The notes beneath the pieces are model-generated. The model was not told the DNA's origin, did not search any database, and was given only the letters and a program-made list of their open reading frames with translations. From a virus, in IMG/VR virus record IMGVR_UViG_3300028774_000021, positions 1 to 37,688 of that record: 37,688 nt of DNA. One strand, 5' to 3'. The position numbers and the translations under genes are program-made. Shown here one piece after another: positions 1 through 37,688 of the stretch (position 1 is its first letter; each line of letters starts with the position of its first letter).

Positions 1-505
1 TGTAGTCTTCAGATTTACGTTTTGTTTGGCGTTCTTCAAAATCATTAAAAACAGCTTCAAACTTTGCATTTTGGATACTAAATTTAGCTATGTCGTCGGC
101 GTACTTTATTAACAAGTCATATGACGCATCTTTTTCTCCTCTATTATAAGCTTCAACTATTTTATCGTTAGCCTCAAGAAATTTCATTTGTTTAATGTAT
201 CTCTCAAAAGTCTCGACTATCAGTTCAGCTTCATTTTCGTTGGTAGGTTCAAAATCTTTTATTTCTACTATTTTATTGAGTATGTCTTCATCATCAATAA
301 ATTCTTGTTGCAGTTGACCTATCGTTGGCACCACGCCCGTTTTATCATACCGTTTAGATATCCATTGCCACATTTTCTTCTCAGACTCCTCTTGCAGGTA
401 AGAATATTTCAGATATTGCTTAGCAATATCCATTATGGTGCGTTTCTGAAGTGCTACAGCCAATAACTCTACAATAAAATTCTCAGCCAGTTTATTATTC
501 GCCAT
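1..505 (-). CDS. Replicative DnaB-type helicase, N-terminal part (cut by window edge)
   Basis: An open reading frame of 168 codons starts at the ATG at 505-503 (MANNKLAENF) and runs off the left edge without a stop. The visible part is helical and matches, by eye, the N-terminal region of phage DnaB-family hexameric helicases: an early helix (FIVELLAVALQKR), a PTIGQLQQEF segment, and an FSIQNAKFEAVFNDFEER segment that normally leads to the RecA-like ATPase core. The Walker A and B motifs would lie beyond the window, so activity cannot be confirmed. The start codon overlaps the end of the upstream 195-aa gene by 11 bp, which suggests translational coupling within a replication operon headed by the UvsW-like helicase. 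Its likely role is to unwind the phage replication fork in the host cytoplasm. Confidence 0.7.
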   Translation of the reverse strand, partial: MANNKLAENFIVELLAVALQKRTIMDIAKQYLKYSYLQEESEKKMWQWISKRYDKTGVVPTIGQLQQEFIDDEDILNKIVEIKDFEPTNENEAELIVETFERYIKQMKFLEANDKIVEAYNRGEKDASYDLLIKYADDIAKFSIQNAKFEAVFNDFEERQTKRKSEDY

Positions 506-1082
506 ATCCCCTTTTTATATATACTTTATTGTATTCTTGTTTTAATAGTAATTTGCATTCGTTCTTGTTGGAACACATCACACAAAAGGAACTTTTATGG
601 AAGTACAACGTTGTAGTTGCTATGCACCATAAAAATCCTCGGTCGGTGTTTAAATGTAAAGCTTTTTGTTTTTCTTCCCTTTGAATCAGGGTGACGACAA
701 GTTCGTTAATCTTAGAGTTTTTCTTAATAACGTTGATGCGATGCCGGATTTTTATACCCGCTCTAGTCATAAAGACATTCGTTTCCATAGAGCACATATT
801 CCAACGCTTTATAGCACTGGCTCCAAATATCCAACTAATTCGTACACGACGGGAGTAATCAATGTCAGATCCGTCATTAAACCAGCTCTGCATCCCATAC
901 TCAAGAAACTTCCTTATAAAGTCTTCTCCTATCTCGTCGCCAAAATAATCCATAAAATTATTGAAGCTGTTTACGTCGTTATCATTACATTTTAGCGGGT
1001 GTTTGTTTTTTGTGATTTGTTCTAGTAACTCAATTAAAGTATCAACCGCGTACCTAAATAATTTTTGTCTTCTCTTATTCAT
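495..1082 (-). CDS. Unknown protein with C-x13-C-x2-C-x5-C motif between two helicase genes
   Basis: A 195-residue basic protein that I do not recognise. The clearest feature is a C-terminal cysteine cluster, Cys153, Cys167, Cys170 and Cys176, spaced like a zinc or iron-sulfur site. The N-terminal half is mostly helical with a conserved-looking aromatic segment (NNFMDYFGDEIGEDF). The gene begins 2 bp after the UvsW-like helicase and overlaps the DnaB-like gene by 11 bp, so it is probably co-translated with both and may act in replication, for example as a loader, single-strand binding or primase-associated factor. That role is inferred from position only. Confidence 0.75.
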   Translation of the reverse strand: MNKRRQKLFRYAVDTLIELLEQITKNKHPLKCNDNDVNSFNNFMDYFGDEIGEDFIRKFLEYGMQSWFNDGSDIDYSRRVRISWIFGASAIKRWNMCSMETNVFMTRAGIKIRHRINVIKKNSKINELVVTLIQREEKQKALHLNTDRGFLWCIATTTLYFHKSSFCVMCSNKNECKLLLKQEYNKVYIKRGYGE

Positions 1083-1084
1083 TT

Positions 1085-2584
1085 TTATATTCTAAACCAT
1101 TTAGCTATCCAACGTTCAAGTGTGGGGAAACAATCATCAACTGAAGTGTCTAAAATTCCGACTTCGTCTTCCCCGATTGCCTTAATATAAGTATTTAACC
1201 TTGTTTCGGAATGTTCGCTAAAATACAGCGAATATACGTCAAAAAAATCGATTATCAGGCTTCTGTCTTTAGTAGCGGTTGTTCCTAAAACACGCCCTTT
1301 CTTTTGTATTGTGTTCGCGTCTTCCAAACCTCCGTCTACATTTATCAATACTTCAACCTCGCTTACCGTTACCCCCTTTTTGAATATTCCGGAAGCTAAC
1401 AAGAATCCGCCGCTTTCCTTCAAGAAGTTATTTTTTGCTTCTTCGCGCTCTTCGGTTTTAGTACCGCCGTGTATAAACTTAATGCCGCTTGCTTTGGAAA
1501 TCTTTTTACCATGTTCAATACTCTGAAACAATATCAATGTCTTCAAATTTAAGCGTTTCAATATGTCTATAACGTGAAACAATGCATTGTTGCGTATCAC
1601 ATTTTCGAATATTATCTTTTTGCGATATTCGTTGTAATCGGTATTGTCCTCCATTTCAGCCCCGTAATCAACTTGGTTATGGTCTAATAGCAGCATGAAT
1701 ACTTTATAGTCGCTCAATACCTTTCGGTCTCTTAATGTCGATTCTTTAATAGTGTAAACTATTCCGCCTGACCAAGCCTGAAGTTTTAAATTTTGAATAA
1801 ACGAATTAGCACGGTATGGAGTTGCTGAAAGGCAAAGCAAATAATCAATCTTATGACATTTCTTATAAATAGACAATCTTGTGTCTGAACAGTTGTCGTG
1901 TATTTCATCGATGCAAAGAAATTTCAAATGTTTTAAATACTCCAACATCTTTTTCTTTTTTGCCTTGTCTTTGCAACGCGTCGATACCGCTTGTTGAACG
2001 GTTTGAATCATAGCCACTGTAACTAAATGATTCGTGTCTATTCTGCCAGCCCGTATTTCCCCAATTTCAATACCGCCGTATGGCTCAAAAAACTCCTTTA
2101 TATCTCCAACGGCTTGACTGAACAACACATCTGTATCGACAATAAATAAAAACTTATCGGTTGGGTTGTTGTTATTAAATATCCGTATTATTTCTGAAGC
2201 GATGAAAGTTTTACCGCCTCGGGTTGGAACTACAATGATGCCAAATCTTTTCTCAAAAAACGCTTCAACTGCTTCAGATTGGTGGTCATATTTTCCCGAC
2301 ATACGAGAATCAATAACCGTTCCCGTTGGAAGTGTATATTCATAATTGTATAAATCGTACGTAATGTCGTTTTCTTTTAAATAAGCCTCCAATACGCTCA
2401 ACATTCCAATCTTAAATGTATAAATACGCTTATCAAACATTTCGCTGTATTTCTTAGCGGCGTATGGGTCGGGGTTTTTGAACGAAAGTGCTTTCCCAAC
2501 GTGTTTCAACCCAATCTTAGTTGATTTAGCAAAACTGAACTCAAAATTACTTATTCTTTCAATGGTCACAATGGGCTGTTTCAT
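1085..2584 (-). CDS. UvsW-like superfamily 2 DNA/RNA helicase
   Basis: This 499-residue protein has the motif order of T4 UvsW-type SF2 helicases and nearly the same length (about 500 aa). Visible motifs are a Walker A variant PTRGGKT (120-126), a DEIH box (226-229), SAT (253-255) and a motif VI region QKKGRVLG (427-434). An N-terminal domain of about 90 residues precedes the helicase core, as in UvsW. Such enzymes unwind R-loops and branch-migrate recombination intermediates, which helps switch origin-dependent to recombination-dependent replication. In motif VI the residue at the usual second-arginine position is Gly434 rather than Arg. The gene is the first after the structural operon terminator and leads the replication genes. 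Confidence 0.88.
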   Translation of the reverse strand: MKQPIVTIERISNFEFSFAKSTKIGLKHVGKALSFKNPDPYAAKKYSEMFDKRIYTFKIGMLSVLEAYLKENDITYDLYNYEYTLPTGTVIDSRMSGKYDHQSEAVEAFFEKRFGIIVVPTRGGKTFIASEIIRIFNNNNPTDKFLFIVDTDVLFSQAVGDIKEFFEPYGGIEIGEIRAGRIDTNHLVTVAMIQTVQQAVSTRCKDKAKKKKMLEYLKHLKFLCIDEIHDNCSDTRLSIYKKCHKIDYLLCLSATPYRANSFIQNLKLQAWSGGIVYTIKESTLRDRKVLSDYKVFMLLLDHNQVDYGAEMEDNTDYNEYRKKIIFENVIRNNALFHVIDILKRLNLKTLILFQSIEHGKKISKASGIKFIHGGTKTEEREEAKNNFLKESGGFLLASGIFKKGVTVSEVEVLINVDGGLEDANTIQKKGRVLGTTATKDRSLIIDFFDVYSLYFSEHSETRLNTYIKAIGEDEVGILDTSVDDCFPTLERWIAKWFRI

Positions 2585-2875
2585 TTTCTTAATATTTTAC
2601 AGGAGGAAGGATAAAGAAGAAGACCACCCCCTCTCCCCTCTTTGGGTTACTTTTACAGTATGAAAGTCGTGAGTTGTTAATAGACCACCCCTTGTTCAGA
2701 CCGAAACAGAGCTCACACGTTAGACTTAAACTTTGAACTAAAAATGTTGATTTTAAAGCATCCTACGCAAACTTGAAAGCTCTTTCATATAAGTAGTTGA
2801 ACGCAGATAGAAAGTTTATTAACAAAAAGAGCGGGCATGAATAGCTCGCTCTTTTAAATGATAAGTAATCAAGTT
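2585..2875. other. Intergenic gap between structural and replication modules
   Basis: This 291-bp gap has no convincing ORF on either strand. It contains the terminator at 2826-2854, and the leader of the UvsW-like gene must lie in the remainder. On the minus strand the leader holds a G-rich stretch (complement of 2621-2644) that is unusual for this AT-rich genome, and a 10-bp direct repeat (AGACCACCCC on the plus strand at 2621-2630 and 2682-2691). I looked for a Bacteroidota-type promoter (TTTG near -33 and TAnnTTTG near -7) and found no good match, so promoter position is unknown. Confidence 0.6.
2826..2854 (-). terminator. Intrinsic terminator at end of the structural operon
   Basis: An 11-bp stem (2826-2836 pairing with 2844-2854, one G-U pair) encloses a 7-nt loop. 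On the minus strand the stem is followed by a T-run (TTTTTGTT), giving a standard rho-independent terminator 22 bp past the stop of the 2876 gene. The plus-strand side also has TTTT, so it may be weakly bidirectional. It separates late structural genes from the replication genes. Confidence 0.85.
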
Positions 2876-3694
2876 TTATATTAAGTTGGTGCCGTCCCAT
2901 ACATAACTCAAATTGTTGTATACATAAATTGTACCGCTGACTGGCGTAACCCCGTCGTCGAACAAAAAATCTCCATCTGGGCGTATTATGGAATGAATAT
3001 TTTTATCGGCTACCGAAAAATATTTATCTCCCAATTGTAGAGCGCGTGGGTCTGGTTCTTCGCCTGTTATTTGAATCAATCTAACTGGAGGATTAACGTA
3101 ACCCAAGAATGGTTGCAATTCCCAACCCTCAAATATTTTTGAGTAAAACCCATTATTAGAAAATGTTGGGTCTCCTTTCACTGAAACGATTTCTCCGTAA
3201 TTAATATCCAACCCGTCTACACCAATTGAGGATAATGAATCTGCTTGCATATCTGACTTTAAAGCGTATGTTTTTCTCACGTTTAAAGTTCTTGTGTAAT
3301 TGTTAGTTTGATAAACAGCGGTAACATTTGTTTCAAAAGTCTTAACTTCCCAATATTTTGTATTCCACATGAGTATTGCTATAACACCTGAATCAACAGG
3401 AGTCGTAATAGTTATCTTGGAACCGTTTACATCATGGAAATTAGCAAATGTAATTGTGCTGCCTTTGCCGACTCCAGATATGTAACTCACCCTCGAAGTA
3501 TCGGGTTGTATTGGGATTGTATTAGCAATAGCAAAACCTGTTAACGAAGACTGAGTCGCCAATTCCAAACCGCGGATGTAATCTAACATGCTCAAAGCAT
3601 ACGCTTGTTCACTTGCTGGAGTTATTTCAGTTCCAACTGGCCTGCCTAACAAAGCGGCTATTATTAAATTTTTGGTATCAATATATCCAGACAT
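2876..3694 (-). CDS. Tail fibre-like virion protein, last gene of structural block
   Basis: A 272-residue protein with an N-terminal module (MSGYIDTKNLIIAALLGRP, then a helix ending in DYIRGLEL and the segment TIPIQP) that I associate with fibre-like virion proteins of phages infecting Bacteroidota. The middle has the pattern of a beta-rich head (ITFANFHDVNG followed by ILMWNTKYW). The C-terminal part consists of short beta repeats (GDKYFSVADKNIH, GTIYVYNNLSYVW) like those of phage fibre tips. It sits last in the virion operon, before a strong terminator, where adhesin genes are common. A receptor-binding or fibre-attachment role is inferred. The family recollection is from memory, not a search. 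Confidence 0.6.
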   Translation of the reverse strand: MSGYIDTKNLIIAALLGRPVGTEITPASEQAYALSMLDYIRGLELATQSSLTGFAIANTIPIQPDTSRVSYISGVGKGSTITFANFHDVNGSKITITTPVDSGVIAILMWNTKYWEVKTFETNVTAVYQTNNYTRTLNVRKTYALKSDMQADSLSSIGVDGLDINYGEIVSVKGDPTFSNNGFYSKIFEGWELQPFLGYVNPPVRLIQITGEEPDPRALQLGDKYFSVADKNIHSIIRPDGDFLFDDGVTPVSGTIYVYNNLSYVWDGTNLI

Positions 3695-3706
3695 AATTAT
3701 TTTGTT

Positions 3707-4606
3707 TTAAGAATAAGATTCTTTTTGATAATTTGGGTCAAAATTTTCACTTTCAATTAAGTCGTATTCTAAAATAAATTCAACTTCTTCACCCGTATTG
3801 TTTATTGTTTTAGCCTTATATTCGGCAAATAAAACCTCATCTGTTTTATTGCTACTTTTTTTAATCAACCTTTGTACCCAAATTCCTATTGCCCCGCCTG
3901 ACAAAAATGGCTCGTCGTTATTAGTCAAAGCAACAGAGTTATCAGCTTTGTTTTTATACTCCCCGTCGAATTGCAATACTAATTCACCGTCCGTTATAAA
4001 GGAGCATGTCTCAGGCACTGAAATAACCATCTCGTCCGTGCGTTCAATCCTCATAGTATCATCCGTTAACCGCTTAACCGTATAATCTGTATCTTCAAGA
4101 GCCGAGTCAATAGCACTATAAGTACCGTACATCCCTTCGGAAATAGATTCACACATTACATCAAACGGATACAATACAAAAGATTCACCTACCGCCGCAG
4201 GTTTGACTATTTTTAAATTTACCCCCGCTCTATAAAACGCGGCTGAAAAGAACTCTGCCTGTATTGGTTCTTGATATCTGCTAGATATTTTCTCCATAAA
4301 TAACTCATTCCCCACAGGAACCGCAGCCACTTTAAACTCGGCTAAATTAGTGTCGTCACCAATAATTTTCAAAGTCACGTTTTTTACGGGAAAATCAAAC
4401 TTATTAACCAAACAAATTCCAATAGTTTCTTTTTGTCTTTTTTCGATTGTCAAAGAAGATATTAAATCAAATAAAACATTCACGGCTGCATTGGGAACGG
4501 GAGAAGAAGAAACAAATCCGCCAAGGCTCCTCATTGGGTCTGTTTGAGGAAATTCTCCTCCAGACTTTACGAGTGAAGAGGACGAGCCTGTTAAGTATAT
4601 CATCAT
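3707..4606 (-). CDS. Virion structural protein, probable baseplate or fibre component
   Basis: A 299-residue acidic, beta-rich protein without a catalytic motif I recognise. The N-terminus (MMIYLTGSSSSLVKSGG, then QTDPMRSLGGF and SSPVPNAAVNVLF) looks like an attachment segment, followed by alternating hydrophobic strands (for example NVTLKIIGDD). It lies in a tight same-strand run of virion genes between the J-like baseplate gene and the operon terminator, so a peripheral baseplate or fibre role is likely. Two ATGs are adjacent at the start (4606 and 4603) and either could be used. Confidence 0.55.
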   Translation of the reverse strand: MMIYLTGSSSSLVKSGGEFPQTDPMRSLGGFVSSSPVPNAAVNVLFDLISSLTIEKRQKETIGICLVNKFDFPVKNVTLKIIGDDTNLAEFKVAAVPVGNELFMEKISSRYQEPIQAEFFSAAFYRAGVNLKIVKPAAVGESFVLYPFDVMCESISEGMYGTYSAIDSALEDTDYTVKRLTDDTMRIERTDEMVISVPETCSFITDGELVLQFDGEYKNKADNSVALTNNDEPFLSGGAIGIWVQRLIKKSSNKTDEVLFAEYKAKTINNTGEEVEFILEYDLIESENFDPNYQKESYS

Positions 4607-4610
4607 AATT

Positions 4611-5966
4611 TTATGAGTATTGTCGGGTTGTTGTTATTTTGTTTATATTAATCGCAAAAGAAGATTCTGACAAAATTTCAGTATCGTTCAATAAATTTTT
4701 GAAATTAGCAATGCAAAATTTTTGTAAAATTGTTTTCACATTACCTATTAACCTATAACGCAACGATATTGTGCTTTTACCGTAATCGACAGGCACTGAT
4801 ATGCGATTATAAATGTTATCAATGTTGAGTTTGTAGTATGCAGGGTGTGCTTGACCAGATACTGAAACTTCAAACTCAATTTCGTCAAAATCAGGTATGA
4901 TAACAAAATCATTTTCTGTGTCAGAAATAAAAGAAGAGTCCATATCAGGAACCGATAAATCTTTGTTGGCATTGGAAATTATTTTTGCTCGCTTCATGTT
5001 TGAGCGATTCAACAAAATCCAACCGTTGAACATATTATCAGGTATGGAGCCAACTCCTAAATAATTGCAACCGCCCGTTATGCGAAACGTGTTATTAGTT
5101 GACAATGGAAAGAATGAGAACGAAGATATCTTGTATCCATGTTCAATTGAAATCAACAATTGTCTTTCAGAGTGAATAGCCGCGTCTAATATGCTAACAA
5201 TGGGGTTAAGTGAATTTTTATTTGCGTTAGCTGAATCGTTAAAAACCGAAATTCCTCTAAGATCTTTTATCTCCAAGACTCCGTTTTGATATTCAGTTTG
5301 GGCTAAAAAATATTGGTCTTCAGCTAATATTGGAGCGACGTCTGATACTAGTTCTATAATAGAACAAGAGTCATATTCGTATATCAGTTCATCGTCGTTT
5401 ATTTGTTCAGATCCTGGTGTAAACGTTCCGATTGCGCTGTACCTCAAATTATTTTCAGGAGCAAACGCCCCGCTTAATATAGCAGAAGTGTCTGAAATAA
5501 CTTTCAAGACTTCATAATCGCTAACATTCAGATTTGAATTTAATCTTACTTTATTGGGGAAATTATTTCCGCCGCGTAGAACTTCTGTAAAATTAGTTCC
5601 AACTCCCGTTAAAGAACCATTTGCATTTACGCTTACCGAACCAGTTTCTAAATTTGTTGTTTTGTATTGAGCAACGAACCAATGTTTGAAACCGTCGGTT
5701 GAAACTATGACGCTAATAGAATTAGACAGCGTTATTAAATTAAGTTTGGAATCAACAGCAATTCCAGGATTGAAAGTTATGGAATTTACATTACCTAACG
5801 ATTTAGTTGCCTTTAGATAAGTATTTTTAGAGTCTCTAACAACTCCAAAAGATTTTATCATCGCCCCTAGAATTTTCAGATATCCGTTCTCTTTCATAAA
5901 GCTTTGGAGCTTGTTTAACTCACAAGCTTCAAGGAACAAATCGGGACTTATTTTTAATCTTGACAT
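4611..5966 (-). CDS. Virion structural protein, probable baseplate-fibre connector
   Basis: A 451-residue protein that starts with a helical segment (ISPDLFLEACELNKLQSFM) and continues as beta-rich sequence. It contains a segment with the pattern GSVSVNANGSLTGVGTNF and later YEVLKVISDTSAIL, which is typical of small beta-sandwich repeats in phage baseplate and tail appendage proteins. A strand-rich C-terminal domain follows (IEFEVSVSGQAHPAYYKL). No enzyme motif was seen. Its position in the distal tail gene cluster supports an appendage or baseplate rim role, but the exact function is unknown. Confidence 0.55.
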   Translation of the reverse strand: MSRLKISPDLFLEACELNKLQSFMKENGYLKILGAMIKSFGVVRDSKNTYLKATKSLGNVNSITFNPGIAVDSKLNLITLSNSISVIVSTDGFKHWFVAQYKTTNLETGSVSVNANGSLTGVGTNFTEVLRGGNNFPNKVRLNSNLNVSDYEVLKVISDTSAILSGAFAPENNLRYSAIGTFTPGSEQINDDELIYEYDSCSIIELVSDVAPILAEDQYFLAQTEYQNGVLEIKDLRGISVFNDSANANKNSLNPIVSILDAAIHSERQLLISIEHGYKISSFSFFPLSTNNTFRITGGCNYLGVGSIPDNMFNGWILLNRSNMKRAKIISNANKDLSVPDMDSSFISDTENDFVIIPDFDEIEFEVSVSGQAHPAYYKLNIDNIYNRISVPVDYGKSTISLRYRLIGNVKTILQKFCIANFKNLLNDTEILSESSFAININKITTTRQYS

Positions 5967-5994
5967 ATCTATAAATCTTTCTTATTAATACTTG

Positions 5995-7341
5995 TTAAAT
6001 GTATATTGTTATGTTATTCAAATTATAAGGCAACAGATATTTGTTAGATATAAATGTTATTTGTTCATCCGTCAAGCCCTTGTTATTATTCTTAGCGAAT
6101 ATATAAAACAAATTATATGATTGTATAAACCCATTGCTTTTAGCATTGGCATCTCTGCTTTTCATAGGAAGTATATTAGTACCCCAAACTAGAGGTCTAA
6201 CTTTGTAATTCCAGATGGAAACAGCTCCTCCCGCGTTGCTGTCAATCTGAATAAAGGGCAACATTGATTTCACAAACTTGTTATTGAAATATAAATTGTT
6301 ACCAATATTCAAATTGTTTGTGTAATTGTCTTTGTTGACTGAGGAATAACAATGTATTATTCCTCTAACATTATACCATACATCGTTTCTAAAACCAGAT
6401 AGTGGAGCATCAAAGAACAAGTCGGTGATAGAATCGCCGTTTGGAGTTATGAACGCGTCAACTAGTTTGTTTTTTAAATTATCAAATCCTTCTACTCCAA
6501 AAATTAGTTTATCGTTTGGTTGTAGATTTCTTAATTTAAAACTAAATGTTATTTCGTAATCAATGGAGCTGCTAACTTTTATGAGATAGTTTGAAGCGTC
6601 TTCTGACATAGAAGTTCTTCCAATGCCACATTTACCGCTATCGGATGATAATATCAAAACTCCTTTTCCTTCTAAAAGACTCACGCTAACATTGCTGTTT
6701 TCAGTGACGAAGTAATTGTTGGCATCTACAAAGTCAGCCGTATTTTCTTTTGTTTTGTTTAAAGAGTTTACTCCATTAATCCCCCTATACAACGGAGAAC
6801 TATTACCAACAACCCAACCCATTTTAGTTTTAGGTAGTTTTGAATTTAACAGTTCGTCATTCGTGTTTGAGTTTAATACTCTTCTAAACTCACCATCTAT
6901 TGGCATAACTTTAGAGTTGCTATATAGCTCACCTTTGCTTTTGAACACCAACGTTGTCCCGCGTTTGCGTATTTCGTCGTACAAATGGTATGATAAATAT
7001 TGAAGGTCTTCTAAGGTAATGTTTGATTCATCAAAGTACAAATTGTTTTGTCGGACGTTTTCTTTCATCAAATCTATGTCCGAATTAAAATTTTCAAACC
7101 TTTTTGAAAAACGTATAACCAACGAAAAAAATTTAGATATTGAAGAAAACAAGGAGAGATAATCGGCGTCAACCTCTTCGTCCCTATCATCCCCCCTTGT
7201 TATATAACAGGGAATAATACCCCTAAAATACAACTTCTTCAAAAGATTTGCACTAACAACTTCAGTCAATGAATCGTTTAGTATATTTTTGAATATACTG
7301 GAATTTGTTACGACAAATTCATCAACTTTAGGTGCTTCCAT
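5995..7341 (-). CDS. Virion structural protein with jelly-roll-like C-terminal half
   Basis: A 448-residue protein. The N-terminal third is helical (FKNILNDSL, LFSSISKFFSLVIRFSKRF), followed by an Asn- and Ser-rich beta domain (roughly residues 215-380) with the layout of a jelly-roll carbohydrate-binding module (YEITFSFKLRNL, WYNVRGIIHCY, AVSIWNYKVRP). The C-terminus (GLTDEQITFISNKYLLPYN) is a short helix that may mediate assembly. The helical start plus beta sandwich resembles baseplate-anchored receptor-binding or fibre-tip proteins. The product is unidentified by name; glycan binding is inference from the fold pattern alone. Confidence 0.55.
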   Translation of the reverse strand: MEAPKVDEFVVTNSSIFKNILNDSLTEVVSANLLKKLYFRGIIPCYITRGDDRDEEVDADYLSLFSSISKFFSLVIRFSKRFENFNSDIDLMKENVRQNNLYFDESNITLEDLQYLSYHLYDEIRKRGTTLVFKSKGELYSNSKVMPIDGEFRRVLNSNTNDELLNSKLPKTKMGWVVGNSSPLYRGINGVNSLNKTKENTADFVDANNYFVTENSNVSVSLLEGKGVLILSSDSGKCGIGRTSMSEDASNYLIKVSSSIDYEITFSFKLRNLQPNDKLIFGVEGFDNLKNKLVDAFITPNGDSITDLFFDAPLSGFRNDVWYNVRGIIHCYSSVNKDNYTNNLNIGNNLYFNNKFVKSMLPFIQIDSNAGGAVSIWNYKVRPLVWGTNILPMKSRDANAKSNGFIQSYNLFYIFAKNNNKGLTDEQITFISNKYLLPYNLNNITIYI

Positions 7342-7353
7342 GGTGTGTGATTA

Positions 7354-7896
7354 TTACTTTTTCTTTTTAGTTTTATCTGCCTTTATATCAGATTTAGACA
7401 CTTCTTTTTTCTCCCAATTTTTTGCATCAAAGAAGAACGACAATACGGCTGATTCATCAACGCCTAATTCTATAGGGATAATGAAATTCTTGTCATCTAC
7501 AGTAACCGCTTGCACTAATTGCTTTTTGTCGATTACTTCAAGAACCACGTTGCGATTTTCTTGCATTGATTCATCGTAAACCGCCCTTAATTTGTCGTAT
7601 GATTCTTTGTCTTCTTTTGAAAGCAACGCAACGGAAAGTTTAAAATCGTAATCTTCTTTTTTGCCAGCTGATTCAGCAGCCTTTTTCTTTTCGTTGGCTA
7701 ATTGAATAGCCTTATCTTCTAACTCGATAAGTTCCGGATCTGTACACTTATTTATCAATTCAACTTCTTTAGACAGTATTTCCAAATTTGATAATAAACC
7801 CAAATTAAGATGCAAATTTTTGATTTTGTTTCTCTTACAATAATTAAGAAGTTCTTGTACGTTTTGATGTACGATTTTTATTTCTATCAATTTCAT
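7354..7896 (-). CDS. Small helical tail-associated protein, function unknown
   Basis: A 180-residue, strongly charged and helical protein with a probable coiled coil (about residues 37-80: many Glu, Lys and Leu, including ELIELEDKAIQLANEKKKAA). It has a more compact central region ending at SFFFDAKNWEKK and a Lys-rich tail (KADKTKKKK). The arrangement resembles small DUF1617-like phage proteins encoded near tail appendage genes, but I am not certain. It starts 2 bp after the stop of the 113-aa gene and lies within the fibre gene run, so it may assist fibre folding or attachment. Confidence 0.5.
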   Translation of the reverse strand: MKLIEIKIVHQNVQELLNYCKRNKIKNLHLNLGLLSNLEILSKEVELINKCTDPELIELEDKAIQLANEKKKAAESAGKKEDYDFKLSVALLSKEDKESYDKLRAVYDESMQENRNVVLEVIDKKQLVQAVTVDDKNFIIPIELGVDESAVLSFFFDAKNWEKKEVSKSDIKADKTKKKK

Positions 7897-7898
7897 TT

Positions 7899-8240
7899 TT
7901 ATTCAGCGATGATTGTACAATCGCTATACTCTGGGGTTGTTAATAAATATGTTTCGCAATTTGTTTTCAAGTCTCCCGTTAGAAAATACTTATCAAACGG
8001 ATTGATTTGTTCAGGAGTTGGCATAGGCGGAATATTAAAATTCATTCCTTGACCTACTGAATAGTGCCTATCTGGGATAATCGAGCCCAAACCTTGTTCT
8101 TTTACTTCCTTATTTAGATAAGTACGAACGTTGAAATTTACGGTTTTGCCCACATAATCAATGTTAGCATTGACTACTTCTATGCAAGCCGCGTCGGTGA
8201 TGACTCCGTTTTTGAAGTCCATTGCTGTTTTGAGTGACAT
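7899..8240 (-). CDS. Small protein in fibre region, function unknown
   Basis: A 113-residue protein without recognisable motif. It has an N-terminal segment MSLKTAMDFKNGVITDAACIE, a beta-rich centre and a Pro-rich stretch (FNIPPMPTPEQINPF). It is preceded by a typical leader of this phage (on the minus strand A/T-only for over 15 nt). Position between two virion genes suggests a minor tail or baseplate component; the coding call rests on tight spacing and same-strand context. Confidence 0.5.
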   Translation of the reverse strand: MSLKTAMDFKNGVITDAACIEVVNANIDYVGKTVNFNVRTYLNKEVKEQGLGSIIPDRHYSVGQGMNFNIPPMPTPEQINPFDKYFLTGDLKTNCETYLLTTPEYSDCTIIAE

Positions 8241-8253
8241 AATTTTTTATTTT

Positions 8254-9333
8254 TTAATAATTGTTTAAATCGAAACTTGTCGTTAAGGATGAGTCTCCAT
8301 AATAGTATGTTATATCGACAACAGGGCTACCTGTAGCGGACTCATAGGTTTTCCCCGTTGGGGCTAATTCAACTATTATTGAACCATTAGCAGGTATTGT
8401 AACGTTTGTTGAATCTAAACCGCCAAATGTAGACGCATCAGCCATTGTTGCTGTAAGGTATAATGTTACATCATAGTTATTTGTATTTTCAAATAGTATC
8501 TTTAAACTATCCATAAATACAGTGTAATTACCGTATCCGCCGAATGCAATGATTTTGCTATTGAAACTTACATTTATAGCTCCTAACACAGTTCCTCCGC
8601 CGCTTCCTATTATGGTTATTGTAGTAGGCAATGCTGGTAACAAGTAAAATGTCCCGTAGAAGGTAGAATTTTGATTAAAGTACAATAAGCTATCATTTGC
8701 TTGACCTGAATGACTGAATAAAACAGGAACTATATGCCAATCTCCCAACCCTAAATCGCTCAAAATATTAATGTTCAATTGTGAGTAATCTCTTATGTCA
8801 GATATTTTATAAAGATACCCATTGCTTGTGTTAGCCCAATTGTTCACCAATATAAAACCGACATCTAAAACTCCTACAGCCGTTTTTGCGAATAGAAACT
8901 TATTAAAGTTTGTTAGGTAAGATACTTCAACTCCCATATTGAAAGTCCTGTTATTACCATATTCCACGCTCGCCCCTCCTCCGTTCATTACTAACGTGAA
9001 CCAATTAGTTGCAGCGTGATTATAGCCTCTAAAATCTCCCAGTCGGAAAGGTGAACCTGCTCCGCCTTGCGGTTTATTATAAGTCCATTTTGTACCTGAT
9101 ATTAAAGCATTGATTAAATCAAGAGGGCTAGAATATGTCGGGATTGTAAATCCATCATCAATAGCAAAATAATCGGCTTCGACTAAACCGCTTAATTTAT
9201 TAAAAGAAACTGGTTTGTAAAAGCTCCATTGGTTTACATTTGACGCAACGCATAAACTTCCGACATCGCTAATTGACCTGCCCAGTGCACTGTTTACTGT
9301 AGATATGCTTACATTTGTTGTTCCTATACTCAT
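8254..9333 (-). CDS. Virion protein with conserved N-terminal module, probable adhesin
   Basis: A 359-residue protein. Residues 1-110 form a distinctive module with SALGRSISDVGSLCVASNVN, WSFYKPVSF and a RLGDFRGYNH segment, which I associate with tail proteins of Bacteroidota phages. The C-terminal two thirds are beta-rich, Gly- and Asn-rich, consistent with immunoglobulin-like or adhesin domains (TVFMDSLKILFENTNN, STNVTIPANGSIIVEL). It starts one base from the stop of the 1510-aa fibre gene, so the two are probably translated together, and it may decorate or bind the fibre. Confidence 0.55.
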   Translation of the reverse strand: MSIGTTNVSISTVNSALGRSISDVGSLCVASNVNQWSFYKPVSFNKLSGLVEADYFAIDDGFTIPTYSSPLDLINALISGTKWTYNKPQGGAGSPFRLGDFRGYNHAATNWFTLVMNGGGASVEYGNNRTFNMGVEVSYLTNFNKFLFAKTAVGVLDVGFILVNNWANTSNGYLYKISDIRDYSQLNINILSDLGLGDWHIVPVLFSHSGQANDSLLYFNQNSTFYGTFYLLPALPTTITIIGSGGGTVLGAINVSFNSKIIAFGGYGNYTVFMDSLKILFENTNNYDVTLYLTATMADASTFGGLDSTNVTIPANGSIIVELAPTGKTYESATGSPVVDITYYYGDSSLTTSFDLNNY

Positions 9334-9334
9334 T

Positions 9335-9631
9335 TTAATTGCCTTCTAAAGTGTTTATTTTCGCTGTGAGTCCTTGAATTGCACCGATCAGATAAGGTAT
9401 TAACTTGACATAATCAACACTTAAATATTCATCATTATAAACTGTATGTACCAATTCAGGAAGTACTTCTTTTAATTCCTGTGCAATTAATCCAACATCT
9501 TTTTTATCTGTTTTATTTGAATTTAATTCTTTTGCTTTCTCATTCCAATTGTATGATACAGGATTTAGTTGGTTGATAATATCTAATGAATTACCTATTG
9601 ATTTAATATTACTTTTCAATCTTTTATCTGA
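9335..9631 (-). other. S74 self-cleaving chaperone domain of the tail fibre
   Basis: These are the last 98 codons of the fibre gene, from the conserved Ser1413-Asp-Lys-Arg-Leu-Lys start to the stop. The order of conserved pieces (SDKRLKSNI, LDIINQLNPVSYNW, GLIAQELKEVLPE, LSVDYVKLIPYLIGAI, then a short coiled tail) is that of the peptidase S74 domain. Cleavage just before Ser1413 would release it after trimer folding. Confidence 0.85.
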
Positions 9632-12600
9632 TGCAGAATAAGCAGTGATTTCACCTGTTGCTTGAATATTCCCACTTATAATTGCACCTGCTCCAATAAA
9701 TCTACCATTTGAAATAATATCACCTTTTGCCCCTATTGAACCGTTTCTTGCATTAATATATACTGTTCTTGTACCATCTCCATATATATTTCCCGCACTG
9801 CCTATAAAACCAATACCTTGCCAAGATTTAATGTCTATGTTGCAATTATCATAACTTGCATCATCCCCAGTTCCAACATATACCCCAGTACTATTAGCTA
9901 CAGTAAACTGTGTTGCTTGTATTGAACCATTAAATTTAGCTGATCCAGATTCTAATGAAAATTGTATTTGTTTAGAGCCATTATAACCCATATATAATGA
10001 GTGTCCATATCCAGGAATATTATTATATGTATAACCTAAACCATATGCATTTGCAACAGATGCCCAACTATTTCCAATTGTCCAAATAACTTTATCAGTT
10101 GTGCCATTTTCATCATAATCACCACACATTGCAACAGGTGATGTTGTTTTAAAATATGTATTGGTTGTTACTTTTGCTGTAAATTCCCCAGAACCTATAA
10201 ATTTATGTCCATAACCAGTTTGAGTTGGTATATATTCAAAATTACCATTAGTGTTATTTCTACCAATAGTCATACTATATGTGGAATTACCAACTATAAT
10301 ATTATTTGCTGTTAAATTTCCATTTGCACTTACATTTGATGCAAATGTTGCTGTTTTATCACTATTCAAACTTAAAACTCTATCGCTCTCTTTATCACCT
10401 GAGTCACCAACATAGAATTTTATATTTCCTGATGATTGTTTTGCAATTATAGATAGTTGTGCCCCACTACCCGAATAATCCTGAGTTAACCCATAGTATT
10501 CACCTGATGAATCCGATTTAAAAGTAAACAGTTTAGCTGCATAAGTGTAACCATAACCATTATCATATAAATCAATACCACCATAACCACCGTCAGATCT
10601 GATATTTGAAGTTGGCTTAATTTGATTTATATATAAAGTTCTTGCATTCCAATCAACTGTTGATAAATTTGAATTTTCATTATGCCAAAACTTTTTATAA
10701 TTACCCCAATCCCCACCACTTTGACTTCTATAATATAAATCAGAACCATCACAAACTAATATCTGTCTGTAATCTAGATTATCTGCAAATGGCATTTGTA
10801 TGCCCTGTATCCAAGTTCCACCCGATGGTTTATTTATCGCATCGGCTGCACAATTAAAGAAACCATAATCATTGGGAATATTTGGGGTTAAAACATCAGA
10901 TGAAAAATATGCATATCCTGCAAAATCACCTGCATTTAAACCATCCAATTTATCAGAATTGATTGAATAACCTGCTGTTAAACTACTTGCTGTTCCTGTT
11001 AATCCAGCACCATTTCCAATAAATTGACTTGCTGAAATATCCCCCGAAAAATTACCATAGTTACCATAAATACCTTTCCATCTCTTCCCACTATCACCTA
11101 AGTAATAAGCATTATCTGCATTAGGTGTTAATCTATCTGCACTACTTGTAAAAATATTATCAGCAAAATATGTTGCATAAACTGTTGATGTAAATGTGGC
11201 TGTACCGTCATTTTTCAACAGAAACATATTAGAACCTCCATTATTTTTAGCTTCGATTAGGTAATGACCTGAATTACCGTCCCCCCATAACGTTAATCTA
11301 CCATCCGATGCAGGTGTACCTCCTATTGATGAATTACCTCCAAATATTCCTATTCCATCCACCCACACACTACCACTTTGAGCACTTGTTGGGTTATTTT
11401 GGATATACTTACTATCTAAAGATACTCCTGCAATAGTTGGGGCAAAATCAAAATCAAATAATCCATTTCTATGAATTGTATAAACACCGCCCAAATATCC
11501 ACCCGAATCGTCAAATCTATACAATCTTAAATCACTGCCAACATTCCCACCCGTTTCAGGTGCTTGGCTTTCAAATTCCCATCTTAGTTTAGTTCCTACA
11601 CTTGAGCCATTATATACTTGCATCACGGCTCCAAAAACTGTAGATCTAAATGTATTACTTACCTCTATTTCATCCCCCCACAATTTACCCAATCGACTTG
11701 CACTTGAACCTATTGTTTGTGGGGTTGATTGAGATGTTAGTACTGCACCTAAGTAATTGCCTAAATTGTTGTTGAATTGACTAAGATTTACAGGCTTATC
11801 AGTTAAAGAATTATAGCTTTTTTCTGATAAGTTATTTAGTGAGTGATTATGAGTTGATAAAGAAAATGTACTGCCCAAAGTAGCCGTAATTAAATTACCT
11901 GTTTTACTTATCGACGTGATCGCATTCCCTGAACCCGTAACACTCAATGACGTTGCCGAACCACTCTCGACATTTACCAACCTACTATTGATTTGATTAA
12001 TGGTGTAGGCGTTGAATGTGTCAGTAAGGTTCGAGTTATTGAAAGAACCGCCCAAGCTTGAAAGAGCATAGACCGTCTGTACAAGACCGCCACCACTACC
12101 GCCTACACCAACACCATACGCACTCAAAAAGTCTGTTGAGTATACGCCTTTGTCAATCGATAAAAAGCCATTAGCATCAACAATTAAATTTACTGATTTA
12201 GTCCCATTGCTAATTGTTAAACCATTTAATGTTGTAGTATTATTTACATTTAAATTACCTGTTATTGTTCCTCCCGCTAATGGTAAATATGTTGATGTTG
12301 CTAATGCCTTTGTTAAATATAATGTTGCCGCATTTGTTATTGTTAAATAGGTTGACGATGCTTGTGACTTTGTTAAATATGTTCCTGCTGCTATACTTGT
12401 TGTTAAATATGTACTATTGTCATAACTAATAGTAGTTCCGCTGATTTTGACAAATCCCGAACCATTTAATTGCGGTTGCTTTGTGCCGATTAAATTAGTT
12501 ACTGTTCCGGCAAAGTTCGGGTCGTTCCCGAGTGCATTTGCAAGCTCGTTAAGGGCATCCAAAGAAGCGGGTGCACTACCAATTAAATCATTAAACCTGC

Positions 12601-13867
12601 GATCCACATAAGCGGTTGACGCTCCATTTGCCTCTAAAATTGAAATTCTCTTTTTCAGTTGTTGAGATGAAAAAGCATTGAAAGTGTTTGTTAAATCAGC
12701 ATCTGAAAACGTGCCATCTGAAGCGTCTTGCAGGTCTTGATAACTAAACACTTGACTTATCAACCCTCCTCCTGAAACGCCAGTGCCTGAGCCAACGCCA
12801 TATGCGCTAATTTCAACGTTCGAATATACTCCATTATCAATAAACAAAAAACCGTCGGAGTCTACTGATAAATTAACCGAATTAATTCCGTTTGTTATTG
12901 TTAACCCCCTAGTGGTAGTCGTCGCATTTACAGTCAAAGCTCCTGAAAGAGTGCCTCCAGTCAACAACAAATAAGAAGTCCAAGGAGTTTCGGTTATCCC
13001 GTATCCAGCGAATGTTGTGGGGTGTGAAGTTAGGTCAGAAAAAGCATGGCTATGATTTTTTAATGCGTAATTATCTGCGTACCCTTCGACGACAGATAAT
13101 CTATTTGCTATTTTGCTTGTTGTGTAAGCATTAAAGGTAGAATCTAACGAAGAATTATCAAATTCTTGCGCAAGATCGTCATATCCAAAAACTTGCGATA
13201 TAAGTCCGCCTGTTCCTCCCCCGCTTGGCATACCCGCGCCATACGCTGATATTTCATCTAAGCTGTAAACCGCCTTATCAATTAAAAGTTTACCATCACA
13301 ATCAACCGTTAAGTTTACGGTTTGATTTCCATTTGTTATAGCCAGCCCTCTAGTAGTGGTCAAACCGTAGGAGGTAAAAGTTTTAGCAACCCAATCAATA
13401 GTTGGTAAATTAGCGGTTAAAGCATTATAAACAGAGTTATCGTACACAATATCTGTGCCGTTTACTTTCAAATATCCGTTACCTGATAATTTGTTTTGTT
13501 TTCCGGATAATGCAGTTGCCACTGAATCTACCCAAGGAGTATCAGTTATGCCATATCCTGCAAATGTGGTCGGATGTGAAGTTAGGTCAGAAAAAGCATA
13601 GGTTGGGTTATTTGGTAACGCCACAGAAATTACTCCTTCATTATCAATAGAGATACCGCCCCCGATACGAACACCCCCGAGCAAAGAAGAAGTTGCAATG
13701 GGCAAAACATATTCGGAAGACGAATTTAATTTTATTTGAGTTGCGATAGCCGCCGACAAGTTCAACGACAAACGAGCGATTGACTTTTCAGGACTTGAGT
13801 CATTCGTGTTTATTTGAAACGCTTTAGCTATGTCGTCTTGAAATTGTGGATAATTTATTCCGCTCAT
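9335..13867 (-). CDS. Long tail fibre with C-terminal S74 intramolecular chaperone
   Basis: A 1510-residue protein and the largest gene here. The N-terminal ~110 residues are probably the baseplate-attachment part. Residues 90-630 are built from duplicated blocks: two copies of a SHPTTFAGYGIT segment (97-108 and 281-292), three copies of a beta block ending in SAYGxG (170-212, 318-359, 545-588), and short STYLT repeats (485-530). The C-terminus is an endosialidase-type S74 peptidase/chaperone domain: SDKRLK starts at Ser1413, with the Ser and the Lys of the RLK triplet as the expected catalytic pair, and GLIAQELKEVLPE follows. In known fibres this domain trimerises the shaft and then cuts itself off. 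DNA for roughly residues 665-1510 is markedly CpG-poor compared with the rest. Confidence 0.9.
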   Translation of the reverse strand: MSGINYPQFQDDIAKAFQINTNDSSPEKSIARLSLNLSAAIATQIKLNSSSEYVLPIATSSLLGGVRIGGGISIDNEGVISVALPNNPTYAFSDLTSHPTTFAGYGITDTPWVDSVATALSGKQNKLSGNGYLKVNGTDIVYDNSVYNALTANLPTIDWVAKTFTSYGLTTTRGLAITNGNQTVNLTVDCDGKLLIDKAVYSLDEISAYGAGMPSGGGTGGLISQVFGYDDLAQEFDNSSLDSTFNAYTTSKIANRLSVVEGYADNYALKNHSHAFSDLTSHPTTFAGYGITETPWTSYLLLTGGTLSGALTVNATTTTRGLTITNGINSVNLSVDSDGFLFIDNGVYSNVEISAYGVGSGTGVSGGGLISQVFSYQDLQDASDGTFSDADLTNTFNAFSSQQLKKRISILEANGASTAYVDRRFNDLIGSAPASLDALNELANALGNDPNFAGTVTNLIGTKQPQLNGSGFVKISGTTISYDNSTYLTTSIAAGTYLTKSQASSTYLTITNAATLYLTKALATSTYLPLAGGTITGNLNVNNTTTLNGLTISNGTKSVNLIVDANGFLSIDKGVYSTDFLSAYGVGVGGSGGGLVQTVYALSSLGGSFNNSNLTDTFNAYTINQINSRLVNVESGSATSLSVTGSGNAITSISKTGNLITATLGSTFSLSTHNHSLNNLSEKSYNSLTDKPVNLSQFNNNLGNYLGAVLTSQSTPQTIGSSASRLGKLWGDEIEVSNTFRSTVFGAVMQVYNGSSVGTKLRWEFESQAPETGGNVGSDLRLYRFDDSGGYLGGVYTIHRNGLFDFDFAPTIAGVSLDSKYIQNNPTSAQSGSVWVDGIGIFGGNSSIGGTPASDGRLTLWGDGNSGHYLIEAKNNGGSNMFLLKNDGTATFTSTVYATYFADNIFTSSADRLTPNADNAYYLGDSGKRWKGIYGNYGNFSGDISASQFIGNGAGLTGTASSLTAGYSINSDKLDGLNAGDFAGYAYFSSDVLTPNIPNDYGFFNCAADAINKPSGGTWIQGIQMPFADNLDYRQILVCDGSDLYYRSQSGGDWGNYKKFWHNENSNLSTVDWNARTLYINQIKPTSNIRSDGGYGGIDLYDNGYGYTYAAKLFTFKSDSSGEYYGLTQDYSGSGAQLSIIAKQSSGNIKFYVGDSGDKESDRVLSLNSDKTATFASNVSANGNLTANNIIVGNSTYSMTIGRNNTNGNFEYIPTQTGYGHKFIGSGEFTAKVTTNTYFKTTSPVAMCGDYDENGTTDKVIWTIGNSWASVANAYGLGYTYNNIPGYGHSLYMGYNGSKQIQFSLESGSAKFNGSIQATQFTVANSTGVYVGTGDDASYDNCNIDIKSWQGIGFIGSAGNIYGDGTRTVYINARNGSIGAKGDIISNGRFIGAGAIISGNIQATGEITAYSASDKRLKSNIKSIGNSLDIINQLNPVSYNWNEKAKELNSNKTDKKDVGLIAQELKEVLPELVHTVYNDEYLSVDYVKLIPYLIGAIQGLTAKINTLEGN
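12278..12415 (-). repeat. Degenerate STYLT-type repeats in tail fibre gene
   Basis: Encodes fibre residues 485-530, where STYL/TYLT/LYLT units recur about every 10-12 residues (STYLT, GTYLTK, STYLTI, LYLTK, STYLPL). On the plus strand this shows as repeated GTTAAATAT words. Such repeats commonly form short trimeric coiled segments in fibre shafts. Confidence 0.7.
12980..13047 (-). repeat. Direct repeat copy A in tail fibre gene
   Basis: This 68-bp stretch matches 13532-13599 with only scattered substitutions and encodes the second copy of the AFSDLTSHPTTFAGYGIT segment. The last ~25 bp (GTGAAGTTAGGTCAGAAAAA and onward) are identical between copies. It marks an internal duplication of the fibre N-terminal region. 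Confidence 0.85.
13532..13599 (-). repeat. Direct repeat copy B in tail fibre gene
   Basis: Partner of 12980-13047, located 552 bp away and encoding the first AFSDLTSHPTTFAGYGIT copy. Substitutions are mostly at third codon positions, so the duplication is old enough to have been filtered by selection on the protein. Confidence 0.85.
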
Positions 13868-13882
13868 GTTTTAACTCTTTAA

Positions 13883-15085
13883 TTATATTGTAGCTAACAC
13901 AGATTGTTGAAAAGAATAATCAGGTTCATTTGGATAATAAAACGAACTTAGCACACCCGCGTTATCATATATCAGATTACCATCTAAATCCCGTATTACA
14001 AACCCTCTAATCCTTGGTAATTGACCTTTCGGTACGTTCGTGTCAGCGCGAGGGTAAAAGTTTGTATCAGGCACATAACGGACGTCAGTTGTATTTTGAG
14101 CCACGAACAATAGATTTTCCCATTCTATCTTATCGCCATCTTTCCAAAATCTGTAATCGAAAAGTTTCGACATTTGAATTTGTAAATCTTTTCTCACTGT
14201 ATCTTTATCCGCCGCTGGATTTATGTCCAACCTGAATTGTATATCAACTAAAAACCATTTCACGTTATTCAGTTGCAATGAAAAGGTAGAGGCATCGGTA
14301 TAATTCAAAAATTCGCTTATTGATAAAAATTCTTCAGACCTTGACACCATATCATTTATTTCGTCGGTCGTAAAGTCTTGCCCGTTACACGGAACAATGG
14401 TTAGGTTTAATTTACCTGAAGCGTCAACTCCGCCCTTGATAACCCTCAAGACGTTATTATTGATTTTCATCAATATTTGCTCAATATAAGAAATTGTATT
14501 TCTTGCTAATTGATTAACGCTTTCCTTTACCCGTATTCGATAAGTATCGTCACTTTCAGAGTCTGTGCCTCCAATTGCTTGATATTCGTTAGTGCAAGAA
14601 ATATGACCTTGCGGAATTACGGACATTCTATTTATAGAAACTGGGTCTACTTTTGTACGTATGCCCGTCGAGTCGCTCTTTACTTTTGCATATTCAAACC
14701 CTTGAGATCCTATGGTCACATCCGTTTCAAGAGAAAAATAAATACCGCTCGTACTTATGAATTTATTATCAACGGCTGAATAATAAGTTCCTGCATCTGC
14801 TACCAAACGAATGTAGGTCGAGCTTCCGGAAGCAGGAAATCTTTCAGATACGCCTTTTCTTTTAGCTGCTTCGTCAAGATAACTGCCATATGAAGAGTCC
14901 GGAAATATATGCCCCTCAACTACAGCTTGATTCACTAAACACTTTTGGCCAATTTTCCCTACACCATAACCTATGCCGTTGAGCACAGATTCATTTGATA
15001 TGTCGTTTACCTTATCGGTCTTATTTAAAAATATTTCCAAGAATATTTGCTTCAACTCTTGAACTGTGCTTACTTTAGTTATCAT
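13883..15085 (-). CDS. Baseplate J-like wedge protein
   Basis: A 400-residue protein of the Baseplate_J (gpJ / T4 gp6-like) family. The diagnostic pattern GGTDSESDDTYRIRV lies at 172-186, preceded by a long beta region and an N-terminal helix (TVQELKQIFLEIFLN). Further support is the SYLDEAAKRKGV segment at 68-80, common before the J core. These proteins form the dimeric iris of the baseplate wedge around the hub and open on contraction. The gene overlaps the gp25-like gene upstream by 4 bp (ATGA), the usual W-J order in contractile systems. Confidence 0.82.
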   Translation of the reverse strand: MITKVSTVQELKQIFLEIFLNKTDKVNDISNESVLNGIGYGVGKIGQKCLVNQAVVEGHIFPDSSYGSYLDEAAKRKGVSERFPASGSSTYIRLVADAGTYYSAVDNKFISTSGIYFSLETDVTIGSQGFEYAKVKSDSTGIRTKVDPVSINRMSVIPQGHISCTNEYQAIGGTDSESDDTYRIRVKESVNQLARNTISYIEQILMKINNNVLRVIKGGVDASGKLNLTIVPCNGQDFTTDEINDMVSRSEEFLSISEFLNYTDASTFSLQLNNVKWFLVDIQFRLDINPAADKDTVRKDLQIQMSKLFDYRFWKDGDKIEWENLLFVAQNTTDVRYVPDTNFYPRADTNVPKGQLPRIRGFVIRDLDGNLIYDNAGVLSSFYYPNEPDYSFQQSVLATI

Positions 15086-16002
15086 ATACTTATCTTTTGC
15101 TCAGTTTTGTAATTATATTTGGTCTTGATATCGCAAGTCAATGTCATGTCCCCGTCGGAAAAATTGAAACTCTTTACATTTACGTATTCAAACAAATCGT
15201 TTTGCATGAACGTGTTTGTGATATCTTCCACTAAAATAGGATATGAAAATTGTTTAACCGTACTTCCTGATATCAGCGACATATCCTTGCCGAATAAGGG
15301 ATTTTCCGGAACATCCCCTCGATTTAATTCTAATAATATAACACACTTTTGGTCTACATTATCGCGATATTGAACTATTTCTAAATCATTATCGATAAAA
15401 GTTATTTCTTTACAAATGTCTTTACCATAAATTCTTTCGCCTATTGGTTGGTCTAATATCGTGGTCACGACTATGTCCGTTGCGTTATTCACAAAAGCAC
15501 TTATGGATTTAAGTTCATCAATTTCCCAATCTGACTCTTCCAAATCGTTATTCAGCATCAAATCAACCCAATCGTAACTTTCGCCGCTTACATTCTTAAT
15601 TGAATTGGCCACATCTTCCATCGTCCTCATGCCTCCTACGGTAGTGTCTACTTGTATATAAGGTTTATACCCATATTTTGTTTTTGAAGTTCTTAAAAAT
15701 TTGGGTAGTTTGTTTATCTTCTCTAATGTAACATTCAAAGTTTCCACTAAATCCATTAGTTCCCAATATCCACAAGTGGAAAATTTAGAAGAGAAATTCT
15801 TAAATTGAACGCCCAATAATACGCAATCCTTTGTTAATTTAGATAGCGAGTTCAAATGAACATTATCAATTGAGTCAGACTCCCCCGAAAAGTATTGAAG
15901 AACTATTGGATACGAATTAAGCATGAACAACCGATAGTCGTTCAAGAAATTTAATAACGGGTATTTTGTTACTTTTTCAAATTCGTATATTATTGAATCC
16001 AT
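15082..16002 (-). CDS. Baseplate wedge protein with gp25-like C-terminal domain
   Basis: A 306-residue protein whose last ~75 residues fit the gp25/gpW baseplate fold: NPLFGKDMSLISGS, then a FSYPILVEDITNTF helix segment and a final strand pair ending in MTLTCDIKTKY. This domain joins the tail tube end to the J-like wedge in contractile injection systems. The N-terminal 200 residues are mostly helical and unassigned. It sits directly before the J-like gene (4-bp overlap) and 3 bp after the 254-aa gene. Confidence 0.65.
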   Translation of the reverse strand: MDSIIYEFEKVTKYPLLNFLNDYRLFMLNSYPIVLQYFSGESDSIDNVHLNSLSKLTKDCVLLGVQFKNFSSKFSTCGYWELMDLVETLNVTLEKINKLPKFLRTSKTKYGYKPYIQVDTTVGGMRTMEDVANSIKNVSGESYDWVDLMLNNDLEESDWEIDELKSISAFVNNATDIVVTTILDQPIGERIYGKDICKEITFIDNDLEIVQYRDNVDQKCVILLELNRGDVPENPLFGKDMSLISGSTVKQFSYPILVEDITNTFMQNDLFEYVNVKSFNFSDGDMTLTCDIKTKYNYKTEQKISI

Positions 16003-16005
16003 CTG

Positions 16006-16770
16006 TTATAATTTTAAAGCCATGCCGAAGTTCTTAATTGAACTCGTTATTAAATTATTCAACAATTTAGCTATTTGAGAACTTGCAACCGTAGTCAAAA
16101 ATTTCTTCATATCTTTGTTTCCAGAGAAACTACTTTTTATGATGTTCCCGTCGGCTACCGCTTTTAATTCCACTGAATAAAACCAAAGCATATTATTTTC
16201 CACACCTTGAGAAAATGATTGCTGAAGCGGCTCAACTACGTACGATGTATTAAGCGCGTAATTGTTGAATATTAAGACATGGGGCTTCTTTTTGTCATCA
16301 AGTTCCCAAGCTGATTCGAGAATATTCTCCATCATCTTCAGAAGACCAAAACCAGTTTTAATCAATAAATTTTCTTTCCCTATTTTTACACCCGTATTTC
16401 CTCCAAAAAACGGGATTGTTGATACGTTACCCGTAGGTTGCACACCAGTAATCAATCGCAATTTCCTTCCAAAACAACCTTGCAACGAAACGTCACGAGG
16501 GCAAAATGTATCATTAAATAATGTAGTTACGCCTGTATTAGTCTTTGTTATCGTTGCTATTTGAGTCTTGGAGTCCATTATATTATTAGGCATTACCGTG
16601 AAAGTCATATACCCTTTTGTAACCCCTGAACTATCAATCAATTCCAAAGAACAAAGATAATATTCTATTTCATCTGGATAAAGCGCATGTAATGCTGCTC
16701 TTCCCATAGAAGATGTGGCTGAAGCCAAACCTGAAGCGGCACTGTTTAATCCATTAGAAAATAAATCCAT
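16006..16770 (-). CDS. Baseplate hub-associated protein
   Basis: A 254-residue protein. The N-terminal ~30 residues are Ala/Ser/Gly-rich (LNSAASGLASATSSMGRAAL), followed by a beta domain with the segments MTFTVMPNNIMDSKTQIA and CPRDVSLQGCFGRKLRL. It ends in a helical tail. Position between the spike and gp25-like genes matches tube-to-baseplate adaptor or gp53-like/LysM-type wedge proteins. I cannot name the family; the baseplate assignment rests on neighbours. Confidence 0.6.
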   Translation of the reverse strand: MDLFSNGLNSAASGLASATSSMGRAALHALYPDEIEYYLCSLELIDSSGVTKGYMTFTVMPNNIMDSKTQIATITKTNTGVTTLFNDTFCPRDVSLQGCFGRKLRLITGVQPTGNVSTIPFFGGNTGVKIGKENLLIKTGFGLLKMMENILESAWELDDKKKPHVLIFNNYALNTSYVVEPLQQSFSQGVENNMLWFYSVELKAVADGNIIKSSFSGNKDMKKFLTTVASSQIAKLLNNLITSSIKNFGMALKL

Positions 16771-16771
16771 A

Positions 16772-17668
16772 TTAATCTGTATTTGAAAGCTTAGACAACA
16801 AACTGCTGAGTTTACCTTTAATAGTTGTTAATTTTAAGACTGATGGCGGCGAAAGCACAGCAGTTGGCATTGATACGGACAGTACCATAGTCGATATTGC
16901 GTCTATTAATTCTCCTAACAGGTCGTTCATTGAATTTCCTAAAACTAATGGTTGCTTACCAGAGCCCAAGTTTATAGTTTTTGATTCAATTTTTATTTCG
17001 TTCTTCGTTGCGGTTATCTTGTTGTCAAATTCATCTGTGTAAGTAAGACCCTCTCCTAACACGTACTCGATACTGCCCTTCGTTACCCCCTCTTCCGTAA
17101 CATTCAAATTCAGGTTACCGCTTGTGCTTATGTTTATTTCTTTATCTGAAGTTATGTTGAGTTGGTTATCGCAATAAATGTCAACCATTGAGTCTTCATT
17201 TTCGCTGTTCACTTTTATCTTAAGATTTGCCGGATTATCTTTATCTCCCAGCAAACTTATTTGCAAAATAGATTCTTCGCCGTCCATAAAAAATTCGACA
17301 GTTTTTGAAGAACCATTTCCACGAACTAAACGATATTGGTTTCTATCCATCAAAAATCCGTTCCCCTCTTTTGTCAGATATGCGACTATGATTGGTAATC
17401 CAGAAACTCCATCTTTTATCCAAACGACTGGAGTACCAAACCCGTTGTCTTCGGGGAAATGTATGTTTTCCATTACATACGGCGGGCACATCACATTGTT
17501 AAAAAAACCGTAACCTCTACCGCCTTGTATCGTAACCCTATGAGTCAGATAGCAATCGTTTATATACCCTTCTCGTTCGTTTTCGTCAGGCACTACCACA
17601 TACCCTACTCCACCGTTGCCGATATCAAGATTGTTGTTGTGTATGCCTAGAATATCTTTTTGCTGCAT
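16772..17668 (-). CDS. Baseplate spike (gp5/gpV-like) with OB fold and beta-helix
   Basis: A 298-residue protein with an N-terminal OB-fold-like region (VTIQGGRGYGFF, then TPVVWIKDG and PIIVAYLTKEGNG) and a central run of short strand repeats (LKIKVNSENEDSMVDIYC, LNITSDKEINISTSGNLNL) typical of the triple-stranded beta-helix of gp5 C-terminal and gpV spikes. The C-terminal ~60 residues are helical (LLGELIDAISTMVLSVSMP). The spike sits under the hub and pierces the outer membrane. It has no lysozyme domain; the peptidoglycan-cutting activity appears to be supplied by the M23 domain of the preceding gene. Confidence 0.75.
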   Translation of the reverse strand: MQQKDILGIHNNNLDIGNGGVGYVVVPDENEREGYINDCYLTHRVTIQGGRGYGFFNNVMCPPYVMENIHFPEDNGFGTPVVWIKDGVSGLPIIVAYLTKEGNGFLMDRNQYRLVRGNGSSKTVEFFMDGEESILQISLLGDKDNPANLKIKVNSENEDSMVDIYCDNQLNITSDKEINISTSGNLNLNVTEEGVTKGSIEYVLGEGLTYTDEFDNKITATKNEIKIESKTINLGSGKQPLVLGNSMNDLLGELIDAISTMVLSVSMPTAVLSPPSVLKLTTIKGKLSSLLSKLSNTD

Positions 17669-17672
17669 GTGA

Positions 17673-19229
17673 TTATTTTGTATTTAATCTACCGTGTTTT
17701 ATCAATTGTTCTTTTCTCATAAAATATCCGAATACTTCTTTGTTTACCTTCCATTTAGACATAACTTTTTGCCAATTAGATTCGGTTATCTTTTCTTTGT
17801 TAACGCCAAAATCTATAATATTGAAGTAACTATGTCCGTCAACCCCCTCAATAAATTCGCGATACATCCCTCTAGATACTCCCAATACTGTTTTCCGAGT
17901 TATGTTGTCTTTGCTTATACTCCAATCATTTGTAACGCTATCAATGTAAAATACCTCACCTGAAGTATGCAAAACAAGAGTGCCTTTTTTATAACGACGG
18001 TCTCCATTTAACGTAATAGTTCCCCGCCGCGTGAACGGAGCATAAGCGTTGCATTCTATCAGATATTGTAAATCGGCAAAAGCAGATTGGATTGTATTAT
18101 CGTCGTTCGTTTTATTTTTGTCAGAATTAAATTTCCCCTTACCGACCCAAGTGTAGTAGTTACTTTCAACCGCTAATGGTTTAGAACCCCAAATTGATGC
18201 GTACTCCGGAAAGAATACGGCAGGAACCATAGTGGACAATTCAAATTCCCCGAGTTGAAGTTGATACTTTGGCATATATTGGTACCATGAATAAATGCCT
18301 TCTGTATTCCAATCCAAAGCAGTGGACACTATATCATCTGGATTTATTTCCAACATGGCAAGTTCCATCATATTAACAAATCCTTCTTTGTCAAGCGGCG
18401 GTTTTCGTGCTATCAAATAGTATTGGTCGCCATAAGTATCCCCGAAAAATTCCACCATAGGTTCTTGACAAACTTTATGAAAGAAATTTAATAACGAGCC
18501 TTGCTGTGAAGCTATGCTGGAATCAACCACTTGCTTATTTGAAACAGAACTGTCCATTATTAACTTCATAATTCCCCAAACTCCGGCAGCCGTTCTTAAA
18601 GAAGCAACCGTATTTTGAGGAGACACTTGTTCATCTTGTTTTTCAGTTGCGTTTTCAATTATGGTGTTTGGTATAATATTAGCTATTTTATCTGATATAG
18701 ACACAAAATCAGTTTCCCAAACCATATAGCCGCCAGGAACAGAAGTATCATATACGCCTCCCTTACCATAAACCTTATTTGTTTTTTGTATAATAAGTTT
18801 ATGATACATCAAAAAGTCTATCGGGTCTATCGGCGTGGAAATATGTCGTATCTCTAAATGCAAATGTGGCCCAGTAGAATGACCTGAATTTCCAGTCTTG
18901 CCGAGATAATCACCAATATTAACGCTTTCACCAATTCTTATTTTTGAAGATATGGAACTTAAATGGGCAAAATATATGTCCAAATAATCTCCTGCCATTA
19001 TTTCGTATCTGACAACAACATGCTTGCCGTACCCCTTTATTTCGTTAGCTATTTTCGTTATAACTCCGTTCATGGGACAAGCTATTGAAATGCCAATTGG
19101 TGTGCCAATATCTATTCCCTTATGAAATTTGTCCCCTCTCTTGGCACCGAACATGCTTGTTATCCAAAAAGTAGGATATCCAACAAGAAAATTTTTCAAA
19201 AATACGGGAGCTTGTAATATAGCACTCAT
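17673..19229 (-). CDS. M23 metallopeptidase fused to second half of baseplate hub
   Basis: A 518-residue protein. Residues 1-145 are a complete lysostaphin/M23 endopeptidase: His36-x3-Asp40 (FHKGIDIG), His89 (YFAHL) and His122-Leu-His124 (HLHLEIR), giving intact zinc ligands and catalytic His. After a linker, residues from about 215 read as the continuation of a gp27-like hub (VWGIMKLIMDSSVSNKQVVD, then GSLLNFFHKV, EFFGDTYGDQYYLIARKPP). The start overlaps the stop of the 430-aa hub ORF by one base (TAATG). The peptidase would cut peptide cross-links in the periplasm during DNA entry. The layout suggests an M23 domain inserted into an ancestral hub gene. Confidence 0.85.
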   Translation of the reverse strand: MSAILQAPVFLKNFLVGYPTFWITSMFGAKRGDKFHKGIDIGTPIGISIACPMNGVITKIANEIKGYGKHVVVRYEIMAGDYLDIYFAHLSSISSKIRIGESVNIGDYLGKTGNSGHSTGPHLHLEIRHISTPIDPIDFLMYHKLIIQKTNKVYGKGGVYDTSVPGGYMVWETDFVSISDKIANIIPNTIIENATEKQDEQVSPQNTVASLRTAAGVWGIMKLIMDSSVSNKQVVDSSIASQQGSLLNFFHKVCQEPMVEFFGDTYGDQYYLIARKPPLDKEGFVNMMELAMLEINPDDIVSTALDWNTEGIYSWYQYMPKYQLQLGEFELSTMVPAVFFPEYASIWGSKPLAVESNYYTWVGKGKFNSDKNKTNDDNTIQSAFADLQYLIECNAYAPFTRRGTITLNGDRRYKKGTLVLHTSGEVFYIDSVTNDWSISKDNITRKTVLGVSRGMYREFIEGVDGHSYFNIIDFGVNKEKITESNWQKVMSKWKVNKEVFGYFMRKEQLIKHGRLNTK

Positions 19230-20521
19230 TATTTCTTTGGTTTTAAATCTATGAATTTAGTTCTTTTATTGCCGTATGAATCAAAAACATAATTCGGCAC
19301 AACTTCTATGTTTGATAATTGAGACACAACCCCCTTCAATATATAATCCAAGTCCATATTTATTTTATTCCTGAATATGTCTATTTCAGTTGAATCTAGC
19401 CGCATTCTAAAGATAGGGTTGTTTTGAACTCCGTTTATGAAGTTTATGTCTTTTGAGTCTCCTTGTACTTCGTTAGCGAATACGGTTGATTCAGATTTTG
19501 TAGTAGACACGTTAAAGAAGAAAGACCCATCCTCAATTAAAAGCTTCATTAAGTCCCTCCCAGTGACCTCTACGTGAGCTTCTCCATTCACGTTATCGGT
19601 TACCACTCTGACGTTGTCAACCAACGCTATCATGTCGTAAACCTGCCCCGCTATTTTTGTTTCTATGTCAAAGCTGTCAGAATCAGAATTTTTGTTTTTG
19701 CGTATCTTTTCCATTTCCAATTCTTCAAAACTAATGAACAACAAGTCTTGAGAGGAAATTAACCAATTGAAGTAATTCGATTCAACTTTTGAAAAAGGAG
19801 CCTTGCTGTAAAACTCTTTGCCATTTTCGTAAAAAGATTTAGACCCAAATTCACTATCTTTAATAGCTTGATGATACATTTTATCTTTGCCGTTTACCTT
19901 AGTAAAATAATCATCGACAGCTGACATGCTTATTATAGGCAATGAAATAGTAAAGCTGCCGCCTTCGGCGGTTGAAGCGGTGTTTACACTTGTTAAATGC
20001 CTACTCAAATCTACGAACTGGCTTGACTCTGGACCAGTATATATTAATTTGTCTTTTCTTGATTCAGTAATATAGTACAAACTTTTGAACCAACCGAATA
20101 CCTGACAAGTCGGGTTTCTTTTGCTCAGCCCGCTCGCTTTGTACCCTTCATTTTGATATATTTTTTGTATTTCTTCGTGGGCAAAAGCAATAAATTTTTC
20201 ATTGTCTATTTGAAAGTTGGTTTGGCTTATGGCGAGTTCACGAGTTACTTTTGTCGGGTTTATTCTTAGATTACACGGACAAGGTAAGGTCATGTTTATG
20301 TCCAAATCGTTAACAGTCGGCCAATTCTTTTTGTTATTTTCTTTAGACCAAGCCGTCTTATCGAAAGCAGTCATTTGAGTAAATATCAAAGCACGATTAC
20401 TTTCAAAAAAATCCTTTTCTGAAATTGCGTACACGCCAGACCGTTCCTTAAAATCTTTTATGGTCTTTACGCTCGAATTGTTGTGACGTAAAAATATGTA
20501 TTTGTTGTTATCTTTTGCCAT
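19229..20521 (-). CDS. Baseplate hub protein, first half (gp27-like)
   Basis: A 430-residue protein with no enzyme motif. Signs of a hub are VEVTGRDLMKLLIEDGSFFF (about 320-340), a typical gp27/gpD-family element, and strand-rich N-terminal sequence with a cysteine pair (LPCPCNLRINP). It ends shortly after a segment (GVVSQLSNIEVVPNYVF) where hub proteins usually continue into another barrel, and that continuation is found in the next ORF after its M23 domain. The gene begins 2 bp after the tape measure, the usual order. Together the two ORFs probably form the trimeric hub that connects tube and spike. Confidence 0.72.
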   Translation of the reverse strand: MAKDNNKYIFLRHNNSSVKTIKDFKERSGVYAISEKDFFESNRALIFTQMTAFDKTAWSKENNKKNWPTVNDLDINMTLPCPCNLRINPTKVTRELAISQTNFQIDNEKFIAFAHEEIQKIYQNEGYKASGLSKRNPTCQVFGWFKSLYYITESRKDKLIYTGPESSQFVDLSRHLTSVNTASTAEGGSFTISLPIISMSAVDDYFTKVNGKDKMYHQAIKDSEFGSKSFYENGKEFYSKAPFSKVESNYFNWLISSQDLLFISFEELEMEKIRKNKNSDSDSFDIETKIAGQVYDMIALVDNVRVVTDNVNGEAHVEVTGRDLMKLLIEDGSFFFNVSTTKSESTVFANEVQGDSKDINFINGVQNNPIFRMRLDSTEIDIFRNKINMDLDYILKGVVSQLSNIEVVPNYVFDSYGNKRTKFIDLKPKK

Positions 20522-20523
20522 TG

Positions 20524-22533
20524 TTAATGTGCGCCTGCTCTACCTGTCGCTGGGGCTGAAGGAGCTGGCTTATTAGTAGTCATGTGAGTATAAATATTAG
20601 CAACAGATTCTTGTATTCCAGAAAACATTTTTGTCCACATGTCGTTCAGTTGAGTTGTGTTCTGAACCATGTTGTCTTTGAAGTTATTTGTGGCAGCTTG
20701 TTCTTCTGTAGTTTTAGTCGGGTCAGCTTTTAACAACTTACTTCCTTCCCCGCCATTAGTGAACGACTTAATCTCGGCATCTAAACGGTCAGGGGCGATG
20801 TTAGGAAATAAACTTTTCATTGTAAAATAACCTAATGTAGTATCCGTTCCGCCATTTTGGTTTTTGAGTCGTTGCAATACGGCTTGTATTAATTTTCCTT
20901 CATTTTTAGGGTCTCTTTTATCCCTATCTAATAAGTCCATCCTTCCTGCGTGCTCCGGAAATAAATCAGCCACTGAACTAAATACCAAAGCTTTCATTCG
21001 ATCGTTTTGAGGGTTTTGTATTACATCCTGAAACGAAGCCATGTCGGAGCCGACCCTCTTATCTTGAGTTATCCCTTTAACTGACGAGAATGCCGCCAAC
21101 ATATTATTTGCTACATTGTAGTTTGGTTTGTCAGACCTGTCCATGTAGCTTCCCATTACTTGTTGTTGTATGTCAAACTTTTCTTGAACCCGAGTAAAAT
21201 CATCCCCGCTTACTCCTGAACCCTTTATGCCTGATAAAACAGCTACCATGCGAGACAGAGCGTCGGTAACATTTATGCCATATCGGTCATATTGTCCGCC
21301 TTCAGTTAAAGCCCCCGATTTCATACCGAGCGATTTTTCCATCCCGTACCCTTGAATAGTTTGGTTGTACCAGTCATCAGCCGTTCCCCTTGCTCTTATT
21401 CTATCCGCGGCTAGACCTCCAAATTCTCCTCTATCCATACCAAACCCGACATACCTTTCGCCTAATTCACCGTCAGTGTCCATCGCATTCTTCAAATAAT
21501 CCCAAGACTCTCCGCCGCTTCTACCGCCAGTAGCTGCATTCATGCCCGCTAAACTCAATAACCCCTTATTAGATTCACGACCGCTACCCATAGTTCCAAT
21601 CAAAGCTGCCGCGATTCCTACTACCGCATTCATTTTCATGGCCATTTGAGCACTCATTCCGGCTATTGAAGAAACTCCCATAGAAGCCCCCATCATCATC
21701 TCGGGTATGCTTCCAGAAGTAGCCCCGTTAACAAGCGACGTCATCCCCTGAGCCCCCATCAATGTTCGGTCAAATACTGGATTAGCTTTGTTGCCACCCA
21801 TTGCTCCAGCTATCTTGCCGTCGTATTCTTCAACGCGTTTTTGAGCAGCTGCTGCTTCTTCGGCTGTCATAGCGTTATCTCTGTCATGCATGGCATCTTT
21901 TCTGCCTTCACGCATTTTATTCAAAAACGAGTTGGGGTCTGTACCTCCCCTACCGCTCGTTATTTCGTCGGTCAAAGCCCTTATCGCTTCGGCTAAATCT
22001 GCTTCAGCATTTTTCTTTTCTGCTGATTCTTCAGAGTTTATTTGTTCGTCTTCTTTGTCGTACTTTTTCCCTATTTTTTCGTACTCGCCTTCTCTTAACC
22101 TTTCATATTGTTGGTCAATATTTTTTCTATGTAGTGGGTCATTTTGATACGCCCCGTCCATAGTTGCTATACGTTTTGCTTTTTCAATCTCAACTTGTTT
22201 GTCGATACTGTCGTAATCGCTGCCCATGCGACTTTGCATATCAGCGCGACGAGCGTTGTATTTATCGGATATGTCTTGGCTGGTACGTTCAGACTCCATC
22301 TTCTTCACGTTCTCTATGGCTTCTTTTGTTCCCATACCTCGTTGTTGCTGAATCTCATTACGAACTTCATCTATCAAACGAGTATCAGGTGCCAAAGAAC
22401 CTCTAGAATCACGATAATCTGCAGTTCCGTCTTGACCTATTCTACCGCTATCAGGCAAACCGCTACCGACAGAATCAATCTCTTGTTTTAGCTGTTCAGC
22501 ATTACCCCGTATATTTACAACCACGTCTCCCAT
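20524..22533 (-). CDS. Tail tape measure protein
   Basis: A 669-residue protein, largest in the tail block before the baseplate. Residues 55-245 are highly charged helix/coiled coil; residues 265-316 are a Met-, Ala- and Gly-rich hydrophobic stretch (MMMGASMGVSSIAG, NAVVGIAAALIGTMG), as in tape measures that insert into the membrane; the C-terminal half is polar. Using the general rule of about 1.5 Angstrom per residue, the tail would be around 100 nm. The start overlaps the stop of the upstream chaperone ORF by one base. No lytic domain was seen within it. Confidence 0.82.
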   Translation of the reverse strand: MGDVVVNIRGNAEQLKQEIDSVGSGLPDSGRIGQDGTADYRDSRGSLAPDTRLIDEVRNEIQQQRGMGTKEAIENVKKMESERTSQDISDKYNARRADMQSRMGSDYDSIDKQVEIEKAKRIATMDGAYQNDPLHRKNIDQQYERLREGEYEKIGKKYDKEDEQINSEESAEKKNAEADLAEAIRALTDEITSGRGGTDPNSFLNKMREGRKDAMHDRDNAMTAEEAAAAQKRVEEYDGKIAGAMGGNKANPVFDRTLMGAQGMTSLVNGATSGSIPEMMMGASMGVSSIAGMSAQMAMKMNAVVGIAAALIGTMGSGRESNKGLLSLAGMNAATGGRSGGESWDYLKNAMDTDGELGERYVGFGMDRGEFGGLAADRIRARGTADDWYNQTIQGYGMEKSLGMKSGALTEGGQYDRYGINVTDALSRMVAVLSGIKGSGVSGDDFTRVQEKFDIQQQVMGSYMDRSDKPNYNVANNMLAAFSSVKGITQDKRVGSDMASFQDVIQNPQNDRMKALVFSSVADLFPEHAGRMDLLDRDKRDPKNEGKLIQAVLQRLKNQNGGTDTTLGYFTMKSLFPNIAPDRLDAEIKSFTNGGEGSKLLKADPTKTTEEQAATNNFKDNMVQNTTQLNDMWTKMFSGIQESVANIYTHMTTNKPAPSAPATGRAGAH

Positions 22534-22865
22534 TATTCTTCTTTTTTATCAAATTCAGAGTAGTCTAAATTGTCAAATGCCTCATCAATTTCGGCTTGAC
22601 TTAAAGCATTTCCGTCTTTGTTTTCATAATAACCTACCGATTCATAATCTTTATCGCTTACATCGTTGGATTTAGATGCCTTCTTGTTGATATCTAACTC
22701 TTCTTGATAGTCTATAAGCATATCAATAAAATTCATTTCTCGGTGCGCTTTGGAACCAAATGGCACATTATATTTCTTTCTCCACCAATAATCTATGGGG
22801 AATGAATGCCATTGTTCTAAAAACTCACTCGCTTTCCTTCTCAGTGTCTTTTGTTGCTGGAACAT
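22533..22865 (-). CDS. Tail assembly chaperone, second (overlapping) ORF
   Basis: A 110-residue protein if started at the ATG at 22865-22863. It overlaps the preceding chaperone ORF by 41 bp in a different frame, and its open frame extends without stop up to 22940. Contents are a basic helix (MFQQQKTLRRKASEFLEQW), SFPIDYWWRKKYNVPFGS and an acidic tail. The WWRKKYNVPFGS segment is a pattern I recognise from T-type tail chaperones. Gene order (tube, chaperone, overlapping ORF, tape measure) is that of lambda G/GT. Relative to the first ORF the frame is +1 (equivalently -2), so frameshift fusion is possible, but an internal start is also available. Confidence 0.72.
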   Translation of the reverse strand: MFQQQKTLRRKASEFLEQWHSFPIDYWWRKKYNVPFGSKAHREMNFIDMLIDYQEELDINKKASKSNDVSDKDYESVGYYENKDGNALSQAEIDEAFDNLDYSEFDKKEE

Positions 22866-23214
22866 CTGGCTCGCTAGATAAATAAAGTTCTTTTGAAACT
22901 GATTCGTACCAAGGCAATAATTGCTGTTTGTAAAAACCAATTAGCTCTTTAGCGTCCAAAGGATCCATTTTAGTATAATCTTCCAACTCCAACATACGTT
23001 TTACCTTCGGGCAAAGCACTTGAATAAATACTATCGCGTCTACTAAATCTAATGCTAAATACATTGATTTAATTCCGGAAGCCGACATTGAGCCGTAACG
23101 GTTATTGGTCAATGCTAACTTCATTGATTCCATGTCAAGAAGTTGTCCCACGTTGGGGAATTTTACAATTAGCTTTTCGCCTTTGAATATACAGGCGTGT
23201 TCTTTTTCAATCAT
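22825..23214 (-). CDS. Tail assembly chaperone, first ORF (G-like)
   Basis: A 129-residue acidic protein. I chose the ATG at 23214 (MIEKEHACIF); the frame also opens three codons earlier at a TTG, which is less likely. It has short strands (ACIFKGEKLIVKFP) followed by helices, and ends in a Glu-rich tail. It lies between the tube gene and the tape measure, where tail chaperones that bind the tape measure are encoded. A terminator at 23250-23274 lies just upstream, so its expression would depend on readthrough from the tube transcript or a local promoter. Confidence 0.7.
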   Translation of the reverse strand: MIEKEHACIFKGEKLIVKFPNVGQLLDMESMKLALTNNRYGSMSASGIKSMYLALDLVDAIVFIQVLCPKVKRMLELEDYTKMDPLDAKELIGFYKQQLLPWYESVSKELYLSSEPDVPATKDTEKESE

Positions 23215-23249
23215 GATTTTCAATTTTTACGTTTATTTATAAAACAAAA

Positions 23250-23274
23250 AGGTACTCCGTTTTGCAGAGTACCT
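23250..23274 (-). terminator. Terminator hairpin after the tail tube gene
   Basis: Eight-bp perfect stem (AGGTACTC at 23250-23257 with GAGTACCT at 23267-23274) and a 9-nt loop. On the minus strand the stem is followed by a T-run (TTTTTGTTTT). It lies 21 bp past the tube stop and would trim transcripts that carry sheath and tube, reducing the downstream chaperone and tape measure messages. Confidence 0.85.
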
Positions 23275-23295
23275 CTTTTAATAGTTGATTTCACA

Positions 23296-23799
23296 CTAAA
23301 CGACGCCGTTGAACAAAATTGGTTCAAGATACTCAAACTCAGTATCACGTCCTGAAATTTGCCCTTCTTGGATATCAAATCCTTCACGGGTGACAAAGGC
23401 AGCGTTGATTTTAGCAAACGTTTCAAACTTTGCTTTAATTTGCCCTGTTTTTATATCAATAGCCCCGTCTTTCACCTTTCGCATTATAGCTATTTCCAGC
23501 CCTTCTTCTTGCAGAAGCAATGCGTTTGTCCAGTCTTCGATGGAAGCTGAATTACGAAAACTTCCCCTGACCATTTTATTAGCCAGAAGATTGAAATTGA
23601 TAGTGTACGAGGAGCAAGATAAAGAACCGCTCCATTCTACTGGAGGAAGTTCATCTGGGTTGAACCGACCTATACCCGTAACCTTGCTTCGGCGGATATT
23701 TTCAGTAACTCGAACGCTTTTCATTTTACCGATAGTTATCCCATCGATTTGTATGATTGCGATTGGCGCCGTCATTACCTTTTCGTTTTTATTAGCCAT
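23296..23799 (-). CDS. Tail tube protein
   Basis: A 167-residue protein of the size and beta pattern of contractile-tail tube subunits (IAIIQIDGITIGKMKSVRV, then WSGSLSCSSYTINFN, and a C-terminal EGQISGRDTEFEYLEPIL). It directly follows the sheath gene, as tube genes do, and is followed by a terminator. It forms the inner hexameric tube through which DNA passes. Start ATG at 23799 is preceded by a very A-rich leader. Confidence 0.85.
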   Translation of the reverse strand: MANKNEKVMTAPIAIIQIDGITIGKMKSVRVTENIRRSKVTGIGRFNPDELPPVEWSGSLSCSSYTINFNLLANKMVRGSFRNSASIEDWTNALLLQEEGLEIAIMRKVKDGAIDIKTGQIKAKFETFAKINAAFVTREGFDIQEGQISGRDTEFEYLEPILFNGVV

Positions 23800-23834
23800 G
23801 ATTGTATATTTTTTAATTTTTTTTTTTGTTTATA
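23800..23834 (-). promoter_or_regulatory. A-rich translation leader of tail tube gene
   Basis: The short gap upstream of the tube start reads, on the minus strand, as poly-A interrupted by a few T bases (an uninterrupted A-run of 11 lies within it) and has no Shine-Dalgarno motif. This kind of leader is characteristic of efficient initiation in Bacteroidota, and similar ones precede the capsid gene and the 113-aa gene. Confidence 0.45.
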
Positions 23835-25448
23835 TTATACTGTGAAATCAAGCATATTTCCCACAAAGAACATCTTGTTGTTCGGTACGTTTGGCACAAA
23901 ATCGTAAGTAATGAAGAAGTCACCATTAACAGCCGTAACCTTAACATTTTTCCAAGTGATAATCAAGTTGTCATTTCCTGGTCTAGCAACTCTTGAAGCC
24001 AATTTGGTTTCAGTAAAGTTCTTCAAACTTTCTGGAGAGGCTTGTGCTACAGTATCGCCAGTGAACCGAGCGGCTGCGTCAATGATAAGTTCTTTATTCA
24101 GTTGAGCCTTGATAAGCGCGATTGATAACTCCAGACTTTCTCCATCGTCAGCGATAGTCTTTAAGTTGTCTTGTATCGTAGTGACACCTTGATTGATGCA
24201 CCAGTACCCGTTCACGTTACGAACGTGCATAATACCCGCTTGTAAAGCATCCACCCGTTCTTGCTTTTTCAAATCATAAACGAAGTTTTTGTAGCCAATC
24301 CGTTTAAAAGTCAATGGAGTTTGAGGAGCAAGGCTCGCATTTAAACCTATGACTGAAGCTGCAAGGTAAATTGACGGAAGGCTTTTATTCCCGTTTTTAT
24401 CTTTTCGCACTTCTTCGGGGGAACCATGAACTGTCACAACTTGTTCGTCGTTATAATATTTTGCAATTGCTTCGGAAGTTCCAGCTTCTCCAAATAAGTC
24501 GTCGTCTTTTTCACCGCCGCCGATTACCATGAACTGAGTAAACTTCGCATCATTCTTCAAAAATGCATGCAATAAACCATTTGTGGCGGTGTCAGTTCCG
24601 TTTACTCCATATTTATCGCATAAAAAGAATGTTACGTCCAATTCTGTAATTGCCTCAAGAACGGCTTGATATTCATTGTCTGTCAAGAATGAAGTAGTTC
24701 CTCCTACAAAAAGAGCTTGTGGCCAAGCAGCAAGAGAGCCATCCAATAACGAGTTAGGAGTTACTACGAAATTAGCCATCATTACTTTGTTACCGATAGC
24801 CCAAGAATACATATCTCCTATGGTTCGACATCCAGGACTTTCGACCAGTAATGCAGGAGCAGAATTAGCATAAGATTTCGTTCCGTACGCTTCTCCGTCT
24901 TTGTCATTTCCAGTCCAAGTTCCCTTGTATATTTGTAATTTGAACGCCCCGTTTACGCTACCAGATATGATTTTAGCAGCATACCCAGTTTTCAATATGC
25001 CTGATTGCATATCTATGACCCCGTTGCCTGCTATTCCTTCATTTTTACAAGTTAAAGTTATGTCTCCTTTGGTGCCCATAGTTAAAACTATGTTTGCTGG
25101 AGTGGTCGTGGCGGCACGTGTGTAATACAACTTTGGTATTCCGACAGAACCTTCTATTGGCATAAACAGCTTCTTGGCCACATCGGCAAGAGGTCCCCCG
25201 TTAACGAATGCGGAGAAATCTTCCCAAGCAGTAAATTCATATACCGCTTTTACCCCTTTTGATATGGTTCCTTTTATTCCGGAACCGCCTGAGAACTCAA
25301 CGCCACCTGATAAGCTTAATCCCGTATCTATAATCATAGCGTTGCCAAAATTAGCAACATTCGCTACCGATGTAGGATTATAGACCGTTGCGGCATAACT
25401 TCCTGGTTCTATGCAGTTCTTGCCCTGAAAATTAACAACTGTACTCAT
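23835..25448 (-). CDS. Contractile tail sheath protein
   Basis: A 537-residue protein. The N-terminus (GKNCIEPGSYAATVYNPT) is the usual sheath start with a Pro-Gly-x-Tyr turn. The C-terminal third has the conserved sheath fold layout: ALQAGIMHVRNVNGYWCINQG followed by TTIQDN, the helix IALIKAQLNKELIID, and a terminal beta pair (NLIITWKNVKV, GDFFITYDFVPN). The central ~250 residues are a variable protruding domain. It forms the outer sheath that contracts to drive the tube through the envelope. Followed immediately by the tube gene. Confidence 0.88.
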   Translation of the reverse strand: MSTVVNFQGKNCIEPGSYAATVYNPTSVANVANFGNAMIIDTGLSLSGGVEFSGGSGIKGTISKGVKAVYEFTAWEDFSAFVNGGPLADVAKKLFMPIEGSVGIPKLYYTRAATTTPANIVLTMGTKGDITLTCKNEGIAGNGVIDMQSGILKTGYAAKIISGSVNGAFKLQIYKGTWTGNDKDGEAYGTKSYANSAPALLVESPGCRTIGDMYSWAIGNKVMMANFVVTPNSLLDGSLAAWPQALFVGGTTSFLTDNEYQAVLEAITELDVTFFLCDKYGVNGTDTATNGLLHAFLKNDAKFTQFMVIGGGEKDDDLFGEAGTSEAIAKYYNDEQVVTVHGSPEEVRKDKNGNKSLPSIYLAASVIGLNASLAPQTPLTFKRIGYKNFVYDLKKQERVDALQAGIMHVRNVNGYWCINQGVTTIQDNLKTIADDGESLELSIALIKAQLNKELIIDAAARFTGDTVAQASPESLKNFTETKLASRVARPGNDNLIITWKNVKVTAVNGDFFITYDFVPNVPNNKMFFVGNMLDFTV

Positions 25449-25468
25449 AATTATAATTTTTATTTTGT

Positions 25469-26158
25469 TTATATTACTACTTGTTCAAACATCTTACCTT
25501 TAAATACGAAGTTTTTTATCACTTCATCGCACACTGTTTTTGGAACGGTTAATTCATATTTGAAAGATAAATTTAGTACCTTATGGAATACTGCTACTGG
25601 TATTAAATCGTCTTGCATCATTACATCATTTCCGGATATTTTTGGCAACCTCAACCCCAAAAGTTCCAAGTGCGGGGATAATATAAGCAACATTGATTTT
25701 AATACATTATAAACCACTGAAACTTCGCTGGAGTTATCGCCTGATATCATGATTTGATAATTACTTTCCATCATTTGCGTAAGCGTTTCTCTTTTTATTT
25801 CGTTGCCTACTGAGTCGGTTTCTGTTTCAGTGATATAACCTTCACCAAGACCTATTGAACTATCGCAAGATGATTCGGCGGGCAACATTATATGCAACGA
25901 TAAATCTTTTGCTACTTGAAAATTGTACCCAAAATTAACGCTTAAAAATTGAGTTTTTGAAAATATCCTTTTTGCTTGTTCAAAGTAATTATAGTTGTTT
26001 AATCTAATCGGTTGCCCGTCCGAATTTTCTCCGAGCATTCGGTACAATATACTTTTTTTAGAATCGGCTACATTTTCAACAATATCGTCCTTCAATACCT
26101 TTTTTATAGTTTCAAGAGTGTTGTAAATTATTATTTCTGGAATTGTTATTGCGTTCAT
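25469..26158 (-). CDS. Tail completion / sheath terminator-like protein
   Basis: A 229-residue protein starting at the ATG at 26158, which overlaps the previous stop by 4 bp (ATGA). The frame opens 37 codons further upstream but that extension lies inside the previous gene and is rich in Arg/Asn, so I rejected it. It has a helical N-terminus (IPEIIIYNTLETIKKVLKD) and a beta-rich centre, and sits just upstream of the sheath, where gp15- or gp3-type tail terminators are encoded. The role is inferred from position. Confidence 0.62.
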   Translation of the reverse strand: MNAITIPEIIIYNTLETIKKVLKDDIVENVADSKKSILYRMLGENSDGQPIRLNNYNYFEQAKRIFSKTQFLSVNFGYNFQVAKDLSLHIMLPAESSCDSSIGLGEGYITETETDSVGNEIKRETLTQMMESNYQIMISGDNSSEVSVVYNVLKSMLLILSPHLELLGLRLPKISGNDVMMQDDLIPVAVFHKVLNLSFKYELTVPKTVCDEVIKNFVFKGKMFEQVVI

Positions 26159-26958
26159 AATGTTGCGTCTAAATATTTCATAGATTCGTTGTTCACTATT
26201 GTGTCTACGTCGGTTATTTGAATAGCTTCTTCTGACAAATGCAAAGCTTTTAGCCCCTTGTGTATCCAACTCATTGGGTCTGAATTTGAACTCACGCGTC
26301 TGAACGTTCCGTACGTATTTTGAGTTGAATTAGCGTAAACCCCAGTCCTCTTACCTAACCCATCATACAAAGAATTTTTGTGTTGGTACTCGGCGAATAA
26401 TATTGCTGAAGATTTAGGAGCCGTTATTTCTGCTCTTGATTGCGGAATATTATATGGGGATGGAACGCTTGAGGCAGGGAGTTGTTCACCTTTAGATTGC
26501 TTCAGTACTAAATCGTAAACCTCTTGAGGTATTTGTCCAGCAAACCCCGCCATCCCTAATGTCCCCGGCACTCCAATACGGAATGGGATTGTCAGATACC
26601 AACCAGCTGGTTTTATCATCATCCCCTTTTTGTTATAAACGGGAACTGTGTTTTTAATCTTAGCTGATTTCATGAACCCCGCTTTCATGTCAAAAGCGGA
26701 AGCTCCGTTCTCCAACATAGTAGGCATAACCCCTGTTAAGACTATTTGCTTTTCAAACCTTCCTTTATCTACTTTGTGCAGGTTTTGAAGATATTCAGGA
26801 AGTGTGGATTTTAGATTTTGTTTAGCCAAAGATACCCAATTAAGATATACGGCTGCGGCGACTTCGTTAACGCATATTTCCGTTAACAAATTTATATCGG
26901 TAGCACATAAACCGAATTGATTTTTTAACCCAGTTAAATCTAATTCTATCGGTTTCAT
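26155..26958 (-). CDS. Neck / tail-completion protein
   Basis: A 267-residue protein whose C-terminal half has RAEITAPKSSAILFAEYQHK, a basic strand (TFRRVSSNSDPMSWIHKGLKA) and a terminal helix, a pattern seen in head-tail joining proteins of the gp10/gp14 type. The N-terminal half is helical. It overlaps its neighbours by 4 bp on both sides and lies between the zinc-finger neck protein and the presumed tail terminator. Confidence 0.6.
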   Translation of the reverse strand: MKPIELDLTGLKNQFGLCATDINLLTEICVNEVAAAVYLNWVSLAKQNLKSTLPEYLQNLHKVDKGRFEKQIVLTGVMPTMLENGASAFDMKAGFMKSAKIKNTVPVYNKKGMMIKPAGWYLTIPFRIGVPGTLGMAGFAGQIPQEVYDLVLKQSKGEQLPASSVPSPYNIPQSRAEITAPKSSAILFAEYQHKNSLYDGLGKRTGVYANSTQNTYGTFRRVSSNSDPMSWIHKGLKALHLSEEAIQITDVDTIVNNESMKYLDATL

Positions 26959-27773
26959 TCGTATATTGTATTATCGAATATTTCAACTCCGAATTTTTGC
27001 GCATCAAACATATAATGTGCTTTGCGGCAGGTAACGTTTATAGGCATTGCTGTGAGCCTTTCATCGGAAAGCGATTCATTCCTTTCCCTTACCTTCATTA
27101 ATTCCCTATTAGCATCTAGAACATGGTATACAGGAGCATAAGAGTACCGAACTGTAATTGATATAGGCAAATCTTTTACCGCCATATCTCTAGATTCTAT
27201 TAAATCTTGTATTCCCAAGTCAAACGAAATTCGATTGCCCTTTATGGTGTATTGTTTATTCGTGAGAGGCAATAACGGCTTGTCATCCGACACAAACAAA
27301 TATATGTTAGTTATTTCTATCGGTTCATAAATTGGGTATGATATTATTTCACCGCCGAAAAGAATTGGTCTTAATACTTCTGAATAATACGCCTCTAATT
27401 CTATAAGGATTATTCTGTCCATAAAACCCAACTTATCAATTCCCCTCGTAGTAATCTTAGCTGTTCCTTGATTTATTTCGCTGAAGTCTTTAAACCGCTT
27501 CGCATTGTTCATGCCCTGTGAAACTACCCGAGTTAGTTTTCGGTCTACAAATACCCAACCTCTTCCAGAACAGTTTTGACAAGTAGATAAAGCTTGACCC
27601 CCTGATTTTTCATTGCAAGGACAACGAAGTGCGCGGTCTATATATGCTTCATACCCGTGGTTATCGATTAATTCATTGAAGTCACCAACTCGCCAAACTG
27701 GTTGTGGGTCAACAAACTCTTTAGGAGTAGTCACAATTGGCAATTGATTAGTTACAATGCTTTTATTTTTCAT
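26955..27773 (-). CDS. Neck protein with Cys4 zinc-finger motif
   Basis: A 272-residue protein with a clear Cys4 site, Cys51-x-Cys53, Cys65-x2-Cys68 followed by Gly-Arg-Gly-Trp (CPC...CQNCSGRGW). The second half of the motif looks like the DnaJ CxxCxGxG element. The rest is beta-rich. Proteins with this knuckle are frequent at the head-tail joint of phages, where the metal site stabilises the fold. It lies just after the connector gene and 4 bp overlapping with the next gene. Confidence 0.65.
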   Translation of the reverse strand: MKNKSIVTNQLPIVTTPKEFVDPQPVWRVGDFNELIDNHGYEAYIDRALRCPCNEKSGGQALSTCQNCSGRGWVFVDRKLTRVVSQGMNNAKRFKDFSEINQGTAKITTRGIDKLGFMDRIILIELEAYYSEVLRPILFGGEIISYPIYEPIEITNIYLFVSDDKPLLPLTNKQYTIKGNRISFDLGIQDLIESRDMAVKDLPISITVRYSYAPVYHVLDANRELMKVRERNESLSDERLTAMPINVTCRKAHYMFDAQKFGVEIFDNTIYE

Positions 27774-27775
27774 GT

Positions 27776-28567
27776 TTATAGAACTTCAAAAGTTATTCCT
27801 CGGTATTGATTTTTAATGTTAGGGAAGGCGTCTTTCATTTCCTCGATATATAGCTTTATTCTGCCTTGGAAGAGACCTCCAGCCGCAGACCTAGATAACG
27901 GTGTGTTTTGAGAAACTCCGTCTAAGCTGACTTGGATGTTAGTTATCCCAACCCCATACAAAACATCTCCTATTATACTGAGAACGCTTACCGCCGCCAT
28001 CTTTGAAATGAAATCGAATAAATCTTTTGGCGTTATATCCCAACCTGTTACGTATGACGTTCTCCAATAGTTAGGTATAAATTTTTGACCGAACCACCCC
28101 ATGCTTGGTGAAATTCCGTTGAAAACTAATGAGTTTTGATTCATTTGTGAACCACCACCCATATTAGCAATTAGATATATATTGCGGTATATCGCAACTT
28201 GAGATATTTTTTTAAGAGATATCCACTCTTTAGGATATGTTATTTGACAAACGTCGTTTATATATCCGCGAAGCCCGTCTACCGATACAATCGGGTACAT
28301 TGTCCTGATATACCCCCAGCAATTAAATTCTTCACGAACAAAATCACGACTTTCTTCAATCACCTGCTTAGTAAGTTTTATACTAAACAAATTTTCAATC
28401 TTTTGTTGTGCGTTCGCGATATGGTTTTTAATAGCTTGAACTGACAATACTCTACCGTCATTGTTACTCATAGGTATTCCAAATAAGTAATTTTCTATCA
28501 ATTCAGAAGGACTCATAATTAACCCTTCGTTCTTGTTGTATTGTATTTTCAGCTTAAGTTTTGGCAT
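27776..28567 (-). CDS. Head-tail connector (adaptor) protein
   Basis: A 263-residue protein. The N-terminal half is helical (MSPSELIENYLFGIP, then VQAIKNHIANAQQKIENLFSI) and continues into a central beta region with a Trp-Tyr-rich segment (IPNYWRTSYVTGWDITP). It ends with helices (LFDFISKMAAVSVLSIIGDVLYG). This is the layout of gp6/gp15-type head completion adaptors that bind under the portal. Position after the capsid genes and before neck genes agrees. Confidence 0.7.
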   Translation of the reverse strand: MPKLKLKIQYNKNEGLIMSPSELIENYLFGIPMSNNDGRVLSVQAIKNHIANAQQKIENLFSIKLTKQVIEESRDFVREEFNCWGYIRTMYPIVSVDGLRGYINDVCQITYPKEWISLKKISQVAIYRNIYLIANMGGGSQMNQNSLVFNGISPSMGWFGQKFIPNYWRTSYVTGWDITPKDLFDFISKMAAVSVLSIIGDVLYGVGITNIQVSLDGVSQNTPLSRSAAGGLFQGRIKLYIEEMKDAFPNIKNQYRGITFEVL

Positions 28568-28588
28568 GGCGGTATATCAGGCTAAATG

Positions 28589-29065
28589 TTATTTAACTTC
28601 TTCAGGTTTTTCTTCAACAGTCGTTTCAAGTTTTTCTTCAACAGTCGTTTCAGGTTTTTCTTCGTCAGCTTGTTTGTCTTCTTCAGCTTGTTTGTCTTCT
28701 TCAGCCAAATCAGCTTCAAGTTTCAAATCATTGTACTTTTTGATTAAGTACCCTTGCATCAACTTGTCTTTTGTTTTGAACTTCACATATTCAGATTCTG
28801 GATATCCAGCTCCTTCAGCCAACGCTATCATTTCCGGCATGGTCATCTTTTTGATTGAAGACATTACTTGTTCTTCTTCTGACTTATCTTCAATGTCAGC
28901 GGTGTTGACTTCGGCTACGATTGCTTCCCAATCTTCGGTTTGCAAAAGCAATGTTCTTGCAGCTTGAGTTGATACTTCAACTTGACCTTCAGCGTCAATT
29001 GTTACAAGACCATCAAAAGGAATAATCAATTTACAATTAGTAATTTTTTTTGATTGAATTTTCAT
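28589..29065 (-). CDS. Head-associated protein with SAP/HeH-like segment and repetitive acidic tail
   Basis: A 158-residue protein starting at ATG 29065; the frame extends upstream to 29131 but that part crosses a terminator hairpin and is unlikely. Residues 12-50 form a short beta unit (IIPFDGLVTIDAEGQVEVS) and residues 72-112 a small helix-turn-helix like SAP/HeH domains (MTMPEMIALAEGAGYPESEY, then KDKLMQGYLIKKYN). Residues 117-158 are low-complexity acidic repeats. Right after the capsid terminator it may be a head fibre or decoration protein; this is a guess. Confidence 0.6.
   Translation of the reverse strand: MKIQSKKITNCKLIIPFDGLVTIDAEGQVEVSTQAARTLLLQTEDWEAIVAEVNTADIEDKSEEEQVMSSIKKMTMPEMIALAEGAGYPESEYVKFKTKDKLMQGYLIKKYNDLKLEADLAEEDKQAEEDKQADEEKPETTVEEKLETTVEEKPEEVK
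28597..28706 (-). repeat. Tandem repeats coding for acidic tail
   Basis: Two 24-bp units (28607-28630 and 28631-28654, differing by one base) are flanked by partial copies, followed by two 18-bp units (28661-28678 and 28679-28696) and a partial third. They encode the PETTVEEKLETTVEEKPEE and EEDKQAEEDKQADEE stretches. Because they are in-frame multiples of three, copy-number change would keep the frame. Confidence 0.9.
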
Positions 29066-29084
29066 AATTTTTACTTTTAAAAAA

Positions 29085-29117
29085 AAGAGGGGAAAGGGCA
29101 AGACCCCGACCCCTCTT
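29085..29117 (-). terminator. Terminator hairpin after the major capsid gene
   Basis: Eight-bp outer stem (AAGAGGGG at 29085-29092 with CCCCTCTT at 29110-29117) with an inner GGG/CCC pairing in the loop, followed on the minus strand by a T-run of at least six. It lies 23 bp past the capsid stop and would end most transcripts carrying the capsid gene before the connector genes. Confidence 0.88.
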
Positions 29118-29139
29118 CTTCGATTATACAATTTTTGTT

Positions 29140-30630
29140 TTATACCAAGGAAGTTCCAATGTTGATGAAACGAACCATTTTCTTTGGTGCGTACAAGAAC
29201 GGCGTACCGTACATTAGAATCATGAAACGGAACGCTGGCGATAATACTGCTAAATCCATTTTCATAAGCGGAGCCAACTGAGCGAACTCAATAACCTCGT
29301 TGTCGAACTGTTGCATCATCGCTTGGTCCGTGTCAGGCAAGAAACGGTTGTTGTCGCGAATGCTTCCAGCGGCTGCGCCATCATAACCGCGATTCAAATC
29401 GTCCAAAGAAACATCGAACAATGGGAAGAACTGGCCACTTGCCAAACCGCCTCTTTTTGTACGATAAATTCTGTAACCTGTTGCGGCATTAATTCCACCA
29501 CCAGTAGTAAATTTCAAATCACAAGCGGCTCCGACAACGGCAGTTACTGCTGCAGTGTTGTAAATTGACAATGCTGATTCACCCTTGCGGTTCAAAGCGG
29601 TAACGGCATAATATACAGCTCCTGCGTCAGTAGAGAACCACTTGCTTGAAGCAACGGCACCTGATACTGCGATAGGAGTAGTTGCATCCCAAATTGGAGC
29701 TGCTGGAGCGGCTACTGAATTGGCTGCGCTCAAAGAAGTACGGAAAGGTAATTTCTTGAAGAACACGTCGTGGTTCAAACCGATCTGACCAAATTGAGAA
29801 TCAAAAGCCTGAACTTTCTGTCCCATGATACCATTCGACATGGCAGCAGTATTTGGTTGGATGAATTTGTTACCGTAGAAGTTTTTCACGAAGTTACTCA
29901 ATACTGCAGGAGGTGCATAAATCTGAGTTCCTAAACCGTAATTTTCCACAATGGTATTGGCAGCAGTTTCGATAGAATCTTCTTGTAAAGCTTTACCGCG
30001 TAAATCCACGATATGTTCAGAATCCATATAAGCTCCGAAGTTAGCCCAAGCATCAGACTGAATCTGTTGAGCTATAAACCCATTAAATTCCTGAGGGATT
30101 ATTCTTTCGTCACCGAAATAAAGAGATTTGTTCAACTTGCGAAGAATCCAAAGAGTACCGTCTTTGATAGTACGTTCCATAACGTTACCAATCATGGTAT
30201 TTACCAAAGTCATTTGGTGAGTGACGCTCTTGGTAACTCCAAGATATTTCACCAATTGAGCACGACGTACATAAGTCGAGTCTTCTTCATCCGGAAGTTC
30301 ACCTTCGGCATTAAAACCACCGCGATCCTGGCCATAGCTGGTCTGTTGGTTATATTCTTCCACTGTATTGAAAGCAGCTTTCTTTGGTATGTCTTTCCAC
30401 AAACGAATATCAGATTCCTTGAAAGTGATATGTTTTAAAGTTTTTTCCAAAGACTCAACTTTCAACGGAGCTCCGGAAGCATCCGCCATGTCGGTGTTTT
30501 CACGACCAGTAGTTTCGCCAGCACTTAACGCTTTATTCAGAGCGTCAACGCTTTCCCCCGAAGAAGATCCGTAACCGTCATTACCAGCGGCGTATCCGTA
30601 ATCAGAAAGATTGATTGATAATTTTTCCAT
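29140..30630 (-). CDS. Major capsid protein with Ig/Fn3-like insertion
   Basis: A 496-residue HK97-fold-type capsid protein. Residues 1-63 are a Gly/Ser-rich propeptide-like region; the conserved part starts at TLKHITFKESDIRLWKDIP (64-82) and includes AFNTVEEYNQ, RRAQLVKYLGVTKSVT and a terminal PAFRFMILMYGTPFLYAPKK. Residues ~305-410 look like an Ig/Fn3 domain inserted before the last strand set (YYAVTALNRKGES, GYRIYRTKRGG). A LEKT site at 61-64 is a plausible cleavage point that would give the mature N-terminus. Preceded by the protease-scaffold gene and followed by a strong terminator, as expected for the most abundant head protein. Confidence 0.87.
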   Translation of the reverse strand: MEKLSINLSDYGYAAGNDGYGSSSGESVDALNKALSAGETTGRENTDMADASGAPLKVESLEKTLKHITFKESDIRLWKDIPKKAAFNTVEEYNQQTSYGQDRGGFNAEGELPDEEDSTYVRRAQLVKYLGVTKSVTHQMTLVNTMIGNVMERTIKDGTLWILRKLNKSLYFGDERIIPQEFNGFIAQQIQSDAWANFGAYMDSEHIVDLRGKALQEDSIETAANTIVENYGLGTQIYAPPAVLSNFVKNFYGNKFIQPNTAAMSNGIMGQKVQAFDSQFGQIGLNHDVFFKKLPFRTSLSAANSVAAPAAPIWDATTPIAVSGAVASSKWFSTDAGAVYYAVTALNRKGESALSIYNTAAVTAVVGAACDLKFTTGGGINAATGYRIYRTKRGGLASGQFFPLFDVSLDDLNRGYDGAAAGSIRDNNRFLPDTDQAMMQQFDNEVIEFAQLAPLMKMDLAVLSPAFRFMILMYGTPFLYAPKKMVRFINIGTSLV

Positions 30631-30654
30631 CTTTTGTTTGTTTTTATTTTTATT
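30631..30654 (-). promoter_or_regulatory. A-rich translation leader of major capsid gene
   Basis: The 24-bp gap between the protease-scaffold stop and the capsid ATG is made up almost wholly of A and T on the minus strand and ends in AACAAACAAAAG before ATG. No Shine-Dalgarno is present, so initiation should rely on low structure, as in Bacteroidota hosts. Confidence 0.45.
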
Positions 30655-32097
30655 TTATGCTACAATTTGAATTCCAAATTCGCGCTTAACGCGGTTAATA
30701 ATTGCTTCGGGGAGATTTTTGTTTGCTTCAAAATGGGTACAAGCCGCTCCGTATTCTTCGTCGTATCCGCCCTTTTGGAAAGTTGCTTCATCCAAAATAG
30801 CGGCTATCGCCTTTTTCTGATTTTTCATACTGACGCGTTGAAGTCCATCTTCAGCTGGTTTTTCATTGAAGTCATTGTCCCCCGCTTTAGCGAAATTCTT
30901 ATCGACTGCTGCGGTGTTGCGTAATGATTTTGGAGCTGGCGATGAAGAACCAAATTCTTCAAGTTGTTGACTCAGCCCTAAAATAGTTGATTCGTTGCCT
31001 TTGATGACGTCCAATAATTCGGCTTCACGTATAGCGGACGAGTCAAGCTTTTGAGAACATTCTTTAATAAGAACGGCAGCAGCAGTAATGAAATTTTTGG
31101 TTTGTTTGTGAGAATCGGCGATGGCTTTTTCAATCGTGTCAAAGCGATTTTCTTTTTTCACTTCTTCATTTTCTTCAGCCTTTTTCACTTCTTCTTTAGC
31201 TTCTTCTTTAGCTTCTTCAGCTGCCGTTTCTTCAGCTTCTTTGGCTGGTTCTTCTTTTGTTTCCGCTTCTTCGGCTTTTACAATCGTTTCAGGACTTGAT
31301 TCAATATCAAGACCTAGAACTTCATATGCTTTTTCGATATCAGCATCGGTAACTGTTTTTCTATCATTCATATTTGAAATTTTTAGTAGCAATGAATATA
31401 TTTTTTCTGCTTTTTCAATATTAATAGTTGGTATGTCTATAAAGATACGCTCCATGACTTCTGACTTGCAAAAAGTTTGGTTCTTTACTTTCTTATCTAC
31501 AGATTCTTTGACCAGAGGAGCAGCTGAAGTAGTGTCCATCGATTTTTCTTCTTCGTCTTCTTCAGGATCTGAACCTTCGCCCTTGATAATGTCAGCAAAC
31601 GTTTGAGCGTTTTTAGGTTGGTGTGTTATGGCAACTCCCGTGATGCTTGCCTTAGTAATAATTTTATAATCGGGGGATTTTTTGTCGTTTGACTTTCTTT
31701 GAAGAACTTTACCTTCGATTGAGTAACCGAGACGGCGGGTTTTGCTATCCTTTGCTAATGTAAGAGCAAGCTCATATACGTCACGAGCTATCTTGCTAGA
31801 GGGATACAAATCAGTTTCAATGTATAAACCTTCAGGTCTAATTTCACCTTTGCTCGGTTCGCCTACGATTGTAGCGGGAGCTCCCTTAGCTTGATGGTGC
31901 CAATTTACGGTTCCGCTCTTCATTAAAGGTTCTATGTCAAACCCCTTTGGGTCTAAGAACTCGCCGTCTGAATCTTTGTCCATTGTTGAGGCGATACCGC
32001 CAAGCCGCATTATTTCAACGCCCGTAGTTTCGTCAATAGCTTTTTCGATTGCTACTGGACACCAAAATTTAAAATCGTCTTTGAGTACTCGTTCCAT
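30655..32097 (-). CDS. Prohead protease fused to scaffold-like region
   Basis: A 480-residue protein. Residues 1-170 match the HK97/U35-type prohead protease: candidate catalytic His67/His68 (NWHHQ), Ser126 in LGYSIEG, and GVAITHQP (154-161). Residues 175-480 are acidic and coiled (many Glu/Lys/Ala, 270-320), as in scaffold proteins. The tetrapeptide IEKA occurs at 17-20, 227-230, 254-257 and 322-325, possible self-cleavage points. The start codon immediately follows the U-run of the terminator hairpin at 32103-32137. Such fusions provide scaffold and protease from one chain and are digested during maturation. Confidence 0.82.
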   Translation of the reverse strand: MERVLKDDFKFWCPVAIEKAIDETTGVEIMRLGGIASTMDKDSDGEFLDPKGFDIEPLMKSGTVNWHHQAKGAPATIVGEPSKGEIRPEGLYIETDLYPSSKIARDVYELALTLAKDSKTRRLGYSIEGKVLQRKSNDKKSPDYKIITKASITGVAITHQPKNAQTFADIIKGEGSDPEEDEEEKSMDTTSAAPLVKESVDKKVKNQTFCKSEVMERIFIDIPTINIEKAEKIYSLLLKISNMNDRKTVTDADIEKAYEVLGLDIESSPETIVKAEEAETKEEPAKEAEETAAEEAKEEAKEEVKKAEENEEVKKENRFDTIEKAIADSHKQTKNFITAAAVLIKECSQKLDSSAIREAELLDVIKGNESTILGLSQQLEEFGSSSPAPKSLRNTAAVDKNFAKAGDNDFNEKPAEDGLQRVSMKNQKKAIAAILDEATFQKGGYDEEYGAACTHFEANKNLPEAIINRVKREFGIQIVA

Positions 32098-32137
32098 AAA
32101 AAAAGGTCAAGAAAGTTATTTTGTAACTCTTGACCTT
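32098..32137 (-). terminator. Terminator hairpin abutting protease start codon
   Basis: A 9-bp stem (32103-32111 with 32129-32137) plus an inner 5-bp stem (32114-32118 with 32124-32128) and TTTTG loop. On the minus strand the hairpin is followed by seven T (32104-32098) and then directly by the ATG of the protease-scaffold gene at 32097. It would end lysis-cassette transcripts, or act as an attenuator or 5' UTR structure for the protease. Confidence 0.82.
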
Positions 32138-32162
32138 ATTATAGCTGCTCAAATGAAATTAT

Positions 32163-32417
32163 TTATTTTTCTTCTAAAGTATTTTTCTTTTTCGCAAAAA
32201 GAGCCCCGACTAAAGATAATACCGCAACAGTCTGCAAAACTGATTCCGGAATAAATGTTTGAAACTTTTCAGGCAACGCCATGAACGATAAAGAAACTGA
32301 AACTGCGGTCGCGCTTAGCGCTATTAATATCCCGCAAAACCATTGATATATTTTAGGAGTCTCTTTCTTCAAGTCCTCCCAAAAATTTATCAAGTAAACA
32401 ATAATTTTCCCCTTCAT
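32163..32417 (-). CDS. Holin-like two-TM protein
   Basis: An 84-residue protein with two predicted membrane helices (about 25-47: WFCGILIALSATAVSVSLSF, and 57-76: PESVLQTVAVLSLVGALF), a charged N-terminal segment and a Lys-rich C-terminus (AKKKNTLEEK). Size and topology fit class II-type holins. It follows the muramidase and lipoprotein genes, so a lysis cassette is likely. It would make holes in the inner membrane so the endolysin can reach the wall. Confidence 0.7.
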   Translation of the reverse strand: MKGKIIVYLINFWEDLKKETPKIYQWFCGILIALSATAVSVSLSFMALPEKFQTFIPESVLQTVAVLSLVGALFAKKKNTLEEK

Positions 32418-32424
32418 AATATTC

Positions 32425-32850
32425 TTATTTAAATCCTGGTATTAATGTTGCGTCAGGCACATAATCCGTCGGCTTGTAATTTTTATTTTGAGCTTCAAAC
32501 ACGCGAGTAGACCACCCCTTATAATATTTCCAATATGTTGGTTTTTTATTGCACAAATTATAGTATCTTAACAACCAAGAGAATTTATACAATTCTATAA
32601 AATCGCTGGTAGACATAAACGTTTTCAATTTGTATTCATTTATGGCATTGTTTAAAGAATCTAACTTTTTTTGTTGCGAAGCTATGACCTCTTGAAGTTT
32701 ATATGTCGAATACAATAAAGTGTCATTTTTAGCTTTTAGCGTAATGATTGAATCTTTCAGCGGCTTGTCAAAAGACAATGTCTGAATTTGTTTAGGGGAA
32801 CACGCTGCAAAATTGATAGATAATAGTAACAGCAAAATTACTTTTTTCAT
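32425..32850 (-). CDS. Lipoprotein with coiled coil and GH108-like C-terminal helices
   Basis: A 141-residue protein. Residues 1-16 are a lipoprotein signal (MKKVILLLLLSINFAA) with lipid-modified Cys17. Residues 30-75 form a likely coiled coil. Residues 80-120 (FIELYKF...LLRYYNLC, then YWKYYKGWSTRVFE) match the two closing helices that normally end GH108/PG_binding_3 muramidases, including the F-x-K-GW-x-x-R type end. The preceding muramidase lacks exactly this part. The start overlaps its stop (ATGA). It may be a spanin-like outer-membrane lipoprotein that also completes or tethers the lysin. The domain transfer is my inference. Confidence 0.72.
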   Translation of the reverse strand: MKKVILLLLLSINFAACSPKQIQTLSFDKPLKDSIITLKAKNDTLLYSTYKLQEVIASQQKKLDSLNNAINEYKLKTFMSTSDFIELYKFSWLLRYYNLCNKKPTYWKYYKGWSTRVFEAQNKNYKPTDYVPDATLIPGFK

Positions 32851-33278
32851 AAGGCGTTTAATTTTGATATAAGTTCTGGGTCAACCACACCGTCTTGTTT
32901 TACGTGTACCAAACCTTCTGCCATCTTTATAGCTGGTGGTATTCCGAGATTCACAGCAGCGTTGACTAATACTCCGGCAATTGGTTGAGTCTTTATACCG
33001 TTGCCGCCTATCTTATTCCAAAAGTTTCTTAGGTAGAAACTCAATACGCTGTCATCTAATCCTGGTATTGCGCCTAGATTTTTGGGGAAATTAACTTTAT
33101 CTTTTTTAGCAATATCAACGTACTTCCACACAAGTTCGTTCGGCCAAAAGTTACGCGCTATTCCCCCGATCGTTTCCCCTCCTGCATCGTCTTTGTCGTT
33201 TACATACCCAGTGCGTTTGTTTTGAGAATATCCTTCAATTGAGAGGACAGGTCTTATTGCTAAAAGAAAATCAGCCAT
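32847..33278 (-). CDS. GH108-type N-acetylmuramidase (endolysin), C-terminally short
   Basis: A 143-residue protein with the N-terminal GH108 pattern: SIEGYS with candidate catalytic Glu15, then NDKDDAGGETIGGIAR (27-42). The PG_binding_3 start follows (FYLRNFWNKIGGNGIKTQPIAGVLVNAAVNLG, split over 81-112) and the chain ends at DGVVDPELISKLNAL. Family members usually continue another 30-40 residues with two helices ending in a KGW-x-x-R segment; here those helices seem to be in the next ORF. It degrades peptidoglycan for lysis. It has no signal peptide, so it needs the holin. Confidence 0.8.
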   Translation of the reverse strand: MADFLLAIRPVLSIEGYSQNKRTGYVNDKDDAGGETIGGIARNFWPNELVWKYVDIAKKDKVNFPKNLGAIPGLDDSVLSFYLRNFWNKIGGNGIKTQPIAGVLVNAAVNLGIPPAIKMAEGLVHVKQDGVVDPELISKLNAL

Positions 33279-33279
33279 T

Positions 33280-33642
33280 TTATTTTATTGTTAAAGATGT
33301 GAAATCAATGCAATTTTTATTTAGAAAGTCAATTAGTTTTGTGGACTTATTTGAGTTATCTAACGACAGAAATTTTGATAACTCAGTTCCATCGTTTTCC
33401 AAGTACTCCTTAAACCCGTTTTCTAAAAGGTATATTTGAAACCCTTTGCGTATTGCTTCTTGGTATTCGGGCTTCAAATCGCTTAGAAGCATAGTCTTGT
33501 CCATATCCTCAATTAAATGCGGATACTCAAAATTTTTCATTAAAGGGAAATCACCTTTAAATGGGATAAGTTCGCTCGGCTTCTTTTTTAACAAATACGC
33601 TTTTGCTAATGTCCCTACTGTTGAAACTAAATTGTAATCCAT
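33280..33642 (-). CDS. Small protein between toxin-like gene and lysis cassette, unknown
   Basis: A 120-residue protein that I do not recognise. It is mostly helical with a basic N-terminus (LAKAYLLKKKPSELIPF), a central KPEYQEAIRKGFQIYLLENGF and an acidic-to-basic tail. It lies between the kinase-ART gene (5 bp upstream) and the endolysin (1 bp downstream). Possibilities are a minor head protein, an immunity or chaperone partner of the kinase-ART protein, or a lysis regulator; nothing in the sequence decides. Confidence 0.55.
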   Translation of the reverse strand: MDYNLVSTVGTLAKAYLLKKKPSELIPFKGDFPLMKNFEYPHLIEDMDKTMLLSDLKPEYQEAIRKGFQIYLLENGFKEYLENDGTELSKFLSLDNSNKSTKLIDFLNKNCIDFTSLTIK

Positions 33643-33647
33643 ATAGT

Positions 33648-36008
33648 TTATTTTTTTACGATTATTTTACTCCTATTTAACACAACCATAAATGAATTTC
33701 CGCGCCCGTTTCCGTCCGGAGCAATCAAAGCATCATACCCCTTTAAAGCGGCGTAAACACCGATAGCTTCACGATTATGATGTCTTGTATTGTCATAAAT
33801 TGCTGAATACACGTCAGCGTCTGCGTTCTTTGGCTTCTTTAAAGCGTCCAGCTCTTCTTTAACAGTTACGTTGGCTTTAAACAAATCGTTAACTTCTGCT
33901 TTCATTGTCGCTACCTTATCTCCCATTTCATCAACCCCTTTCGTAACTGCTTTGTCGATTACCTTATAATGATTGTTCATGAACCATTCTTGAAATTCTT
34001 GAACTGGATAACTATACGGGTTGGTGAAAGTATTCTTTTGTTTTATTGCATTATTTTCATACCGATATTTACTAAACATTAAAGATGTTTTAGAGTTTGG
34101 CATTTTCAAAATGTACACGTTTGAATTGGGAGCTTTTTCAGTGACAGTTCCCCCGTTTGACGTAACCCATTTAGTTATATTTTTACCAAAGAAATCGTCA
34201 AACTTAGGGTAATCAGGTTTATCGTCGTCGTCTAATTTTCCCCAATCTATGCTATCAATAGTAAGTTGATGGTCAACTAACGATGCTTCGTCCCAATGCA
34301 TATCAGCTTTTATATCCGCCGTTACTTTTTCGGTAATGTGTAATAATTCGTCTTTCTTTAGTTCTAGCTCTTTGTATAAATTGTCCAATTCAGCTTGCTT
34401 AGCCATAGCCGCTTGAGTATCGAATGTTGTAAGTTTTTCAATTTCTTTTTTTAAATCTTCAATCTTAGCAACCTTTGCACTTTTGTCCATTGTACATTCC
34501 AATATCTGACCTCCGATATGTGCGTATTGGTGAGCGTGAGAATACGCGTCAGACTTTTTATAATCAGCTTCAGTTCTTTGCTGATTTACCCCATCATTCA
34601 CGTGAAAATAAATACCTTGACCATAATACCCCATAGTACCATAAAAGCACTCATCTGTGTATTTGAACTCGTCAGCCCAATATAAAGCGGTCTTTCCTCT
34701 GCTGTCATCGAGACCCCTGAATAATTGTATATCACCATTGGCTATTTTATCCCAATAATTCTTATGTTCAACTACCAAAGGTCTTGCATCAAATCCGCGA
34801 GATTGACAAATAGTGTCTAATAATTCCCAACCGTGTTTGCCCGTATTATTCAGTTTGCTGTCAGCACTCGAACCGCTCGCTTGAGACCAAAAATCCTTTA
34901 ATTCATCATCCGAAAAGTCCCTGTACATATCAACGTCTGGAAGTAATGTCCTTGGTAAAACAGTACGGTTTAATTTCTTTTCAACGTCTTCAATATCTTT
35001 TTTTATTTTTTCAAGACTCGCGAAACGCTTGGTCATGACGTCCGCTAAAACCGCATCGCCTGATAAAGAAATAAAATTCAGAACATCATCCTTTTTCTTG
35101 ATTACTTCATTTATTTGCTCGACCTTTTCTTTATTGGTTAGATTACCTAAAACAGTGGGATTATATTTCAGCATGCTGCCCCAGTCATTGACGTCATTGT
35201 CAAGTCCCTTCATACCACCTTGAGCTTTATAAAACAAAGAACCGCCGTTATCAACTCTGACTAACCGCCCTGCTGAATCAATTAATATATTGTCGTTTTT
35301 ATAGACATCCCAATTTGACAATAGCGCGTCGACGGCATACCCTTTAGCCATATCAGGGTAATTAGAAGAATCAGGAACTTTGGTAAAAGGTATAAATTTG
35401 GACAACAATGTTTTATTGCCTTGACCATCATCATACATTTCCATGTCAGGAACACGCTGCCCGAGTATATGATAAAGCTGCGTCGCCATGTACTCGGAAG
35501 CTACGTGTCCGTTGGAAGTATTACTCCCCTTCTTCATCACATATTGATTGCCCTTCGAGTCTTCAACTAACTGAGCCCCCGTACTTCCACCGAGTGCTTT
35601 AATTACCTTAAGATTGCTTATATCTTTTGGGAACATATCGTTTACATACGCAACATTTTTATCCGCTTTTTTGCTTGTTTGTTTAGCGTTACCCGCTAAC
35701 ACATGCCCCTTGTATACTCGCCAATCGTATGTCGTTGTAGCCCCAGGAGTTAGAGTCCATATATACACAATTCCATCAACGTTTTTAGTTTGGCCAGGAA
35801 GTATTGCCTTGCATATTTCAGCGTCTTGAGAAACTTCGTTTAAAAAATCGGCGATGGATTTTGATACATAAAGGTGATATTCGTAATCATCCATGAAATC
35901 GTCGGACTTTATCTTATACGCGTCACAAGCCTTTATCAATGTATCGTAAGAAGAATCGTCCAACGCAAACTGGGCGATCCTCTCCAATGCTACTCTGTAT
36001 TTATCCAT
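33648..36008 (-). CDS. Kinase-like / ADP-ribosyltransferase-like fusion protein in head gene cluster
   Basis: A 786-residue protein. A Trp-containing module lies at 72-101 (VYIWTLTPG...YDWRVYKG). Residues ~135-260 look like a HipA/PI-kinase-type fold: glycine-rich LGGSTGAQ (139-146), Lys159/160 (YVMKKG), Glu172, the loop NWDVYKNDNILID (232-244) and RVDNGG (251-256) as metal-binding DFG equivalent. Residues ~425-786 look like an ADP-ribosyltransferase: QLFRGLDD with Arg431, GYYGQGIYF (460-468), a ~240-residue helical and coiled insertion, and the closing GYDALIAPDG...VVLNRSKIIV (757-784). By position this could be an internal head protein injected with DNA, as T4 Alt is. Activity is not shown. 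Confidence 0.78.
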   Translation of the reverse strand: MDKYRVALERIAQFALDDSSYDTLIKACDAYKIKSDDFMDDYEYHLYVSKSIADFLNEVSQDAEICKAILPGQTKNVDGIVYIWTLTPGATTTYDWRVYKGHVLAGNAKQTSKKADKNVAYVNDMFPKDISNLKVIKALGGSTGAQLVEDSKGNQYVMKKGSNTSNGHVASEYMATQLYHILGQRVPDMEMYDDGQGNKTLLSKFIPFTKVPDSSNYPDMAKGYAVDALLSNWDVYKNDNILIDSAGRLVRVDNGGSLFYKAQGGMKGLDNDVNDWGSMLKYNPTVLGNLTNKEKVEQINEVIKKKDDVLNFISLSGDAVLADVMTKRFASLEKIKKDIEDVEKKLNRTVLPRTLLPDVDMYRDFSDDELKDFWSQASGSSADSKLNNTGKHGWELLDTICQSRGFDARPLVVEHKNYWDKIANGDIQLFRGLDDSRGKTALYWADEFKYTDECFYGTMGYYGQGIYFHVNDGVNQQRTEADYKKSDAYSHAHQYAHIGGQILECTMDKSAKVAKIEDLKKEIEKLTTFDTQAAMAKQAELDNLYKELELKKDELLHITEKVTADIKADMHWDEASLVDHQLTIDSIDWGKLDDDDKPDYPKFDDFFGKNITKWVTSNGGTVTEKAPNSNVYILKMPNSKTSLMFSKYRYENNAIKQKNTFTNPYSYPVQEFQEWFMNNHYKVIDKAVTKGVDEMGDKVATMKAEVNDLFKANVTVKEELDALKKPKNADADVYSAIYDNTRHHNREAIGVYAALKGYDALIAPDGNGRGNSFMVVLNRSKIIVKK

Positions 36009-36010
36009 GA

Positions 36011-37552
36011 TTACCCTTTGGTTTCTTCAAATAATAAGGATTCGGCTTTCTCAATTGACATTTCGTTTATTTGATCTTCAAACGATTTTTCAATTACTTC
36101 CGGAACGATAACTGTTTCTTGAGAAGTTTCAGCCTTTTCAAAAGTTTCAACGCTCGAAACAAACTCATTATCGTCCGCCTTCGTCAAAACCTGCAATGCT
36201 TGAGTTTCCCAGTCTTTGTCCTTTGTGCCTAAATATTTTTGAAAATTGGTGCTTTGTTTTCTCAGATTAGCTCTAGTTGCAGTTCTTCGTTCGTTGAGTA
36301 TCTTTGCAAAAGTTCGGGTGGTAAATTGCGCTGGGTCAATATTGTTTTCGTGTCTGATAATTAAATCCAGAAGTTCTTGACGTTCTTTTGCATCTTCAGC
36401 CGCATCGTCCAAACGTGGAGCTGAATCAAATTCGTAATCTTGAAAACGACTCTTCATAGTTTCAATCGTTTCATGGATAGTCAAGTAAATCTCCGAAACA
36501 ACCCCGCGGGACAAAATAGCTTTTGTGTCCTCGTTTTCAGACAATGTATTAACGTCTTTATTCGTCATTACCATTATACGCCCCGTAAATTCAAAATTGC
36601 TTTTAACGTCATCTGGATCTCCGATAATTCTCTTGCCCGAAGCTGAACAAGCCTTTTTCATAACCGAAGCACAGTCGGCGCGGGTAATGACCTTATCAGT
36701 ATCGTCGAATAATATGATTTTGCCGTTGTGAGCCTTTAGGATAGTAAGAAGTTGCTTTCCGGAAGCTACGTCCGTTGCTTCAAAGATGTCATAATCTCCA
36801 TCTCCAGGATTGTCTCCTTCTTGGAATGGTTTCATGTTCAGTTCTTTGGCGAGTCCATTAAATCCGTATGTTTTACCAATACCTGCTCCCCCCGCTGAAA
36901 TCATGAACCTTTGGCCATCGTTTTCAAGAAATTCCAAATACTTGGCATTCAAATCGAATATTACTTCGTCGGGTTGAATGTAGTTAGGGTCTTTTATTTT
37001 TTGTTTGTAAACAAATTTGTCGTAACGTATTCGGTCAGCCTTACCGATAAGCTTGTTAAACGTCTTTTGAACACGAGGGTCGTTTTTGTTTAAATACCAT
37101 TCTTCGCGTATAACTTCCTGACCATCTAAGTCTACTTCCGCTCCGTCGGCTATTTCATCAGTGGAAGCCGCAGGTTTGGCTCCTCCTCCAACCATTTTGC
37201 TTATTTTGGCTTGCTTAGCCGTGTGGTCGTCTAATGTGCCCGCCGTACTGATTCCCGAAATATCAATCCCGCGCTTTTCAAGTTCTTCGCGGGCAATGAT
37301 GCGTTGTTCGGCTTTTGCATTCTTTGCTCCGGCAAATGTTATTAATTTTGAATCATCAGTTTTAGAAGCCCATTCTTTTAGAGTATCATTGCTCATTGGC
37401 TTAGCAGTAGAGCTAGAAGTTACACTCCCCCTGCCGCCTTGCTTTCTCCAGTCTTCTTTCCCTGAAGACAACAACGTCCATACTAGCGAGCCGTCTTTAG
37501 GGTGAATGTCGCCAATTGAATGCGCTTTATTAATAACATTATCTTTATCCAT
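36011..37552 (-). CDS. AAA-type ATPase in head gene cluster
   Basis: A 513-residue protein. Residues 13-36 carry a Trp module (SLVWTLLSSGKEDWR) also seen in the next gene. A linker of short helices follows (EWASKTDDSKLITFAGA, then REELEKRG). Residues ~200-420 form an AAA-type domain: Walker A GGAGIGKT (221-228), Walker B KIILFDDTDK (278-287) and the sensor-like RIMVMTNKDV (325-334). The C-terminal ~50 residues hold FEKA (471-474), IEKS (487-490) and IEKA (500-503). The gene lies 2 bp before the kinase-ART gene. Its task is unknown; possibilities are DNA packaging, a virion-carried motor, or an assembly factor. Confidence 0.78.
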   Translation of the reverse strand: MDKDNVINKAHSIGDIHPKDGSLVWTLLSSGKEDWRKQGGRGSVTSSSTAKPMSNDTLKEWASKTDDSKLITFAGAKNAKAEQRIIAREELEKRGIDISGISTAGTLDDHTAKQAKISKMVGGGAKPAASTDEIADGAEVDLDGQEVIREEWYLNKNDPRVQKTFNKLIGKADRIRYDKFVYKQKIKDPNYIQPDEVIFDLNAKYLEFLENDGQRFMISAGGAGIGKTYGFNGLAKELNMKPFQEGDNPGDGDYDIFEATDVASGKQLLTILKAHNGKIILFDDTDKVITRADCASVMKKACSASGKRIIGDPDDVKSNFEFTGRIMVMTNKDVNTLSENEDTKAILSRGVVSEIYLTIHETIETMKSRFQDYEFDSAPRLDDAAEDAKERQELLDLIIRHENNIDPAQFTTRTFAKILNERRTATRANLRKQSTNFQKYLGTKDKDWETQALQVLTKADDNEFVSSVETFEKAETSQETVIVPEVIEKSFEDQINEMSIEKAESLLFEETKG

Positions 37553-37597
37553 GTCAATAGTTTTTTATTTTTTACACATGACAATTAATAGTTGATT

Positions 37598-37688
37598 CTA
37601 TTCTGTTTCGAACTCGATTGGTAAATGTATCCCGAAAAAGTCTTCCATAATCTCACGAGTAACCCGCGTAACCGTATCAGAATCTTCG
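37598..37688 (-). CDS. C-terminal end of an unidentified gene (cut by window edge)
   Basis: Thirty codons, including the stop TAG at 37600-37598, of a same-strand frame that enters from the right edge; the readable end is acidic (TREIMEDFFGI, then LPIEFETE). By phage gene order it could be the portal or another head gene, since portal and terminase have not appeared in the window, but the fragment is too short to say. Confidence 0.5.
   Translation of the reverse strand, partial: EDSDTVTRVTREIMEDFFGIHLPIEFETE

What the first reader, a model, noticed from the sequence alone, without database searches (positions are those of the whole stretch)
33648..36008. Kinase-like and ADP-ribosyltransferase-like domains joined in one virion-cluster protein
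A HipA/PI-kinase-type fold (139-146 Gly loop, Lys159/160, NWDVYKNDNILID, RVDNGG) is followed in the same chain by an ART-type region (QLFRG, GQGIYF, closing VVLNRSKIIV). The gene is placed among head genes just before the lysis cassette. T4 packages the ART Alt in its head and injects it with DNA; a packaged protein carrying two separate modifying activities would be a candidate host-takeover effector. Domain calls are by eye.
Basis: partly seen in the sequence, partly recalled or inferred. Interest (0 to 1): 0.85.

Follow-up and report, generated by a model that had tools for sequence, protein, structure and literature searches.

The report
Two-enzyme phage takeover protein
A tailed phage, probably of Bacteroidota, carries among its head genes one protein that joins a HipA/CtkA-like protein-kinase domain to a PARP-like ADP-ribosyltransferase domain, and the same pairing recurs in more than half of 120 related proteins from phages and bacteria, so it looks like a widespread injected host-modifying tool whose chemistry is still untested.

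Summary
ORF 33648-36008 (minus strand, 786 aa, intact, dN/dS 0.034) has a kinase domain at 120-345. Its AlphaFold model aligns best with solved kinases CtkA (Z 14.4), PI4KIIa, HipT, actin-fragmin kinase and HipA. K159, E172, D234, N240 and D253 are present in 119-120 of 120 non-redundant relatives. Residues 393-786 are ART-like with a ~205-aa helical insertion. R431-G432 and G463-x-G-x-Y467 are conserved in all 14 orthologues. A profile of this family against the PDB draws almost only PARP15 and tankyrases, below significance one by one. The usual catalytic glutamate is not found there, so ART activity is less certain than kinase activity. No Pfam, PHROG or NCBIfam family covers either domain; Kinase-PolyVal, ART-PolyVal and PARP models do not match. 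The pairing is not a one-off: 63 of 120 kinase relatives also carry an ART of one of three types, in either order, and several are fused to portal or minor-capsid proteins. In all orthologues the gene sits between an AAA+ ATPase and the head protease and capsid genes. Best reading: a head-associated, injected dual-enzyme effector of the 'polyvalent' kind. Packaging and both activities are inferred. New variant of a known kind.

The parts
33648..36008 (-). kinase-ART fusion protein, 786 aa (P0001)
   Evidence: intact ORF, 14 full-length orthologues, dN/dS 0.034
35823..36008 (-). N-terminal helical region, residues 1-62
   Evidence: DSSP on the model
35715..35810 (-). small 'KA..GqTK..DGi.YiwT......DWR' module, residues 67-98, shared with the neighbouring AAA+ protein
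   Evidence: reciprocal profile matches among orthologues, best 1e-7 and 1e-9; weak (0.016) for the window's own copy
34974..35651 (-). HipA/PI4K/CtkA-type kinase domain, residues 120-345
   Evidence: VIA-align Z 14.4 to CtkA 3akk, 12.4 PI4KIIa, 12.1 HipT, 11.6 actin-fragmin kinase, 11.4 HipA
35571..35594 (-). Gly-rich loop, residues 139-146
   Evidence: G141/S142 in 118 and 114 of 120 relatives
35532..35534 (-). Lys159, ATP-binding lysine position
   Evidence: 119/120
35493..35495 (-). Glu172, helix-C glutamate position
   Evidence: 120/120
35289..35315 (-). catalytic loop NWDVYKNDN, residues 232-240 (D234, N240)
   Evidence: D234 119/120, N240 119/120
35241..35258 (-). RVDNGG, residues 251-256 (D253, metal-binding Asp position)
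   Evidence: D253 119/120
34434..34832 (-). ART-like core, first part, residues 393-525
   Evidence: alignments A4 and A8; profile similarity to PARP15/tankyrase
34713..34718 (-). R431-G432 (position of PARP His-Gly)
   Evidence: R431 in 14/14 orthologues, K in phage SP-15 only
34608..34622 (-). G463-Q-G-I-Y467 (position of PARP GxGxY)
   Evidence: G463, G465, Y467 in 14/14 orthologues and invariant in A8
33813..34433 (-). mostly helical insertion inside the ART-like domain, residues 526-732
   Evidence: model secondary structure; absent in the portal-fused relative L116
33651..33812 (-). ART-like core, second part, residues 733-786 (GVYAALKGYD..NSFMVVLNRSKIIV)
36011..37552 (-). AAA+ ATPase, constant upstream neighbour, phrog_1250-like
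33280..33642 (-). 120-aa protein of unknown function, constant downstream neighbour
   Evidence: present in all orthologous loci
32847..33278 (-). GH108 endolysin (variable insert)
   Evidence: PF05838 4e-13
32425..32850 (-). lipoprotein, possible spanin
   Evidence: lipobox by eye
32163..32417 (-). small membrane protein, holin-like
   Evidence: by eye
30655..32097 (-). head maturation protease
   Evidence: phrog_1028 5.5e-31
29140..30630 (-). major capsid protein, SPO1-type
   Evidence: phrog_752 5.6e-86

Best explanation
A late-gene, head-associated dual-enzyme effector of the 'polyvalent' kind. The protein is made with the head proteins, goes into or onto the capsid, and enters the host with the DNA. 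There the HipA/CtkA/PI4K-type domain phosphorylates one or more host proteins and the PARP-like ART domain attaches ADP-ribose to a host macromolecule (probably mono-ADP-ribosylation, since no catalytic acid is seen), together shifting host machinery or defence in the phage's favour. Shown here: ORF, predicted kinase fold, invariant kinase active site, conserved ART motifs and profile similarity to PARPs, recurrent kinase-ART pairing, head-operon position. Inferred: packaging, injection, both activities, and targets.
For: Kinase fold: CtkA Z 14.4 over 207 residues, then PI4KIIa, HipT, actin-fragmin kinase, HipA. Catalytic residues kept in 119-120 of 120 relatives. ART: A8 profile against all PDB sequences returns 31 PARP15/tankyrase sequences among 33 matches at E<=10 with motifs in register; PARP1 score 27.4 against a maximum of 17.9 in 60 shuffles; strand order. 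Pairing: 63 of 120 non-redundant kinase proteins carry an ART of three types, in both orders; only 3 of 639 other long ORFs in the same loci do, one of them a further kinase protein. Window-type ART and the ART preceding the kinase in giant phage proteins are one family (hhalign probability 96, P 1.8e-9). Pfam on 31 viral relatives: 13 ADPrib_exo_Tox, 6 ART, portal families 4+2, 3 minor capsid, 1 MuF. A relative in phage fHe-Yen8-01 is annotated 'phage particle associated protein'. Synteny with AAA+, protease and capsid genes in the orthologues. Head-packaged ARTs have precedent in T4 Alt and are predicted for polyvalent proteins (PMC5512222, PMC9503650).
Against: No virion proteomics or enzymology for this protein. 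Position 772/773, where other ARTs carry the catalytic Glu, is Ser-Phe in the window clade (Asp-Phe/Tyr in the other orthologues). Fold search of the ART region gave only coiled-coil matches. About half of the kinase relatives show no ART with these profiles. The nearest cultured phages with the same capsid type (Bacteroides DAC19, Chryseobacterium MA9V-3) have no such gene in the stretches read, so it seems dispensable for this head type.
Confidence: 0.55

Rival explanations
1. Active kinase, catalytically dead ART-like domain: the R-Y-x domain only binds NAD, ADP-ribose or a modified target and directs or regulates the kinase.
For: No conserved acid at the catalytic-glutamate position across the window-type family (Ser, Asp, Met, Pro), while the kinase active site is invariant. 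PARP13-like inactive PARPs are a precedent (own knowledge).
Against: R431 and Y467 are almost invariant; D759 is the one invariant acid and could serve; active mono-ARTs without Glu exist (PARP10/PARP15 type, own knowledge); most of the commoner partner ARTs (exo type) that were aligned have R, STS and ExE.
Confidence: 0.25
2. Not packaged: made late and acting inside the infected cell (keeping host functions off, superinfection exclusion, timing of lysis) or on phage head proteins during assembly.
For: Late operon position next to an AAA+ ATPase and, in the window group, lysis genes; no proteomics for this phage.
Against: Relatives are fused to portal, minor capsid and MuF domains, the ART alone is fused to a portal in L116, and one relative is annotated as particle-associated.
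Confidence: 0.25
3. The kinase serves the ART: the kinase modifies the ART, the ADP-ribose or the same target, so that the two domains form one reaction sequence rather than two independent effectors.
For: Three ART types are paired with one kinase family, in both orders and also as nearby genes (Forza gp78/gp80; L040, L079).
Against: Co-packaging of independent weapons would give the same pattern; about half of the kinase proteins have no detected ART.
Confidence: 0.2
4. Structural minor head protein whose enzyme-like folds are decayed.
For: Head-operon position; large helical insertion.
Against: Invariant kinase catalytic residues and low dN/dS are not expected of decayed enzyme folds.
Confidence: 0.07

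Closest known systems
Polyvalent proteins of phages and conjugative elements (Iyer et al. 2017, PMC5512222)
   Same: Multidomain proteins with ARTs and kinases encoded beside head genes, predicted to be packaged and injected.
   Different: The kinase does not match Kinase-PolyVal (PF18762) and the ART does not match ART-PolyVal (PF18760); the kinase is HipA/CtkA/PI4K-like; the recurrent kinase-ART pair was not found described in the passages read.
T4 Alt and Alt/MuF-fused ARTs
   Same: ART placed with head genes; Alt is packaged and injected.
   Different: Alt has no kinase and belongs to the R-S-E class (own knowledge); the window ART is R-Y-x and PARP-like.
HipA / HipT / CtkA kinases
   Same: Same fold and the same kinds of catalytic residues (residue roles from own knowledge).
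   Different: No HipA_C or HipA_2 match for this protein; not a toxin-antitoxin locus; fused to an ART in a phage head operon.
PARP15 / tankyrase (ARTD) catalytic domain
   Same: GxGxY motif, strand order, sub-threshold profile matches.
   Different: Arg instead of His in the first strand, no catalytic Glu, ~205-aa insertion, no PF00644 match.

Membership tests
HipA/PI4K/CtkA kinase fold | two-lobed kinase fold of this branch | tested here: met
   Z 14.4 CtkA, 12.4 PI4KIIa, 12.1 HipT, 11.4 HipA on a predicted model
HipA/PI4K/CtkA kinase fold | Lys, Glu, catalytic Asp, Asn and metal Asp | tested here: met
   K159, E172, D234, N240, D253 in 119-120/120; the scan patterns covered D234 and D253, not K159, E172 or N240
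HipA Pfam families (HipA_C, HipA_2) | significant HMM match | tested here: not met
   none for P0001; weak E-values of 0.007 and 0.22 in single members of A1
HipA/PI4K/CtkA kinase fold | phosphotransfer to protein or lipid | not testable with these tools
   needs an assay
Kinase-PolyVal (PF18762) | HMM match | tested here: not met
   0 of 7 records at E<=10
ADP-ribosyltransferase superfamily | first-strand R/H and second-strand Y/S motifs | tested here: met
   R431-G and GxGxY467 invariant in 14 orthologues
ADP-ribosyltransferase superfamily | catalytic acid in the later strand | tested here: inconclusive
   position 772/773 is SF or D[FY]; D759 invariant but its role is unclear without coordinates
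ADP-ribosyltransferase superfamily | ART fold | tested here: inconclusive
   strand order fits by eye; fold search dominated by the helical insertion; profile similarity to PARPs
PARP (PF00644), ART-PolyVal (PF18760), ADPrib_exo_Tox (PF03496) | HMM match | tested here: not met
Polyvalent / Alt-like injected effector | encoded with head and packaging genes | tested here: met
   constant neighbours AAA+, head protease, major capsid protein
Polyvalent / Alt-like injected effector | present in the virion and injected | not testable with these tools
   only indirect: portal and minor-capsid fusions of relatives and an annotation of a relative

The most novel reading that the evidence does not exclude
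A large, unnamed family of phage kinases of the HipA/CtkA/PI4K branch works as a regular partner of ADP-ribosyltransferases: the two modifications are chemically or functionally coupled on the same host target, a form of phage takeover not yet described, spread over phages of Bacteroidota, Pseudomonadota, Actinomycetota and perhaps haloarchaea.
Probability: 0.25. Interest if true: 0.85.

Novelty: new variant of a known kind. Interest (0 to 1): 0.62.

Why it matters
ART effectors delivered by phages are known mostly one at a time. Here one kinase family without a Pfam, PHROG or NCBIfam name in the scans made keeps company with three different ART types across very different phages. That makes a specific question testable with cultured phages (Dolphis gp117, fHe-Yen8-01 gene 129, ST4 gene 109, Forza gp78/gp80): is host takeover at entry a two-step modification by phosphate and ADP-ribose, and of what?

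Tried and rejected
Direct family searches for the window protein (Pfam, PHROGs, NCBIfam, PDB sequences) gave nothing real. hhalign of the window ART against the exo-type ART profile was not significant (the first run used a wrong option). The top PDB row (CpcN) was rejected: five repeats each under 7 bits. The same-slot gene of Chryseobacterium phage MA9V-3 has no kinase or ART match and looks like a fibre-type protein by eye. No paper was found for the virion annotation of fHe-Yen8-01. The shared 39-aa module gave no match in cultured phages. PF18762, PF18760 and PF00644 were tested and not matched.

Full report
What was checked. The window is the whole of a 37,688-base virus record with myovirus head and tail genes, all on the minus strand as far as identified. 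Against a 96%-identical copy (L022) it shows dN/dS 0.034, with kinase, ART and insertion all at 0.04 or lower. Direct family scans found no significant family, and phmmer found no PDB sequence.

Kinase domain. tblastn in cultured phages hits 19 records, all within residues 123-332, 27-37% identical; several of those proteins are annotated 'ADP-ribosyltransferase'. The alignment A1 shows an invariant Gly-Ser loop, Lys159, Glu172, NWD(232-234), DN(239-240) and RxDxGG. An AlphaFold2 model from 14 orthologues has mean pLDDT 83. Its residues 119-345 align to H. pylori CtkA (Z 14.4, 207 residues, 3.8 A), PI4KIIa (12.4), HipT (12.1), actin-fragmin kinase (11.6) and HipA (11.4). Over 120 non-redundant relatives K159 is kept in 119, E172 in 120, D234 in 119, N240 in 119 and D253 in 119. 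Part of that (the NWD and RVDxGG positions) is favoured by the scan patterns; K159, E172 and N240 are not. The fold is settled as far as prediction allows; activity is likely but untested.

ART-like domain. Residues 393-525 and 733-786 carry a motif set kept in all orthologues: R431-G432, F448, C454-F455, G463-x-G465-x-Y467, Y495, G750-x-Y-A-A-x-K-G-Y-D759, N778-R779. The strand order in the model (427-433, 466-470, 501-507, 513-515, 760-763, 772-776, 782-785) follows the ART order, by eye, with a mostly helical insertion of about 205 residues. Fold search of this half was filled by coiled coils. A portal protein of another phage, L116, carries the same domain without the insertion. Giant phage proteins (L050, L057, L071, L076, L077, L086, L096) carry a related domain in front of the kinase; profile comparison gives probability 96 and P 1.8e-9, against P 0.66 for the reversed profile. 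The combined profile (A8) searched against 177,635 PDB sequences gives 33 rows at E<=10, of which 31 are PARP15 or tankyrases, each E 0.2-1.9, with R-G over the PARP H-G (PARP15) and GxGxY in register. These 31 are not independent of each other. PARP1 scores 27.4 against a maximum of 17.9 for 60 shuffles. Taken together this supports a PARP-like ART with R in place of H. The canonical Glu position holds Ser772-Phe773 in the window clade and Asp-Phe or Asp-Tyr in the other orthologues; only D759 is an invariant acid. Catalysis is therefore open.

Pairing. In 120 non-redundant kinase-domain proteins (cultured phages, viral contigs, bacterial genomes) 42 carry an exo-type ART, 12 the window type and 9 the reversed-order type, 63 in all. 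In 639 other long ORFs of the same loci only three carry an ART: one is itself a kinase-ART protein, and two lie near a kinase gene. The exo profile was built from kinase-linked ARTs, so the control is somewhat biased, but Pfam independently finds ART families in 13 and 6 of 31 viral members (possibly overlapping), and portal, minor capsid or MuF domains in up to 10. In Gordonia phage Forza the two domains are in nearly adjacent genes by the portal gene.

Context. The orthologous loci that extend far enough share the order AAA+ ATPase, kinase-ART, ~120-136 aa protein, head protease, major capsid protein; the lysis genes are an optional insert. Capsid relatives are Bacteroides phages DAC (44%) and Chryseobacterium phage MA9V-3 (39%), so a Bacteroidota host is likely, but the stretches read of those phages lack the kinase-ART gene. 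The kinase-ART protein and the AAA+ ATPase share a ~40-aa module; it occurs on other, unrelated phage proteins as well and might be a common targeting tag. That is a guess.

Comparison with the literature. Polyvalent proteins with ARTs and kinases beside head genes are described (PMC5512222), and about 44% of phage ARTs lie in contexts suggesting head packaging (PMC9503650). The Pfam models for the polyvalent kinase and ART do not match this protein. In the searches made no paper was found that describes this kinase family or its pairing with ARTs; most subscription journals and all preprints were out of reach.

Verdict. It is a new variant of a known kind, with a broader pattern behind it than one window could show.

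Noticed in passing
window 35715-35810 and AAA+ gene 36011-37552 (N-terminus); L207, L209-L215, L219: A portable ~40-aa module 'VGD.HP.GkWVWTEYKPGKFDWR' shared by the kinase-ART protein, the AAA+ ATPase and several unrelated phage proteins, sometimes in tandem; possible packaging or assembly tag.
   Followed up: partly
L022:2987-6053 and equivalents upstream of the AAA+ gene (outside the window): Genes resembling a radical SAM/SPASM enzyme and a PIG-L-type deacetylase, and a ~480-aa gene with a weak glycosyltransferase match in L111, precede the AAA+ gene; ORFs of similar size sit there in the other orthologous loci. Possible sugar or DNA modification cluster.
   Followed up: partly
L116:4150-7362: Portal protein fused to the window-type ART and, by eye, a JAB/MPN-like C-terminal domain.
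   Followed up: partly
L011, L013, L014, L016 downstream of the kinase-ART gene: Genes annotated NUDIX hydrolase or nucleotide phosphatase lie two genes downstream of the kinase-ART gene; NUDIX is fused to 2 of 31 viral members.
   Followed up: no
BFVD hits R4T6E8 (HHTV-1) and L7TJZ0 (HSTV-2): Haloarchaeal tailed viruses encode structural matches of the model.
   Followed up: no
L144, L148, L170, L174, L175; L164, L172, L173: Kinase-domain relatives on Pseudomonas syringae-group and Endozoicomonas contigs; prophage or other origin not examined.
   Followed up: no
L147 (899 aa): Two tandem copies of the kinase domain in one protein.
   Followed up: no
window 22533-23426: Overlapping minus-strand ORFs just downstream of the tail sheath gene, in the place where tail assembly chaperones with a programmed frameshift often lie.
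   Followed up: no
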